From positions 1,612,001-1,676,000 of the forward strand of contig NZ_CP045484.1 in NCBI RefSeq assembly GCF_009729055.1: a stretch of DNA of 64,000 nt, given 5' to 3'. Source of the stretch: Sulfurisphaera ohwakuensis (lineage in GTDB: Archaea > Thermoproteota > Thermoprotei_A > Sulfolobales > Sulfolobaceae). Shown here piece after piece: positions 1 through 64,000 of the stretch (the stretch's first letter is position 1; each line of letters begins with the position of its first letter). The notes under the pieces were generated by a model. The model made no database searches and had not been told where the DNA came from. It saw nothing but the letters and a program-made list of their open reading frames with translations. The translations under genes and the position numbers were made by a program.

Positions 1-118
1 GAAATAATGCCTCTCCAGCAGACATATTGCCTAGATTCAGCATAACAGCGTCTAATAGATTTACTTGCTTAATTAAACCTGAGCTCTCTCTGATGAAAAG
101 TGATTTTTTCTCAGCCAT
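1..118 (-). CDS. Amino-acid permease (APC family), N-terminal fragment
   Basis: Only the first 39 codons are in the window; the gene continues past base 1. It starts at an ATG on the minus strand at 118. The visible residues form a short charged tail ([14 protein letters not shown]) followed by [19 protein letters not shown], the pattern seen at the start of Sulfolobales APC-superfamily permeases, where a conserved helix 1 begins after a 'SGLI' segment. The permease at 56285 begins in a closely similar way (KTSGLIKELNSLDITLLNLSFMG). Membrane uptake of an amino acid is therefore likely, but the substrate cannot be judged from so short a piece. Confidence 0.6.
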
Positions 119-302
119 GTATAAACTAAAAATTGTTTTATTTTAAAACTTACTTTTGAGTTAATTTTTTAACTTACTCACTTCTCTTTTTCAGAATAGA
201 AATCTTAGAAAAATACTTTAACTAAGTTTAAACTGGAGTATCAAAGTGTTTAGAGAGCAAAAATTTTAAAAACTGGATATATAAAGAGTATATTGAAATT
301 GA

Positions 303-602
303 ATGACAGTAAGTCTTAAAGGATTAGTTGAGGAGAACATTGTAGAGATTAATAATAGGCTGGGCTATAATACTTGTTGGCTTTATAATTTTAAATGGGT
401 TAGTGATTTTGGTAAATTTGTTAGCATGCTTTTTACTAGGTCAAAATCTCTTAGTATAATATTACCATATTCCAGGGATGATAAAGAAGTTTTGATGAAT
501 ACTATAAGAAAGATAGCCAATGACAAAAATGCCTCGGTTATAATATTACTCACAGATAAAATATCTACAGATAATTTTCTAGTGTGTAACAAACAGAATT
601 AA
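303..602 (+). CDS. Hypothetical protein, 99 aa
   Basis: I do not recognise this protein. It has no signal peptide or membrane helix. The C-terminal half alternates hydrophobic strands (LSIILPYS and ASVIILLTD, about residues 50-56 and 78-86) with a helix, suggesting a small alpha/beta fold. A TATA-like box (atatataaag, 277-286) lies about 24 bases upstream of the ATG, matching the leaderless pattern common in this window, so the start is credible. It is transcribed divergently from the permease at 1-118 and convergently with the channel gene at 618. Confidence 0.5.
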   Translation: MTVSLKGLVEENIVEINNRLGYNTCWLYNFKWVSDFGKFVSMLFTRSKSLSIILPYSRDDKEVLMNTIRKIANDKNASVIILLTDKISTDNFLVCNKQN

Positions 603-617
603 GTAAATTTTTACATA

Positions 618-1229
618 TTATGTATTAGTTACCTTTGGTAGTTCCCATTTTAGTTTCATTGCTATAATTCTCAAAACAGTAGTGATTAAAAAGGATATAA
701 TTATATCGTAATAATTACTTTCTCCCTCATATCTTAATAAGAAATAAATTCCAGAACCAATTATAACTGCGGTAGCATAAAATTCCCTAGTTAAAATGAC
801 AGGTACCTCGTTAGAAAGCATATCTCTAATTACTCCTCCTCCTACGGCCGTAATAGTCCCAATCATTATAACTAGAAGAGGAGAAGGATCTATTGAATAA
901 GCTAGTGATGCACCAGATGCTGTAAAAGCTCCTAGACCTATTGCATCAGCGTAAAGTAATGGCTTTCCAACGTTAGTAAACATCTTATAAAATAGAAATG
1001 TAAGAAAACTTGCAAGTAATGCAGTTAGAGGATAAGGCAAGTAGACTAAGTTTGTTGGTGGTTTTATTCCGAGAAGAATGTCAGCGGTGATTCCACCACC
1101 TAAAGCGGTTGAAAATCCTAATACTAGCACCCCAAGTAAATCCATTCCTTTTTTTATTCCCTTCATAGATCCAGAGATTGCAAAGGCGATTATACCAATA
1201 TAATTTGCTAATTCAAGTATTAGATTCAC
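618..1229 (-). CDS. TRIC-type cation channel / UPF0126 membrane protein
   Basis: A 203-residue integral membrane protein with about seven hydrophobic segments. Two copies of the UPF0126 signature are visible: a GGG-containing half near residues 44-56 ([17 protein letters not shown]) and another near 128-141 ([16 protein letters not shown]). This duplicated glycine-rich pattern defines the prokaryotic relatives of trimeric intracellular cation (TRIC) channels. Potassium or other monovalent cation conduction is known for family members; the physiological role here is inferred. The length is typical of the family. The gene stands alone between a small unknown gene and a DMT transporter. Confidence 0.85.
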
Positions 1230-1410
1230 AAGAGATATTATATATTATGAATTAAAAAGTTAATTAATGAGATGAAATTACTAGGATTAGTAGCGATAAT
1301 AAATATTATTGAGGAAAGATAAACTTCTCATCAGATTCGATAATGGATATTTAAGATTTTCTTAACATCTTAAGCTGATGCAAAACTCTTTCTTATTGCT
1401 ATAAATCATA

Positions 1411-2223
1411 TTAAAGTGAAATTAATATAGAACTAAATATTATTATTCCAGATCCAAGAAATTGTAATGGGGTTAAAACTTGATGAAGTATTATTATTGC
1501 AAAAATTATTGTAAATACTGGTTCTAGTGAGGATAGTATGGAAGCTGTTATAGAATCTGTAAGTCTCATTCCTCTATAAAAGAAAATATAAGCTAAAAAT
1601 GTTGCTACAATGCCTAAATATATTCCAGTTAATATTGAAGAACTTGTTAAGTTTGGCGATAATATAAAAAATAACAAGGAAAATGGCAAGCTCCAAAAAG
1701 CTTGAGATGCTAATATTTCCTGATCTTTATACCCTTTTATTTGCATAAATCTAGAATAAATAATAAGTAGAGCATAAGTGAATCCAGAAGCAATCCCCCA
1801 ACTTATACTAACTATGGATATTTTTGAAAAGTAAATTAGATATACTCCTATTACTACAAGTATTGAAGCTAAAATCTTTCTATTATTTATTTCATCTTTA
1901 AGATAAACTTTTGAAGCTAAAATTACCCATAAAGGAGCAGTATATAAAAATACAGCTGAAAGAGAAGCTCCTAGAATATTAACACTATAGACATACGTTT
2001 CATAGAATATGATAGCCACAACCCCCATTATCAAGGAAATCCTATCTAGGATTGCCTTTACATTTCTGAAGACCATGAAAACTAGCAATGAAGAGGAAAG
2101 GCTTCTAAATAGTGTTATCTGGAATACATTTGCATTATGTTCATAGCCTATTTGCGTAACAATCCCAATAGTACCCCATAATGCTGAAGCAGTAACTAAA
2201 TCTAGGATTCCTCTTTTAATCAT
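1411..2223 (-). CDS. DMT-superfamily (EamA) transporter
   Basis: A 270-residue protein that is almost entirely hydrophobic, with about ten transmembrane helices in two internal repeats. The first EamA half starts LVTASALWGTIGIVTQIGYE and the second half starts near IVSISWGIASGFTYALLI. This layout is that of drug/metabolite exporters such as RhaT- and YdcZ-like permeases. The substrate is unknown. It reads divergently from the gene pair at 2260. The C-terminus is slightly short for the family but shows no internal break. Confidence 0.85.
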   Translation of the reverse strand: MIKRGILDLVTASALWGTIGIVTQIGYEHNANVFQITLFRSLSSSLLVFMVFRNVKAILDRISLIMGVVAIIFYETYVYSVNILGASLSAVFLYTAPLWVILASKVYLKDEINNRKILASILVVIGVYLIYFSKISIVSISWGIASGFTYALLIIYSRFMQIKGYKDQEILASQAFWSLPFSLLFFILSPNLTSSSILTGIYLGIVATFLAYIFFYRGMRLTDSITASILSSLEPVFTIIFAIIILHQVLTPLQFLGSGIIIFSSILISL

Positions 2224-2259
2224 CTAACTTTATTATTTACTTGATGTAATAAGATTAAC

Positions 2260-2658
2260 GTGAATTGGGGGAAAATAGTAGGAATTACACTTGCTATTAT
2301 GTTTATTCTTCTTTATATTTCTACTATACAAAATAGCTATTATGAAGGAATTCAACAAATTAATTCATTTTCTAATGTCAGTAATGACCTAAAATTTTCC
2401 ATAGTTTCTTTTAATAAAAGTAATCTAATAGTTAACGTTAAGAATCCTCTTAATATTTCGATTATAATCTGTAATATTAGTGGAAAATACTTATATTTAA
2501 GTAAAAGCAAAGTAATATTACCTTATAGTAATGAAAATCTTACGTTAATAATAACGAATTTTTCTGAGTTTGTAAATAATATAAATGCAAAGAATGAAAC
2601 AATTATAATAAAGATAAAAATTCTTGATACAATTATATCAGAGGAGACTACTTTATGA
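2260..2658 (+). CDS. Hypothetical membrane-anchored extracytoplasmic protein
   Basis: A 132-residue protein of unknown function. Residues 7-22 form one hydrophobic helix (VGITLAIMFILLYIST), after which the rest looks extracytoplasmic: it is beta-rich and asparagine-rich with several N-x-S/T sequons. The start is a GTG at 2260. Its last four bases overlap the ATG of the next gene (ATGA at 2655), so the two are almost certainly translated together. The membrane-anchored, glycosylation-prone character suggests a cell-surface role. Confidence 0.6.
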   Translation: MNWGKIVGITLAIMFILLYISTIQNSYYEGIQQINSFSNVSNDLKFSIVSFNKSNLIVNVKNPLNISIIICNISGKYLYLSKSKVILPYSNENLTLIITNFSEFVNNINAKNETIIIKIKILDTIISEETTL

Positions 2659-3176
2659 AATATCCAGTTTTATTAGCATACTATATAACTTCTCTTGCAA
2701 TAGTATTAATACCTATTCCTTGGTGGTATTATAGTGTAGGTGGAATTTTCCAAATTTATGATTCGCCATTTCAAATTAATTTGTACTTCTTAGGTGAGAA
2801 GTTAATCATTGCGGAAATATTAAATATTTTGCTTAATGCAGTGAGAATTTACGTTGCTATAAACCTAATCTATGGAATTATTCTTTCTATCAAAGGGAAA
2901 AATTATAGATATTCTACGATGTTTTGGTTACCGATATTCTACATAGTAGATCCTATCATTATTTATCTTGTAGTAGACTTCTTAGTAAGTAAAGCTCTTG
3001 GTATACCACTGAATTATCCTTTAGTAATTATTGGAAAAGAAAATCTCACAACAGAATACCAAGGGGCAACAATAATAATGCTGATAAAATCATATCCTAC
3101 TTTTGTATTTTGGTTGTCTTTAATTCCAGTCATAATTTACCTAGTATTTTTATTAGTTGAAAAGAAGAAGACTTAA
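2655..3176 (+). CDS. Hypothetical polytopic membrane protein
   Basis: A 173-residue protein with four to five hydrophobic helices (for example residues 6-22, 54-76, 89-112 and 147-167) and no recognised signature. It is translationally coupled to the upstream single-helix protein by a 4-base overlap, so the two probably form one membrane complex or pathway. The stop overlaps the convergent Lrp-like regulator by four bases. No function is assigned. Confidence 0.6.
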   Translation: MKYPVLLAYYITSLAIVLIPIPWWYYSVGGIFQIYDSPFQINLYFLGEKLIIAEILNILLNAVRIYVAINLIYGIILSIKGKNYRYSTMFWLPIFYIVDPIIIYLVVDFLVSKALGIPLNYPLVIIGKENLTTEYQGATIIMLIKSYPTFVFWLSLIPVIIYLVFLLVEKKKT

Positions 3177-4006
3177 CTATCTATACTATTTAATATAGCA
3201 TCTTTCTCAATTTTTTCTAATTCGTTCCTCGCATTATCATTTCTAATCTCATAATCTGTAGCTATCATAATCCTAGAATTGGGATCAGTCATTTTTACTT
3301 GAGATACATAGTTTTCAGCTACTTTAACATTATCAACTGAACATATAACTATTCCTCTATCTCCGTCAGTAAATCTTAAGAACTCACATTGTTTCAAAAA
3401 TTCCATTTTGTTTATAACTGAGGAGAAAATTCCGAATAGTACTATATCACTCTTACTTAAATCTATTACAGGAATTATTTTGATAAGATTCTTATTAACT
3501 AGAACATTAAGTCTTCTCATTATAGTCTTTGAAGGAATGTTAATTTCCTTAGCGATTTCTCCTATCTCCATCCTAGGGTTTTTAATAAGAGTCTTAACAA
3601 TTTCTATATCTACACCTGAAGGCTTTTGAGGATTCTGTTGAGGAATATAAATCATATCATATTCTCCTAATTCTTTTCTCATGTAAGAAATCTTATCTTG
3701 TAAATCATTAATCGAGTTTCCTTCAATTTCATAAAACGTAATCTCTTCTAAACATTTAACTTTTACGTTAACAAAGCTTGAATCAAAGTCTTTTATATTC
3801 CTAAAACTTACTCTGCCTACATATTTTCCGTAAAAGTTAGGATTTACGTATAATACGAAAGAACGAATAATTTTATCTTCTATGAGCTTATTAAAACGAT
3901 AATTTAGAGAAGTAGCTGATAATTTAACCTCGTCAGCAATTTTTCTTTGTGAAATTCTTCCATCTTTGAAGAGGGATAATAAGATCTTCTTATCTACGCT
4001 ATCCAT
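3173..4006 (-). CDS. Lrp/AsnC-like transcriptional regulator with two HTH domains
   Basis: A 277-residue DNA-binding protein. The N-terminus carries a classic Lrp/AsnC winged helix (VDKKILLSLFKDGRISQRKI through about residue 48). A second helix-turn-helix lies near residues 133-180 (IVKTLIKNPRMEIGEIAKEI). Tandem-HTH Lrp relatives of this size are known in Sulfolobales. The ligand-binding RAM part is poorly conserved, so an amino-acid effector is not certain. The upstream region on the minus strand has an A/T-rich TATA-like stretch. Its targets are not visible; the convergent membrane proteins at 2260-3176 are adjacent but not necessarily regulated by it. Confidence 0.8.
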   Translation of the reverse strand: MDSVDKKILLSLFKDGRISQRKIADEVKLSATSLNYRFNKLIEDKIIRSFVLYVNPNFYGKYVGRVSFRNIKDFDSSFVNVKVKCLEEITFYEIEGNSINDLQDKISYMRKELGEYDMIYIPQQNPQKPSGVDIEIVKTLIKNPRMEIGEIAKEINIPSKTIMRRLNVLVNKNLIKIIPVIDLSKSDIVLFGIFSSVINKMEFLKQCEFLRFTDGDRGIVICSVDNVKVAENYVSQVKMTDPNSRIMIATDYEIRNDNARNELEKIEKDAILNSIDS

Positions 4007-4127
4007 CAGTTATTAGTTTGAAACCTTATTTATATTTTTTTGGTAGAAAGTATTTTACGGTAAAAATGAACTATTGTGATAGTTACTTAGAAAAAATTTC
4101 TGAATTTAGCAGTTCAAGGATACTTAA

Positions 4128-4313
4128 TTAAGTATTCTTTTTAATTGAATTCTTTTTCCTAAAATCATTTATTAAAAATCCTATCATTATAGTCAATAAT
4201 ACACTTCCTACTATGGTTAATGGTTCTAGATTTATAGCAATACCGACCATTATCATAGCTATTGCTAACTGCATAGGGCCGTACTTAATCATTGTTTTAA
4301 AAATATCATCCAT
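4128..4313 (-). CDS. Small two-helix membrane protein, 61 aa
   Basis: A short open frame encoding MDDIFKTMIKYGPMQLAIAM and then two hydrophobic helices (about residues 14-29 and 32-47) with a basic tail (NDFRKKNSIKKNT) that would lie in the cytoplasm. No family is recognised. It sits just downstream of xpb on the same strand, with 47 bases between them. The clean membrane-protein pattern supports a real gene. Confidence 0.5.
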   Translation of the reverse strand: MDDIFKTMIKYGPMQLAIAMIMVGIAINLEPLTIVGSVLLTIMIGFLINDFRKKNSIKKNT

Positions 4314-4360
4314 ACGAAATAATAAGATTATGAAAATAAAAACTTTCTTTTCATTTATTT

Positions 4361-5680
4361 TTATTCTCTCCTTCTCCTACTTAGCCTATAGTCTGCAGTC
4401 CCCTTAGTGACTATTTCTATTAATAAAGCCTCCTTATCTTTCTTCCTTAATATTCTTCCTAATCTTTGAAGAAATTGCCTTTTAGTACCGTAACCACCCA
4501 TTACAATAGCTAACGTTGCATCTGGCACGTCTACTCCTTCATCAAAAACTGTAGATGCAACAATAACCCTATATTCTCCATCTCTAAATTTTTGTAAAAT
4601 TTCCTCTCTTTCGTCTTTATCAGTCTTATACGTTACAACTGGTATTAGAAAAGTCTTCGAAATTCTATATGCCATCTGAGTATCTCTAGTAAATACTATT
4701 ATTTTCTCATTTTTATATTCCTGTAAAATTTCCCTTAGCTTCTCTATTTTAGATTGTGAGTTTACCGCAATATTAAGTGATTCATGCCATGCTAGTAAAG
4801 CTTCCCTAGCTTCCTTATCTTTTGCAGCTAGTTTAACTAATCTATGGAAATCATCTAAGTTTTGTAACTTCAATCCCCTAGAACTTAGAAAATCCTTCAA
4901 CTTCTTTCGTAGTTCATCATATCTTTTCTTTTCCTCGTCAGTTAAAGAAACATATAACTTTTTAATTTTATATTTCGCAATATACTTCCCTGCTAGCTCT
5001 TCTACGGTCTTCCTATAAACTATTGGTCCTACAAGTACTGGATAAAGTTCATGTTTTCCGTCATCTCTTTCTGGTGTTGCTGTTAGTCCTAGTCTATATG
5101 GAGAAGCAAAAAGTTGAGCCATTATTGAGTATCCTTCTGAGGGTAAATGATGCACTTCGTCAAATATTAACAAGGGAAACTTATTCCCTAACTCTTCAGC
5201 TCTTGTATATGCAGAATCATAAGTTATAACTGTTATACCTTTTAGCGAGTCTTCCCCTCCTCCAATAATTCCAGGATCAAAGTCTAGGTATTTATTTATT
5301 CTCTCTTTCCATTGAGTTATTAGGTCTATTGTAGGAACCACTATTAGAGTAGCTACCTTCATGATTGAGACTATCTTTAATGCCACTTGCGTTTTACCAG
5401 CTCCAGTAGGAAGAACTATAATTCCTCTTTTTTCCTTTAACCAGGCTCTTGCAGCCTCAGCTTGATAATCTCTTAGCTCAATTCTATCTTTAATTAATGG
5501 AAAAGGTAAGGAGTCTATTACATCCTCTTCAACTTCTATTCCTTTCTCAAGGAAATATTTTCTGACATCCCTATACTTGAAGGCTAATGCGGAATAAGCC
5601 TTTAGCTCATCACTCCATTTTAACCCAGGAGCGTATGCATCAGAAAGTATTAACCCTTTAAAGTACCTTAAGTATACCAC
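4361..5680 (-). CDS. xpb: XPB/Rad25-type DNA helicase (archaeal XPB)
   Basis: A 439-residue superfamily 2 DNA translocase. It has an N-terminal damage-recognition-like domain, a Walker A motif with GAGKT at residues 93-97, a DEVH box at 174-177 (FDEVHH), motif III (LGLTATPERDD), a thumb-like insertion, and the second RecA domain with the DEGVDVPDATLAI and QRLGRILR motifs. In archaea XPB pairs with the Bax1 nuclease, which is encoded divergently 37 bases away. Family knowledge assigns the pair to helicase-nuclease processing of damaged DNA, analogous to parts of nucleotide excision repair. The length fits the short archaeal XPB forms, which lack the long eukaryotic N-terminus. Sulfolobales usually carry two XPB paralogues; the Bax1 neighbour suggests the Bax1-linked one. 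Confidence 0.95.
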   Translation of the reverse strand: MVYLRYFKGLILSDAYAPGLKWSDELKAYSALAFKYRDVRKYFLEKGIEVEEDVIDSLPFPLIKDRIELRDYQAEAARAWLKEKRGIIVLPTGAGKTQVALKIVSIMKVATLIVVPTIDLITQWKERINKYLDFDPGIIGGGEDSLKGITVITYDSAYTRAEELGNKFPLLIFDEVHHLPSEGYSIMAQLFASPYRLGLTATPERDDGKHELYPVLVGPIVYRKTVEELAGKYIAKYKIKKLYVSLTDEEKKRYDELRKKLKDFLSSRGLKLQNLDDFHRLVKLAAKDKEAREALLAWHESLNIAVNSQSKIEKLREILQEYKNEKIIVFTRDTQMAYRISKTFLIPVVTYKTDKDEREEILQKFRDGEYRVIVASTVFDEGVDVPDATLAIVMGGYGTKRQFLQRLGRILRKKDKEALLIEIVTKGTADYRLSRRRRE

Positions 5681-5717
5681 ATCATAGTTTTAATATTTCT
5701 TCTTAATATAATTTAGT

Positions 5718-7163
5718 GTGTTACCGTGGGAATTAGCAAGATTTTCCATAATTAAAGATGAAGTGTTACCTCATTTTGCTACTAATGAGGATTTAGATTT
5801 GGCTAATGAGATAATTTCTTTGTTTAAAGCTGGTAAAAAATTAGGGGAAATTGATGAAGAGGTTGAGTATTTAGAAAAGATTTATGACCATAAACTTGTT
5901 AGAGCTTTTGTTAAACTATTAACTAGACTTTGCGAGTTTGAGTTAGATTCACCTATACCTCCAATTCAAATTAGAAGAGAGTTATTCAAGTATGGCCCAG
6001 TACTCGACGAGAAAGAAAGGGAAGAAATTATTCAAAAAGTTAGCAAAAATCTAGGAGCTGATGTAATGCGTTTTGTTTTTTCTGATTTGGATGAGGAAAA
6101 GAAGATAATAAAAGCGCCAACTATCTCCGCTGAGGATTTAATTAGATGGTATAATCTCTCTCTTTTACAAACCCTACTTTTCAAGGCTTATAAATTAACT
6201 GTTTATATTTCTTCAAACTGGAAGGAAATAATAAGAAGGGCCAAATGGTTAGGTTTAATGTATTTTGCCTATGATAAACCATTAAGGTTTGAGTTCTTAG
6301 GCCCTGCAACATTAGTTAAACTAACCGAAAAATACGGAAGAAATCTTGCTGTTCTTTTGCCATTTATTATTTCTTCACAGAATTGGAAAATAGAGGCTGA
6401 ATTAGTTTTAGGAAAAAAGTTCAAAAGAGTATACAAATTAAAACTAGCTAATTTCAAGGAGTTAAAAGAACTAGTGATTGATGAGAAGAGGTTTGATAGT
6501 AGTGTTGAAGAGAAGTTTTACAAGGATTTTACAAATGTAATTAAGGGATGGAAAATAATCAGAGAACCCGAACCTTTAGTTGTTGATAATAGATTATTTA
6601 TCCCAGATTTTCTAGTAGAAAAAGGAAATCTAAAAGTTTATGTTGAGATTGTAGGTTTTTGGACGAAGGAGTATATAAAGGAAAAGTTAGACAAGTTAAA
6701 GAAAGTTAAGTATCCAATTCTTATATTATTAAACGAAGAATTAGGGAAAGAGAAGTTTAATGGTATGAACGTGATAACTTACAAAAGAAAAATAGATATT
6801 TCTTTAGTTTATAAATGGCTAAAAGAGCTAGAAAATAAATATTTAGCAGAGGTAAAGGTTGATTATACAATTTCTGGGGATATTATAAGTCTGAACGAGA
6901 TTGCTAATAAACTTTCTTTACCTGTTGAGGTTATCAGAAAAAATATTAAGATTTTCCCTGGCTATATATTCTTAAAGAATTATTATGTTAGCGAGAAATT
7001 TTTAGAAAAACTACGTAATGAAAATTTTGATAATAAAAGTTTAAAGGAGCTTATATCAGCCTACGGAGATTATATAGTGGAAGTGCTAGAATTCTTAGGT
7101 TATAAATTAAAATGGCAAGGAATTTCAGACGCAATAGTTATAAAGGACAAAAAAGTAAATTAA
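5718..7163 (+). CDS. bax1: Bax1, XPB-associated nuclease (DUF790)
   Basis: A 481-residue protein of the DUF790/Bax1 family, identified by its overall pattern and by the divergent XPB neighbour. The start is a GTG (MLPWELARFSIIKDEVLPHF). The C-terminal half carries a nuclease-like core around residues 290-345: a P-D-F motif (RLFIPDFLVEKG) followed by VYVEIVGFWTKEY, a PD-(D/E)xK-type arrangement with the conserved GFWTxEY of this family. Bax1 binds XPB and cuts DNA near bubbles and forks in characterised archaeal homologues. An 88-residue gene follows after three bases. Confidence 0.93.
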   Translation: MLPWELARFSIIKDEVLPHFATNEDLDLANEIISLFKAGKKLGEIDEEVEYLEKIYDHKLVRAFVKLLTRLCEFELDSPIPPIQIRRELFKYGPVLDEKEREEIIQKVSKNLGADVMRFVFSDLDEEKKIIKAPTISAEDLIRWYNLSLLQTLLFKAYKLTVYISSNWKEIIRRAKWLGLMYFAYDKPLRFEFLGPATLVKLTEKYGRNLAVLLPFIISSQNWKIEAELVLGKKFKRVYKLKLANFKELKELVIDEKRFDSSVEEKFYKDFTNVIKGWKIIREPEPLVVDNRLFIPDFLVEKGNLKVYVEIVGFWTKEYIKEKLDKLKKVKYPILILLNEELGKEKFNGMNVITYKRKIDISLVYKWLKELENKYLAEVKVDYTISGDIISLNEIANKLSLPVEVIRKNIKIFPGYIFLKNYYVSEKFLEKLRNENFDNKSLKELISAYGDYIVEVLEFLGYKLKWQGISDAIVIKDKKVN

Positions 7164-7166
7164 ATT

Positions 7167-7433
7167 ATGAATGATGCAATTATAGCTGGAGCAAAGAAAT
7201 TATCAGAATTAATTAATGGTACTGTTGAGGCGTATGTTGATGAAGATGGAAGTTACTATTTAATTGGAATAACTGATATGGATTGTAGAACAAATGCGAG
7301 GATAGTTACTCAAGTATTAGATGAAATTTATAAGCATACCGATTCCATTAACGTGACTATTCTATTAATGGAGAAGAATGCGTATAAATCATATATGGAA
7401 AAAAATAAGAGTGCATTAAAAAGAGTATTATGA
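7167..7433 (+). CDS. Hypothetical small protein downstream of bax1
   Basis: An 88-residue acidic protein that I do not recognise. It begins MNDAIIAGAKKLSELINGTV and looks like a small alpha/beta fold: helix, strand pair (AYVDEDGSYYLIGI), helix, strand. Three bases separate it from the bax1 stop, so it is probably co-transcribed and may be a partner or accessory of the XPB-Bax1 pair. Membrane helices and cysteine motifs are absent. Confidence 0.6.
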   Translation: MNDAIIAGAKKLSELINGTVEAYVDEDGSYYLIGITDMDCRTNARIVTQVLDEIYKHTDSINVTILLMEKNAYKSYMEKNKSALKRVL

Positions 7434-7774
7434 TTAATTTCCTTATTTAGTAAAGTTTTAAGAAAGTTTATTAAATTAGAAAAAATCTAAAGATAGTTTG
7501 ATCCGTTTCTTTTTAATACTAAATTCAATTAAAATTTGACAGAGAATTGGTTTTCGTCATAACTAGTAGTAATTAAAACTAACTTCTAGTTATTCAACCT
7601 CATCACTCTTTTTCTCTCCTGTGACTAGGTCTAGTAAAGATATAAAAACATTGTAGGAGTAGCCTAAGAGAGAATTTATTAGCGGATTTTGAGCTTATGT
7701 GCAAGTTAAAGATTTTATGAAACTCTGAATAGAGAATAATTTGGGAAAAGTTTATTAAACTCTAATTAATAGAG
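7434..7774. other. Intergenic region, no gene seen
   Basis: About 340 bases with stops in all frames. Near its right end a TATA-like box (7748-7759, agtttattaaac) is placed about 26 bases before the ATG at 7781 and is probably the promoter of the secreted-protein gene. I see no RNA gene or repeat. Confidence 0.5.
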
Positions 7775-7780
7775 TTGATT

Positions 7781-8347
7781 ATGAGATATTTTGCTTTTTT
7801 GCTTCTACTAATTGGAGTTTTAGGGATTCTAGCATATACTCAGTCTTCACTAGTTGCAAAACCTCTATATCTTTCAATTTACTCAACATTCACAGTTTTT
7901 AATGTAGTAAACACATCTTATAATGGTATAACTAGTGCTAATAATTCAATATATTATGTTATTTCTAACTCCTGGATAAAGATAGTTATAGTTAATTTCA
8001 CTACACAAGAACAAGTCGCAACATTAACGGCGTATTTTACCACTTCTGATGCTAAATGGATTTATTATGATCCAACTTTAGGTTCTGTTATATTCTTAGT
8101 TAATGTTAGCTCTGATAGACCAATAAATGTGTCAGTGACGACGTTAAACATACCTGGGCCGCTATATAGTGTATCTGGTAGTCCAGTATCAGAAGTTACA
8201 ATCATTCCATTAGGGTATTTAACTCTAGCTAATGGTACTCCGGTAAATGAAAGTGCAGTATTTGTTAATTATTTAAACGGAACAGCTGTAGTTAAGTCAA
8301 TGATTAACGGATTAGCCGGTTATTATGTCTTATATTATGTCACTTAA
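7781..8347 (+). CDS. Secreted or surface protein, hypothetical
   Basis: About 188 residues. It begins MRYFAFLLLLIGVLGILAYTQ, a classical signal peptide or anchor, followed by a beta-rich, serine/threonine- and asparagine-rich domain with at least eight N-x-S/T sequons, as in glycosylated Sulfolobales surface proteins. A TTG two codons upstream (7775) could also serve, but the TATA-like box at 7748-7759 places the transcription start at the ATG at 7781, so I prefer that start. The next gene also encodes an exported protein and follows after about 40 bases. Function unknown. Confidence 0.65.
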   Translation: MRYFAFLLLLIGVLGILAYTQSSLVAKPLYLSIYSTFTVFNVVNTSYNGITSANNSIYYVISNSWIKIVIVNFTTQEQVATLTAYFTTSDAKWIYYDPTLGSVIFLVNVSSDRPINVSVTTLNIPGPLYSVSGSPVSEVTIIPLGYLTLANGTPVNESAVFVNYLNGTAVVKSMINGLAGYYVLYYVT

Positions 8348-8388
8348 TTTCAGACTACACCGTCTCCTTATTTTTTAAAAATACTTAC

Positions 8389-9645
8389 ATGAAAGGTATA
8401 TCTAGTATTTTAGGTACCTTAATTTTTCTTCAGATATTATTACTAGCATTACTTATAATAATTCATATACAGAATGGAGAAACACAAGTTACAATAAATA
8501 CTATACAAAAGCTTCAATCACTAGCTGAGGATTCACCAGTAACAGAATTCGTGCAAAACGGTGTGGCTTACATTTATTCTCCAAAGCCAATGATAATTAC
8601 TCATATAATATATCCTAATGGTTATATTGCGAATACTTCAATAATAGTAACAAAAGTTCCAGCTTCTGAGGTTTTACAAGGATATCCTTGGGCTATTATA
8701 GTGACTTCTGAAGGAAGTTGGTTTAATATTAGCAAAATAGGTAATAATGATTCTTCTTCCGATTCAATTGTATTCCCATATTATCATAATTATGGTATAC
8801 CATTTTCCGGTCCTATTAAGAGTATATCTAGCGATCCTAATTGGACCTATTTAGGCGGAGTTTACGGTCCGGCAGGCTATGCTTTAGTTCCCTTAAATGT
8901 TTCTGTTAACGGTCAAACATTTAATTACGGTGTTTCTGGTGTAGAAGTAGTAGTTTATCCAGCACAACAAAAGGGATGGATAAATATGACCTTTTATGTA
9001 CCGATACAAAATGATAATGGCGCAAATACGTCAGCTCTTAACATTGGTCTTTATATTCCTGTAAATATCACGTGGTACGCTTTTCCATTTTTAGCCGGAT
9101 CTGGAACTCCTTACTATGGATATACAATACAATACCTATATACGTATGTTTGGTTTAGTGAACAAATGGTTAATCCTTATACCTGGTATTATTACCAATT
9201 GGGGTCTGTATATCCGCCCAGTAATCCAGCATATAATTCACATTATTATGGACCAGAGCTTGATTATTTCCCAGCTTATACTATTAGTGGTGTATATATT
9301 CAGTATCCATATATGGGGTCAAATGCTCAAACACCTCCGCATTTCTACTTTAACACTTTATATTATACAAATCCTATAGAAGTATATCAATTTGACATAA
9401 ATATATATAAAGGTGAATGGTTATTATACGGCTATAGTGAGCGTTTCCATACATGGCAATTACTTTACAATTATACTTATAATTACACTAAGTACACATA
9501 CTATTTATTGATCGAAAAAGAAGTTGCACCACAGGAATTAATAAGTTATAATGTAAATGCCACTAGTATGGTATTTCCAAGTAGTTATCCACTTTATATA
9601 CTAGTTCCTCAGAATGTATATCTATTACAAGTCCAGCAGAGTTAA
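8389..9645 (+). CDS. Large surface protein with a class III (pilin-type) signal
   Basis: 418 residues. The N-terminus MKGISSILGTLIFLQILLL matches the archaeal type IV pilin pattern: a short basic leader ending in G, then a long hydrophobic helix (residues 5-26). In Sulfolobales such leaders are cut by the PibD peptidase. The remainder is a tyrosine-, serine- and asparagine-rich extracellular domain with many sequons and aromatic clusters. It is far larger than a normal pilin (about 130-150 aa), so a substrate- or sugar-binding surface protein assembled through a pilin-like anchor is more likely than a major pilin subunit. No homologue is recognised. Confidence 0.65.
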   Translation: MKGISSILGTLIFLQILLLALLIIIHIQNGETQVTINTIQKLQSLAEDSPVTEFVQNGVAYIYSPKPMIITHIIYPNGYIANTSIIVTKVPASEVLQGYPWAIIVTSEGSWFNISKIGNNDSSSDSIVFPYYHNYGIPFSGPIKSISSDPNWTYLGGVYGPAGYALVPLNVSVNGQTFNYGVSGVEVVVYPAQQKGWINMTFYVPIQNDNGANTSALNIGLYIPVNITWYAFPFLAGSGTPYYGYTIQYLYTYVWFSEQMVNPYTWYYYQLGSVYPPSNPAYNSHYYGPELDYFPAYTISGVYIQYPYMGSNAQTPPHFYFNTLYYTNPIEVYQFDINIYKGEWLLYGYSERFHTWQLLYNYTYNYTKYTYYLLIEKEVAPQELISYNVNATSMVFPSSYPLYILVPQNVYLLQVQQS

Positions 9646-9865
9646 AATAAAAGTTTTATCTATTATTTTTCAAAACTAAATTAGAAAAGTTAAAAATTTT
9701 CTTATAGTAAAATTTTAAATTTAATTAATTTTTGGTTAAAATATATGCTGATTAATAGACGTTAGGGAAGATTTGGTAATGTAGCACTTTAACTAAGCTA
9801 GTTTACAGTATATATTTCTGGAAATATAAATTCGATGATTTAGTTTGATGTTAAATAAAGATAGA

Positions 9866-11182
9866 CTAGATCTCCTCAACCTTTAAAAATCTAGTTGACC
9901 CTTCTTCTACTCCACCAGCAATTATTATTATAGTGTTCTTTAAACCTACTTGTCTAGCTACATTTTTGCTCTTTTCAACAATATTATCTAGACTATTTAA
10001 TTCTTCTGAAATAAAAGAGTAAATTCCATAGCAAAGTTTTAGTCTCTTATAGACTCTTTGATTTTGAGTTAACACTATTATTGGAACTACTGGTCTTAAC
10101 CTAGATATCCTTAGTGCTGAAGCACCAGTCCTAGTATAAACTACTATACCAGATGAAGAAGCCAGATTTGAAGCAGATACAGCTGAATATGCTATTGCAT
10201 CATCTATATTTTTTAATGGTGGTGGAGGTCTGGGTTTAAAAGATCTCTCAACACTCAATATTAGCTCATGTAAAGTCCTTACAGCATCTATAGGATATTG
10301 GCCCATTGCAGTTTCATCACTAAGCATTATCGCATCAACGCCTTGAATTATTGAATTTGCAACATCAATCACTTCAGCTCTAGTTGGAATTGGAGAAGTA
10401 ACCATTGACTCAAGCACTTGTGTGGCTAAAATTACGGGCTTACCATATAATCTAGCTAGCCTAACAATTCTTCTTTGAGTTTGTGGTAAATTAGCTAAAC
10501 CTACTTCTACTCCTAAATCACCTCTAGCAACCATTACACCATCAGCTTCCTTTATTATTTCTTTTAAGTTCTTTAGCGCAGATTTTTTCTCTATTTTAGC
10601 TATTATCCAAGCTAGGTCTTTAACAATTTCTTTAACTTTTCTAATCTCCTCTGGTGAAGTTACAAATGAAAGACCAATAAATGTTGTACCCATTTCTAAG
10701 GCATGTTTTAGTAACTCTAAATCCCTATCAGTCAATCCTACTGGTACTTCAGAATCTGGGATGTTTATACCCTTTCTGGATGTTAAAATACCTCCTTCTT
10801 CTACTAATCCCTTGGCGTAATTTTTTCCAACCTCTATTATTTTTACTCTAATTCTTCCATCAGATATTAGTACCTCTGAACCTTTTCTGATAAGTTTAAA
10901 GAATAAAATATCATCTACAGGGATTTGAGTTCCAAATTCTATAGTATCTCCAGGTTTAAGTATTATCATATTTTTTCCTAAATCACCAATTCTGAGTTTT
11001 GGTCCAGGTAAATCTACTAGAATAGGAACTCTATTTTTTACTAGATTAAAGTACTTTTCATGCTGTTCTTTATCTCCATGCGCGAAATTTAACCTTATTA
11101 CGTCTACATACTTTACTAATTCATCAATATGATTTTCGCTACTAGGTCCCAAAGTCGCGATAATTTTGGTCTTCCTAAACAT
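9866..11182 (-). CDS. pyk: Pyruvate kinase
   Basis: A 438-residue glycolytic enzyme converting phosphoenolpyruvate and ADP to pyruvate and ATP. Diagnostic features: the N-terminal TKIIATLGPSS motif, RLNFAHG, the small B domain (about residues 70-160), the signature IIAKIEKKSALKNLKEIIKE carrying the catalytic lysine, and GVMVARGDLGVE, with QVLESMVTSPIPTRAEV and MLSDETAMGQYP further on. The C-terminal domain is shorter than in bacteria, as in other archaeal enzymes, and lacks an obvious fructose-1,6-bisphosphate loop. The gene overlaps the upstream gene by eight bases, so the two form an operon. Confidence 0.96.
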   Translation of the reverse strand: MFRKTKIIATLGPSSENHIDELVKYVDVIRLNFAHGDKEQHEKYFNLVKNRVPILVDLPGPKLRIGDLGKNMIILKPGDTIEFGTQIPVDDILFFKLIRKGSEVLISDGRIRVKIIEVGKNYAKGLVEEGGILTSRKGINIPDSEVPVGLTDRDLELLKHALEMGTTFIGLSFVTSPEEIRKVKEIVKDLAWIIAKIEKKSALKNLKEIIKEADGVMVARGDLGVEVGLANLPQTQRRIVRLARLYGKPVILATQVLESMVTSPIPTRAEVIDVANSIIQGVDAIMLSDETAMGQYPIDAVRTLHELILSVERSFKPRPPPPLKNIDDAIAYSAVSASNLASSSGIVVYTRTGASALRISRLRPVVPIIVLTQNQRVYKRLKLCYGIYSFISEELNSLDNIVEKSKNVARQVGLKNTIIIIAGGVEEGSTRFLKVEEI

Positions 11183-11651
11183 ATGGCGATGTACCTCTCC
11201 TAGATGCTGTATTTCCGAATTTTCTATTTATTCTATTAATAACATATATTCCAGCATTTCTCACTGTATAGTAAGCGTCTAAGAATTCATTTGCGGTTAA
11301 TCCTTCCGAATAAACTATCTTTGAAACCTGAATAATTTCTGGAACTTCAGAATTAGGTGGAAGTATTGCTATATCAACGCTCATTTTTAGAAGATCTTCT
11401 ACAAGACTACCTAGAAATTCTCTTCTTTCTTCTTCTTTCATGTTTCCTATTGCAGATTTATGATTAGGATGAATTAGTATGCCCATTGTAACGAGATAAA
11501 AAGGTGAGTCCTTATTTATTCTAATAATATCAACAACTGGAAAACCTTGAGGAGGAGAAGTAGCAATATGAAAATATTCCTTTGCCTCTGGAGGTTTCCT
11601 GATCATTAAGCCCAAATCTTTCATAATCTTTTCTATTTCCTCATCATTCAT
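11175..11651 (-). CDS. Conserved archaeal protein upstream of pyk (possibly DUF2299)
   Basis: 158 residues. It begins MNDEEIEKIMKDLGLMIRKP and contains a compact alpha/beta core with a conserved-looking FHIATSPPQGFPVVDIIR stretch. This resembles the archaeal DUF2299 family from memory, but I cannot confirm it. Its end overlaps the pyk start by eight bases, so it is translated with pyruvate kinase; whether it affects that enzyme is unknown. The last residues (RRGTSPYV) are basic and probably disordered. Confidence 0.65.
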   Translation of the reverse strand: MNDEEIEKIMKDLGLMIRKPPEAKEYFHIATSPPQGFPVVDIIRINKDSPFYLVTMGILIHPNHKSAIGNMKEEERREFLGSLVEDLLKMSVDIAILPPNSEVPEIIQVSKIVYSEGLTANEFLDAYYTVRNAGIYVINRINRKFGNTASRRGTSPYV

Positions 11652-11827
11652 AATTTTACATTTGCCATCAAATAAAAAATGTTTTTGCTATATTATGAAA
11701 TTCTTATGGACACTTAGTAATAGATCAACATTTCTTTAATTTTAATCTCTCAATTCCTATCTTCTTGAGCACTCGTATATCACTGCTGCATAAGATATTA
11801 AAAGCAAGTTAAGATGAAAATCTTTGT

Positions 11828-12166
11828 CTATAATAAAGTATGTACAATATGTACGAAGATAAGATTAAAGTAAACTAAGATAGAAAGAATAAAAGTAAAA
11901 GCTAAACTTAAACAGTCTTGCCAGCTTAACGAGATTGCTATTCTGAATACTAAAATTGAAATAAGAAAACTGAGGATTAACGATAATAATGGTAACGAAA
12001 TTATATATAGAAATAGATAAAAAAAGAAAATATTAAATAATGTTGCTATAAAAATTCTGGTAATATAAAACGAATTAGATATTAATTTAGTTATAATTGA
12101 AGTAGTTAAGGATAAGAAAAGAAACAAAAGAATAAAATGGATCAAAATAAATAGTGTTATATCCAC
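11828..12166 (-). CDS. Hypothetical membrane protein, 112 aa
   Basis: A strongly hydrophobic protein with about four helices and almost no charged residues (LFILIHFILLFLFLSL at the start). No family is recognised. A/T-rich DNA can produce such frames by chance, but the absence of stops over 112 codons and the spaced helices make a real gene somewhat more likely than not. It is divergent from the diiron protein at 12263. Confidence 0.4.
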   Translation of the reverse strand: MDITLFILIHFILLFLFLSLTTSIITKLISNSFYITRIFIATLFNIFFFYLFLYIISLPLLSLILSFLISILVFRIAISLSWQDCLSLAFTFILSILVYFNLIFVHIVHTLL

Positions 12167-12262
12167 ATGTATATAAGAGTAAAAACAAATTTTAATTCTT
12201 ACTCATACTTTTTAAGCATTTTTAAGATAAAGTTAATTAAGTTTATCTTTTAAATATAAAAT

Positions 12263-12901
12263 ATGGATAAGAATTGGTTTTCAACTCCACAAGAGATAAG
12301 AGAAGGAATAAAATATCTATCAGCCCACTTTTATCCAGCAAGTATAATGGACAGATGGAAGGTATTAAAGAAATTATCATTTGAAAAAGCAAAAATAATA
12401 GCGAATTATTCCTTGCAACAAGTTATTGAGGAAATAGAGCATTTCGACTTCTTTAATGAATACTTCAAAGAGGATCCATTAACTACTGTTAGACTTCCTC
12501 CTTCTTACATAAAATTATTCGATGGGTTAGTAGAAGACTTCCAGAGTTCTAGATGGAAAGAAAACATTGCAACAAGATTTCATATGATAACTGAAGGTGT
12601 ACTAGCTACTGTAGGATTAAAGATACTTAATGAGACTTCAAGAAAATATAACTTATTAGAATTTAATAATGGTATAAAAAGAATAATAGAAGATGAAGCA
12701 AGACATGTAAGTTTTGGTCTTTCCCTAATCGAAGATAAAGAATATGCTGTAAAAAGAGTTGAGGAATTGTTTCCATTGGCGGTACAAATCGTTAAGGAAG
12801 GAAAAGATAAAATTGAGCCACTAGGGTATTCAATACAAGAACTAGTTAATCTAATGGAGGAACTAAAGAAGGCTAGGATAAATAAAATTTTAGGTAGTTA
12901 A
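12263..12901 (+). CDS. Ferritin-like diiron protein
   Basis: 212 residues, mainly helical. Two metal-binding helices can be read: EEIEHFDFF near residues 56-64 (E-x-x-H) and EDEARHVSFG near residues 148-157 (D/E-E-x-R-H). This is the carboxylate/histidine pattern of the ferritin-like superfamily, closest in style to ribonucleotide-reductase R2-like oxidases. A further glutamate near residue 115 (HMITEGVLA) completes a plausible four-helix site. An oxidase or oxygen-scavenging role is likely; the substrate is unknown. It ends one base before the convergent methyltransferase. Confidence 0.75.
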   Translation: MDKNWFSTPQEIREGIKYLSAHFYPASIMDRWKVLKKLSFEKAKIIANYSLQQVIEEIEHFDFFNEYFKEDPLTTVRLPPSYIKLFDGLVEDFQSSRWKENIATRFHMITEGVLATVGLKILNETSRKYNLLEFNNGIKRIIEDEARHVSFGLSLIEDKEYAVKRVEELFPLAVQIVKEGKDKIEPLGYSIQELVNLMEELKKARINKILGS

Positions 12902-12902
12902 G

Positions 12903-13487
12903 CTAAACTTTTTTTATACCATAAAATAATTCATTATTTGGTAATAGAGAATTTACCCTATATAGGAAAGTCTTAACTGGGAAAAACCCCTGCTTTGTCA
13001 TCACTCTTCTTAACTCCCATGGGAAATAAAGATGATAATATCTCTCTACTACAAGGTTATTAATCCTACTTCTCAGAAACACATTTCGTCTGAAAAAGAA
13101 TCTTGGTTGAACTAACCAGACGGTAACTAAAACCTCACCTTCACTTTTTAAGCATCGATAACATTCTTTTAGTGCTAATGAAGGATCTTTTAAATGATGT
13201 AATGAAGCTATATAAAGTAAGGAGTCAAACGTGTTATCTCTAAAAGGCAAATACTCCATATCAGCCTGAACTAAATTATCACAACCCTTTTTTCTAGCCT
13301 CAATTAATTGCCTTAAAGCAATATCTAGACAAATAACAAAACGTGATTTTAATGTTAAACAGTTCTGACCAGAGCCACAACCAATATCACCAACTATTTT
13401 TCCCTTTATTAACGAGAGATATGGAACAGGCTTTCGCCTATGTACAATATGTTCATAGGCGTTCTTTACTTTTTCCTTCTCACTCAC
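12903..13487 (-). CDS. SAM-dependent methyltransferase (Trm9/ABH8-like)
   Basis: A 194-residue class I methyltransferase. Motif I is [13 protein letters not shown] (residues about 32-44), followed by the acidic end of strand 2 (CLDIALRQL), motif III-like [20 protein letters not shown] and the post-motif [21 protein letters not shown]. The ADMEYLPF and SLHHL stretches resemble Trm9-type tRNA wobble-uridine methyltransferases, so tRNA modification is the leading guess; small-molecule methylation is possible. Its start lies only 33 bases from the start of the divergent HypE-like gene, so the two promoters overlap. Confidence 0.8.
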
Positions 13488-13519
13488 ATTTTTATAACTT
13501 CTCGTTCTTTCTTAAATTT

Positions 13520-14542
13520 ATGAGACTAGGAAAGATTGATGAGAAAATCTTTTCTGAAATAATTTATCCCAATTTAGGGAAAAGACATAAGGAAGTTATT
13601 GTTGAACCCCAAAGTGGTGTAGATACTGGTGCTATTGATTTAGGTGATGGCAGAGTTTTAGTTGTAAAATCGGATCCAGTATTTATAGTTCCCCAATTTG
13701 GGTTTAAGAAAGCTGCCTGGTTCGCTGTTCATATTTTAGCAAGCGATGTTATGACTTCCGGAATTCCTCCTAAATACGCATTAATTGACTTAAACTTACC
13801 TCCTAAGATCAGAGATGAAGAATTCAAGGAAATGTGGTTAGGAATTCATGAAGCCCTAAATGAGATAAATGTAATGGTAGTAGGTGGGCATACTGGTGTA
13901 TATGAAGGGACAGATTATCCCATGGTTGGAGGGTTTAGTATGATTGGTATTGGCGAAAAAGAAAAGCTAGGTACCCCATCAAAGGTTAGAATAGGTGATT
14001 CAATTATAATTACTAAAGGACCAGCAATTGAAGCTACTGGACTTTTAGTTAATCTTTATCCCGAGTATTTCAGGGAGAGACTTCCTCAAGATATATTTAA
14101 AGAAGCTTATGACATGTATTGGAAGATGAGCTGTTGGAAAGATGGTTTAATTGCCTCAAATGTTGGAATTCATTTGATGCATGATGCAACTGAGGGTGGA
14201 GTATGGAATGCATTAGTAGAAATCGCTATGGTTACGAAGAAAGAATTAAGAATTTATGAGGATAAGCTTTTCATAAACAGAGCTGTTAAAGAAGTAACAT
14301 CGTTAGTTAATATAGATCCTTGGTCTTCAATAAGTGAAGGCACAATGATTATAATAAGTGATAAGGGCGAGAAAATTGTTGAAGCATTAAAGAGAGAAGG
14401 AATAGAAAGTGCTATTGTTGGTGAAGTTAAAGAAGGTGAAGGAGTTACATTAGTTAAGAAAGATGGTAGTAAGCAGAGAATAGAAAAACCTACAGAAGAT
14501 CCGTTTTGGAGAGTATTCTTTGAATTGTCAAAAAAGGCTTAA
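13520..14542 (+). CDS. HypE-like / AIR synthase-related protein
   Basis: 340 residues. I choose the ATG at 13520 ([20 protein letters not shown]); the frame is open further upstream but that part overlaps the divergent methyltransferase and reads as an antisense shadow. Family motifs include [19 protein letters not shown] at the N-terminus, the ATP-binding [11 protein letters not shown] and [11 protein letters not shown] stretches, and [13 protein letters not shown]. Classical HypE dehydrates a carbamoyl group to cyanide for NiFe hydrogenase. No hydrogenase genes are visible here, and archaea carry several HypE-like paralogues of unknown substrate. It heads a run of co-directional genes with a ubiquitin-like protein. 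Confidence 0.85.
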
Positions 14543-14572
14543 AGTTAAATTTTTTCACTCTTATAACTCTAT

Positions 14573-14779
14573 GTGAAAGTAACTGTACAATTGGTAAGAG
14601 AAAATAAGGAGATTGTTGTTGAACTGCCAGAGAAAGCTACTGTAAAGGATTTGCTTAAAAAGATCGGATATAGAGTTCAAGGTAGTGTTGTTGTAAAAGA
14701 TGGTTTACCAATAGTTGAGGATGAAAGATTAAATGATGGTGATAAAGTTCAAGTTTTCTTAGCAGCTTCAGGTGGATGA
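14573..14779 (+). CDS. Ubiquitin-like sulfur carrier / modifier (ThiS-MoaD-Urm1 type)
   Basis: 68 residues with a beta-grasp pattern (MKVTVQLVRENKEIVVELPE, then KATVKDLLKKIG, then a strand pair) and the essential C-terminal di-glycine (LAASGG). Such proteins are adenylated by an E1-like enzyme and either deliver sulfur or are conjugated to lysines (SAMP/Urm1). The start is a GTG at 14573; an ATG two bases earlier is out of frame and stops at once. The next gene starts inside its last codons. A Urm1-like protein that marks substrates for the proteasome is known in Sulfolobus acidocaldarius; this could be its orthologue or a second carrier. Confidence 0.85.
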   Translation: MKVTVQLVRENKEIVVELPEKATVKDLLKKIGYRVQGSVVVKDGLPIVEDERLNDGDKVQVFLAASGG

Positions 14780-15446
14780 AGTGGAGAAAATTGATGATAT
14801 TTTAAGGCGTAAACATGAGATCCTCAGAAATCTGAGAAGTCCGGATAAGAGTATAAGAGATGAAGCATGGAGACTTATAACTTATATAGTAGATACCGGA
14901 AACGGAAAGTACCTTGAAGATTCATTAGGTTATTTAAGGTCTTTATTGTGGAATAAGTTACAAGGAGTAAGAGATGAAGCATGGTCTCATTTACCAGTTT
15001 ACAAAGCTCTTCTAGTTCAAGGTATAGATAGGGCATTAACTGCTGACTCAGATAGGATTAAATGGTCAGCGTGGTCTCATGTCTTAGAAATGATTCAATT
15101 AGGTATAGTAGAGAAAGATAAAGTAATCGAGGTTAGATACTCTTATTGGAGGTTACTAAAAAGCAGATGGGCTACAATTAGAAAGAAAGCTTGGAATTTA
15201 TTTGTTGAATTAGTTAAAGAAGAAATATTTCAGCCCAAAGATAAGGAAAGATATATGGATTTTCTAAAACATAAGAAAGCTAGTGTGAGAATTTATGCGT
15301 GGGAAGTAAGCCCACAATTAGTTAATTTAAACTTTATTACAAAAGAGGAGTTACTTCAAAATATTCAATTTCTACAAGAATTAACACAAAAAGAAAGCAA
15401 TGTTAAAAAAAGAGCATTGAAAGTATTAAAAAGGTTAGAAAGTTGA
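14772..15446 (+). CDS. HEAT-like helical repeat protein
   Basis: 224 residues of helical repeats. Each repeat centres on a tryptophan-containing motif: IRDEAWRLI (about 30), VRDEAWSHL (about 67), IKWSAWSHV (about 100), IRKKAWNLF (about 137), VRIYAWEVS (about 173) and VKKRALKVL (about 213). Regular spacing of roughly 35 residues is typical of HEAT/Armadillo scaffolds that bind other proteins. It starts at a GTG overlapping the end of the ubiquitin-like gene and its stop overlaps the TTG of the FAD oxidoreductase, so the three are translationally coupled. A scaffold or adaptor role for this operon is inferred. Confidence 0.75.
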   Translation: MDEVEKIDDILRRKHEILRNLRSPDKSIRDEAWRLITYIVDTGNGKYLEDSLGYLRSLLWNKLQGVRDEAWSHLPVYKALLVQGIDRALTADSDRIKWSAWSHVLEMIQLGIVEKDKVIEVRYSYWRLLKSRWATIRKKAWNLFVELVKEEIFQPKDKERYMDFLKHKKASVRIYAWEVSPQLVNLNFITKEELLQNIQFLQELTQKESNVKKRALKVLKRLES

Positions 15447-16561
15447 AAGTCGGAATCGTAGGAGGAGGAATTGTAGGCTTATTTACAGCTTATTATTTGC
15501 TGAAAGAGGAAGCGGAAGTCACAATATTTGAAAAAGATTTCTTAGGTAGCGGATCAATTCATGCGGCCGGCCTAATTGAACCATATAGGTTTGATAGAAT
15601 AAACACTACTGGTATGATTATTAAGATGCTTAAGTATATGAGTAAAAGAGTTACATCGCTAAAAAGCCTAAATAAGGCATGGGTAATAGAATTATTTAAG
15701 AACTTAGATAAAGAACCGCCTTCTGAAGCTTGGGAAACTATAAGAGAAATGGCTTTATTCTCTTTGAAAGAATATAAGAGGTTAGCTGAAGAAAAGAATG
15801 ATTTCGATTATGAGGAATCTGGGCTATTAGAAATTTACTCCGATGAGAAAGAGCTCGAGAAAGGAATTATTGAGGAGAAAAAGAGTCCCTTTAGACCTAA
15901 GTTTGAGATTATGGAAATTAAAGGCTTTGCTGGCGGTATTTATTTTCCAGAGTTATCAAAAGTTGATACTCATAAATTTATTGATAGGATTACAAAGGAG
16001 ATTAAGGATGCAAAAGTAGTTAATGTAAGCGTAGATAAAGTATCTAAGGATGGAAAAGTATATTACGCTGGGAAAGAGGAGAAATTCGATAAAGTTGTTT
16101 TATCTGCTGGAGTATGGTTAAAGAATATAGGTTTACCTATAACTGCATTTAAAGGTTATGGTTATAGAGTTAAAGGTGAAATGAAAGTGAATTACCCTTC
16201 AGTCTTAGCTGAATTAGGCGTTGCAGTAGTAAAAAACTCTGACTTTATTAAGATTACTGGTGGTTTTGACGGCGATTTTTCTACAGACTCTTCTAGGGCT
16301 GAAATATTTCTAAACTATGCTAAATCTCTAGTTAACATAAGTTATGTTTACGATTTATATATGGGCTATAGACCTTGCTCTCCTGATGGTTTTCCAGTTA
16401 TTGGTAAAATAGGAAACGTTGTAATATCTACTGGTGCTTGTAGACTTGGCTGGAGTTATGCCCCATCAATGGGAAACATGACTTCCGATTTAGTTTTAGA
16501 TAGAAAAAATGACTTCGGTTATCTATCTCGATTTATAGGTGGAAGAAATTTAAGCCTTTGA
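15443..16561 (+). CDS. FAD-dependent oxidoreductase (DAO / glycine oxidase family)
   Basis: 372 residues. The N-terminal dinucleotide-binding motif is MKVGIVGGGIVGLFTAYYLL (GxGxxG) followed by FEKD, and the C-terminal FAD motif includes YMGYRPCSPDGFPVIGKIGN. This is the D-amino-acid oxidase/sarcosine oxidase/ThiO family, which oxidises C-N bonds of small amines. The start is a TTG at 15443, overlapping the stop of the HEAT-like gene. A ThiO-like enzyme beside a ThiS-like carrier recalls the bacterial thiazole pathway, but thiG is not seen and archaea normally use Thi4, so this is only an analogy. Confidence 0.85.
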   Translation: MKVGIVGGGIVGLFTAYYLLKEEAEVTIFEKDFLGSGSIHAAGLIEPYRFDRINTTGMIIKMLKYMSKRVTSLKSLNKAWVIELFKNLDKEPPSEAWETIREMALFSLKEYKRLAEEKNDFDYEESGLLEIYSDEKELEKGIIEEKKSPFRPKFEIMEIKGFAGGIYFPELSKVDTHKFIDRITKEIKDAKVVNVSVDKVSKDGKVYYAGKEEKFDKVVLSAGVWLKNIGLPITAFKGYGYRVKGEMKVNYPSVLAELGVAVVKNSDFIKITGGFDGDFSTDSSRAEIFLNYAKSLVNISYVYDLYMGYRPCSPDGFPVIGKIGNVVISTGACRLGWSYAPSMGNMTSDLVLDRKNDFGYLSRFIGGRNLSL

Positions 16562-16576
16562 GTAATATCTAAACAT

Positions 16577-17098
16577 ATGACTATAGTTAAATCCGAAATA
16601 ATTCGTAAACTAATGGATGCGAAGAAATTTCTTTTAGACGGGTATATAGATGAAGGTGTTAAAATTGTTCTTGAAATTACTAAATCATCAACTAAGAGTG
16701 AATACAATTGGTTCATTTGCAACTTACTTGAAAGCATTGATTGCAGATACATGTTCCAAGTATTGGATAAAATAGGAAGTTACTTTGACTTAGATAAGTG
16801 CCAAAACTTAAAGAGCGTTGTAGAATGCGGTGTGATAAACAATACTCTAAATGAGCACGTCAATAAGGCATTAGATATATTAGTAAGCCAGGGAAAACGC
16901 GATAAACTAGAGGAAATAGGAAGGGAGATACTAAAGAACAATGATGTAAGTGCTTCTATTTTAGTTGCTATTGCTAATGCATTGAGAAGAGTAGGGGATG
17001 AAAGAGATGCAACTACCCTATTGATAGAGGCATGTAAAAAGGGAGAAAAAGAAGCCTGTAATGCTGTGAACACTCTTACAGTAAGAAGCGTCATGTGA
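16577..17098 (+). CDS. Hypothetical helical protein, 173 aa
   Basis: An all-helical protein with several cysteines (CNLLESIDCRY, KCQNLKSVVECGV, EACKKGEKEACNAV). Repeating helix pairs with a late SILVAIANALRRVGDERDAT segment suggest a TPR- or HEAT-like solenoid. It follows the FAD oxidoreductase after 16 bases on the same strand, so it may be the last member of that operon. I do not recognise a family. Confidence 0.6.
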   Translation: MTIVKSEIIRKLMDAKKFLLDGYIDEGVKIVLEITKSSTKSEYNWFICNLLESIDCRYMFQVLDKIGSYFDLDKCQNLKSVVECGVINNTLNEHVNKALDILVSQGKRDKLEEIGREILKNNDVSASILVAIANALRRVGDERDATTLLIEACKKGEKEACNAVNTLTVRSVM

Positions 17099-17175
17099 TC
17101 TAAACTTTTCCGTAGACTATATAACTCTTCGAGAAAAATTTTTGATTTATTTTCTTTGTATTTTTAGGCATAAAA

Positions 17176-17424
17176 TTGACAAGATTTTACTTGAAGAAAC
17201 TCAATTATAATATAGACTCATTCAGTGAAGAAATTTTATATTTTCTGGAGAGAATAAGAGGTATTCCACAAATACCTAATCAAAGGTTAGGAGAGGCTGA
17301 GAGATGGAGAGTAATTCTCCACTTTAAATGTTGTGCCAAAATAAGGTATGTGATTGCAAAAAGAGGGGATAAATTAGTCTTAGTTGCCGCACACCCTGAT
17401 CCTGATGCAGAAAAATGCGTCTAA
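17176..17424 (+). CDS. Hypothetical protein, 82 aa
   Basis: Begins at a TTG (17176) with MTRFYLKKLNYNIDSFSEEI. It is basic and has a short CC pair (HFKCCAKIRYVIAKRGDKLV) inside a predicted beta hairpin and a terminal cysteine. I do not recognise it. The previous gene ends 77 bases upstream, and a T/A-rich stretch in between could hold its own promoter. The start codon is weak, so the N-terminus is uncertain. Confidence 0.45.
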   Translation: MTRFYLKKLNYNIDSFSEEILYFLERIRGIPQIPNQRLGEAERWRVILHFKCCAKIRYVIAKRGDKLVLVAAHPDPDAEKCV

Positions 17425-17574
17425 ATCACTTAAAAATGACAAAAAGAAGAAAAAGTTAGGGCTGATAAGAGATGGTCAGTTTTAAGTTAATTTCCACAGA
17501 ACGGAATCATAAAGAGAAACTTCATTGATATCATAAGTAAACTTTAAAAAATGTTTAAAAAAGAAGAAAACATT

Positions 17575-17816
17575 ATGACAAATGCTGTTATCTCAATAAG
17601 AGTTGACGAGAAATTAAAAAAGGAATTAGAAGAGTTAGGAATAGATTATCCTAACTTAGTTAGGAGCTACTTAGAAGAAGTAGTAAGGAAGGAAAAATGA
17701 GAAGAGAATTAAAGGAAGCAGATAGAATAAGAGAAGAGCTTCTAAAGTCCCACGGTTATTATTCTTCTTCTGCAGAACTCGTTAGAGAAGATAGGGATAA
17801 TGATGATTATTATTGA
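17575..17816 (+). pseudogene. vapB: vapB antitoxin split by a frameshift
   Basis: Two short frames join end to end. The first (17575-17700, 41 aa) begins MTNAVISIRVDEKLKKELEE, a ribbon-helix-helix DNA-binding start, and ends RSYLEEVVRKEK. The second (17697-17816, 39 aa) reads MRRELKEADRIREELLKSHG and on, the usual toxin-binding tail of Sulfolobales VapB proteins. Adding one A in the run GGAAAAATG at about 17692-17698 would fuse them into a normal antitoxin of about 80 residues. The alternative is a genuine two-cistron arrangement with reinitiation at ATGA. The disrupted vapC next door favours decay. Confidence 0.7.
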
Positions 17817-17938
17817 CACTTCAGCACTCTTTGCACTCTACATTCCTGAGAAGATGAGTACATTCATAAGAAAAGAAATTGAAAAGGTAGACGAGTGTTA
17901 CGTTTTGGATTTGATATTTTACGAATTTCGAAATGTTA
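17803..17938 (+). pseudogene. vapC: vapC PIN-domain toxin, 5' part, truncated by an insertion
   Basis: The frame starts MIIIDTSALFALYIPEKMST, the first PIN-domain motif with its catalytic aspartate, and proceeds to DECYVLDLIFYEFRNV, the second conserved stretch (E in YEFRN). Near 17936 it leaves vapC and enters a GC-rich sequence with other codon use; the open frame then runs to a chance stop at 18072. The remaining two thirds of a VapC (about 85 residues, including the later acidic residues) are not found downstream. The toxin is therefore inactive. An alternative start is the ATG at 17800. Confidence 0.75.
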
Positions 17939-18300
17939 TCCCTGGCTTTCTCCTTACCTCACAGAGGTGGGGGTTCGTCTATGAAGTGGTTCATCGTTCC
18001 CATCATCAATTCGGGATTACATCTCTCATTTGGTGGGCAGCCGGGTGGGGCAGAGACCCACCCCAAAATTAGAGTAGGGGATCCGTCATCCATATTGTCC
18101 GAATCCCGTGAAAGAGGAATAATAGTTGCCCTTCCCACAGTCCCATCGAGCTAGGGAAGGGCGTCATTAACATCACTAAAAGATATCTCGGCAAAGGAGT
18201 ATATAAATATAAGGGGGCTATCATCCCCTTGGCGTGGCTTTCTGCCACCTTAACCCTCCACTATTGTAATTTCAAGTTGCTCCATGGTATAACCTCTTGC
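17938..18300 (-). mobile_element. Remnant of an insertion element (3' tail) inside vapC
   Basis: A GC-rich island interrupts vapC. Its minus strand holds a 63-codon open frame (18150-17959) ending MMGTMNHFIDEPPPL; upstream of that it reads PPNERCNPEL. From memory this is the C-terminal tail of proteins of Sulfolobus insertion sequences, and even the bases after the stop fit the longer version of that tail. The island is dense in stems: 18128-18136 with 18154-18162 (9 bp), 18043-18049 with 18057-18063 (7 bp), 18211-18216 with 18225-18230, and 18234-18238 with 18244-18248. A structured transposon end or a TnpB-type guide RNA relic is plausible. No transposase core domain remains. The right border is uncertain. 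Confidence 0.6.
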
Positions 18301-18502
18301 CCGCTCCCTAATTAATATTACTGGATGAACAATCAATTATTTTATCCCAAAATGATAAAATAAAATGAATTGACAAAAGACCCTTGAATCGCCCTTAGAA
18401 TCAAGATAAATGAAATAATAAAAAATTCTACAACTTACTACACAAATTGATTTCAATAACTTTTCTAATTATATATCTTTTGCAATAAAAATCTTTAATC
18501 GC
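18300..18502. other. Intergenic A/T-rich stretch right of the element remnant
   Basis: No open frame or RNA is recognised. If vapC was simply interrupted, its missing 3' part should lie here, but no PIN-domain motif appears in any frame, so that part was deleted or has decayed beyond recognition. Confidence 0.4.
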
Positions 18503-19243
18503 TCACAGTATTCCAATTATATTTATTTTAATATTTTCATCAAAATGCTTAGGTTTATTCAAAGAGATACTAGTAATTCTTCTTATAAATTCATTCTTAT
18601 CATTTATTTTAAATAATTGATTAAACTTCTTTTCAAAACCTATTGTAGAACTTGGTTTACCACTAATTCCATACCCACAAACAGATCCAGAAGTATGTGC
18701 TGGATAGATTTCTACATAATCTGGTAGATCTTTCAACTTACTTAGACTATAGTATAGTTTTTCTGCTGAATCTTCACCACCTATATCGATTCTCCCAACA
18801 GTGCCTACAAAAAGTGTATCACCAGTTAATACAGCCCAAGGTTCACTCCAGCTTTCATCCCTTCTTCTATCATAAATTAAAATAGAGATACTATCTGGTG
18901 TGTGTCCAGGAGTATGAATAATTTTTATTTTGACATTACCAGCCTTTATTTCCTCACCGTCTTTAAGTCTCTCAACCGGAAAATTAACTTTAGACTCCTC
19001 ATGGTAGTATACATTAGCATTAGTAAGGGATTGTAATTTTCTTGCTCCAGATATATGATCTGCATGAGTATGTGTATCAATTATGTATGCAATTTTCATA
19101 TCTCCAAGATCTTCAGCCAATTTTATAATTTCATTAATATGTTCATATTTAGGGTCTATAACAAAAAGTTCTCCAGCTTCACTACAGCCAAAAATGTACG
19201 TTATACATCCTCCTGTAGGGCTTATAATTTGTCTAAATATCAT
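18503..19243 (-). CDS. Metallo-beta-lactamase-fold hydrolase, ETHE1/glyoxalase II-like
   Basis: 246 residues. The metal-binding motif THTHADH is at about residues 57-63, followed by the later histidine in HTPGHTPDS and the aspartate in LTGDTLFVGTVGRIDIGG. The GRID/GRTD-type stretch and the overall length match ETHE1-like persulfide dioxygenases, which oxidise glutathione or thiol persulfides; glyoxalase II and rhodanese-linked relatives share the fold. In a sulfur-metabolising archaeon a persulfide role is reasonable but not proven. It is followed upstream on the same strand by a TrmB regulator 32 bases away. Confidence 0.8.
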   Translation of the reverse strand: MIFRQIISPTGGCITYIFGCSEAGELFVIDPKYEHINEIIKLAEDLGDMKIAYIIDTHTHADHISGARKLQSLTNANVYYHEESKVNFPVERLKDGEEIKAGNVKIKIIHTPGHTPDSISILIYDRRRDESWSEPWAVLTGDTLFVGTVGRIDIGGEDSAEKLYYSLSKLKDLPDYVEIYPAHTSGSVCGYGISGKPSSTIGFEKKFNQLFKINDKNEFIRRITSISLNKPKHFDENIKINIIGIL

Positions 19244-19275
19244 AAATTACAATATCTACCTAAATTATAAAAAAC

Positions 19276-19944
19276 TTATTCACTTTTATAAGTTAATAAT
19301 TCAAAATGTTCCTTAGCTTGAATAACACACCCTTTACAAGAGTCTATTATTATTTCATCATTACCGTTAAATGTTACTAATAAGGAATCATCAAAAATTA
19401 TAAATCGAGACTTTACGTTATCTATCTTTATCTTTCCATGTAAATTTAAATTATTAGATGACGTAACTACAGTTAAATTTCCATTAAAATTTTTTAAAAT
19501 TTTTATTAACCAATCTGGTAAATTATCATAGACAATATCAATTTTATTACTCTTATTAGCAAGATCTTTAATTAGGCGAATAATGGTTTTAATACCTTTA
19601 ACATGCAAACTACGCTCTGTCTCGTTTTCTCTTCTCTCATTCCAAAAAGATATTATTATTTTAATATAATTATCCATCTCATTAACAATTTTATCTCTGT
19701 AAATTTTTAATGCAAAAGATGGATCTATTATTTTTACCTTTTTAGGTCTTCCTTCAATTATCCTAACTAAACCTTTATTCTCTAGAGACTTAATTACATC
19801 ATAAACTTTCTGATACGGAACTCCAGATTTCTCAGAGATCTCTCTCATAGTAGAATTGCATAGGGATAATAAAGCAGAATATACTTTAGCCTCATAAAGT
19901 GAAAATCCCAGTTTCATTAAAGTTGTCTCTAATTCACCACTCAT
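19276..19944 (-). CDS. TrmB-family transcriptional regulator
   Basis: 222 residues. The N-terminal winged helix is characteristic: LMKLGFSLYEAKVYSALLSL, then MREISEKSGVPYQKVYDVIK and LENKGLVRIIEGRPKK. The C-terminal part is a degenerate effector domain with PLD-like strands. TrmB proteins control sugar or other transport genes in archaea. The divergent MFS transporter starts 41 bases away and the metallohydrolase lies just downstream, so either is a likely target. Confidence 0.85.
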   Translation of the reverse strand: MSGELETTLMKLGFSLYEAKVYSALLSLCNSTMREISEKSGVPYQKVYDVIKSLENKGLVRIIEGRPKKVKIIDPSFALKIYRDKIVNEMDNYIKIIISFWNERRENETERSLHVKGIKTIIRLIKDLANKSNKIDIVYDNLPDWLIKILKNFNGNLTVVTSSNNLNLHGKIKIDNVKSRFIIFDDSLLVTFNGNDEIIIDSCKGCVIQAKEHFELLTYKSE

Positions 19945-19985
19945 AGTGAATAATTGATTTTTATTACTTTAAATCTTACTATATT

Positions 19986-21062
19986 ATGAATAAGCACTTT
20001 TTGTTATTCACAATTTTAGTTTTCTTTACGGGATTATACTTAGGAACTCTAAGAATAGATATACCAGAATTCGAAAAACAACTTCACATTCCGTTAGAGC
20101 TAAGTGTTCTCTTACCATTAATCTTTTTCGGATTTATAAAAGGATCTTGCAATTATATAGCGGGAAGACTTTCTGACAAATTAGGAAGAAAAAAACTACT
20201 TATAATAGGTTGGATTGTAGCAATATTCTCAATACCCTTATTATTTCTACTCAACATTTATACAATTATAATTATTTCTATCTTGTTAGCAATAAATCAA
20301 GCATTAACATGGACAACAACAGTAACTTCCCAAATTGATATATCTGGTAAATTAAGGGCTGGATTAGCTACTGGAATTAACGAAATGTCTGGTTATCTAG
20401 GAGTTTCAATAGGAAGCTTACTTGCTAGTTACATATTTAAAATAAGCTTTGTAATTCTTTTAATCACATCTATTCTAGCAGTCATACTTTCATACACGGT
20501 AATGGAAACTAAAACACTAATTAGGGAAAATAATGAAAATATAAAGATAAAATGGATTCCTATAACAAGAATCAGTATTGCTGGATTATTAGAGAAATTT
20601 GTTGATTCCTCATTTTTTATACTAATTCCTACTTACTTACTCTTACAGCATTATTCCTTAACTTTAGTGGGACTAATAGTATCAAGTTATGCTTTTGTAT
20701 GGTCACTTTCACAACCATTGTTTGGGTATTTAGCAGATCTATATAGTAGGAAATTTATATTAATCTTAGGATTTATATTAATGTTCTTAGGATTTATCCA
20801 TTATTCATCTTATCCAATGTTATTTTCAGTAATAGAAGGAATAGGGATGGGAATGATTTATCCAAATTTAATAGCTGCTGTAAATGACATAATTAACGAA
20901 AAGGTAAGGGGAAAAGCCTTAGGTTATTACAGACTTTATAGGGATTCTGGTTATGGAATTGCTGGTATAGTAATACCATTACTTTACATACTACTTGGTT
21001 TCAATAAAACTTTACTGGTTATAGGAATTTTACAACTTCTTTCATTAATCTTAATACTCTAA
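19986..21062 (+). CDS. MFS transporter
   Basis: 358 residues with about eleven to twelve hydrophobic helices. The MFS loop signature between helices 2 and 3 reads [17 protein letters not shown] (GxxSDxxGRKK), with a second one between helices 8 and 9 ([13 protein letters not shown]). It is slightly short for the superfamily. It is divergent from the TrmB regulator, which probably controls it. The dCTP deaminase-like gene begins 12 bases after its stop. Substrate unknown. Confidence 0.9.
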
Positions 21063-21073
21063 ACCCTTATAAG

Positions 21074-21577
21074 ATGAAGGGACTAACAGAAAAATTGATG
21101 ATTCTCTCTCACCAATCAATTAAAAATTTACTAGGCAAAGTTATTTTAAATTACTCTGAGGAAAATGTTAGAGAAAACGGCTATGATTTAAGAATCTGTG
21201 GAGATAAATATTACGAGCTAGTTCAAGGTGCCGAATTACCGGAAAAGAAGGCAACATTAAGAGAAATAGAATTTAAAGATAAAGCTGTATTAAGTGCAAA
21301 TCACACTTATTTATTTGAATCTTGTGAAGAATTTGACATGCCAGCGGACTTAGCAGTACTAATAACCTTAAAAAGCACATTGGCAAGGAACGGTTTTTTG
21401 GCACCTCCAACAGTAATTGATGCTGGCTATAAAGGTAAAGTTAACGTGGCAATTACAGCTGTATATAGCTCCTCTCTCAAAAAAGGTATGGCAACACACC
21501 ATTTAATATTCCTCAAACTTGATAAACCAACAGAAAGATTATATAATGGAAAATATCAAGGTGGTGTGCTAATTTAA
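21074..21577 (+). CDS. dCTP deaminase/dUTPase-superfamily protein
   Basis: 167 residues of the trimeric beta-barrel nucleotidohydrolase fold. Recognisable pieces are [12 protein letters not shown] near the start, [20 protein letters not shown] near residues 117-137, and the closing [11 protein letters not shown]. The substrate-contacting S-x-L-A-R and V-I-D-A-G-Y motifs are present. The glutamate that serves as the deaminase catalyst in Dcd (after G-x-x-x-LE) seems to be replaced by alanine (KVNVAITA), whereas the aspartate used by dUTPases is kept. A dUTP-hydrolysing role is thus possible. It lies 12 bases after the MFS gene. Confidence 0.75.
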
Positions 21578-22137
21578 ATTAGAAACCGACTTATAACATC
21601 CCTTCAAATAGAGTTTGTGTGGCAAAGAGTAGATTATAATTGGAATATCTAAATCATAATATAGGGAAGTGTAAGAAAATACGAGAACAACAAAAATGGT
21701 TACCAAAGAAATACTTCAGATGAAATAGTGTGCGATAGTCCTAGAACCGACTTAGATCTGCTTAATAGGACCTTCACACTGTTTCAAAAAGAAAGGGACA
21801 AAAATACTGCAAGTTAGACACACGGTACTATCAAGAGAGTTCAAGAAATAAAACAGTTTTATAATACAGAAAGTAAGAAAAATATGGTAAACAAATTTAA
21901 GGAATACGAGTATGACTATTTGATGGAATTAATAATACTCCAACTCTTTCTGAGGACATGATGGAATTAAAGTACAAGAACAGACTAGAACATTATTTCT
22001 TATAAGTAATAATAATAGACATAGAAGAATAATTAAAAAACTCTTAATTAAAACTTAAAGAAGATCTATATTAAACTGTAAGCTAGTTTATGTTGAAAAA
22101 GAAGTTTATAGTATGAAAATTTTTACTCAATAATTTA
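21578..22137. other. Gene-poor stretch with decayed coding sequence
   Basis: No intact gene. On the plus strand a 50-codon fragment (about 21667-21825) reads DEIVCDSPRTDLDLLNRTFT and is protein-like in composition. Further on a second fragment near 21890-22005 reads KEYEYDYLMEL and, in a shifted frame, TPTLSEDMMELKYKNRLEHY. The series of broken but protein-like pieces suggests a dead gene, possibly of a mobile element. I cannot assign a family. Confidence 0.3.
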
Positions 22138-22683
22138 TTATTTATATGAATACAATTTATATCTTCTCTGAAATATTGGAGAAAACTTTGACGATATATT
22201 AATGGACTCCTTTGTGAAAACGCAAAATTCAGTAAAGGGTCCAAAAGCTAGTTGCTTTCTCCATAAATTTTGAAATGCAATCTCTTTGTAAAAATCATCG
22301 TAAGACATTCCCAATGGTTTAGATATCCAATATGCATAAGGATATGAAGGAGAATCCAGGCTACCGTTAATTAACTTATAAAGTCCTCCCTTACCGTTCC
22401 TAGCCATTCTAGCGACCTTATCGTGGATTTCCCTTACCTTTTTATCTTTTTCTACTATGTCGTTTATTAAATCAAGCGTCCTTGAATTTTCCAATAAATA
22501 CCAATCCTCGTATACAACTTCTTCAGTCCATGGTACGAAATTTACCTTAATCACTATAGACCCTATATAGCCATCTATTTTAACGTTCTCGTTAAAATAT
22601 TTATGAAAATCAACTAGTGAATTTACGTATTCATCTTCAGAATAATCCTTAGCTTTCTGGTGCCAAAATACGTAAGCCAACAT
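22138..22683 (-). CDS. Conserved hypothetical protein, 181 aa
   Basis: Begins MLAYVFWHQKAKDYSEDEYV. It is rich in aromatic residues, and the segments PSYPYAYWISKPLGMSYDDF and FQNLWRKQLAFGPFTEFCVF look like conserved core motifs. No family is recognised, although the composition and length suit an enzyme or ligand-binding domain with strand-helix alternation. There is no signal peptide. It stands alone between two gene-poor stretches. Confidence 0.6.
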   Translation of the reverse strand: MLAYVFWHQKAKDYSEDEYVNSLVDFHKYFNENVKIDGYIGSIVIKVNFVPWTEEVVYEDWYLLENSRTLDLINDIVEKDKKVREIHDKVARMARNGKGGLYKLINGSLDSPSYPYAYWISKPLGMSYDDFYKEIAFQNLWRKQLAFGPFTEFCVFTKESINISSKFSPIFQRRYKLYSYK

Positions 22684-23053
22684 AATATATATAGTAAAAG
22701 AAACGCATAAATAAGTTTTAAATAAAAATAAAAGATTGTTAAAGTGTAGAGTGTTTTGTATAATAATAAACCTTCCAGGCCTAAGTGATTAAGGGCTTTT
22801 CACCTAATTGCCACATGGCAATCTTAGCCGACATTATGCTTAAAATATGAGTAGTACTTATAGGAAAATCTTTACTGTTATACGTCACGTTAAAACTATA
22901 TAAGAAATATATCTTATTAACTGAAAATTTCCTTTTGTAAGCAATAAGATTAAGAAGTAAAATTAAAAATATTTTGTAACTCACGAAACAAATATTATGA
23001 TTCTTTATGGTAAGGGAATTTTCATTAAACTACTATAATGAGTCAAAGATTTA
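22684..23053 (-). pseudogene. Gene-poor stretch; possible relic of a PiT-type phosphate transporter
   Basis: A 67-codon minus-strand frame (22984-22781) contains KDFPISTTHILSIM followed by a short polar tail. The S-T-T-H motif is a signature of PiT phosphate transporters near their C-terminal repeat, and is preceded here by a hydrophobic stretch. Only this piece is visible, so if the reading is right it is a relic. Chance similarity in A/T-rich DNA is quite possible. Confidence 0.25.
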
Positions 23054-23659
23054 TCACTGAACCCCACTATACTCTTCAAATAAAACTGTTCCTTTATATG
23101 TTACCTTGTTTCCCGTTATTTTACAGTTCTTTATCTCATTAGGATTTCTTACTCCGATTGATTTCAGTAAAATCTCACATACTAAAGACTCTCTATCCTT
23201 GCTTACCAAGAAATTCATATTAAACGGTTTAACCATTCTTTTTACTGCTGGAAAAATTTGGGATAAAATTTGTAAAACTTCTAACTCTTTAACCTTACAT
23301 CTAAATCCTTCTATTTTACAAAGGATGTTAGAGGAAAACACATGAAATTCTGCCTCTGTAAAGGAAAGGGAATTGAAGAAACTGATATTTGAAGGAGGAA
23401 CATTATGAAACTCAAGATAATATGATGAAGGAGAGATTTCCTCTTTAGGAATTAGCTTTTCAGCCTCATCTAAAGGAAGATTTTCTATCGAGAGGATAAC
23501 ATTTTCAGACAAAATAATCCTTGTAGATAACTTATCAGAAATGTACCTTACCTTATAGTTGTAAGCCCTTATTTTATATTTCTCTAAAAATGAAAGCAAT
23601 TTAGATAAATCATCACTGTCAGTAGTAATCACATAATTTTTTGCAATTACTTTTTTCAC
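23054..23659 (-). CDS. Hypothetical protein, 201 aa
   Basis: A soluble alpha/beta protein starting MKKVIAKNYVITTDSDDLSK. It appears to contain two strand-helix-strand units with an internal resemblance (TTDSDDLSKLLSFLEKYKIR and FTEAEFHVFSSNILCKIEG). No catalytic motif or membrane segment is seen. The pilin-like gene lies 29 bases upstream on the same strand, so the two could share a transcript. Function unknown. Confidence 0.55.
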   Translation of the reverse strand: MKKVIAKNYVITTDSDDLSKLLSFLEKYKIRAYNYKVRYISDKLSTRIILSENVILSIENLPLDEAEKLIPKEEISPSSYYLEFHNVPPSNISFFNSLSFTEAEFHVFSSNILCKIEGFRCKVKELEVLQILSQIFPAVKRMVKPFNMNFLVSKDRESLVCEILLKSIGVRNPNEIKNCKITGNKVTYKGTVLFEEYSGVQ

Positions 23660-23688
23660 GAGAATAGTTTACAAAGTAAGATAAAAAG

Positions 23689-24081
23689 TCATTCGTATGA
23701 AGCGGAAACATCAATACTGTTTCCATTGCCAAGACTAACTACAACCGTGTATATACTTCCTTGAGTTAGAGTATATGATTGCGGAAACTCAACAGTCAAG
23801 GAATGAGTACCAGCCTGGAGTTGTATATTAGTGGAATTAACTAAAGGAGTACCAACAACTTCTACGTTAGTTATAGTTATCGGTAAGTTATTCCTAATAG
23901 TGAAATTTAGATAATAATGTCCGTTATGGGAATATAACACTGCATCATATACTTGATAGGCTTCTACTAGCGATGATAAACCACCAAATAGCCCAAAAAC
24001 AAAGCCTATAACTATAAGAGTCATAAGAACTGCAGCAGTTAAGATAATAAGATGGACTATACCATTACTTAATCCTCTCAT
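23689..24081 (-). CDS. Type IV pilin-like protein
   Basis: 130 residues. The N-terminus MRGLSNGIVHLIILTAAVLM is a class III signal: a very short leader ending RG, then a long hydrophobic helix (residues 8-34) that forms the pilus core. The remaining 95 residues are a beta-rich, asparagine-rich headgroup. Size and layout match archaeal adhesion (Aap) or UV-induced (Ups) pilins. A TATA-like box (tttatataaac, centred near 24106) is 26 bases upstream, giving a leaderless start at this ATG. No assembly ATPase or platform gene is adjacent. Confidence 0.75.
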   Translation of the reverse strand: MRGLSNGIVHLIILTAAVLMTLIVIGFVFGLFGGLSSLVEAYQVYDAVLYSHNGHYYLNFTIRNNLPITITNVEVVGTPLVNSTNIQLQAGTHSLTVEFPQSYTLTQGSIYTVVVSLGNGNSIDVSASYE

Positions 24082-24355
24082 AAGTAATGATACGCAAAAC
24101 GTTTATATAAATTTTGATGACTTGATATAGTTTGTAGATTACTTTAAAATTTATCTATACCAATATTAAATTTATTTTAATTTAATATTTGATTTAGAAT
24201 TTAAGGAAAAGTTTACTATGTTAATATCTAAGAAAATTGAAATAATCCATGAAAACAGATCCAATATGGTGAGTTCTTAATACAATGCTGAGGTTAATGT
24301 TTTATCTCGTGAAGCTAGTCAATTGAAATCTCCGAATTTTATAAATTATAAAAAA

Positions 24356-25009
24356 CTAATCAAGGAGACTATATATTTCCTCAACGTCAGTTATTTCATA
24401 AGCTTCTGGAGTAAATACCCCTTGGTTAATAGGTACGTACTCTATGGAATCCCTGGTCTTTATTTCCACATCCTTAAGTTCAAAAAGGACATGGGGATCT
24501 TCTAAATCTTCCCTCCAGAAGTGAATGTGAAATCCCCTCCTTGTAGTTAAAACTAATCTGGGTTTTAAACCCTTCATTTGCTCAATTATTTTTCTGTCTT
24601 TGGAATCTATATCTACCATAAAAATCTTGAAGTCTATATGTCTAGGAAGTTCAGAAAAGAGTATTTTTGAAATATCAGGCTTCTTCTCACATTCTTGCAA
24701 GAATCTTATTACAGCCTCCTTAGATGCCTTTGAAATATTAACGGGATTTAAAACATGCATTATTTTTATCCACTCCTTTCTTATCTTTATTCCCTTAACC
24801 TCAAACTCTACATTATCCCTAATTGCTAAGAGAATTTTTACTGCCTTTAGAGGCTCAACGTCCCATATTCTATAAAGTACTTTATCTATTTTTAACCCCT
24901 GCCGTTTAGCCTCTCTATCTCTTGAAATTAGATAAAATAGGTAAGTCTCTTCATCATTAAGCTTAGGCAAATACTCATTAAGATATTCCTCTAGGCTTAA
25001 TTTTCTCAT
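24356..25009 (-). CDS. Small protein with archaeo-eukaryotic primase-like motifs
   Basis: 217 residues. The C-terminal half shows the three-part signature of the archaeo-eukaryotic primase superfamily: a D-x-D pair ([10 protein letters not shown]133 and D135), an s-x-H-like motif ([12 protein letters not shown]161), and a later acidic strand ([16 protein letters not shown]187) at the place where primases read 'vTxDxxRLIRxPGS'. The first 110 residues are helical and contain no zinc-binding cysteines. It is shorter than PriS (about 330 aa). A nucleotidyltransferase or DNA-repair role is inferred from motifs only. It is followed on the same strand by nothing related. Confidence 0.5.
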
Positions 25010-25032
25010 TAAAGCAGAATATGAGAAGATCG

Positions 25033-25116
25033 TTAAAAATCTAAACTATTCAACTCAGCAAGCATAAGTTCAATTAAACTCTTAGTATATGGTGAGATTA
25101 TAAAGTTTAGGGGTTC
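25033..25116 (-). pseudogene. 3' end of the insertion-split nucleotidyltransferase gene
   Basis: A 27-codon minus-strand frame, EPLNFIISPYTKSLIELM and on to a TAA at 25033-25035, abuts the left end of the ISH3-type element. When joined to the 5' part at 27978-27660 across one missing dinucleotide, the frame reads through as GNVY-S-EPLNF, giving a 134-residue protein. The proposed original target is TTCAC, of which only TTC remains at 25114-25116. The fragment is therefore the displaced C-terminus of that gene. Confidence 0.65.
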
Positions 25117-25160
25117 AAAGGGGGCGAAAAACCTCGCCTTTTACGGTACTCCCAAAATCA
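25117..25160 (+). repeat. Left terminal inverted repeat of the ISH3-type element
   Basis: 44 bases beginning aaagggggc and ending cggtactcccaaaatca. It pairs with 26339-26382, with differences confined mainly to positions 9-15 and two bases near the centre. It lies directly against the TTC remnant of the interrupted gene. Confidence 0.85.
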
Positions 25161-25291
25161 TTTTACAAAAATAATTCTGATTGAACAATATTAAATTTGT
25201 TGAACATAACCAAGTTTATAACAACATCAAGAATTCAACAAATTGGGAAAAAAGGTTTAAAGCGAGGGAATCGGTATTACCATAAGGGCTC

Positions 25292-26341
25292 ATGGTAATG
25301 CCAATTCCCTCATTAAACACTCAACAAATAGGGTATAAATTAATTTCCATGAGTAACTTCCAAGGGAGAAAGGGAGAGGAAGTTACAAAAACCTTGATCT
25401 CAGCATCATTACACAAAGATTCAGTGGAAAACGTTTCCAGAGCTTACAACGTATCACCACAAACGGTGAGGAATTACGTTGAAGAACAAGGGTTACAAGT
25501 AGCGGAAAAAACACTGGAACAAGTGAAACAAATCTCACTCGAAACACTTAAGGGCGTGAAGGAGATAGAACTATCAATAGATTGGACAACAATAACTTGG
25601 TACGGAAAACCTGTAGAAGGTTTGGGAAGCTCAGAAAAGGGATACTCGTGGAACTACGCAACAGCTACAACGAAATACGAAGGAAAAATCCTCATACTTG
25701 CTTTCATACCGCAAGTTAATGGGATGACAAAGGATGAGATTGTCAAGGTCTTGATTGAACAAGTGGTTGCAATGGGATTTAGGATTAAACTGATAACACT
25801 TGATGCAGGATTTTACACGGTTGAGGTGATAAAATTCATATCCCAGTTCAACTACATTATTGGAGTTCCCGTTGGTGATGTCAAGATCTACGAGGAGTTT
25901 GATGGTGAATATATTACGAATAGTAAGAGGCGTAGTAAGGATGAGCAGGTTAAGTTTAGGCTGATCGTGTATCGCAGGGAGAAGATCAAGAGGAAAAAGA
26001 AGAAGGTTGTTTACTTCGCTAGGGCTACAAATCTCGATTTACCCAAGAATAAGGTCTTGGAGTTATATAACAAGGTGAGGAATCCGATAGAAACGTCTTA
26101 TAGGAGTGTTAAATCGTTCCTCCCCTTTACGTGTTCAACAAAGTTCATTTTCCGCATGTTAATCTTCTTACTTGCCGTGCTCGTTTACTCCTTGTACACG
26201 ATCCTCAAGGATAACGTGAAAATGAGGACTTTCAAATCACTAATTTCAAAAATTATTGAAAATATATCTGAGGCAGAGATTTATTTAAATAAATCAGAGG
26301 AAACGCTTACTAATACTACAGGTTTATTTTTAAGGAGGTGA
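25292..26341 (+). CDS. ISH3-family transposase (DDE)
   Basis: 349 residues. A helix-turn-helix ([20 protein letters not shown]) precedes the DDE catalytic core. The three acidic residues are seen in [14 protein letters not shown] (D), [15 protein letters not shown] (D) and [15 protein letters not shown] (E of the Y-x-x-R-type motif). The pattern DWTxIxWYG and LDxGFYxxEVI is typical of ISH3-type transposases (ISC1225/ISC1359 group in Sulfolobus). The gene appears intact, so the element may be active. Its stop overlaps the right inverted repeat and the upstream extension of the tnpB frame. Confidence 0.9.
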
Positions 26342-26382
26342 TTTTGGGAGTACCGTTTAAGGCGGGGATAGATACCCCCTTT
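26339..26382 (-). repeat. Right terminal inverted repeat of the ISH3-type element
   Basis: The complement of this 44-base segment matches the left repeat. It also contains the stop codon of the transposase gene (tga at 26339-26341) and part of the frame that leads into tnpB. Confidence 0.85.
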
Positions 26383-27659
26383 GTAGAAATATTTTTTAAT
26401 CCACTCTCGAACATTTTATTAATGCCCAACGTAGGGTTCCGCTTTCGTGCATATGCTGACGATCAAACAATTAGGGCGTTAAAAGCCCAGTTGAGGTTAG
26501 CATGTGAGATGTACAACACCCTACGCTGGGCAGATATCTATTTCTACCAAAGGGACGGAAAGGGTCTTACACAAACGGAGTTAAGACAGCTCGCTCTAGA
26601 TCTAAGAAAGCAAGATAAGGAGTACCAACAACTCTACTCACAAGTAGTACAGCAAATTGCCGATCGTTATTACGATGCTAGGGATAGGTTCTTCAAAGGT
26701 CTAGCACACTTTCCTAAGGAGAAGAAACCCCATAAGTACTACTCTCTTGTTTACCCACAAAGTGGATGGAAAATACTTGAGAGCAGGGAAATAAGGACTA
26801 AGAGTAGGAAGAATAAGAAGAAGCTGGTGTTATTGAGGTTATCAAATCTCGGCGTGTTTAAGGTCATTGTTCATAGGGACTTCCCGCTTGACAAAGTTAA
26901 GAGGGTGGTAGTTAAACTAACACGTTCAGAGAGAGTATATGTCTCCTTCATAGTTGAAGGTGTTGGATTCTCTCAATTCCCAAAGACTGGTAAGGTAGTT
27001 GCAATAGATGTTGGGGTAGAGAAACTCCTAACCACGAGTGATGGGTTCTATTTCCCTAACTTGAGACCTTATGAGAGGGCACTTGAGAAGATAAGGAAAC
27101 TCCACAAGGTTCTCTCGAGGAAGGAGTTCTTGTCGAAAAATTGGTTTAAAGGAAAAGTGAAGTTAGCTAGGGGTTATGAACACTTGAAGAACTTGAGACA
27201 AGACCTCTATATGAAGTTGGGTAAGTGGTTTGCACAACATTATGACGTTGTAGTAATGGAGGATATAGATGTTAAACAACTGGTGGAGGAGTCAGAAAGG
27301 AAGTTGAGGATGAGGTTACACGATGTTGCATTCCATGAGTTGAAGAGAATACTAGAATATCAGTTGGAAAAATATGGAAAGAAACTGTTGCTAATAAATC
27401 CAGCATATACTTCAAAGATGTGTGCTAAATGCGGGTACGTAAAGAAGGAGTTAACTTTGACTGACCGTGTGTTCAGCTGTCCTAAGTGTGGTTGGGTTAC
27501 TGATCGTGACTATAACGCTTGCTTAAACATGTTGAAGAGATCGGGGTGGGAGCCATCCTTAGTGCCTGTGGAGCTCCACCCTCTACCCGTAGCGAAAAGC
27601 TACGGGCAAGGTGGGGCTATGAAGCAGGAAGCTCCGCCCTTCAGGGCGGGGTAGCTCAC
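26383..27659 (+). mobile_element. TnpB-carrying (IS200/IS605-type) element, left end missing
   Basis: The element carries tnpB but no tnpA. Its right end is recognisable: a hairpin (ccgccct-tca-gggcggg, about 27634-27650) followed by gtagctcac, after which the host gene resumes at 27660. In this family the element inserts 3' of a short target and ends in a similar sequence; TTCAC on the left and CTCAC at the right end fit that pattern. The left end was probably removed when the ISH3-type element inserted next to it. The 3' end of tnpB and its downstream hairpin are where the guide (omega) RNA is normally encoded. Confidence 0.75.
26422..27654 (+). CDS. tnpB: TnpB RNA-guided nuclease (IS605 OrfB)
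   Basis: 410 residues from the ATG at 26422 ([20 protein letters not shown]); the frame is open to 26338 but that part lies in the neighbouring element. The N-terminal helix-turn-helix region is followed by a RuvC-like nuclease with D196 ([11 protein letters not shown]), E280 ([11 protein letters not shown]) and D363 ([11 protein letters not shown]), and a zinc ribbon C-x-x-C...C-x-x-C ([16 protein letters not shown] through CPKCG). All catalytic residues are present, so the protein is probably functional. TnpB proteins cut DNA under guidance of an RNA made from the 3' end of the same element and help retain it. Confidence 0.93.
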
Positions 27660-27978
27660 TATAAACGTTACCAACTATATCAATCCCCTTTTCCGATATT
27701 TCCCTTATTTTAGGTAAATATATTCTTAGTCCAAAATCCGATATTTCCTTTAGCACATCTCGCACTAAGTTTTCTGCCACACCTTCTATTACCACATCTA
27801 CATTTCCTGTTCTATAGCTTCTACCAGAATACAATTCTGCAGCAAAACCACCAACAATAATAATCCTACCTAGACCCTTATCTTCCAAAAGAGCATTTAA
27901 AATTGCCAAAAACTTCAAGAAACGATCGGGTTCACTACCTTTTAATTCACTTATTCTTGAAAGTAATTCCCTAAGCAA
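27660..27978 (-). pseudogene. 5' part of a nucleotidyltransferase gene split by insertion
   Basis: Starts at a TTG (27978): MLRELLSRISELKGSEPDRF. It continues through IIIVGGFAAELYSGRSYRTG and NVDVVIEG, the GG...(x)DxDV-like core of minimal nucleotidyltransferases (MNT/AbiEii type; the first position of the metal pair reads N-V-D). At 27660 the TnpB element begins; the open frame then runs into it and stops inside tnpB. The C-terminal 27 residues lie at 25116-25033. Such proteins are often toxin or antitoxin components, here paired with the small gene at 27951-28154, which it overlaps by 28 bases. Confidence 0.75.
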
Positions 27979-28154
27979 CCAGTCTTGTAATATATTACAT
28001 AACCTTCTATTTTCCAGCAGCCCAACTCTTCAAGCAATTTCATGTTTTCTTCTCCCAACTTAGCCAGTCTCTTTAAATCCTCATCACTAATCTTACTACC
28101 TCTAGGTCTCGGTCTGTTCTCCAATAACTTTATTACTATTTTTGGATCTACCAC
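27951..28154 (-). CDS. Small partner protein of the nucleotidyltransferase
   Basis: 67 residues starting at a GTG (28154): MVDPKIVIKLLENRPRPRGS, then helical to LLEELGCWKIEGYVIYYKTG. It overlaps the start of the nucleotidyltransferase gene by 28 bases, which implies coupled translation, as in toxin-antitoxin style operons. I do not recognise the family. With its partner disrupted, it may be left without function. Confidence 0.5.
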   Translation of the reverse strand: MVDPKIVIKLLENRPRPRGSKISDEDLKRLAKLGEENMKLLEELGCWKIEGYVIYYKTGCLGNYFQE

Positions 28155-28220
28155 ACGATTACCTATTGCCTATGCTAATTAAAGTTTTGTTAGAGTAATT
28201 TATGGAAATCTTTCCCTGAT

Positions 28221-28461
28221 TTATGAGACCCTAGTTAAGGGATTTAATAGGCTAATAGTGTCCTCTATTTTAATGTAGTTAATTATTTTTACAATTAGGT
28301 CTTTATAATACTTTACGTTAAATTCCCTTCTTTAATGGTTTTAATAGCTTTGGTGAGACCGTAAAATTTTCTATCTTTATTAAACAAGATCTTTTATCTC
28401 TAACCTTAGTACCGAGGATAACTTTAACGAACAATTCTGAAAACGAGTGAGCATTGTAATT
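28221..28461 (-). pseudogene. Frameshifted relic of an unknown protein gene
   Basis: The minus strand reads NAHSFSELFVKVILGTKVRD through KIENFTVSPKLLKPLKKGI, then a stop. Removing one T near 28327 continues it as NVKYYKDLIVKIINYIKIED to a natural stop at 28221-28223. Together this is about 78 protein-like residues. The start is missing. The family is not recognised, but the fluent reading across a single base change makes a recent relic credible. Confidence 0.4.
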
Positions 28462-28591
28462 CTATTACAAACAATCTTCTTTTTACTTGAATAATAACAT
28501 GGTGTCTTCACTAGGGTATAAATTTATTAATTAATGAAAATCTTTACAAAGAGAAGATACTAAGAAAAGGTTTTATACATCCTAATGTGAA

Positions 28592-28625
28592 TATAGAAAT
28601 ATAAATATCATAATGACGACACTAT
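28592..28625 (+). repeat. 34-base inverted repeat, copy A
   Basis: This 34-base segment recurs as its reverse complement at 31391-31424 with only two mismatches. It combines a TATA-like core (aaatataaata) with the block atgacgacactat. The two copies flank the structured-RNA candidate and the E1 beta/alpha genes. Copy A would place a transcription start near 28630 on the plus strand. Confidence 0.75.
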
Positions 28626-28629
28626 GAGT

Positions 28630-28770
28630 GTAGGCATTAAATATGTGGTGATTATAATTCAGGCTGGCTAATGTCGCCTGCAGGCAAGAGAGTTAAATTA
28701 GGAGTGGCTCATCTCTTAGTAGGAACGTGTGTTTTCATGCAGTCATGAAATCGAAAGTTCCTTGTAATAT
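28630..28770 (+). ncRNA. Candidate structured non-coding RNA
   Basis: Downstream of the TATA-like core in repeat A. Two stem-loops can be drawn: CAGGC (28660-28664) with GCCTG (28676-28680); and a longer one with AGGAAC (28721-28726) pairing GTTCCT (28757-28762), a symmetric six-by-six internal loop, and an inner 7-bp stem TTTCATG (28733-28739) with CATGAAA (28744-28750) closed by a four-base loop. G+C is higher than in the surroundings. No protein frame covers it. It does not match tRNA, SRP RNA, RNase P RNA or a C/D box RNA as far as I can tell. Confidence 0.4.
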
Positions 28771-29252
28771 TACATCAAAGTAATACTATTGTTTAATCAT
28801 TTTTAAATTAAATAAGTCTCTCTAAAGGTGTTGTCTATCTTGAGAAAATAGAGAATAAATAGCCTATGTATAGGTAAGGGTTGTAGTGCTAATCATAAAA
28901 ACCTTTAACCTTAATCATTTTTAAAATAACGTTTACTCTTCATATTTATAGACTTTTTCAATTATCATTTTACGGAAAATCTAGGAATAAATAGTTTTCA
29001 AAAATAATAAGTTTTAAATTACGAATCTTTTATCTTAAAACACTTAAATATTACCATATATCTTAATATTATGAATAAGTGTTTGCGTAAATGTTCATTA
29101 AAATTCAGAATGTAAAGATTTCCCTAAAGATGTTATTCTGTAAATTGCATAGAAAAATTTTAACGTTTGCTCTAGTGTTTTTCAAATATTTTCGAATTTG
29201 ATGATTGTTTGAGAACAGTCGAAAAAAAACTTAATCTTCTTAAAACTGAATT

Positions 29253-30248
29253 TTACACTAACTTTTTAGCCTTCTCATATATTGCATTCACACTGGGTAT
29301 TACTGCTTCTTCTAACGGTTTTGAAAACGGAATGGGAACATCTGGAACAGCTAACCTCTCAATTGGTACCTTTAAATCCTTTAGTGCTTTAGATTGTATT
29401 CTAAACGTAATTTCACCCGTCATTCCATAACTCATATAATCCTCATCAACAATTAATACTCTGCCAGTCTTTTTTGCGGATTTAATAATTGTATCTTCAT
29501 CCAATGGTACTAAAGTTCTCAAATCAATAACCTCAGCAGAAATACCATCTTTCTGAAGCATTTCAGCTGCTTTTAAACTTCTATGTACCATTAACCCAAC
29601 ACCTATTATAGTTATGTCACTTCCTTCTCTCCTTATAGCTGCCTTACCAAACTCGACTTCATAGGGCTCATCTGGAATTTCCTCTTCGGTTCCTTCAAAG
29701 GGCAGGAACGGTAATCCAGTAAGGAGCTTATGACCGAATATTACAACGGGATTAGGATCTCTCAATGCTTTTACGGTTAAACCTTTTGCATCATAAGGCG
29801 TTGAAGGTATTACTACCTTAAATCCTGGTAAATGAGCAAAAAGACTATATAGTACTTGAGAATGTTGTGCAGAATCTCCATACCCGCCACCAATAGCAGT
29901 TATTACTGTTACCGGCATTGGGAATTGCCCACCACTCATATAATAATTCTTTGCCATATGATTAAACATTTGATCAAACCCCGCTCCAAGGAAATCCACA
30001 AACATTAAGGAAACTACTGGATGTAAACCAACTGCTGCAGCACCAACACTTATTCCCATAAAAGTTTGTTCAGTTATTGGAGTATCAATTACTCTCCTTC
30101 TACCAAACTTCTCAAAAAGACCTTGTGTAAAGCCGAAAACTGCACCCCAATACGTTACATCCTCTCCTAAGACTACTATTCTGTCATTTCTTTCCATTTC
30201 TTGAGCTATTGCATTAGCTATTGCTTGGGCTATGCCCTTAATTTTCAT
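29253..30248 (-). CDS. 2-oxoacid dehydrogenase E1 component, beta subunit
   Basis: 331 residues of the transketolase-like E1 beta family. Motifs: IVVLGEDVTYWGAVFGFTQG, RVIDTPITEQTFMGISVGAA, then PVTVITAIGGGYGDSAQHSQ and the C-terminal VLIVDEDYMSYGMTGEITFR. It pairs with the alpha subunit, whose stop it overlaps by four bases (ATGA-type coupling). Together they bind thiamine diphosphate and decarboxylate a 2-oxoacid such as pyruvate, a branched-chain oxoacid or acetoin. No E2 or E3 gene is next to them. Confidence 0.9.
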   Translation of the reverse strand: MKIKGIAQAIANAIAQEMERNDRIVVLGEDVTYWGAVFGFTQGLFEKFGRRRVIDTPITEQTFMGISVGAAAVGLHPVVSLMFVDFLGAGFDQMFNHMAKNYYMSGGQFPMPVTVITAIGGGYGDSAQHSQVLYSLFAHLPGFKVVIPSTPYDAKGLTVKALRDPNPVVIFGHKLLTGLPFLPFEGTEEEIPDEPYEVEFGKAAIRREGSDITIIGVGLMVHRSLKAAEMLQKDGISAEVIDLRTLVPLDEDTIIKSAKKTGRVLIVDEDYMSYGMTGEITFRIQSKALKDLKVPIERLAVPDVPIPFSKPLEEAVIPSVNAIYEKAKKLV

Positions 30249-31282
30249 GCAAACACCCCAACAAAAGCCTCATTAGGATCGGGTAAAGGAGATTCAATTG
30301 CAAACTTAATTGCTTCACTTACTTCTTTCTTAGCTTCTTCTTTAATTTTATTTAACTTATCTTCATCAGCATAACCTAACTTCAATAATCTATTCTCATG
30401 CCTCCTTATGGGATCTACAGTGTACCAGAACTCAACTTCTTCTTTACTCCTATATTCTTCAGTATCTCCTTCAAAATGACCTACATATCTATAAGTTAAT
30501 GCCTCTATTAGAGTTGGACCAAAACCTCTTCTAGCCTTTTCAACAGCTTTTTTAGCTGTAATATAAACATCGACAACATCCATTCCATCAACTAAATAAG
30601 ATAGAACATTATTTGCTAATCCTTGTTGATAATGAAAAGTTGTAGCCATGGTTAACGATTTTGGAGTAGAGTCAGCATATTTATTGTCTTCAATAACAAT
30701 TACTAATGGAAGCTCCCATGAACTGGCAAGATTTAACGTTTCAAAAAACGTTCCATGATTTGAAGCACCCTCTCCAGCAAATGCAAATGCTACATTATCC
30801 TTACCAAGATATTTAAATGCAAATGCTGCTCCCGCAGCTTGTGGAAACGATGCACCAACAATACCACTACAAGCAAAATTCTTAGTTTTATCAAACAAAT
30901 GCATATGTCCACCTTTACCCCTACATAAACCTGTTACTTTTCCAAATATTTCCGCGGCCAGTTTCTTTAAATCAACACCTTTAGCTATAGCATGATGATG
31001 AGGTCTATGAGTACTTATCACAACATCCTCATCACGAGCATTGTATAAAGTCCCTACAGCTATAGCCTCTTGACCTATAGATAGATGCATTTCACCTCTT
31101 ATTAAACCTACAGCCATGTTGAATGGATTTTTATCTTGATTATATATTCGCTTAATTTCTTCCTCAAAATACCTAGATAAAACCATTCTCCTATACATTT
31201 CTAGTAAATCACTAGCTTTTATTCTATTCTCTTCTAAAATAAATTGTAAATCTTTTAGTGTGGGCTCAGGTTTTATAATCAT
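30245..31282 (-). CDS. 2-oxoacid dehydrogenase E1 component, alpha subunit
   Basis: 345 residues. The thiamine-diphosphate motif is AFAFAGEGASNHGTFFETLN through VIVIEDNKYADSTP (G-E-G...N). Other family motifs are RGEMHLSIGQEAIAVGTLY, HRPHHHAIAKGVDLKKLAAE and GKGGHMHLFDKTKNFACSG. It is the first gene of the alpha-beta pair on the minus strand. A TATA-like box (tttataaaga, about 31303-31312) lies about 26 bases upstream, giving a leaderless start. A second TATA-like core, in repeat B, lies about 130 bases upstream. Archaeal complexes of this kind act on pyruvate or branched-chain oxoacids; substrate is unassigned. Confidence 0.9.
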   Translation of the reverse strand: MIIKPEPTLKDLQFILEENRIKASDLLEMYRRMVLSRYFEEEIKRIYNQDKNPFNMAVGLIRGEMHLSIGQEAIAVGTLYNARDEDVVISTHRPHHHAIAKGVDLKKLAAEIFGKVTGLCRGKGGHMHLFDKTKNFACSGIVGASFPQAAGAAFAFKYLGKDNVAFAFAGEGASNHGTFFETLNLASSWELPLVIVIEDNKYADSTPKSLTMATTFHYQQGLANNVLSYLVDGMDVVDVYITAKKAVEKARRGFGPTLIEALTYRYVGHFEGDTEEYRSKEEVEFWYTVDPIRRHENRLLKLGYADEDKLNKIKEEAKKEVSEAIKFAIESPLPDPNEAFVGVFA

Positions 31283-31390
31283 ACTAAAAAATATGGTAAT
31301 ACTCTTTATAAACTTTTATATGAATAGAAAGACAAGTATGTAATTTATGTTTATTTTATGTTAAATTAAAGATAATGATAAGTATAGGTG

Positions 31391-31424
31391 ATAGTGTCGT
31401 CATTGTGCTATTTATATTTCTATA
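31391..31424 (-). repeat. 34-base inverted repeat, copy B
   Basis: The reverse complement of copy A (28592-28625), 32 of 34 bases identical. In this orientation its TATA-like core would drive transcription leftwards toward the E1 alpha gene. A weaker relative of the block (tagtgtcgtccat) occurs at 33446-33458 between the vapBC pairs. Confidence 0.75.
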
Positions 31425-31580
31425 AATTTTAATCACATAGCAATATGTTAATTCAATATTTATACCCTTTATAAAGAAAGGCCATTTAATAAATTTATAT
31501 ATACAAATGATTACACTATCTCCAACTCACGATTTACCTAATAAACACAAAAATATATTTGTTAGTGCAAAAAGAGCTAT

Positions 31581-32564
31581 GTGTTTAAGTTACAATATCC
31601 TAAAACTCAAGTTATTTACGGTAATGATGCTCTTGAGTGGTTAAGCGGTATAAAAAGTAGTAAAGTGGCTATAGTTACAACTAGAAGTTTACTGAATAGT
31701 AAACTATTATTAAATATATTGAGCTTAATTAAGGGTGATGTTATTGAAGGACCCAGACAACATACCCCAGAGGAGGATGTAGATAAATTAGCCAGAGCTC
31801 TCTCAAATTACGATACTGTTATAGGTTTGGGTGGGGGGAGTATAATTGATGGTATAAAAATAACCTTTCGGGGATATTATATAGCAGTACCTACAACATT
31901 TGCTGGAGCAGAGCATACGCAATCTGGAGGTTTTACATCGGAAGGGTTAAAGAAAAGTAAAATTGGAAAGGATATTGATGTGGTAATTTTAGACCCAAGG
32001 GCTACATTAGAGACTCCTAAATGGTTACTTTTGGCGTCTGGAGTTAGGGCTATAGATCACGCAATAGAAGCCTTATATTCTAAAGATTCAAATCCATTTA
32101 CAGATTCATTAGCAATTGAGGGATTTAAGAAATTAATAAGATGTTTAAAAGATGTGGATTCGCTAGAGAATAGAGGATTATGTCAAATTGGAGCTTGGTT
32201 ATCTTCACTAACAATGAGATATGTAAGGATGGGGATAAGTCATGTTTTTGGATATGTATATGGTCCAAGATATAACATTCCGCATGGTATCACGTCTTGT
32301 ATTTCTCTTCCTCATGCAATAAAGCTAAACTATGAAATTGCTAAAAATAAATTACGAGAAATCGAAATTAATGAAGCTCCTTTATATGAATTTATGGAAA
32401 GATTTTTGACTAGTCTAGGTATAAGGAAAAAACTCAGTGAGTATGCTAAGCTAGAAGATGCCTTAAAGTACGTCGATGTTTTTGTGAATTTAGTTAATAA
32501 TAGTGGCAATCCAATAAAAATTGATATTGGAACTGCTAAGAAATTCATTAAGGAGGTTTACTAA
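31581..32564 (+). CDS. Iron-containing (group III) alcohol dehydrogenase-like protein
   Basis: 327 residues starting at a GTG (31581); an ATG two bases earlier is out of frame. The NAD(P)-binding loop is TVIGLGGGSIIDGIK, then PTTFAGAEHTQSG. Metal-binding histidines lie in GVRAIDHAIEAL and in MGISHVFGYVYGPRYNIPHG, with the aspartate likely in VVILDPRATLETP. It is a little short for the family (about 380) and resembles the maleylacetate reductase / glycerol-type branch. A TATA-like stretch (aaatatattt, near 31551) supports a leaderless start. It is divergent from the E1 genes. Substrate unknown. Confidence 0.85.
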   Translation: MFKLQYPKTQVIYGNDALEWLSGIKSSKVAIVTTRSLLNSKLLLNILSLIKGDVIEGPRQHTPEEDVDKLARALSNYDTVIGLGGGSIIDGIKITFRGYYIAVPTTFAGAEHTQSGGFTSEGLKKSKIGKDIDVVILDPRATLETPKWLLLASGVRAIDHAIEALYSKDSNPFTDSLAIEGFKKLIRCLKDVDSLENRGLCQIGAWLSSLTMRYVRMGISHVFGYVYGPRYNIPHGITSCISLPHAIKLNYEIAKNKLREIEINEAPLYEFMERFLTSLGIRKKLSEYAKLEDALKYVDVFVNLVNNSGNPIKIDIGTAKKFIKEVY

Positions 32565-32590
32565 TTTTAAGAAGGAAAAAGTTAAACTAT

Positions 32591-33007
32591 CTATTGTTGT
32601 TTATAATCCTTTATGTGAACTACGAAAGGTAATTCTTTGACTTTTCTAATTAGTTTTTCATCAGCAGTATAAACTTTATCATTCAGAATTTTACCTAATG
32701 CTATATACGAGGCATCATATATTGTTATACCGTATCTAAGTAATAAGGAAACTATTTCGTCTAACATATCCTCGAAGCCATAAAGTGTTATCTGAAAATC
32801 GGATAAAATTTTACCTACTTCTTCTAATTCCTTTTCTCCCAGACCACAAGTATATTTTAACCCGTTTAATACTTCAAAGGGGAGAATGCAAGGTGCTGAT
32901 AAATCCTCTAAACCTTTTACATATGACTCCTTAAGAATTAATGCTTCTTTACTATAATTTTCATTAGCAAACCATTTTATTACAATTGAAGCATCTACGA
33001 CTGCCAA
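32591..33007 (-). CDS. vapC: VapC-type PIN-domain toxin
   Basis: 138 residues. It starts MAVVDASIVIKWFANENYSK, the PIN-domain opening with catalytic D5, followed by PCILPFEVLNGLKY (E), RYGITIYDASYIALGKIL (D) and YTADEKLIRKV (D). All four acidic positions of VapC ribonucleases appear to be present. It overlaps the antitoxin gene upstream by 13 bases. VapC toxins cleave RNA (often tRNA) and are held inactive by VapB. Confidence 0.9.
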   Translation of the reverse strand: MAVVDASIVIKWFANENYSKEALILKESYVKGLEDLSAPCILPFEVLNGLKYTCGLGEKELEEVGKILSDFQITLYGFEDMLDEIVSLLLRYGITIYDASYIALGKILNDKVYTADEKLIRKVKELPFVVHIKDYKQQ

Positions 33008-33210
33008 TTTCTATCTCTCCATTCTCTAATAACTTCTTCTGAGCTCTTACCGCCATAATTTAAGAAGAATTCATAAGATTTGATTGAGGCTTCTGCAATT
33101 CTCTTATAATCCTTTCTCCCTCTCTTCTTTTTCTTTTCTTCCTCCTCAATTACCTCTTCTATCTTCCTCCTTATTATTTCACTCCAATTTATATAACTCA
33201 ATTCGTCCAT
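32995..33210 (-). CDS. vapB: VapB-type antitoxin
   Basis: 71 residues. It contains the Sulfolobales VapB pattern YINWSEIIRRKIEEVIEEEE, a helix with a basic stretch (KKKKRGRKDYKR) and the toxin-binding tail EFFLNYGGKSSEEVIREWRD. It lies directly upstream of vapC with overlapping coding ends. The DNA-binding N-terminus is short, so it may be truncated relative to ribbon-helix-helix types, but the pairing with VapC makes the call firm. Confidence 0.85.
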   Translation of the reverse strand: MDELSYINWSEIIRRKIEEVIEEEEKKKKRGRKDYKRIAEASIKSYEFFLNYGGKSSEEVIREWRDRNWQS

Positions 33211-33607
33211 CTTTTTCTTTAACTTCTCATGATTCTTATGCTAATTACTGGCATATGTAAAGAATCGAATTCGTATATTATAAGATTTACATCTATGTAA
33301 TAAATGTATTACAGATATTTTACCACGTCACTAGCTTTTAATGATTACCGTATAGAGAGACGCTATCTAGTGTAGCTCTTTGTGGATAGCAAATTTATTT
33401 TGTATATTTTTTATTAGAAATAGTCGAATATCATTTACAAAATTTTAGTGTCGTCCATAGTTCATTAAATTTTTATCAAAGCAGATTTTTTGGAACATTC
33501 TTTTAAATTTGAGAAAAAATGATGAGTTTAACTTCTGATGAAAAAATACACTATGCAAAATAGTATACAAAGTAAACTTTATATACATAAGTTCTGATTT
33601 CTTTTAC
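33211..33607. other. Divergent promoter region between two vapBC pairs
   Basis: About 400 bases with no gene. It contains the promoters for both vapBC pairs, the palindrome at 33550-33564, a TATA-like box at 33578-33587, and a partial copy of the atgacgacacta block (33446-33458, inverted). Near 33517-33525 a box resembling tgatgag occurs but has no matching D box. Confidence 0.5.
33550..33564 (+). promoter_or_regulatory. Inverted repeat upstream of the vapB2 promoter (candidate operator)
   Basis: ACTAT and ATAGT are separated by five bases (ACTAT-gcaaa-ATAGT). The palindrome lies just upstream of the TATA-like box (ctttatatac, 33578-33587), which in turn sits about 26 bases before the antitoxin start at 33608. 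VapB proteins usually repress their own promoter by binding such repeats. Confidence 0.45.
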
Positions 33608-33853
33608 GTGACTGAAGTTATAAGAGTTAGTAAGGATGTGAAAGATAAATTAGTTAAAATTGCAGCTGAGTTGCAATTAAGTAAAGGTAAAAAGGTTAGT
33701 TTAAATGAGGCGATAGGATATTTAATAACTTTTTATGAAGAGAATAAAAGAAGTAAAAAAGATTCGCAGTTATTAATATCTCTTTTAGGTTCTGCTAAAG
33801 GGATTAGGGAAGAATTTGAGAGGTCTAGGATAGAAGATGAGAGTAGTAGTTGA
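33608..33853 (+). CDS. vapB: VapB-type antitoxin
   Basis: 81 residues starting at a GTG (33608) that coincides with the predicted transcription start. It opens MTEVIRVSKDVKDKLVKIAA, a typical ribbon-helix-helix/AbrB-like start, and ends with the toxin-binding GIREEFERSRIEDE. It overlaps the vapC start by 17 bases, so translation is coupled. Confidence 0.85.
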   Translation: MTEVIRVSKDVKDKLVKIAAELQLSKGKKVSLNEAIGYLITFYEENKRSKKDSQLLISLLGSAKGIREEFERSRIEDESSS

Positions 33854-34241
33854 TACTGGAGTATTGGTTGAGGTTTTAGAAGGCTCTGAACTCGGAGAGA
33901 AATTTATCCAGTTAGTCAGTAAAGGGAAATTAGAACCTATAATCACTAATCTAACTCTAGTCGAGTTAACTTATATTATATGTAGAAGATATGGAATAGA
34001 TAAAGCCAGAGAACTAATCATGAAACTTTTAGATTCAGGTTATTTCGAGCTAGTTAATGCATTAGATTTTGCTGACGAGATTGTTAAAGTAAAGTGTAAT
34101 AATTCTCTTTCTATAATTGATGCGTCAGTTATCGCTACGGCTAAGGGGCTCGGGATTACTGCATTGTTTAAAATGGAAAAGGAGTTAAAAGATAAGAAAA
34201 TAGATAATTTAATATTTATTGAAAATCTTACTAATATTTAA
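33837..34241 (+). CDS. vapC: VapC-type PIN-domain toxin
   Basis: 134 residues. Catalytic residues can be read in MRVVVDTGVLVEVLEGSE (D6), NLTLVELTYIICRRYG (E), NNSLSIIDASVIATAKGL (D) and the degenerate C-terminal position ALFKMEKELKD, where the usual aspartate of 'T-x-D-x-x' is replaced by M-E. The overlapping antitoxin makes this a complete pair. It is the third vapBC locus within 16 kb. Confidence 0.88.
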   Translation: MRVVVDTGVLVEVLEGSELGEKFIQLVSKGKLEPIITNLTLVELTYIICRRYGIDKARELIMKLLDSGYFELVNALDFADEIVKVKCNNSLSIIDASVIATAKGLGITALFKMEKELKDKKIDNLIFIENLTNI

Positions 34242-34290
34242 TTTAGAAATAGTATATGTATTCAATAATAGCATAGAAGATACTTAACCT

Positions 34291-35445
34291 TCATCGTGTG
34301 ATCTCATCATTCCAGAACATCTTAAAGAAGAGTATTGATGACAAAACTACTGGAATTACTAGTAAAGTAATTGCTAAGGTTAAGCCTATGAAGATTGCTA
34401 TAAAACCAACAATAGCTGGAACTAAAAGGAATAATATATTGTTATACGCTAAGAAGTAGGAATTTACAGCGTTTCTTTCTTCTATCCTTGTAGCCCTACT
34501 TATCATTATTGTAGACATCGGGAATATTGAGCCATGAGGAATTCCTAATAGTGCTATTACGACTAGAAACAGAGAGTACGAAGGTGCATATAGTATTCCT
34601 ATTAGACCAGCTATGGTAATAAGTATTGAAACTAATAACGGCATTCTTAAATCCCTAAATGGTCTTATAGTCATTGACAACCTAGTTAAAAATGATATAA
34701 TATAGAAAGGTAAAAAGACAGAGTAAGCCTCAAAGTTAGATAAGTCAAACCTTTCTTTTGCTAAAATTGCTAAGAATGTTGTAAATGCTGCAAACGGTAC
34801 ATTATAGGTAGTTATTGATAAAATAGATGCAATTAATCCCTTATTTTTAAGCACAGAAATTCCAGATTCTTCTCTTTTTACATCAGGGAATTTTATGTTA
34901 AAGGAAATTATTGTTCCTAGGATAGCTAATGGTAAGAACCAAAGGAAAATTTGTCTGTAGTTAAACATTGTTAATAAATAAGACTCCAGAGCTGGGCCTA
35001 TTATTAGACTTAGGCTTAAACTTGTAGAATAAAGTGATAATAATCTCTCTGCCGATCTCCTATCCTTTGTTAAACTAGCTGCTGTGACGAGGTTTGGCAT
35101 TATAAAGCCAAAAACTAAACCGGCTAATGCTGAAATAATCCAAATAGTTATAACGTTTGAATAACTAAATAAGATTAATGAGAGTGCTATTATTACATTA
35201 GAAGCTATAAACACTTTTCTTCTAAGTTGTGCGTTTAATCTAGGATTAAGATAAGATGTTGAAAGAAAAGTAAAGGCAAACATGACTGTGGATAAAAGTC
35301 CAACTATAGAGTCTGGTAAAGAGAGAACATATTTTCCCAGAAGTGGTACTGTTGTGGTTACCATATTGTTTACTGATCTTGCTGATACTGTCATAAGGAC
35401 TAAAATAATCGAAGCTAAGATCAGGCTATTTCTATTCTCAGTCAT
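34291..35445 (-). CDS. MFS transporter
   Basis: 384 residues, about twelve transmembrane helices. The N-terminal half reads VSARSVNNMVTTTVPLLGKY and the family loop between helices 2 and 3 appears as YLNPRLNAQLRRKVFIAS, a degenerate form of the MFS signature. Helix 4-5 has GFIMPNLVTAASLTKDRRSAE, typical of multidrug or sugar-type MFS proteins. The gene is single and divergent from the metal permease at 35601. Substrate unknown. Confidence 0.85.
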   Translation of the reverse strand: MTENRNSLILASIILVLMTVSARSVNNMVTTTVPLLGKYVLSLPDSIVGLLSTVMFAFTFLSTSYLNPRLNAQLRRKVFIASNVIIALSLILFSYSNVITIWIISALAGLVFGFIMPNLVTAASLTKDRRSAERLLSLYSTSLSLSLIIGPALESYLLTMFNYRQIFLWFLPLAILGTIISFNIKFPDVKREESGISVLKNKGLIASILSITTYNVPFAAFTTFLAILAKERFDLSNFEAYSVFLPFYIISFLTRLSMTIRPFRDLRMPLLVSILITIAGLIGILYAPSYSLFLVVIALLGIPHGSIFPMSTIMISRATRIEERNAVNSYFLAYNNILFLLVPAIVGFIAIFIGLTLAITLLVIPVVLSSILFFKMFWNDEITR

Positions 35446-35600
35446 TGCAAAACTTAATTGTTGGGTGTCAAATTTAAGCTTTAATTATTACTTTTTAAAA
35501 TTTTTTAAAACATAATGAAGTTTTATCATTAATAATAGTATGAGTGGAACTCACTAGGATTCTCACTCATGTTTTTTATTTCCCGTTATAATGAGTAATC

Positions 35601-36143
35601 GTGCCACTGATAGTATTTGTAGTTATCTTAGCATTGGCAATATCCCACGCATTTGAACCAGATCATATAGTAACATTAAGATTGATGAAAACTAGGAGGG
35701 ACTATGCAGTATTTGGTCTCTCCCACGGAATCGGTTTTGCATTGATAGCATTACCCCTCGTAATTATACTTTCAATAATTCCAGAATTGGAACTAATTGG
35801 TGATCTTATAGGATTAGGGTTTTCTGTAGTTTTACTTTACGGAGAGATAGTAGGAAAAGAATTCGAATTTAATGTGTCAAAGTCTTTAGGATCTGGCATA
35901 CTTCAAGGGGCTTTTGCTATAACTCCTTCAAAGCTTGTTGTTGCAGTACTAGCTTCAGAAGTAGGTCTTCTCCTAGGGTTAACCTATATAGTTTTATTCG
36001 TGATAGTATCATCTTTGACAATCTTTTTAGTGGGCTTTCTTTTATCCTATATAAATGTTAAAAAGGATTTGAGTAGAATAATTAATATCTGTATAGCTCT
36101 CGTTACAATTATTTATATCCTGCTGAGTATACTAAAAATATGA
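35601..36143 (+). CDS. Nickel/cobalt-type permease (NicO/RcnA/UreH-like)
   Basis: 180 residues with about six helices. The key motif is in helix 1: ALAISHAFEPDHIVTLRLMK, an H-A-x-x-x-D-H sequence that binds the metal in nickel/cobalt transporters. A second conserved stretch is FGLSHGIGFALIALP. The protein is shorter than NixA-type transporters and closer to UreH/RcnA-like ones. The start is a GTG at 35601. Direction of transport is not clear. It is coupled by a 4-base overlap to the next gene. Confidence 0.8.
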   Translation: MPLIVFVVILALAISHAFEPDHIVTLRLMKTRRDYAVFGLSHGIGFALIALPLVIILSIIPELELIGDLIGLGFSVVLLYGEIVGKEFEFNVSKSLGSGILQGAFAITPSKLVVAVLASEVGLLLGLTYIVLFVIVSSLTIFLVGFLLSYINVKKDLSRIINICIALVTIIYILLSILKI

Positions 36144-36505
36144 GCTCAATTCAAATTGTATACGAGCCCTACAAAAAGATTATAGTTCATGAGATAATTG
36201 AATTTTCTTTTGAAGATTTAATTTCTGAAGTTTTAATGCAAGCTAGAGCTTTAGGAGGGACGTCAATACCAACAATAAATTGGTGTAATGGTATAGCATT
36301 TATAGTAACTCCATTTCCACCTACAGAAGATATTGTTAAGGAAATGTTAGCTGGAAACATACATTATGCTGGAGTATTATTCGCAAAAAAAGATAATTTT
36401 GAACCAGAAATTAGAGGTAATTTTGGGGTAGTCAGATTAGTAAATAGGTGTAATAACCCGAATTATAAGAAGTTAGCAGAATATTTAAAGTCATTCTCTA
36501 GATGA
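36140..36505 (+). CDS. Conserved hypothetical protein coupled to the metal permease
   Basis: 121 residues, soluble: MSSIQIVYEPYKKIIVHEII, then TSIPTINWCNGIAFIVTPFP and HYAGVLFAKKDNF. Two cysteines (C49 and C102) and several histidines could bind a metal, which would fit a partner of the upstream permease. The start overlaps that gene's stop by four bases. I do not recognise the family. Its end overlaps the convergent ABC gene by 15 bases. Confidence 0.65.
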   Translation: MSSIQIVYEPYKKIIVHEIIEFSFEDLISEVLMQARALGGTSIPTINWCNGIAFIVTPFPPTEDIVKEMLAGNIHYAGVLFAKKDNFEPEIRGNFGVVRLVNRCNNPNYKKLAEYLKSFSR

Positions 36506-37288
36506 ATACCGCCAGCAATACACTTCATTCCTATTAATTATAACTTTAGGTGGGAATAAGGTAACGCATGTTCTAAATAATTTTCTATCCTTTTTTGCAA
36601 AAGTGCAATAATCATGAAAAGGACAACCTCTAAAAGCCGGCTCACCTATGTAATTAACTTCTATCTTTTCTCCCTTTTTACCGATATTCAGAGTAGAGTT
36701 CTTTAACGCAAGTGTATAAGGATGGTAAAACTCAGTACTATTCGTAGAATATTCTAATAGTCTTCCGCCATAAATTACATATATTCTATCGCATATATTT
36801 ATATAATCAAGATCACTAAAGAAAAATAAGATTTTGAAATCTAATAGATTTGATATTTTAATTATCTCCTTTATAGCTAAGTTTTTCAATTGTTCCTCAA
36901 AAGTCTCCATGAAGTTTTCTACTATTAGAAGCTCTGTTTCACCAAATGCAACCTGAGCTAATTCTACTTTAAACTTTTCGAACTCAGATAATTCTTCTAA
37001 TTTAGCATTTTCATCTAGGTCTAAAAGGGAAAGAATAAATTGAGATCTTTTACCAAATCTTTTCTCATAAAGGTTGTATACCTCAGAGACTTTTAAGGGA
37101 ACGTTAATTCTGTCTCTAGGAATTATCCTAACCTTCCTTGTATCTATCTTTTTTACCAATATTTCTTCTATTTCTTCTTTATCCTTTCCAGAATTCCCAA
37201 TTATGCAACTTATTTTATGTATTTCTAAATCGATGTTTGAAATGAACTTCCCAGATATATTTTGTATTACCATGGGAATCCCAAACAT
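36491..37288 (-). CDS. Degenerate peptide-type ABC transporter ATPase (second copy)
   Basis: 265 residues aligned by eye to DppF/OppF. Every catalytic motif is damaged: Walker A is GNSGKDKE (31-38) with no S/T after the lysine, the signature reads LSEFE (100-104) instead of LSGGQ, Walker B is LLIVENF (D to E and E to N), and the H-loop histidine is serine (FFFSDLDY). The C-terminal cysteine motif of peptide transporters is intact (FRGCPFHDYCTFAKKDR through CVTLFPP and C-W-R). ATP hydrolysis is very unlikely. It overlaps the preceding ATPase gene by 22 bases and ends the operon. Confidence 0.8.
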   Translation of the reverse strand: MFGIPMVIQNISGKFISNIDLEIHKISCIIGNSGKDKEEIEEILVKKIDTRKVRIIPRDRINVPLKVSEVYNLYEKRFGKRSQFILSLLDLDENAKLEELSEFEKFKVELAQVAFGETELLIVENFMETFEEQLKNLAIKEIIKISNLLDFKILFFFSDLDYINICDRIYVIYGGRLLEYSTNSTEFYHPYTLALKNSTLNIGKKGEKIEVNYIGEPAFRGCPFHDYCTFAKKDRKLFRTCVTLFPPKVIINRNEVYCWRYSSRE

Positions 37289-38106
37289 TTTAACCTTCTA
37301 CCTCCTAGATCAACTAGCTTTGGAGTAATGTTTTTACAATTGAGAGTTGAAAACCTACAATTTTCACTATATATACATCCTTTCCCAATTAGGTTTTTTC
37401 CTTTCAATTCACCTCTAATTAAATCTATTGTATACGGATGATAAGGATATTCAATCACATTGTATCCTTCTTCTACTATTTCACCCCTATAAAGAACTAC
37501 AACATAGTCAGTTAATCTAGATATAACTGCTGGATCATTATCAAAAACAATAAGTTTCATATTGAATGTCTCTTTTAAATCCAAAATAGAGTTAATTAGA
37601 AGTTCTATTTCTAAAGTACTTAAATTATATTCAATGTCATCTATGAAGATATATTCTGGTTCAAGAAATGAAGCTAATGCTAATGCTGTCTTCTTTAATT
37701 CTAATGGTTTTAACTGATTCGGATAAGAGAAAAGTACCTCTTTCTTCATACCCAATATTTTTAAAATCTCTTCAGCAGTCTCTAAAATAGCCTCTTCATT
37801 TTCAATTCCATGGCTTATCCCAATTTCAATAAAGTGTGATGCTATATCGTAGATCGGATTAAATAATTTCATTGGATCATAAAATATAACAGAAATTTTA
37901 GTCCAATATATCTCTTCATTATATCTTGTAATATCTATGTCATCTAAGAGAATTCGTCCACTAAAATCTTTTGTCAACTTAAAAGTAGCATTTATTATTT
38001 CTTCCTTACCACTATCTCTTTGTCCTAATATTCCAGAATCTTCTTTAATCTCAAGTGAGAAACAGTTTAACTTTCCTTTTACGCTTAAACATTCGTACTT
38101 TAACAT
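37267..38106 (-). CDS. Degenerate peptide-type ABC transporter ATPase (first copy)
   Basis: 279 residues, DppD/OppD-like. Walker A reads GQRDSGKEE (28-36), keeping the lysine but lacking the S/T. The signature region is YPNQLKPLELKK in place of YPHELSGGMRQR. Walker B is EYIFIDDIEY, with aspartate at the catalytic glutamate position, and the H-loop reads VFDNDPAV (H to N). The C-terminal four-cysteine motif (GCIYSENCRFSTLNC and later C) is kept. It follows the DppC-like permease gene by two bases. Either the protein binds ATP without hydrolysis or it has another structural role. Confidence 0.8.
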   Translation of the reverse strand: MLKYECLSVKGKLNCFSLEIKEDSGILGQRDSGKEEIINATFKLTKDFSGRILLDDIDITRYNEEIYWTKISVIFYDPMKLFNPIYDIASHFIEIGISHGIENEEAILETAEEILKILGMKKEVLFSYPNQLKPLELKKTALALASFLEPEYIFIDDIEYNLSTLEIELLINSILDLKETFNMKLIVFDNDPAVISRLTDYVVVLYRGEIVEEGYNVIEYPYHPYTIDLIRGELKGKNLIGKGCIYSENCRFSTLNCKNITPKLVDLGGRRLKCLGFPW

Positions 38107-38108
38107 TT

Positions 38109-38876
38109 TTAAATCCTCCTTATTTCATCGGCTAATAATTGAAGTAGGATAAGTATAATACCCCTAAATATTGCTGGTATAAGAAACAGCCACCAGTCTG
38201 GAATTAAGTGTGATGCCGTATTAAGTAATGTAGTCAGAGTCGGATATCTCGGATCACCAACACCTCCAATAACACCCATAGCTGTGTAAGTAGATATTCC
38301 GTCTATAGCTGAAGGAATAATTAATTGAATAGTCTGCTTTACTCCCAAAACGTGAAAACCTATTCTTATTGGAATCCTTTTAATTATTATCCTTAACGAT
38401 TTCCCAATGGACTGAGTATAAATTACTTCAGCAATTTGTCTAGCAAAAAGGGGCCAACCAGTTAGGGCGACTATTATAGCAGTTACGAAAAAATTCGCTT
38501 TTAGTGATGTTCCAGTAGGTATGCCGTAAAACAATGCTATTGAAAGTAAGAAAGGTAATCTGGGTATAGAATTTATAGAGTCAGCAACTCTAACCATAGT
38601 AGTTCTTACTTTCCCTCCTATAATCCCTGCAATAACACCATAAGTTACTGATAGTAACGTCTCAAGTATGCCGACTATACTACCGAACACTAATGTGTTA
38701 ACTATTGCAACGGCATTTACATTTATCATATTTTCTCCATTGATATAAGTACCTAAAGGGTATGAGGGATTAGGTGGTGTTAATGGTTTCCCTTTAGGTA
38801 ATTGATAAAAGTCAAGGAATATACTTGAAGTTACAATAGAAATAAATAGTCCTAACAATACGTAAAGTCTAATCAT
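38109..38876 (-). CDS. Peptide-type ABC transporter permease (DppC-like)
   Basis: 255 residues with about six helices. The cytoplasmic EAA-like loop is seen near [20 protein letters not shown], with the earlier segment [20 protein letters not shown] and [18 protein letters not shown], both typical of DppC. Near the C-terminus are [20 protein letters not shown] and [11 protein letters not shown], which match 'dPxxPSWGxML' and 'WWxxxxPgl' of the family. It starts at the last base of the DppB-like gene. The EAA loop, where the ATPase docks, appears diverged. Confidence 0.85.
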
Positions 38877-40105
38877 TACCTAGTCACCCTTGGATCCATA
38901 ACACCATAAATAATATCAGTTATCAGATTAGATAACAGAGCAATAGTAGAATATAGTACCATTACTCCTTCTACTATTTTATAATCTCCATGAAATATGG
39001 CTATTTTTAATAACTCACCTAAACCTGGCCATAAGAATATTCCTTCAACTAGCATTTCAGCAAGTAACATTTCAATAAATGCTGAGGATATTGATGATAA
39101 CATTACTACCGTCACATTACCCAGTAAATGTCTATAAATTAGAATGGTTTCTTTTAATCCCTTGTAATTAGCTGGAATACTTTTTACATTAGATAGAAGT
39201 CTATTACTAAATATTCCTACATAGGGGAAAAATAAGGATATGAGTGGCATGAATAAGTAGGGGACTATATTCTCTTTTGGAGTACCATAAGGGAAGATAT
39301 TAAGGAAGAAATGTAAAAAGTAAATTACTATTATTGATAATACCCATGATGCTAATGCGGTACCAATGTATTTCCATTTATCAATAATATTTCTTAGCCT
39401 CCTATTGGTCAAACTATAAATTGAAAGAAATGCACTTAAATATACAGTTAGTGCAAAGGAGATTCCTAGAAGTAAAGAAGTATAAGCTAAGGCTGTTAAA
39501 ACTAGGCTAGTAACTGAAATTCCAAAATATGAACTGTTACCTAAATTAAATAAACTCATGTCATAAATAGTTTTTATTATATTTCTTCCATGAAGCGATT
39601 CGAGTATAATAACTACAGTTATTACTAGAATCATAGAGATTAAGAAGCTGGAAAATCTTTTGAGCACGTATCTATATAAGGAACCTCCTACAGCGTAACC
39701 TTTTGTTAGCTCTTCCCCTAGTATTCTTGATTGAAAGAATAAAGTTGTTCCTTTAAATCCAATAAATGAGGCTGTTAATACTAAAAAAAGGGAAAATGGA
39801 GAAAGATATGCGTATGGTTGTATATAACCATGTATAATATACACGTATCTTGTCGTTGTATTAAAATGATATATGTTAACATTCTTTAGAAATATAGTCT
39901 CATTGAAGGTAATTATTGTAGCATTCGGATTTCCATATACTAACACACTCCAATAATAGTCTTGCCATCCTGGTTGTGGATAAGCGATATTACTCTCATT
40001 ATAATAAAAGAGCATAATTTGTTTAGATTCTATCGAAATAAATGAAATAATTAAACCTAGTATTAAGAGAATTATAGAAATATAAAGTAAATATGAGCTT
40101 TTCAC
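38876..40105 (-). CDS. Peptide-type ABC transporter permease (DppB-like) with extra N-terminal domain
   Basis: 409 residues, about 70-90 longer than usual DppB. The first 180 residues hold two helices enclosing an extracytoplasmic domain with several N-x-T sequons ([18 protein letters not shown]). The remainder matches DppB, notably the C-terminal [20 protein letters not shown] and [24 protein letters not shown]-like box (gataaatattta, about 40130-40138) is about 26 bases upstream, so the transporter genes may have a promoter separate from the M32 gene 40 bases upstream. Confidence 0.85.
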
Positions 40106-40145
40106 AAAAAAGGGTTCAACAGTATGCTTAAATATTTATCTAAGA

Positions 40146-41618
40146 TCAAATACTTAGATACTTCTCTCTTAAATACTTAAGCAAATCATTAGGATCGTAA
40201 GTTTTTCCAAAAGCTCTCATTAGTAACTCTTTAGGAGAATAAGTAGCACCATACTTACATATTTTTTCACGTAACCATGATTTAACATTATCAAAATTTC
40301 CTTGGGATATATCATATTTCAAGTTCTTATAAGAAGAATATATCATTCCAGCTACTACATTGCCTAAAGTATATGTAGGGAAGTAACCTATTGACCCCTG
40401 AGACCAATGAATATCTTGTAAAACACCTTCACCATCATTTTTTGGTCTAATTCCTAAGTATTTTTCCATGAAATCATTCCATATTTCTGGTAATTCCTCA
40501 ACTTTAATATCTTCGTTCAGTAGCTTCTTCTCAATCTCATATCTTAACGCTATATGAAAATTATAAGTTACTTCATCAGCATCTACTCTAATCAAACTTG
40601 GCCTAACAGTATTTACATACTTGTGTAGCTCTTCTTCATCATACTCCTTCAAAAATGAAAGATTATTTTTCAAAATCGGAAAGACAAGATGAATAAACTC
40701 CTTACTTCTTCCTATTATGTTCTCCCAAAATCTAGATTGAGATTCATGAATTCCAGTAGATGCACCTTGGGCTAATGGAGTCATTTCTAGGCTTTTATCA
40801 ATAAGTAACTCATAAATAGCATGTCCACTTTCATGAACAACTGAGTAAATTGTCTCCTTGAAATCCTTCCCCTCATATCTAGTAGTTATTCTCACATCAC
40901 TCCCAGAAATTCTAATCGTAAAAGGATGAGCTGAAACATCCATTCTAAATGAGTCTTCCGGCATTTTTAGTAATTTCAGAATTTCTCTATTTACTTTTTC
41001 CATATCTTTAATCTCATATTCAACACTTTCTAATGGATGGGAAGCCGGATAATAGCCTTTTTCTCTTACTTTATCTAGTATGTCCTTTAGATTAGGGAGT
41101 AGTATATTGAATATTCTATCACCATCATCAACCGTAAATCCCTCTTCATATAGGTCTAAAAGTGCGTTATAGGGATGTTTTTCATATCCTAAATACTCAG
41201 CAATCTTCCTCTCCAAATCCACAATTTTCTCTAAATAGGGTTTAAACTTACCGAAATTTCCTTCATTCTTTGCATTTCTCCAAACTATTAACGCCTCAGA
41301 TATTATCTTGTCTAGCTCCTTAATTATCTCTATAGGAACTTTAACATAATACTTAATTTCTCTATTTAGTACCCTAATGAAACCTTTCTCTTCATCAGAT
41401 AAATTCTCTTTTCCTTCATATTTCTGAACCAAATTGTTAAGTTTTAGATATTCCTCCTTAATTAACTCACTAAATATTCCAGTAACTTCTCCTCTTATGG
41501 AAGCGTCAGCTGGGGGCATGTAAGTTTCTCTATCCCAACTCATTAAACTTAAAGCATAATTTAAACTCCAGATCTTTTTATATTCTTCAACGAGCTCTTT
41601 TATGTTCTCAAAAGGCAT
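40146..41618 (-). CDS. Carboxypeptidase Taq (M32 metallopeptidase)
   Basis: 490 residues, typical length for family M32. The zinc-binding HESGH motif is at residues 262-266 (VVHESGHAIYELL), with the downstream glutamate in TGIHESQSRFWENIIGRS. Other family motifs are SWDRETYMPP near the start, VRITTRYEGKD before the active site, and LGNVVAGMIY and the closing GKTYDPNDLLKYLREKYL. These cytoplasmic enzymes remove C-terminal residues from peptides. It is encoded just upstream of the peptide-type ABC genes on the same strand, which suggests shared peptide metabolism. Confidence 0.95.
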   Translation of the reverse strand: MPFENIKELVEEYKKIWSLNYALSLMSWDRETYMPPADASIRGEVTGIFSELIKEEYLKLNNLVQKYEGKENLSDEEKGFIRVLNREIKYYVKVPIEIIKELDKIISEALIVWRNAKNEGNFGKFKPYLEKIVDLERKIAEYLGYEKHPYNALLDLYEEGFTVDDGDRIFNILLPNLKDILDKVREKGYYPASHPLESVEYEIKDMEKVNREILKLLKMPEDSFRMDVSAHPFTIRISGSDVRITTRYEGKDFKETIYSVVHESGHAIYELLIDKSLEMTPLAQGASTGIHESQSRFWENIIGRSKEFIHLVFPILKNNLSFLKEYDEEELHKYVNTVRPSLIRVDADEVTYNFHIALRYEIEKKLLNEDIKVEELPEIWNDFMEKYLGIRPKNDGEGVLQDIHWSQGSIGYFPTYTLGNVVAGMIYSSYKNLKYDISQGNFDNVKSWLREKICKYGATYSPKELLMRAFGKTYDPNDLLKYLREKYLSI

Positions 41619-41684
41619 AATAAACTTATGATTTAGAGGTTTAAATTGATTAGTCTTATAAACTATAGATATATCTTTTTAATT

Positions 41685-44600
41685 ATGTTTGATGGACTAG
41701 CTAAATTTATCGTAAAAAGATGGTATATAGTAATAATTATTTGGATTGTGTTAATTATATTGGCAACACCCCTTTCTTCTCTTTTCTTAAAATCTGTAAG
41801 CTATCAAGTTGCGATTTCAGTACCGGGCAGTACATCAGCTAAAGCCGAGAATATTGTTTCAAACTACTTTAAGCTTCTAGGAGCTTCAGGCTCTAATGGA
41901 GTTTTAATAATAGAGGGTAATGTTAGTCAATATTCCTCATTTTTAGCTAATCTGACATCTTACGGCAATATCTCTATTTATGATTTCTATACAATAGAAA
42001 AAGGTATACTTAACACTACCCTTAACAAATTATACCCAGAGGTAGATAATTTATCTAATATATTTCTGAACATAAGTAAAGGTGAAAGTAACACTTCAGC
42101 AAAACTCTCCAATGAGTATTCTAATCTAACTTCTGAAATAAATAAGCTAGAAGAATTACATAATGGGACACTAGAAGTTGAGAACGAGTTTTTAAACGTC
42201 AGTGAGACAATAAATTCAACCGCGCTAAAGATTGAACAGCTTCATAACGCATTACAAGAAAACTATACTGCGTTTACTAAGATTCATAACGGAGAAATTG
42301 AAACAAATCAAACTATCTACAATCTGTCAAAGTTTCTGTTCGTTCCAGTATCATATTTCCTAGAAGTTTGGGAGGAAGTCTATAATCAAACGCATAACGT
42401 CACTTTCGCTAATCAAATTGCTTATGAAAAAGTATATCCGCAATTACCACAAGAAGAAAAACCATACTTCTCTTTATTTTACACCTATTGGAGCAATAAT
42501 GAAATAACACCGTTTAACATATATTTAGTTGCAGATGAGGCAGTATATGAAGCTTCAGAACATTTCTTTAACACAACACAGTTTGAGTTTGTTTCGTTTG
42601 TATTACACTACATTAACATAACAAACTTCAATAATATTTCAGTAATAGAAGAGGCAACAATAAGCTATTTCAATTATACTTATCATATACCCATTGAACT
42701 TGCAAAATTACTTCTTACACAATCTCCATTTCAAGTCCTTATCTCGGTTTATGAGGAAGAGACGGGACTTCCAGCAACTTTTCTTGAAGAAGTGTTTAAC
42801 TCTACTAACTTTAATGAGATAGCTTTACAACAAATAATTAGTAAAGTTAATTCAACTACAGAAAGACAATTTATACAGTGCGTTTATGAGAATATTTCTA
42901 AAACCCCAGTACAATTTGCAGTAAGTTATATTTCATTACATTATAATGTGAGCAAAGAACTCGTGTATACTATTTTATCTTTTAACACTACTGAAGATTA
43001 CATAAATTATGTATCTGGTATAGCCTCAAATAAGACAAATATACCTCAATGGTTCTTCATACAATTAATTAAATATGACAATGTAAGTAATCTTACAGCC
43101 TATCTATTCTCTTCACATTTAACTAAACTTTCCGCTCTTTTACAAAAGAGTAACCTTACTACTTTAGAACTTGCATATATGTTACAAACTAATGTGAGCG
43201 TAAGAGATTTAGCAGTAAAATTGATAGTCAATTATGCTAATTTCACACCGATTCTAACTGTTAACAAAAGTGAGCTAATTAATGTGGTATTAAGTAACGA
43301 GAGTGTTGAACAACTCATAGCCTCTAACACTTTCCCTATAGAGCCAATAAGTAACATAACCGACAATTTATATTCCTCAAACCTCTTCTTAGTCTTTATG
43401 AAGGGAAACTTTACTTATCAAGAAGCAATTAATTTCCAAAAATATATTCAAACAAAAATGGGATTGAAAACTTATCTGACTGGAGGGGAACCAATTAGTC
43501 ATCAGTTAAAGAATGTCGCTTCAAACGCTTATTCCATAGCAATTCCTGTGGGTATTATTCTAGCAATTATTCTTGCTGGGATTTACTTTAGGTCTTTTGT
43601 TGCTGCAATAATGCCCTTAACTATTTACATTTCAGCATATTTAGTTGCTTCAGTCTTTCTATGGTTAGTTGTAATAAAAATTCTCAATATTACAGTGAAC
43701 TTCCTAACACCTAGCGAAGTACTATTATTAGCTCTAGGTTTAGGCACAGATTATGTGGTATTTATAGCAGCAAGATATATTGAAGAGAGAAGAAAGAAAA
43801 AGAGTAAGGAGGAAGCTGTTTACGAGGCTGTTAAATGGGGCGGAAGGGCAGTAACGATAACTGCACTAATAGTTATGCTGTCCTTTTTATTTATTTATAT
43901 ATACAAAATACCATTTTTCTCGGATACAGCAATTTCCGATATGTTAGCTGTTGTAATTGTGTGGTTATCAGCAATAACCTTATTCCCGGCTATATTAAGG
44001 GGTGCTGGAGATAAGCTTTTCTTCCCTAGGAAATTCACAGAAAGTGAGAGTAAAAGAGTAACAATAAAAAGACCATCACTTTATGCTGGAATAATTTCAG
44101 CTATAGTCATTATTTCAGTAGTTATAGCTTTGTTCACTCCTCTAACACTAAATGTTTTAGCTTTACTACCGCCTTCTCAAGCAACACAAGGGGTTACGAT
44201 ATTAAGCAATAGGTTTACTTCAGCTAATATATTTCCAATTTATGTGGTTATTCCATACAATGGTACTTTTAATCAAACAGCATATAATTACGCAGTAAGT
44301 ATATATAAAGAGTTGTCTAGTATACCCGGAGTAACGGCGGTACAATCCCCTGTTTCGCCATATGGAGGAATAGTTAATTATAGTGAACTTGGAGAGTATA
44401 ATTATACTCAGTATTTCTCCCACGGTTATATGCTGTTTGTAGTAAATCAAAAATATCAACCATTCTCTAATCAAGCATTTCAAATTGTTCAGCAAATAGA
44501 AAAGATTATAAAGAACGGTTATGTTGGTGGAGGACCCGTAGACGCTTTTAACATTTATAATTTCGTTAAAACTAACTTCTTTATCATAGTAGGAGAAATA

Positions 44601-45095
44601 GCTGTCACAATGTTTATCCTATTGCTTATTATGACAAGGTCTTTAGCTGTTTCTGGAGTAATAATTTACACAATACTATCAGCTGTAGCAATAACTTTAG
44701 CTCTAGAAAGGTTAATATTTACTAATGTTCTTGGTTACTCGGTATTTGCTGTAGTGCCGATTTTCTTAGTTTCAATTATCATAGGTATAGGAATGGACTA
44801 TAATATTTTCTTAATAGCTAGGGTTCATGAAGAATTAGAAAAAGGAAATAACATGGAGACTGCAGTTGAAATTTCTGTTAGTAATTTAAGGTTAACAATA
44901 GCTTTTCTAGGCTTAATTTTTGCTGGTACATTAGGTTCATTAATGTTAGTAAAAGCTTCAATTTTGCAAGAATTAGGATTCGCATTTGCTGTAGCAGCTA
45001 TACTGGAAACTACTGTACTCTGGAGCTATTTAAGTCCCTCGTTATTGCTTATCCTTTACAGAAGATTTAAGATAAGGCCTAAGCTAATAGTATAA
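41685..45095 (+). CDS. MMPL/RND-family membrane transporter
   Basis: 1136 residues from the ATG at 41685; a TTG 13 codons upstream is possible but the TATA-like stretch at about 41656-41662 favours the ATG. An N-terminal helix ([20 protein letters not shown]) is followed by an unusually long extracytoplasmic region of about 570 residues with dozens of N-x-S/T sequons. Two six-helix bundles follow: the first has [20 protein letters not shown] (the G-x-D-Y proton-relay motif), the second [20 protein letters not shown]. This is the MMPL/SecDF-like pattern of proton-driven lipid or drug exporters. The kinase gene at 45120 follows in the same direction. Confidence 0.88.
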
Positions 45096-45119
45096 AAGCT
45101 ATATTTTTTATTTCTATAT

Positions 45120-46586
45120 ATGATTAGAGAGCTTCAAGTAATAATTAAATTAGCACCTAGAGTTCTGAGGCTTAGAGAATTTAGGCAGAGGGAATTTAAG
45201 GGAGAAAAAGTTGATGAAGACGAAATGAGAAAAGAAGGAAGAAAATTACTTGAAGCGTTTATTTCTTTAGGACCAGCATTTATTAAATTAGGCCAAGTTC
45301 TTTCTGTTCATTCTGATGTTCTACCGGAACCTTATCTAAAGGAATTATCTAAATTACAAGATGAAGTTCCTCCAGCACCATGGGAGGAAGTTGAACCTAT
45401 ACTTAGAGAAGATTTAGGGGAGAAATTTAATGAATATGAAATAGAGAAGAAACCAATATCTTCAGCAAGTATAGGTCAAGTTTATTTAGCAAAAGAAAAA
45501 AAGTCCGGAAAAATAGTAGTGATTAAGGTAAATAGGCCTAGAATTAAGGAAATCGCAGAGAGAGACGTAAAAGTTATCCAGAATTTATTACCTTTAACAA
45601 AGTATCTATTTGATGAGTCCTTTTATGAAAGTTTAAGGGCAATAGTGAATGATTTTAGTAAGAGAATATTTGAAGAAATGGATTTTACTAAAGAAGCATT
45701 CTATATGAAAAAAATTAAAGAGGAGCTTGAAGAATTTCCCGATGTTATTGTGCCAGAATCATATTATGCGACTAAACGAGTACTTATCATGGAATATTTA
45801 AAAGGGTATAAAGTCACTTCTCCAGAGGCTAAAAAGATTGTAAAGCCCGATTATTTAGCATATAGGGTATTTAGAACTTTTATGTTACTATTATTAACGA
45901 AAGAGTATTTTCATGCTGATCCTCATCCTGGAAATTTAGCTGTTGATGAAAAAGGGAATTTAATACTTTACGATTTCGGAATGGTTGGAAGAATGGATAA
46001 AGAGACAAGAAATAGACTTTTAAGAGCTTACGCCGCCTTAATAAGGCTAGACGCAATAGGTTTAGTAAAAGTCCTTGAAGAATTAGGGGCTATTCAGCCT
46101 GAAGCAGATAGGGAAATACTAGCAAAAGGTATAGAGCTATTCTTAAAAACATTTGAGGGAATTACGGCAGAAACCCTAGAAGTAGAAACTTTCCTTAACG
46201 CGGCAAATGAAGTATTTTATCGTTTTCCACTAAAAATACCAGAAAAGTTAGCAATATATATAAGAATGACATCAGTACTTGGGGGTACTTGCACACAAAT
46301 AGATCCAGATTTTAATTTCTTTGTAAATTTACAGAAGTTAATTGAAGAAGAAGGACTTCAATGGAGTGCCATGTTCGATGACATCAGAAATACGATGGAA
46401 GCAGCGATAAAAAAATTTAGACTATCTTTACTAGAAAAACCTATAGTGCCCGCTAAGAAGAGTAATAGGGGTAGTATTATAGCCCCTATATTGGTTATTA
46501 TAGCAATAATCTATTACTTAATGTCTCACGATGCTATTGTTTCAATATTAATAGGTATATTTGCATTAACCATAAATAGGGTTTGA
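45120..46586 (+). CDS. ABC1/UbiB/AarF-family atypical kinase
   Basis: 488 residues. Diagnostic motifs are FIKLGQVLSVHSDVLPEPYL (K-x-G-Q), SSASIGQVYLAKE (the modified A-rich loop), VVIKVNRP (ATP-binding lysine), FHADPHPGNLAVDEKGNLIL and YDFGMVGRMDKETR (D-F-G metal site). Two hydrophobic helices at the C-terminus (about 458-486) anchor it to the membrane. In other organisms these proteins support isoprenoid quinone or lipid metabolism. It lies 24 bases after the MMPL transporter and may be co-transcribed. Confidence 0.93.
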   Translation: MIRELQVIIKLAPRVLRLREFRQREFKGEKVDEDEMRKEGRKLLEAFISLGPAFIKLGQVLSVHSDVLPEPYLKELSKLQDEVPPAPWEEVEPILREDLGEKFNEYEIEKKPISSASIGQVYLAKEKKSGKIVVIKVNRPRIKEIAERDVKVIQNLLPLTKYLFDESFYESLRAIVNDFSKRIFEEMDFTKEAFYMKKIKEELEEFPDVIVPESYYATKRVLIMEYLKGYKVTSPEAKKIVKPDYLAYRVFRTFMLLLLTKEYFHADPHPGNLAVDEKGNLILYDFGMVGRMDKETRNRLLRAYAALIRLDAIGLVKVLEELGAIQPEADREILAKGIELFLKTFEGITAETLEVETFLNAANEVFYRFPLKIPEKLAIYIRMTSVLGGTCTQIDPDFNFFVNLQKLIEEEGLQWSAMFDDIRNTMEAAIKKFRLSLLEKPIVPAKKSNRGSIIAPILVIIAIIYYLMSHDAIVSILIGIFALTINRV

Positions 46587-46604
46587 AAAAGAAAGAAAAT
46601 TAAG

Positions 46605-46976
46605 TTATTCTATCTTTATAACAGATGTACCAGCTATTGGTATCCTAATTGTTAGTACACCATTTTCATATTTCCCAGATATTTCAGCATCTTTGGCAAC
46701 ATTATAGGGCAATCTTATTACTTTTCTAATATATTTTGGCCTTTGAGTAAGGTACTTAACGCCAGGTTCGGTAATCTCCCTTTCTGCTTCTATTATCAAT
46801 TCGTTTTGCCCACTAATTCTTGCTTTAATTTTCTCCTTGTTAAAACCAGCTAAATCAGCTACTACTACTAGGTATCCTCCTTCCTCATACATATCAACTG
46901 GTGGATAAACTAGCTCATAGAAACCTCTACTTAGTTCTTCACTTCTCTTCTGTAATTCTCTTCCTAAATAATACAT
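46605..46976 (-). CDS. hsp20: Small heat-shock protein (Hsp20/alpha-crystallin)
   Basis: 123 residues. The N-terminal arm (MYYLGRELQKRSEELSRGFY) leads to the alpha-crystallin domain (YPPVDMYEEGGYLVVVADLA through GKYENGVLTIRIP), and the C-terminal I-x-I motif (SVIKIE) closes it. From memory this is almost identical to StHsp14.0 of Sulfurisphaera tokodaii, a 24-mer chaperone. A strong Shine-Dalgarno-like sequence lies about 20 bases upstream of the ATG on the minus strand, which is unusual here. Confidence 0.95.
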   Translation of the reverse strand: MYYLGRELQKRSEELSRGFYELVYPPVDMYEEGGYLVVVADLAGFNKEKIKARISGQNELIIEAEREITEPGVKYLTQRPKYIRKVIRLPYNVAKDAEISGKYENGVLTIRIPIAGTSVIKIE

Positions 46977-46984
46977 GAATGAAA

Positions 46985-47005
46985 TCCTTCCTCACCTCCT
47001 TCTCC
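46985..47005 (-). promoter_or_regulatory. Purine-rich Shine-Dalgarno-like leader of hsp20
   Basis: On the minus strand the leader reads gaggagaaggaggtgagg, containing GGAGGTGA, which is complementary to the 3' end of archaeal 16S rRNA. It lies about 14-22 bases upstream of the ATG. A TATA-like box (tatatagatt, about 47026-47036) would give a leader of roughly 30 bases. Most neighbouring genes lack such a leader, so hsp20 translation may be specially efficient or regulated. Confidence 0.5.
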
Positions 47006-47446
47006 TCTTAAGGAAAAACAATATTAATCTATATATTGCGTACCATTTGAGTAGTCTTTTCATAAATATTACTATCTCAGACAACATAAAATATTTTATT
47101 CCTAATTAATTTCTCATTGTTTAAGAGTCCTAATTTAAATTTAAGTACATATATAGGGAAATTTTAAAATACTGGCAAAAATCATGCTTTGGAATGTTAA
47201 TAAAATTTATGATTTAATTTAATTTGTAATTTCTCAAGATTTATTTAATTTAATAATTCAAAAAATTATAAATCTCTGCTAATTAAAAATTATGTAATGA
47301 TTAAGTTTGAAATCGCATATTTTATAGGTGAATTATAGAATTGTAAGGAATATGGAATTATCAGAGCTAATAAAGAGATAATAAATAAACGTAACGTGAA
47401 AAATTAATAAGCAAATATTTTTATTTCGTCCCAAAAACTACAATAT
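47006..47446. other. Intergenic region between hsp20 and lutA-like gene
   Basis: About 440 bases, A/T-rich, with stops in all frames. The hsp20 promoter lies on the left and the promoter of the LutA-like gene on the right (aaatatttttatt near 47414-47426). I see no RNA gene or repeat. Confidence 0.5.
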
Positions 47447-48310
47447 GTGCTGGGAAAATTAATTTATGATTATTTACAAAAATATTCTTTTCCCTATCCT
47501 ATTGATAAAAAGATATGCTCTGGCTGGGCGAAAGATTTACCTAGTAAAGGGGAAACAATACTTTATACTTCTTGCATGTACCAAACAGCATCTTTAAGTG
47601 AGGTCTATTCGAAGTTCATACCATATGCTGAAAAACTATCGCCCTTATCCTTTTTAGGTAGATTTATTAAGCCTAGCAAAGATGAGATAGAAAGAGCTTA
47701 CAGAATTTTGAACAAAATAGCTCAACTTCTTAAAAGAAATGGGATAAATTTCGCATATCTCTATGAGGAGGAGCCATATAGTGGAGCCATACTTCTTGAA
47801 CTAGGTTATTTAGACGAATTCGGTCAATACGCGAAAAGTGTATATAACTTTTTCAAGAACAAGGGAATAAAAAGAATAATAACAGTCGATCCTCATACTC
47901 ATAATGCGCTTTCAAGGTATAATGAATTCGTAGAGCATTTTGATTTAGAGATAGTCAGTTACCTAGAACTTGTAAAAGATGTGAAAGGAGTAAATAGAGA
48001 AGAAACTTTCGTAATTCACGATTCTTGTCTTTACTCTCGTTTCCTTAATTTAAGAGATGTATACAGAGATTTAATTAATAAGTCTGGTATAAAGATTGTG
48101 GAGGACGAATTAATTACTGGCGTAGACACTTCATTCTGTTGCGGTTCGCCAATAAAGCCAATTAATCCAGATTTAAGTGATAAAATTGCTAAAGCTAGGG
48201 TAGAACAATTATCTAAGCTTAGTAAGAATATTATTGTAGTTTGCCCAATGTGTTATGCTAACCTTTCAAAGTACGGTAATGTAAAAGATTGGATTGAGGT
48301 GGTTGAATGA
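47447..48310 (+). CDS. CCG-domain iron-sulfur protein (LutA/YkgE-like)
   Basis: 287 residues. The C-terminal CCG motif is clear: [20 protein letters not shown], followed by [14 protein letters not shown], which matches the Fe-S-binding CCG domain of LutA and heterodisulfide-reductase-type subunits. The N-terminal half is degenerate ([18 protein letters not shown]) but may also bind a cluster. The start is a GTG at 47447; an ATG two bases earlier is out of frame. Its stop overlaps the LutB-like gene by four bases. A lactate-oxidation or related quinone-linked redox role is likely. Confidence 0.82.
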
Positions 48311-49458
48311 GTCAGGATTGGGAAATCGCAATACAAAGGACAATAAATAATAATGTACCGAGAGTTCACAAGATACTTGAAAATCATAAATATATTCTAG
48401 ATCTTGCTAAGAAACTTAGGGAAGCTAAAATGAGAGTTTTGTCTGATTTAGAAACGTATGTAGAACAAACGTTAGAGGCTGTGAAAAGAACTGGTGGTAA
48501 TGCTTATTTTGTTAATAATGCTGAAGAGGCTAAGGAGATTGTAGGAAAGATTGTTGGAAAAGGAAAGATAGTTGTGTTTGGAAAATCAATGGTTGCGTAT
48601 GAATTGGGAATTAGAAAATATTTGCAACAACTGGGAAATGAGGTTTGGGAAACAGATTTAGGAGAGTTTCTAATTCAGTTAGCTGATGAACCACCTTCAC
48701 ATATTATTGCTCCAGCCGTTCATATGACAAAAGAGAGGGTTGCAAAACTGCTTAAAGAGAAGTTGGGTTTTGATGTTTCAGAGAGTTCTTCTCATGAAGA
48801 GCTTGTGCAAAAGGTTAGGGAATTTTTAAGAAATAAGTTTTTGTCAGCTAATGTTGGAATAACTGGTGCAAATGCAGTTGCAGCAGATGTAGGTTCCATA
48901 GTTCTTGTTGAAAATGAGGGAAACATTAGAATGAGTACCGTAGTACCACCGGTTCATATAGCAATTGTTGGTGTTGAAAAAATAGTTCCCACTCTTGAAG
49001 ATGCTTTAATTGAGGCTTTAGTCCAAGCCGCTTATGCTGGTTTATATCCTCCAACATATATTAACGTTACTTCTGGTCCCAGCTCTACTGGAGATATTGA
49101 GATGAAAAGAGTTAGCCCTGCACATGGCCCTAAGGAATTTCACCTAATTTTAGTAGATAACGGTAGGTTAAAGGCGAGTAAGGATCCCATACTTAGGGAA
49201 GCCCTACTCTGTATTAGATGCGGGAGATGTCATCTTCACTGTCCAATCTATAGAGTTTTAGACGGGAGCTGGGGAGATGCTCCTTATAGTGGACCTATGG
49301 GTGCGATGTGGTCTTATATTATTTACAACGATTACAAACCAGCTCTATATTGTACTCACTCAGGTAATTGTAAGGAAGTATGTCCAATGAAAATAAATAT
49401 TCCTAGAGTTCTAGAGTATATAAAATACATGGGCAATAAACAAAGAAGTGATAAGTAA
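48307..49458 (+). CDS. LutB-like LUD-domain ferredoxin-type protein
   Basis: 383 residues. The LUD domain ([20 protein letters not shown], then [20 protein letters not shown] and [17 protein letters not shown]) is followed by two 4Fe-4S motifs: [20 protein letters not shown] and [19 protein letters not shown]. This is the layout of LutB (YkgF), which passes electrons from lactate oxidation. LutC is not seen nearby, but LUD is contained here. It overlaps the LutA-like gene by four bases. Together the pair probably oxidises L-lactate or a related hydroxyacid. Confidence 0.88.
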
Positions 49459-49489
49459 GTTTTTAATCTCTCTAAGTAAAGTATGAATA

Positions 49490-50335
49490 ATGTCCGTAAA
49501 TCTCGATGTAAATGCGTTAAATAAGCTAAAAGATGCCTCGCTGTGGTTTATAATAGCAACTCTTATTGGGTTTATTGGGGTAGTAACGGTTTTTTCGGAG
49601 ATCATTTCCATTGTAGCTTTCATACTATTACTGTTTGTAGCGATTCCTAAGCTAAAAGATGCCTTTAACCTATTTTTACAAACTGGTAAAGATGTTAGGA
49701 ATGGTATAACCGGAGCTAATATACTACCGTGGGGATATATTATAATCTTTTTAGGTGGAATTATAGGTATCATAGGGTTATTCGCTATAAGTGCTGTTCT
49801 AGCTATATTTGGAACTCTACTAGTAGTTTTAGGTGTTCTACTAGAATTTATTGGTGGTTTATTAATTGGACTTTCTATATACAATTTAGGTAGATTTTAT
49901 CAATCCGATTTAATGTGGATTGGTGGAATTCTAATAATTATCCCAGGGATTAACTTTGTTGGATGGATATTGACGTATATTAGTATAGACGATGTTTTGA
50001 AAAGACTGTCACCATCTCCAATAATACCTACTCCAGCAGCATCTATGCCTAGTGTTTCAGTTTATCAAGTAGGTACTGGAAGTTTATCTGCTGACGGTAA
50101 GGCTTCTCTTGTCTTATATTCCTCTACGCAATTACAGATCCAATCGGCTTCTATAGATAACACATTAATTTCTGTAAGTTGGGATAAGATAACTCCTTAT
50201 ATTCTAAATCCTGGTAATAATACCGTTACAATACAATTTCCACCATTAACAGGTTTTATTAGGGGAAGTGTTTACTCGGTTACGTTAGTATTAAGTAATG
50301 GTCAAACTGTAAAAGTATTCTTGACTTTTACATAA
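49490..50335 (+). CDS. DUF973-family membrane protein
   Basis: 281 residues: five or six helices in the N-terminal 170 residues (SLWFIIATLIGFIGVVTVFS and later GWILTYISIDDVLKRL) and a C-terminal extracytoplasmic beta domain of about 95 residues (QVGTGSLSADGKASLVLYSS through FIRGSVYSVTLVLSNGQTVK). This combination is characteristic of the DUF973 proteins, abundant in Sulfolobales. The following gene is a divergent paralogue. Function unknown. Confidence 0.8.
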   Translation: MSVNLDVNALNKLKDASLWFIIATLIGFIGVVTVFSEIISIVAFILLLFVAIPKLKDAFNLFLQTGKDVRNGITGANILPWGYIIIFLGGIIGIIGLFAISAVLAIFGTLLVVLGVLLEFIGGLLIGLSIYNLGRFYQSDLMWIGGILIIIPGINFVGWILTYISIDDVLKRLSPSPIIPTPAASMPSVSVYQVGTGSLSADGKASLVLYSSTQLQIQSASIDNTLISVSWDKITPYILNPGNNTVTIQFPPLTGFIRGSVYSVTLVLSNGQTVKVFLTFT

Positions 50336-50372
50336 GTTAAAATTTTTTATTAACATAGTCCACGATTATCAT

Positions 50373-51518
50373 ATGAGCTCTTCTGCAATTAAATATCTCA
50401 GTTTAGGTATGCTAATTATTATCTTATCTTTACCTCTTGCAGTTATTATCTGGTATATTTCCTTACTTTTTGGAATCACACCGCCCATGAACGTGACAAT
50501 TAATGGATTTCTCCTATCAATATTTTCTCCAATGATTTTAAGCGGAGCTTTTGTAGGTATTATTAATATGGCGTCTTTTTATAGAATTAGAATAGGTTTA
50601 AGAATATTAAATTTAGATCATAACACTACATTAGGTGCTTTACTAAATGTTGTTGCTTCAATCTTTTTATTTACTGGCAATTTATTAGTCTTATTATCTG
50701 CATTGGTTTCAGTTATTAATGTAATTACTATATTGGCTTGGATTTCAGCTGAAATATTAACTCTAGTATTCTATATTAGTGGCAATATATTTTTAGGAAT
50801 AGGGTTAATGAGATTAGGAGAGCTAATGAAGAATTCTACGTTAAAAAACGGAGGAATGCTAATAACTTCTGTAGTTTTATCATATTTTGGATATATAATA
50901 GCCTATTTAGGTTTAAGGAAGATAAGTTCACAACAAATTGCTCATTATTTTCCGCTCATGTCAAATATAAAGGCCCCTTCAACTAAAAATGTTCTCTCAA
51001 GTAAAATAAAAACTCAAGGAAATGAAGAACTCACTATAACCCATCCCATCTACTATAAGGAAACTGTTAAGGTACGTAGGTTACAATCACAAGAGACTAG
51101 AAGTGTACAGCAACAGTCATATCAAACGCAAAAGATTCCATCCCCGCAACCGACAAAACAAGTATTACCCTCTACATTATCCCAATCATACACGCCAACA
51201 TCGATGCCCCAATCACAGACTACTTTTGTAATTAACGGAAACGGAATATTGAAGTCTGATGGCACAGTATATCTTAATATTTATGTCTCTCAGCCTTGTA
51301 TAATTTCTTCAGTAAAAATAGAAAATTTACCGTATTCTCCATTGTCTATACAGCCTCAAAGCTTACAGATAGGAAACAACCAAGTTTTGATAAAATTCGA
51401 TAAAGTAGCTTTATTAGGGTTATTAAAAGGAAAAGAGTATAAACTTTACCTTACTTTAAGAACCTATAATATATATTACCCAGATCAAGTAGTAAAAATA
51501 AAATACGAAACTACTTAA
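50373..51518 (+). CDS. DUF973-family membrane protein, paralogue
   Basis: 381 residues. Its layout parallels the upstream gene: an N-terminal membrane region (helices about 6-30, 40-64, 85-105, 115-140, 160-185), a proline/glutamine/serine-rich linker of about 80 residues (SQSYTPTSMPQSQTTFVI), then a beta domain (NGNGILKSDGTVYLNIYVSQ). The pair probably arose by tandem duplication. A 37-base gap separates the two, enough for a separate promoter. Its end meets the convergent surface-protein gene. Confidence 0.78.
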   Translation: MSSSAIKYLSLGMLIIILSLPLAVIIWYISLLFGITPPMNVTINGFLLSIFSPMILSGAFVGIINMASFYRIRIGLRILNLDHNTTLGALLNVVASIFLFTGNLLVLLSALVSVINVITILAWISAEILTLVFYISGNIFLGIGLMRLGELMKNSTLKNGGMLITSVVLSYFGYIIAYLGLRKISSQQIAHYFPLMSNIKAPSTKNVLSSKIKTQGNEELTITHPIYYKETVKVRRLQSQETRSVQQQSYQTQKIPSPQPTKQVLPSTLSQSYTPTSMPQSQTTFVINGNGILKSDGTVYLNIYVSQPCIISSVKIENLPYSPLSIQPQSLQIGNNQVLIKFDKVALLGLLKGKEYKLYLTLRTYNIYYPDQVVKIKYETT

Positions 51519-54130
51519 CGTTTTCTCATTATAAATACCGAAAGGATAACCCCGATTATAATGATTAATAAGACTCCAATATACACTTTAACATTAGTAG
51601 AGTTATTTGAATGAATAAAGGTAAAAGAGGATGAAGTAGTTACTACTGTTGTTTTTGTAGTTGTTGCTTTAGTAATTGTACTAGTTGAAGTTTTTATAAC
51701 AATTTTTTGAAATGATATAGTAATTGTTAAGTTATTACTTAGAGTAAATTCTCCTTTAACAATTGAGGAATTATATCCTTTAGGGGCTACAACAGTATAT
51801 GAATATATTCCATGTGGTAGTTTAATAATTAGTGTGGAGGAATTCGTCGAATAAGTAGATCCGTTTATTATTACCTCCCATTCCATGCCATTACGTAATC
51901 CAGTCCCGTTAAATATCACGTTGAAAAGAATTGGTGAAAATAGTAGTTTAAAGGTTTGATTACCCGATATATTAATAATCATAACGCTCTGATTAGTTTT
52001 ATAGAAAACTGGACTAATAATACTCACGTTATAAATACCTTCTGGTAAAGTTAAGACTATTGAAATATTGGATGATAATATTTTAGTTCCGTTTATTATT
52101 ACTCCCCATTCACTTCCATTAGGTAGACCTTTTTCTTCAAATAAGACTTTGAATAATATTGCTGAAAAGTGAACAGAAATTGTAAGATTTGATGTTAAGT
52201 TTACAATTTCGTATGTAATATTAGAATAGTAATACTTCGGTATTAGAATTGTTAAATTGTAAACTCCTTCAGTTAGGTTTAATATTAATGTCGAGTTAAT
52301 GGTTTTAATCACGCTTCCATTTATCTCGATCCCCCATTCAGTCCCTTTAGGTAAGCCTTCCTCATGAATTACTAGTGAATATACTGGAGGTTTTTGTAAT
52401 ATAACTACTTCTGATTCTGGTGAAAATACATAGATATTTCCATTAAGCGTTGTTATGCTCATAATCGTGGTATTAAAGTGATAAGAGGATATCTCGTTCA
52501 CTCCTTTAAATATTCCTAAATTATTTCCATAAGCTATAACAACTGAGTTGTTATAGACTAATGCTTCTTCAAATGGTAGAATCGGAATAGGTAAGTTAAC
52601 GGGTGTAAAATAAATAACGTTCAACAGCGTGAAGTTATTATTATATATAGCTATTCTATCGTTCCCTATTACGTAAATGTAATCGTCATAACCTGTAACA
52701 CTCAGAGGGGGAAAACTCAAGTTTATATTTTTTGTTACGCCATTTTGGTAAATTGTAAGCTGGTTAGATAATTGATCAGTAACTATTATTTCTCCATTAT
52801 AGACGGTTATATAATTTGGCCCCTTACCAGTACTAATAGTAATATTCCCCCCGTAAGGGGGTATGACATATAGAAGGTTCTTATTGTAACTTGTGACATA
52901 TAAATATCCATTATAGTAAATTATCCACGTAGGATCGTCGATTTTTATGTAGCCTAGTATTTTTAATGTTGGCGATAGCTCGATTACTCTATTCGAATTA
53001 GGGCAAGTAACATAAATGATCCCATTACCTTCAGTTATACTATAAGGATTTGAATCTAGATTTATCTCAAATTCTCCAGAAGAATTTATTTGAACTATTC
53101 TATTGTTATAATATTCTGTAACGTAAACTGATGAGTCATAAGCAATCGCATCAGTATAAGTAGTTGTTAAAGTCATGGAATAGACTACACTCATATTATT
53201 AGGATTTAGTGCTACTATCTCGTTATTTCCATATAGAACCACGTATAAAAGACCATTGAAGTATATAATATCGGCTGGTTGAGAACCTATAGAGTAATTT
53301 CCTATAACTTTGGTATCGTGGATAACAGCAATTTTCCCTGCACCAAATTCAGTTAAATACACATTTCCATTATCTGGATCATAAGCAAAGAAATAGGGAT
53401 TGTTACCAGTAGGGATAAGAGTTTGTTTACCACTTGTTAAGTTTAATACTATAACGTAACTATAATCAAAGGATGATATATACATTAGATTGTTTATTAT
53501 AATTCCCATCGAGGGGGGTAAAGCTACATTTATAGTCTCTATCTCTTTAGTTCCATCTAGGACTACAATATGATCACTATAATAACATAATACATAAGTT
53601 AGCCCGTTGTAATAAATGACATCTGTTGGCTCTTCTAAACCGTAAATGAAAGTCTTATTACCACTAGTAATATTAATGGCAACTACGTAATTTAAGTTAC
53701 TATCTGCAACGTAAAGTAGATTGTTTTGAGGATCGAAAGCCATACCATATCCATAAAACATTCTTGGTAATGAAGGAGCTTTACCTATGAGTTCAAAGTT
53801 TCCTCCTAAAGAAATATTTCCAACAATTTTATTATCTTTAATTATACTTAATATATTATTAAAATAGTTAGTCGCATACAAAGTGTTATTTACTATTAAA
53901 GATATTGTAGAACCATAAAGCGGTATAAAATCCTCTACTGATAAATTAGAAGTTAAGGTAACGATACCATTAAGCGTAGTAACATATAAGTAATTACCAT
54001 CTGTAGTTATACCTAATGGTTGTACTGCAGTAACACTTGATTCTTGTGAGACTGTATGAATAATAAACATAGATGAAGGGATGATTGAGAGAAGGACTAC
54101 GAAAAGAGGAATAAGTAAATAGGATTTCAT
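51515..54130 (-). CDS. Cell-surface beta-propeller protein with repeats and C-terminal anchor
   Basis: About 871 residues from the ATG at 54130. An upstream GTG (54187) would add 19 residues, but a TATA-like box (gctttttaaatc, near 54157) sits about 26 bases before the ATG. A signal peptide (MKSYLLIPLFVVLLSIIPSS) leads into about ten blades of YncE/NHL-type repeats, each with 'xLYVTxxxxNxIxVI'. Three tandem domains follow with the pattern 'F(K/N)V(I/L)FxExGLPxGxEWGVxINGT' and 'LPEGIYNVSI'. A threonine/serine-rich linker and a final helix (VYIGVLLIIIIGVILSVFIM) with a basic tail complete it. Structural or binding function at the S-layer is inferred. Confidence 0.75.
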   Translation of the reverse strand: MKSYLLIPLFVVLLSIIPSSMFIIHTVSQESSVTAVQPLGITTDGNYLYVTTLNGIVTLTSNLSVEDFIPLYGSTISLIVNNTLYATNYFNNILSIIKDNKIVGNISLGGNFELIGKAPSLPRMFYGYGMAFDPQNNLLYVADSNLNYVVAINITSGNKTFIYGLEEPTDVIYYNGLTYVLCYYSDHIVVLDGTKEIETINVALPPSMGIIINNLMYISSFDYSYVIVLNLTSGKQTLIPTGNNPYFFAYDPDNGNVYLTEFGAGKIAVIHDTKVIGNYSIGSQPADIIYFNGLLYVVLYGNNEIVALNPNNMSVVYSMTLTTTYTDAIAYDSSVYVTEYYNNRIVQINSSGEFEINLDSNPYSITEGNGIIYVTCPNSNRVIELSPTLKILGYIKIDDPTWIIYYNGYLYVTSYNKNLLYVIPPYGGNITISTGKGPNYITVYNGEIIVTDQLSNQLTIYQNGVTKNINLSFPPLSVTGYDDYIYVIGNDRIAIYNNNFTLLNVIYFTPVNLPIPILPFEEALVYNNSVVIAYGNNLGIFKGVNEISSYHFNTTIMSITTLNGNIYVFSPESEVVILQKPPVYSLVIHEEGLPKGTEWGIEINGSVIKTINSTLILNLTEGVYNLTILIPKYYYSNITYEIVNLTSNLTISVHFSAILFKVLFEEKGLPNGSEWGVIINGTKILSSNISIVLTLPEGIYNVSIISPVFYKTNQSVMIINISGNQTFKLLFSPILFNVIFNGTGLRNGMEWEVIINGSTYSTNSSTLIIKLPHGIYSYTVVAPKGYNSSIVKGEFTLSNNLTITISFQKIVIKTSTSTITKATTTKTTVVTTSSSFTFIHSNNSTNVKVYIGVLLIIIIGVILSVFIMRKR

Positions 54131-54744
54131 CGTATAAGAATAAAAAACAAGATTTAAAAAGCTATAATACGAGAACAATATTTTCACTTAATATGCAAAG
54201 TAAAAACTTCTTTCCTCTTCCATTCTCGAGAAATTTATAATATTTTGAAATAATGATAATTAAGAAAACAACTCAATGGGTGAGAAATGATTTTCGCGTA
54301 GTTATCCTTTTTCTAGTAAGTTTGATAAGACGTTAAGTTAGACATAAGTATTTCCATTCCAGTTATCTGGATGAGCTATACTTATTTCTGTGAAGTTTGT
54401 TGCTAAAGATTAATATCACGAGGTTAGGCAAAGTGTGAAGACTCTTAGATAAATTACTCGCTACTGATAAAATATATTGTATATCGTGGCATATTGCTAG
54501 AACCTTGTTAAAAATACAAATAGATTGCTTATATAGTTAGTACTAAAGGTAAGAGCTGTATTATTTGCTCAAATTATTCTATATGTTAATTACATTGTGT
54601 TATATCTTGACTGGTAATGATTTTTAGTCTGTGGAACTTCTTCTTATGTCATGGTCAAAATTTTTTATAGTTACTAAAGGCTTTGAATATCGTTCATAAG
54701 AAACATATACAAAAGTTTAAAAACTTTAAAATATACATACTCCT
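54131..54744. other. Intergenic region with divergent promoters
   Basis: About 610 bases without a gene. The TATA-like box of the surface protein is at the left edge and that of the dehydratase gene (aaaagtttaaaaact, about 54713-54727) at the right. The rest is A/T-rich; no RNA, repeat or credible small frame was recognised. Confidence 0.5.
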
Positions 54745-56253
54745 ATGGCAATTAGAACTGGAGAGCAATATTTAGATTCTATAAAAATTAGAAATAAGGC
54801 TGAAATTTACGTAATGGGAAAAGAAGTAAAGGATGTAACCACTCATCCCTTCTTGAAACCTTCTGTAATGGCATTTAAGGCAACATTTGATGCTGCTTGG
54901 GAAGAAGACACAAAAGAATTAGCCAGAGCATGGAGTCCCTTCATAAATGAAGAAGTGAATAGATTTAATCATATACACAGGTCACCAGAGGATTTAGCTG
55001 CTAAAGTAAAGTTGTTAAGAAAATTAAGCCATAAGACCGGTGCATGTTTCCAAAGATGTGTAGGATGGGATGCTCTAAATACCTTATGGATTATGACGAA
55101 TATAATGGCTCAAAAAGGTAAAAAAGAGTATAAGGATAGATTTGTCGAATACTTAAGTTACGTCCAAAAGAAGGATTTAGCATTAGCTGGTGCTATGACA
55201 GATGCAAAAGGTGTAAGAACATTAAAACCACATCAACAGCCAAATAAGAACGCTTATGTTAGAATTGAGGAAGTTACAAAAGACGGTATTTATGTTTCTG
55301 GCGCAAAGGCAAATATTACTGGTGTAGCTGCAACAGAAGAAATAGTGGTTTTACCCACTAGGGCTATGGGGCCAGAAGATAAAGATTATGCTGTTGCTTT
55401 TTCAATACCTACAGATACTGAGGGTATAAAGATTATTGTTGGTAGACAATTAAATGATGCTAGAAGATTAGAGGGTGGTGACATAGATGCTTTACCGTAC
55501 TTCTATAACCACGAGGGTTTAGTAATCTTTGACCATGTTTTTGTACCAATGGATAGAGTATTCTTAATGGGAGAATACGAGTTTACTTCACAATTAGTTG
55601 AAGTATTCTCAGCATATCATAGACAAGGATATGGTGGTTGCAAGGCTGGTTTAGGAGATGTAATTATTGGTGCCTCAATGAATTTAGCAAAACAATTAGG
55701 AGTGGAAAAAGCTTCACATGTACAAGAAAAACTAACGGAAATGATATTCTTAACTGAGACCATGTATTCTGCAGGAATTGCAGCTAGTTTAAATGCAGTT
55801 AAGGTTTGCGATAATTGTTGGTGGGTTAATCCTATGCACGCTAATGTTACAAAACATCTAGTAGCTAGATTCCCAGCACAAATTTCTCAGCTCTCTATCG
55901 ATATTGCTGGTGGGATAATAGGAACTGCGCCAAGTGAGTGGGATTTGAAGAATCCTAAATTAAGAGAATATATTGCCAAATACTTACAAGGTGTCGAGGG
56001 TTATACAGCTGAAGATAGATTAAGAATGGTCAGATTACTGGAAAACGTTAGCCTAGGTGTTGCATTCCAAATTGAATCTGTACACGGTGCAGGAAGTCCA
56101 GCAGCACAAAGAATAATGTTTAGCAGACTTTATGACTTAAACTATGCTGAGGAAGTTGCAAAGAGGTTAGCTGGGAAGAAGACTGATTTACAGTGGAAAC
56201 CTAAAGCAGAGCCTTGGAGAGAAAGTGAGACAGAAAAATTAGTAAAAAGTTAA
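54745..56253 (+). CDS. abfD: 4-hydroxybutyryl-CoA dehydratase
   Basis: 502 residues of the HpaB/4-hydroxybutyryl-CoA dehydratase family. The [4Fe-4S] ligands are conserved: C101 and C105 in [12 protein letters not shown]292 and C299 in [13 protein letters not shown], corresponding to C99, C103, H292 and C299 of the clostridial enzyme. FAD-binding segments such as [14 protein letters not shown] are present. The enzyme dehydrates 4-hydroxybutyryl-CoA to crotonyl-CoA, a key step of the 3-hydroxypropionate/4-hydroxybutyrate carbon fixation cycle in Sulfolobales. The loss of one or more of these ligands would have indicated an unrelated monooxygenase; all are kept. The TATA-like box fits a leaderless start. 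Confidence 0.93.
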
Positions 56254-56284
56254 TTTTTTATCTCTCACTCTAATATCCCCTTTT

Positions 56285-57721
56285 GTGTTCCTGAGAAAAA
56301 CTAGTGGTCTTATAAAGGAACTTAACTCGCTTGACATTACATTACTTAATTTATCCTTTATGGGAGCGATAGCCGGTCTCAACTATCCATTATTTGTAGC
56401 TTCAACAATACCTAACGCAAGTTGGCTACTTTCAGTTCTACTAGGAGCTTTATTTACATTGCCTCTTGTTATAAATTATTATTTAATATCTGTAGAATAT
56501 AGTAGGGCTTCAGCTGACTATATATTTGTATCTAGAAATTTAAACGGTTTCGGAGGAGTATTAATGGCTGTTTCACTTTTTATGAGCTTTGTAATGGGAT
56601 TTCCGGTACTAAGTATGTTAGAGGTCATTTACGTAGTTGTACCAGGATTACAAAGTATTGGTTATGTGACAAACAATCAAGGGTTAATTAACTTAGGAAA
56701 TGAAATACTAAGTACTCCGACGTTTTTGTTCGTTCTTACATTATTTTTTACCCTGGTTACTCTTGTCCTCTCATTGTCAGTGAAAGTATATTTTAAAGCC
56801 ATAAGGTACTTAACATTTGCAGAAATTATAAGCACAATTTTAGTTATTTTCTCGTTATTTCACTTCCATGAATTTTATAGAGATCCTAAAATCAACTTAC
56901 CACAAACATTAGCTTTAACGCAAATAATGATTCTCAGCTACTTCGCATTTATTAACGCTCCAGCTTACTTTGCCAGTGAAGTTAAGAAGCCTAGAAAGGG
57001 AATGCGTTACGGCTATTTTCTAAGTTGGTTTCTCAATTTGCTCTTCAGTATACTCATTGTGATCTCTGTGGAAATGACTATAGGTAAAAGCATGTATTTG
57101 CAGATTGAAAGTAATGGATGGAACTATCCAATAATACCGAATAGTTTAATATCCTTTGCAACAATTTCGTTTCCAAACAAATTAGTAGTCATTTTGATTG
57201 TCATTACTTCTCTTAGCTGGTATTTATTATATGCAATGCAAAATTTTGTCATGTCCTCAAGACTTTTATTTTCTATGTCGTTTGACAGAATACTTCCAGC
57301 ATTTTTTGCTGATGTATGGAAAGGGACACCACTAAAATCACTAATTTTCTCATTTGCAATATCTTTAATTTTCTCATGGATAGAGGTTTATGAAGGCTAT
57401 TCTGTAAGCTTTGCAATAGATGGAATATGGTTTATCTTATGGAGTTATCTTATTGTCAGTATTGCTTCTATAAGAAAATACAGAATTATTGGAATACTAT
57501 CTTCAGTTAGTATGTTATTTACCGTAATATATACTCTATATTTCGGTTTTTCAAATCCATCCTTTGGAAATATAATATTTACCGGTAATGAGGTATTTGA
57601 TTTACTTACTATTTTAATACCTCCAGTTACGGCTGTAATTGTTTATCTAGTATCGAAGGAATATAGGAAAAGAGAGGGAATAAGAATAGAAGACATATTC
57701 AAAGAGATTCCGCCAGAGTGA
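56285..57721 (+). CDS. Amino-acid permease (APC superfamily)
   Basis: 478 residues with about twelve helices. The start is a GTG (56285). The N-terminus TSGLIKELNSLDITLLNLSF is the typical helix-1 approach of Sulfolobales APC permeases; helix 1 breaks at MGAIAGLNYPLFVAS and helix 6 at AFINAPAYFASEVKKPRKGM. It lies 31 bases after the dehydratase gene and may be co-transcribed, though no functional link is known. Substrate unknown. Confidence 0.88.
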   Translation: MFLRKTSGLIKELNSLDITLLNLSFMGAIAGLNYPLFVASTIPNASWLLSVLLGALFTLPLVINYYLISVEYSRASADYIFVSRNLNGFGGVLMAVSLFMSFVMGFPVLSMLEVIYVVVPGLQSIGYVTNNQGLINLGNEILSTPTFLFVLTLFFTLVTLVLSLSVKVYFKAIRYLTFAEIISTILVIFSLFHFHEFYRDPKINLPQTLALTQIMILSYFAFINAPAYFASEVKKPRKGMRYGYFLSWFLNLLFSILIVISVEMTIGKSMYLQIESNGWNYPIIPNSLISFATISFPNKLVVILIVITSLSWYLLYAMQNFVMSSRLLFSMSFDRILPAFFADVWKGTPLKSLIFSFAISLIFSWIEVYEGYSVSFAIDGIWFILWSYLIVSIASIRKYRIIGILSSVSMLFTVIYTLYFGFSNPSFGNIIFTGNEVFDLLTILIPPVTAVIVYLVSKEYRKREGIRIEDIFKEIPPE

Positions 57722-58190
57722 GAAATGAGGAGATCAGATACAGCATGTAACTTACAACTCTTATATCAAAACTTGTTATAAGTCCGAGAAGAAAGAGTAT
57801 TGCTATAATTTTTAACTTACTATTTTGTGTTAAGTTTGAGAGTCTGAAGTTACCTAAAACTAGGGCAGTTAGTATTCCAATATCAACGAATAGTGCACCA
57901 ATTAGTACTAGAGTTAAACCCAGAAGATGAACTACAGATATTGAGGATGCGGGAATTCCTATAAGTATTCCTAGATAACCTAAAAGCATTAAATATGCAC
58001 CAGCATATGGTATTTTAAACTCTTGTCTAGATGTGAGTTTCTTGAATACTCTTCTTAAAAAATAGGCTGAAATAAATGCTAAGATTAGTCCTATAATACT
58101 GATAACTTCATAATTTAAATAGAGAGTTATGATTGATAACATAGAATAAATAGAGTAAAAGATAGAAAAATATTTCAAATCCATTCTCAT
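57699..58190 (-). CDS. Hypothetical four-to-five-helix membrane protein
   Basis: 163 residues, hydrophobic throughout: helices near residues 7-22, 26-46, 66-82, 88-112 and 130-157. No family motif is seen. It overlaps the convergent permease by 23 bases and starts at the last base of the next gene on its own strand, so it is coupled to it. Proximity to cytochrome b558/566 genes hints at a respiratory or assembly role, but that is inference. Confidence 0.6.
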   Translation of the reverse strand: MRMDLKYFSIFYSIYSMLSIITLYLNYEVISIIGLILAFISAYFLRRVFKKLTSRQEFKIPYAGAYLMLLGYLGILIGIPASSISVVHLLGLTLVLIGALFVDIGILTALVLGNFRLSNLTQNSKLKIIAILFLLGLITSFDIRVVSYMLYLISSFLTLAESL

Positions 58191-58477
58191 TACCTATTAC
58201 AAACTCTCATGAAACAATACAAATACCCTACCAGCATTGATGATAATGCTAGTGATATTTCAAATCCATAAAGCATCACTCTAGTAAATTCATCGTTTTG
58301 TGTAAGCAAATAGCCTAAGCCCGAAAATCCAGCTATAGCTATTGAAACAATATTACTTGTTGCTATAAATTTAGGGAATAAAAGTCCAGTTCTCGAAGCC
58401 AAAATATAAAGATAATATCCTAGTCCTCCAGAGGCTAAAGCAAAGATAATATGAAAAATTAGCACTTCTTCTGACAT
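58190..58477 (-). CDS. Small membrane protein, possibly longer than the first ATG implies
   Basis: 95 residues from the ATG at 58477, with three helices (VLIFHIIFALASGGLGYYLY; FIATSNIVSIAIAGFSGLGY; MLYGFEISLALSSMLVGYLY). The frame stays open upstream to a stop at 58601-58603 and encodes another clear helix (SIVSIVVLFATFTLGLLRAL) before the ATG, but that extension holds no ATG, GTG or TTG. Either an unusual start such as ATT is used or the extra helix is not translated. It is coupled to the gene at 57699. Confidence 0.6.
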   Translation of the reverse strand: MSEEVLIFHIIFALASGGLGYYLYILASRTGLLFPKFIATSNIVSIAIAGFSGLGYLLTQNDEFTRVMLYGFEISLALSSMLVGYLYCFMRVCNR

Positions 58478-58571
58478 ATAATAATTCTTTATAATGCCAT
58501 TATCAAGTAGTGCCCTTAATAATCCTAAAGTGAAAGTCGCAAATAGGACTACTATACTAACAATTGAGTAT

Positions 58572-59153
58572 CTATAAATTAATTTGGGATTCGTTCTCTT
58601 TCACCTCCTCTTCCTCACAACATATTCTATTCCCAAAAGGTATATCTCCTAACTTTAACTTCAATGACATAGAAGCTTCTAATAATGATCTCTGAATACT
58701 TTCTAATATTTTATACCATGCTAAATTAGGATTGTCATCTCTAATTTTAATTCCCAATTCATAAGCTATTTGCTTTAATCCTTGGACACAAGATAAAATA
58801 ACTGAGCAATTTCCGCAGATATATGTTGTGTCATTCATGTCAAAATAAATTAGCTGTTTTTTATTAGTTATATATATTATTCCGTCTTTTAGAACTATTC
58901 CCCCTTTATCGTTAAGAGCATAAGGAATAACCACTTTAAATGATATAGCGTTATCTAGTAAAAGTCCCATTTTCCTAAGCTTATCAACTATAAAATAAAA
59001 ATAACTTTTACTGATTTCACCGTCTCTTTTATCACTACTTAAAACTCTTACATAAACCTCATCTCTTAACCTCGAGAAGATTTCATCTTTAAGCAAAATC
59101 ACATCATTTGATATTATGGGTCTTGTAACATTAATAACTCTTAATAAACACAT
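58572..59153 (-). CDS. Hypothetical protein with a paired-cysteine motif, 193 aa
   Basis: A soluble protein starting MCLLRVINVTRPIISNDVIL. It contains a possible metal-binding cluster, YICGNCSVILSCVQGLKQ (C-x-x-C...C), and a second cysteine pair near the C-terminus (RICCEEEEVKE). No family is recognised. It is the first gene of the minus-strand run opposite the cbsA gene and may be transcribed with the two small membrane proteins that follow. Confidence 0.55.
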   Translation of the reverse strand: MCLLRVINVTRPIISNDVILLKDEIFSRLRDEVYVRVLSSDKRDGEISKSYFYFIVDKLRKMGLLLDNAISFKVVIPYALNDKGGIVLKDGIIYITNKKQLIYFDMNDTTYICGNCSVILSCVQGLKQIAYELGIKIRDDNPNLAWYKILESIQRSLLEASMSLKLKLGDIPFGNRICCEEEEVKENESQINL

Positions 59154-59290
59154 ACGTAAAGATATCTATTTAAGGGTTTATATTCCTAAATTTAAAAATA
59201 TGTCGTATTAATGATTAACAATGTTAACCATTTATGAGATAAAGTTAAATAATTAAATCATTTTGAGAACAAAAGTAGAATTAGATAATC

Positions 59291-59299
59291 AGTCCAACG
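59291..59299 (+). promoter_or_regulatory. Shared motif AGTCCAACG upstream of cbsA
   Basis: The nonamer agtccaacg, followed here by attaac, begins 55 bases before the cbsA ATG. The same nonamer occurs at 61717 (55 bases before soxL2) and 62828 (45 bases before soxN), each time about 20 bases upstream of the likely TATA box. I infer a common activator site for the respiratory cluster. Confidence 0.6.
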
Positions 59300-59345
59300 A
59301 TTAACATTTTTGAGTTGAACTACTTAACTTATTAAATGTGGTAAA

Positions 59346-60743
59346 ATGAGTGTAAAACCTTCTACCAAATTAACCATAAGTATTGCTCTCTCAGTTCTTC
59401 TACTAGGAGTATTATTAGCAGTAACCAATACTCCTATGGCACAAACATCTCCGGACATACCAGTATACAAAGTTGTTGGTACAGCCGATTTATCTAATCC
59501 TGGCTCAGCATCTTATTGGTCAAAAATCCCATGGATTAACATTTCCCTAACAGCAAACATTCCTCAGGCACCAACTTCTGGTTTAACACATTATGTTTTA
59601 GTTAAGGCTGCTTGGAATGGATCGTGGATATTTGTATTAGTAAAATGGTACGCTCCTAACCCAGCATTTGGTGCTTGGTCAGCAGCTGCAGGTGCACTTT
59701 ATCCTCCAGCTTCTGGCCCAGGATTATTTAGACAAATAATGCTTACACCAGGAACCACATATACTATAGAAAAGAATTATACAAATTACATAGCCGTTGT
59801 AAATGGAAAGACATATCAGGGTAGGCTAGTTCTTAACTATTCTGGTATACTTTTACCTACTCCTAATGGAACACAAATAACTGTCTTATCTAATGGTTCA
59901 ATTGTCTTATGGCACTCCTTGAGACCAATGGAGGAATTATTATACAGTGATGGTATGTTTTATGGCTATTATACTAATTCAACATGGTATTATCCAGATA
60001 GAGTTGCTATGATGTGGTATATGGGTAGTGTAATACCACCAAGTAAGGACGGTATGAATATAGGTGGTAAATACCCCGGGCAAACATTCGATGGGGTTAC
60101 TTTTAAAGATGCTGGAGGTTCTTTAGCTCAACCAGGAGGTGCAGCTAATATTTGGATGTGGGTATCGGGAGCTACATGGAATAATTCCACTTACGATCCA
60201 GCATTTAAAGCGAATCTATGGCAGAATGAGTCTTTAACAGGTTTACCATATGTTGATCCTGGAAATCATGGATTTGCTGTACCCCTTTACTCAAATAATA
60301 CTAATATGTATGAGGTTGATTGTGCTGGAATATGGTATACACCAGTAGCATCTAAAGGATTAAATGGTTCACTATTCTTCATATGGACTGGTGCTACATG
60401 GAGTAATGGGTATTGGACTGTAGAGTTTGCTAGACCACTAGCTGTACCACCAAATTATGCCAATTGGATGCCTAATATAACAGTTGGGAAAACCTATTAT
60501 GTTGCCTTCGCAGTATGGCAGGGTAAATTAGGAGAGACCTTATTTGATAAGTCTATAACATCCTCGTTCTTAACATTACAGTTAGTAACCACTCCACCAA
60601 CTACGACTACTACAACTACTACTTCAGTCTCATCTACATCTACATCAGCTGCAATTCCTTCAACTACAGTAGATGTTACTGTAGTAGGTGCAGTTATAGC
60701 TATTTTAGCTTTAGTAGTATTATATGTGGTGTACAGAAGATGA
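59346..60743 (+). CDS. cbsA: Cytochrome b558/566 subunit A (CbsA)
   Basis: 465 residues. A signal peptide/anchor ([20 protein letters not shown]) is followed by a heavily N-glycosylated beta-rich domain of the ethylbenzene-dehydrogenase-related heme type ([54 protein letters not shown]). A threonine/serine stretch and a C-terminal helix ([20 protein letters not shown]) anchor it outside the membrane. CbsA of Sulfolobus is an extracytoplasmic mono-heme b protein with axial ligands among its Met and His residues. It overlaps cbsB by four bases. Proposed to pass electrons between an extracytoplasmic donor and the Rieske/cytochrome b pair encoded downstream. Confidence 0.92.
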
Positions 60744-61684
60744 AAATTCTATCCTTCCTTGAGAAAGATATAAAATATTTTTTTGTAATTTTAGGCATTT
60801 CTGGGTTTCTTCAATTCATGTTTTCTGAAGCTTTTATTTTTCCTTCAGCCTTACCTATTCATATCCCTGCTGAAATGTTTCTTCTCAGAACAGGTGCAGT
60901 TTCTTTTTACATCTTTTTCATTTCCCTCATTCTAGTCTCATTTCTTTTGTCTAACAAAGTGAAAGCTCTTCTACCTTTATCAATACTACTTATAATATCC
61001 CCTATTTTAGCGTATTTAAACGTCAACTATACATATTATTACGGTATTGAAATATTTGTAATAATAATAGCTATTACAGCATTGATCGAAGCTACTGTCA
61101 AAAGTAGTATAAAAGTAGTACTTCTCATTCCATCTGGAATACTAGTAGGACTAGGGTTAATAGCATCGTTTTTCATTACCTTTTATCATACTACCCTCTA
61201 CGTAAGTTATTTAGATTTTCTCATTTTTTCTGCAGTTACATTTTTAGTCTATACTATACTATGGAGGAGGATAACTAGTAAAAGGAGTATTATTGCTTAT
61301 ATTGTGGGCTTAATGAGCATGTATCCGTTTATTATGTTCGCTCATGAGATTATAACAAATAAGTATATACAAATCCTAATGGAAATGATACTTCCTTCAG
61401 CCCTCGGTATAACTATTTATAATCCTTCTCACTTACTCTATTTAGTTTACTTCTTAGGAATAATTACGTTTTCCATCATTTCTATCATTATTAAAGGTAA
61501 TGGTTCTGCAGGAATTGGTTATTTTATGCTAATATCCAATGTGTTTTTTGGGATATATGGCTATCTTTTGCTAATGTACATGTTAGTTCCTACTATTGGT
61601 TATGTTCTCATGTGTTATAATGAGATGAAAGAAGAAAGTATTATTAAATATTTATCACAAAAATTAAAAGTAAAAAATCAATAA
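60740..61684 (+). CDS. cbsB: Cytochrome b558/566 subunit B (CbsB)
   Basis: 314 residues with about nine helices and few charged residues. No heme motif is obvious, as expected for CbsB, the membrane partner of CbsA. The short overlap with cbsA (ATGA) and the order cbsA-cbsB-soxL2-soxN match the cluster known in Sulfolobus acidocaldarius and Acidianus. The C-terminus is basic and would face the cytoplasm. Function is assigned mainly from position. Confidence 0.88.
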
Positions 61685-61716
61685 TAAATTAAACTCTTTT
61701 TTAATTTAATATCTTT

Positions 61717-61725
61717 AGTCCAACG
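61717..61725 (+). promoter_or_regulatory. Shared motif AGTCCAACG upstream of soxL2
   Basis: The nonamer begins 55 bases before the soxL2 ATG, just upstream of a TATA-like box (ttatatgata, near 61733-61742). It is the second of three copies in this cluster. Its presence within the cluster, rather than only at its head, indicates that soxL2 has its own regulated promoter. Confidence 0.6.
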
Positions 61726-61771
61726 GCAAAAAGTTATATGATATAATGCTCACTTTTTATTGTGATAAAAA

Positions 61772-62752
61772 ATGATAAAGATAAGATTAGGAGATAAAGA
61801 CGAAAAGGCTGTGCTTAATTATTCAGATCTTGTCTTTATAAAGAGATTGTTAGCTAAAATGAGAGATCCTAAGACTAGATTCGATAGCAAAGAATTTGTT
61901 TCCAAGGGAGAGGACTATTTATTTAACTATGTAAATAAAAACGTAGGTAATGTTGATGAAAAAAGGAGAAAATTCCTTAAAGGTTTAATCTTTGGGATAG
62001 CTGCTGCAACAGTAGCTGCAATCATCCCTGGAGTAGAAGTTATAGTTCCTCCTCAAGTAGCAGCTGTTTCTGGTTTTCCTAAATCTCTCCTTGTAGATTC
62101 ATCTGGAAATCCAATTAAAGCTTCTGAAATACCAGTAAACAGTCCTTATATTGTTCTCTTTGAATACCCTATGACCGGGGAACCGAACTTCCTATTGAAT
62201 CTAGGAGATTCGTCTGGCAAACCAGTAGAAATACCTCCAACAAAAGTTGTTGTTCCACAGACTGGAGATACTTATGACTTTCCTGGAGGAGTAGGTCCAA
62301 ATAAATCAATCGTAGCTTATAGTGCAATATGCCAGCACCTTGGTTGCACTCCACCATATATACACTTTTATCCACCACAATATGTTAGTCCTTCACAATT
62401 AACTGCACCAGAACCAGATCAATTAACTGCCCAAGCATTATTAGCTGCTAAACAAGCTAAAGTGCCAGCAATAATCCATTGTGATTGTCACGGTTCTACA
62501 TATGATCCTTATCGTGGTGCTGCTGTTTTAACTGGTCCTACACAGAGACCATTACCTACTGTTGTATTAGAGTGGGATTCTAGTACAGACTATCTTTATG
62601 CTGTAGGATCTATAGGAGTTGCGGTTTATCCAGAAGGAGCTAACGGCGTACCGTCATCTAATCCAAAAGTTGATTTAGATAATAGTTTTGGGTCTCCAGT
62701 GGGTAGCAAGACGACTGTTCAAAATACTCAAAATCCTTTTAGCGGAAGTTAA
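61772..62752 (+). CDS. soxL2: Rieske iron-sulfur protein (SoxL2)
   Basis: 326 residues. A twin-arginine export signal (R65-R66 in EKRRKFLKGLIFGIAAATVA) precedes the Rieske domain, whose cluster-binding motifs are CQHLGC (187-192) and CDCHGSTYD (237-245), with C192 and C239 forming the usual disulfide. The polar N-terminal 65 residues lie in the cytoplasm. SoxL2 pairs with the cytochrome b SoxN encoded next. An extra loop of about 45 residues between the two motifs is typical of archaeal Rieske proteins. Confidence 0.94.
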   Translation: MIKIRLGDKDEKAVLNYSDLVFIKRLLAKMRDPKTRFDSKEFVSKGEDYLFNYVNKNVGNVDEKRRKFLKGLIFGIAAATVAAIIPGVEVIVPPQVAAVSGFPKSLLVDSSGNPIKASEIPVNSPYIVLFEYPMTGEPNFLLNLGDSSGKPVEIPPTKVVVPQTGDTYDFPGGVGPNKSIVAYSAICQHLGCTPPYIHFYPPQYVSPSQLTAPEPDQLTAQALLAAKQAKVPAIIHCDCHGSTYDPYRGAAVLTGPTQRPLPTVVLEWDSSTDYLYAVGSIGVAVYPEGANGVPSSNPKVDLDNSFGSPVGSKTTVQNTQNPFSGS

Positions 62753-62827
62753 TTTTTTCCTCTTTTTATTATTTTCTTATTTAATTTTTGATAAATAGTG
62801 AAGTATCTTCATCATTTCTTAAAAATC

Positions 62828-62836
62828 AGTCCAACG
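62828..62836 (+). promoter_or_regulatory. Shared motif AGTCCAACG upstream of soxN
   Basis: Third copy of the nonamer (agtccaacgcttaatcc), 45 bases before the soxN ATG. A TATA-like box (tttttaatatc, about 62845-62855) lies between, with a spacing that predicts a leaderless soxN transcript, which explains the shorter distance to the start codon. Confidence 0.6.
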
Positions 62837-62872
62837 CTTAATCCTTTTTTAATATCTTTCTAATTTAATCAT

Positions 62873-64000
62873 ATGAGTGATAGAGTCTCAAATTGGTTTA
62901 AGGAAAGACTGGGATTAGATGATTTACCATTTTTCAGAACACCAGACTATATGTATAAAGTCAATTTCTGGCTAGGAGCACTAGTAGCTTCAGCATTTAT
63001 CTATACTGTAATATCCGGTTTAATACTACTTCTCTATTATAATCCTGACCAAGGATATGAGTCCACATTATTCATCATAGATAAAGTTCCTTATGGATCT
63101 GTAGCCCTCTATAGCCACTTATATGGCGCTTATGCAATGATAATTTTAGCTTATGTTCATATGTTTAGAAATTACTTCGCTGGAGCGTACAAAAGACCTA
63201 GAGAGTTACTATGGATAATTGGAGTTATTATGTTAGTTCTAACATTAGGTACTTCTTTCCTTGGATATAGCTTAATCGGTGATGCATTGGCTACTAGTGC
63301 TGTAGATGTAGGTGCTGGAATAGTTTCTTCAGTTCCTGGATTATCGGGATTATTACCAGTATTATTTGGAAATTACGATGCTGGTCAGTACGGTAGAGTA
63401 TTAGCATTACATATAATTTTTGCTGCACTTATTGGAGTGCTATTTGTATTTCACTTCTTCCTAGCCGAGCACTACGGAATGATGCCGTCAAGGAAGGAAA
63501 AACCAAAAGCCCCTGCAGTATATACAAAGGAGGAATGGATGAAATTTAACCCATGGTGGCCAAGGAATTTTGTTTATATGATGTCATTAGTCTTCCTAAC
63601 TTGGGGCTTTATACTAGTTATTCCAAATGCACTATCATATTTAAGTGGATTACCACAGCAATTAAATCCATTCTTAAATCCAAAGCCTGCTCCTCCACCA
63701 AATTCTCCAGCTGCTGCACATATAACAACTTATCCACCATGGTTCTTCCTATTCCTATATAAGATGGCTGATTTCACTAACAACGTATTATTATTCCTAC
63801 TATTTAGCTCAATAATACCCCTAGTTTACCTAATAATTGTGCCATTCCTAGATAGAAGCGCAGAACTGCATCCTCTAAAAAGGAAAGTATTCACTGGTAT
63901 AGGAATACTAATGATTGTGTATTTAATTCAAAATACTATTTGGGGTGATCTAACCCCTGGAGTACCAATACCATTTAAGCAACAAGTTATAGCATTCTTA
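62873..64000 (+). CDS. soxN: Cytochrome b (SoxN), 5' part
   Basis: 376 codons are in the window and the frame is open at the end. It starts MSDRVSNWFKERLGLDDLPF. The four heme-ligand histidines are in two helices with the standard 14-residue spacing: H82 and H96 (SHLYGAYAMIILAYVHMFRN) and H180 and H194 (LHIIFAALIGVLFVFHFFLA). A PPWFFLF motif (about residues 287-293) corresponds to the quinone-site 'PEW' loop, here PPW. With the Rieske protein SoxL2 it forms a bc1-analogous complex that oxidises caldariellaquinone. Downstream odsN is expected beyond the window. Confidence 0.93.
   Translation, partial: MSDRVSNWFKERLGLDDLPFFRTPDYMYKVNFWLGALVASAFIYTVISGLILLLYYNPDQGYESTLFIIDKVPYGSVALYSHLYGAYAMIILAYVHMFRNYFAGAYKRPRELLWIIGVIMLVLTLGTSFLGYSLIGDALATSAVDVGAGIVSSVPGLSGLLPVLFGNYDAGQYGRVLALHIIFAALIGVLFVFHFFLAEHYGMMPSRKEKPKAPAVYTKEEWMKFNPWWPRNFVYMMSLVFLTWGFILVIPNALSYLSGLPQQLNPFLNPKPAPPPNSPAAAHITTYPPWFFLFLYKMADFTNNVLLFLLFSSIIPLVYLIIVPFLDRSAELHPLKRKVFTGIGILMIVYLIQNTIWGDLTPGVPIPFKQQVIAFL

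Follow-up and report, generated by a model that had tools for sequence, protein, structure and literature searches.

A conserved promoter element upstream of cbsA, soxL2 and soxN in the Sulfolobaceae and a candidate family of regulators

The cbs/sox cluster of Sulfurisphaera ohwakuensis

The stretch of the Sulfurisphaera ohwakuensis genome analysed here (the window, 64,000 nucleotides, contig NZ_CP045484.1, positions 1,612,001 to 1,676,000) ends in a respiratory gene cluster composed of cbsA, cbsB, soxL2 and soxN (Table 1). A gene that we call divR is transcribed divergently from cbsA, and the intergenic region between both contains the palindrome TTAACnnnGTTAA. Since cbsB overlaps the stop codon of cbsA, it has no promoter or element of its own. 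Past the end of the window, a small protein with a PF03992 ABM domain (L143:8111-8398, forward strand) is encoded after soxN, in the position of odsN.

The scan of the window found three exact copies of the nonamer AGTCCAACG, all on the forward strand and at the places given in the original prediction, 55, 55 and 45 nt before the ATG of cbsA, soxL2 and soxN respectively. The claim that there is no other copy also holds, the remaining three matches in the window carrying one mismatch each. The TATA box, which had been located at about 20 nt from the nonamer, was measured at 16-17 nt from the nonamer start. In S. ohwakuensis the TATA box of cbsA (TTTTTGA) is weak.

Table 1 Features of the cbs/sox locus, in positions of the window. 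Scores (bits) are those of the matrix built from other genera.
Feature	Position	Strand	Description
divR	58572-59153	-	candidate regulator gene, 193 aa; divergent from cbsA
Palindrome TTAACnnnGTTAA	59214-59227		second motif; divR/cbsA intergenic region; conserved upstream of divR orthologues
cbsA element	59288-59313	+	ATC-AGTCCAACG, nonamer 59291-59299, spacer, TATA-like TTTTTGA 59307-59313; score 26.9
cbsA	59346-60743	+	cytochrome b558/566 subunit A; ethylbenzene dehydrogenase-type heme domain PF09459
cbsB	60740-61684	+	membrane subunit
soxL2 element	61714-61740	+	nonamer 61717-61725, TATA gTTATATG 61733-61740; score 24.4
soxL2	61772-62752	+	Rieske iron-sulfur protein, PF00355
soxN element	62825-62851	+	nonamer 62828-62836, TATA region 62844-62851; score 28.0
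soxN	62873-64000	+	cytochrome b, PF00033/PF13631; continues beyond the window end

Conservation, anatomy and regulon size of the element

We searched 31 Sulfolobaceae genomes, found cbsA in 28 and a soxL2-like protein in 30 of them, and fetched the orthologous clusters. In almost all of these clusters the nonamer was found at the same position, either unaltered or differing by one or two bases. A check of the regions upstream of orthologous cbsA, soxL2 and soxN genes, proposed along with the prediction, showed the element kept at the same place across genera, and in seven genera all three promoters carry it. An unbiased count of 9-mers in the -100 to -25 regions put AGTCCAACG at the top: it occurred in 17 of the 32 gene x genus cells, versus only 6 cells for the best 9-mer among 300 shuffled sets. 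Matrix scores were at least 23 at 27 of 31 cbsA regions, at least 15 at 24 of 26 soxL2 regions and at least 19 at 22 of 27 soxN regions, and reached at most -8.2 in the cbsB regions used as controls. We also scored both strands of the window with a matrix from which the own genus had been left out (62 sites from other genera). The three highest places were precisely those upstream of soxN, cbsA and soxL2, in this order (Table 1), followed by one of 13.5 bits at 13223, in an ORF on the other strand; simulated windows gave maxima of 8-14 in nine of ten cases and 20.4 in one. A chance repeat was rejected on the shuffled 9-mer counts, the conservation and the ranking with this matrix.

The soxN element is missing where soxN starts less than 20 nt after soxL2 (genomes G090, G118, G127 and G128), an absence that therefore fits a promoter element. 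Second or duplicated cbs clusters found elsewhere in the genomes G122, G102 and G072 retain it. In G102, cbsA is duplicated in tandem (L131, G102:C1:457113-461148); one of the copies has an in-frame TAG and both share the variant element AGTCCAATT. We are highly confident that a conserved promoter element is real here, with a very small regulon.

The conserved element exceeds nine bases and consists of ATnAGTCCAACGnnnnA plus a TATA box at fixed spacing. Gap-free alignment of 74 sites on the nonamer gave the consensus ATnAGTCCAACGnnnnAnnYTTWWWW, in which the A, G, T and AA pair belonging to the nonamer hardly vary, and all 74 sites lie directly upstream of the BRE/TATA. From nonamer start to TATA box there are always 16-17 nt, but from nonamer to ATG anywhere between 45 and 64 nt; the element is thus anchored on the core promoter, and a position fixed to the start codon was rejected. 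An A at +13, found in 96% of the sites, fits the A at -3 of the Sulfolobus BRE, and the purine expected at -6 of the BRE is mostly missing (19% at +10). For soxN the ATG follows the nonamer at 45-47 nt and the TATA box at about 29 nt, so its transcript looks leaderless. As TATA boxes lie 24-30 bp upstream of transcription starts (PMC12817955), short leaders are expected on the transcripts of cbsA and soxL2.

The whole S. ohwakuensis genome (2,803,915 bases) contains six exact copies of AGTCCAACG, namely the three window promoters, two within ORFs (L001, L005) and one intergenic copy located 48 nt before the ATG of the ORF C1:1996372-1996845, which encodes a 165-aa protein of the same family as DivR. 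Three of six copies on the same strand within 3546 bp have a P of 2.4e-5 under simulated random placement; this clustering and the conservation at orthologous promoters refute a random genomic distribution, the outcome that would have spoken against the prediction. Genome-wide scans were pattern-based, the matrix being applied to the window and to promoter regions. With up to two mismatches the extended pattern appeared at seven places of the home genome, three in ORFs and four at promoters (cbsA, soxL2, soxN and the gene for the 165-aa protein). The counts of the extended pattern in this genome were not above the reversed control (5+2 versus 5+3), so that the case for an operator rests on position and conservation. 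In the S. acidocaldarius-like genome G042 the extended pattern was found outside ORFs only at cbsA and soxN and at no other gene, those of the soxABCD, soxM and dox operons included, the soxL2 site of this genome being too degenerate for it.

Some other sites were considered as regulon members. The extra ones in Saccharolobus (G122:1271739, 2664459, 150777 and relatives) fall within ORFs and were rejected. A U32-peptidase-like gene (PF01136) is preceded by the AGTCCAACG element, at -45/-47, in L302:1836, L309:1746 and L307 (G050:C1:44644), but with the site in just 3 of 25 genomes, the gene was rejected as a general member and is at best a lineage-specific target. In some other genomes the promoter of this gene carries a TTAACnnnGTTAA-like sequence, and a divR-family gene often adjoins it. 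Conserved element-like sequences, ATCGGTCCAACG in L303 (G011:C2:101967, reverse strand) and ATCACTCCAACG in L311 (G059:C3:199837, reverse strand), have a correctly spaced TTTAAAT and no evident ORF behind them, and might belong to a small RNA gene. A perfect element is also found just beyond the 3' end of a divR-family gene (G119:C40:73316-73339, reverse strand; L308:2662, reverse strand), pointing antisense into that gene, with no clear ORF after it.

The DivR family and the second motif

DivR and the 165-aa protein belong to one family, present in 30 of the 31 genomes with one to four copies each and characterized by the pattern MCxxx....RP...SKSYYYYIL..L plus CX2CX5C; DivR itself has an HTH-like SKSYFYF helix and CX2CX5C. 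Pfam and NCBIfam gave no match above cut-off for the family, and below cut-off 6 of 59 members matched the MCM_C winged helix (best E 0.006). The AlphaFold model of DivR, built from only 8 sequences, has a pLDDT of 76, and its helices 32-39 and 49-61 appear rightly placed for an HTH (a single-sequence model with pLDDT 35 was set aside). Comparison of the model with the PDB and with viral folds gave no structural match and, because the predicted fold matches no known structure, the term HTH rests on the local helices and the sub-threshold MCM_C matches. The family-wide alignment (A1) is highly diverse and unfit as a scan query. No viral copies of the family were found. One relative (L347, JAPDLT010000019.1) comes from a contig in the bin of Candidatus Rehaiarchaeum fermentans, either by gene transfer or as a misbinned Sulfolobales contig.

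A member of the family is located at most 10 kb from the cluster in about 20 of the 27 genomes having both and in 9 of 11 genera, in varying orientation. The S. acidocaldarius-like G042 has a single copy, after an odsN-like gene, and G032 is devoid of cbsA, of a soxL2 orthologue and of the entire family. Furthermore, the element itself is found at -45 to -50 before 14 paralogues, one per genome, with scores of 9-25; all the other members score at most 0.1. These paralogues come from Sulfurisphaera, Saccharolobus, the genus of G011 and G059 (the latter being Candidatus Aramenus) and G114. That the AGTCCAACG element stands in the promoter of a paralogue in these four genera suggests that the family feeds back on itself. 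The Saccharolobus site is a variant (AGACCAACA or similar); a divergent second site on the opposite strand, AGTACAACG, lies within an ORF and was not counted as a promoter site. Four genomes (G066, G096, G117 and G090) keep the element without having such a paralogue.

Instead of AGTCCAACG, divR and most of its orthologues have the palindrome TTAACnnnGTTAA upstream, at a fixed place between -74 and -91 (loci with this motif: L183, L174, L180, L366, L353, L363, L371, L357, L370 and L374), and for this reason divR may be the target of another factor. In the home genome TTAACnnnGTTAA also precedes genes that, by sequence recognition, we take to code for a SufB-like protein, a protein disulfide oxidoreductase, a YedE-like protein, a molybdopterin oxidoreductase with Tat signal, the gamma subunit of a 2-oxoacid:ferredoxin oxidoreductase and a Cys-rich HTH-like protein of 106-108 aa, the last likewise in G102. 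The raw number of TTAACnnnGTTAA in this genome is not above control. The motif looks like that of a separate sulfur/Fe-S regulon and, since it also precedes genes of this type, a sulfur/Fe-S circuit may act on divR.

With somewhat less than even confidence, we take the DivR family as the best candidate for the regulator, which would bind the AGTCCAACG element and whose three conserved cysteines could sense metal or redox state. There is a considerable chance, also below one half, that the operator is bound instead by an unrelated factor encoded elsewhere and that the DivR paralogues are mere further targets. Most genes of the family, divR included, have no element and many carry TTAACnnnGTTAA instead, and the element-bearing paralogues are scattered on the tree rather than forming one clade. 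Nor is autoregulation a rule, as the XylR gene lies near its targets and yet its own transcription is seemingly unregulated (PMC7264815). An unrelated factor would leave without explanation, however, the neighbourhood of family and cluster kept across most genera, their joint absence from G032 and the fact that the sole further promoter copy in the home genome precedes precisely a DivR-family member. The more elaborate proposal is a tentative one that we put forward with less confidence: the DivR family would represent new Sulfolobaceae-centred, Cys-bearing redox- or metal-sensing transcription factors that bind AGTCCAACG and so determine how much of the bc1-like complex is made; one paralogue would take part in a feedback loop, and divR would be governed by a separate TTAACnnnGTTAA sulfur/Fe-S circuit.

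Reading the element as an operator

The HHC box and the AbfR1/HhcR regulon were reportedly predicted by Leyn et al. in 2015, like the present case an in-silico Sulfolobales regulon for metabolic genes. In Metallosphaera, AbfR1 binds DNA in a non-sequence-specific manner, although a ChIP region adjoins msed_0504 (cbsA), and the HHC box is contested (PMC12529230), which cautions against taking motif and neighbourhood as proof of a regulator. The ara-box AACATGTT is another conserved Sulfolobales promoter element with a small regulon, and the gene of its regulator XylR is near the targets (PMC7264815), but the ara-box is palindromic and XylR is backed by deletion and promoter mutations, whereas the consensus of AGTCCAACG is asymmetric, different from the palindrome AACATGTT, and its regulator is a candidate. 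The closest likeness in form is to the UV hexamer A(N)TTTC found at -44 to -39 in 214 genes of S. acidocaldarius (PMC5817253), which is also short, non-palindromic, located upstream of weak BREs and conserved between species, and whose binder was unknown when described. Both differ in sequence, the consensus being here AGTCCAACG and not A(N)TTTC at -44 to -39, in extent (about 4 promoters versus 214 genes) and in the process served, respiration versus UV response; moreover, the role of the hexamer was shown by mutation while that of AGTCCAACG is predicted from sequence.

Judging from the position and conservation of AGTCCAACG, a regulator that would switch cbsA, soxL2 and soxN together very likely docks there. 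The part of the original prediction that described a regulatory site shared by the cbsAB and soxL2/soxN modules is borne out by the orthologous conservation, and its activator part is argued from the BRE-proximal place and from precedents. Weak, activator-dependent BREs have been diagnosed from the missing -6 purine, and PF1088, ArnR box 1 and the Ss-LrpB site are cases of activators recruiting TFB from just upstream of the BRE (PMC5817253), in the same slot relative to BRE/TATA and with other sequences and protein families. Because the element lies directly upstream of a BRE mostly devoid of this purine, and by analogy with these precedents, a protein-bound activator site is what we would rather expect. 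In the overall explanation that we favour, to which we give a probability of about two thirds and in which we infer protein binding, activation over repression and the identity of the regulator, AGTCCAACG would be the core of a promoter-proximal operator, ATnAGTCCAACGnnnnA, marking the separately transcribed units cbsAB, soxL2 and soxN. A dedicated DNA-binding protein, probably an activator and with the DivR family as the best candidate, would occupy this operator directly upstream of the BRE/TATA and most likely aid TFB/TBP assembly on promoters with an imperfect BRE, and as a consequence the three units would rise and fall jointly.

The same operator could serve a repressor that overlaps the BRE, blocks TFB and shuts the bc1-like module under stress. 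The conserved element does extend into the BRE through the A at +13, a fixed slot beside the BRE might suit a repressor too and the genes of the module are known mainly for their down-regulation by stress; we nevertheless consider a repressor unlikely, given that the nonamer occupies the stretch before the BRE used by archaeal activators and that the -6 purine of a strong BRE is mostly missing, as argued for activator-dependent promoters (PMC5817253). The rigid TATA spacing, the coincidence with the slot of the UV hexamer and the discussion of TFB3 for UV promoters are compatible with a variant feature of the core promoter that is recognized by a general factor, for instance TFB2/TFB3 or a subunit of RNA polymerase, and not by a specific regulator, but such a feature should be present at many more than the four promoters of the home genome, as the 214 genes of the UV hexamer illustrate, which makes it improbable. 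The small size of the element is the one point in favour of an RNA acting in the 5' leader or of a chance repeat, and we give hardly any credence to either: with the TATA boxes downstream the element should not be transcribed, and soxN looks leaderless, while chance is excluded by the conservation and the leave-own-genus-out tests.

For the dedicated operator that we prefer, the physiological setting is suggestive. Members of the Sulfolobales alternate between different branches of the respiratory chain. In S. acidocaldarius the CbsAB-SoxLN-OdsN genes decrease jointly on nutrient depletion (PMC6335949) and on overfeeding (PMC11486757), and saci_1859-1862 go down on butanol in biofilm (PMC8208165). 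A literature search made mostly among papers available without subscription found no operator for the bc1-like module and no archaeal paper with AGTCCAACG, and it likewise agrees with the earlier statement that no regulator of the module has been described. The cbs/sox bc1-like module is repeatedly seen changing as a block, and the papers found name neither regulator nor operator for it. A conserved operator shared by about four promoters of the home genome offers a well-defined entry point to the regulation of this module, and the uncharacterised protein family beside the cluster provides a first candidate, with a single copy in S. acidocaldarius (L124:8615-9112), for which genetics are available. 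If the reading with DivR is true, no earlier case of a regulator dedicated to this kind of archaeal respiratory complex would be known to us.
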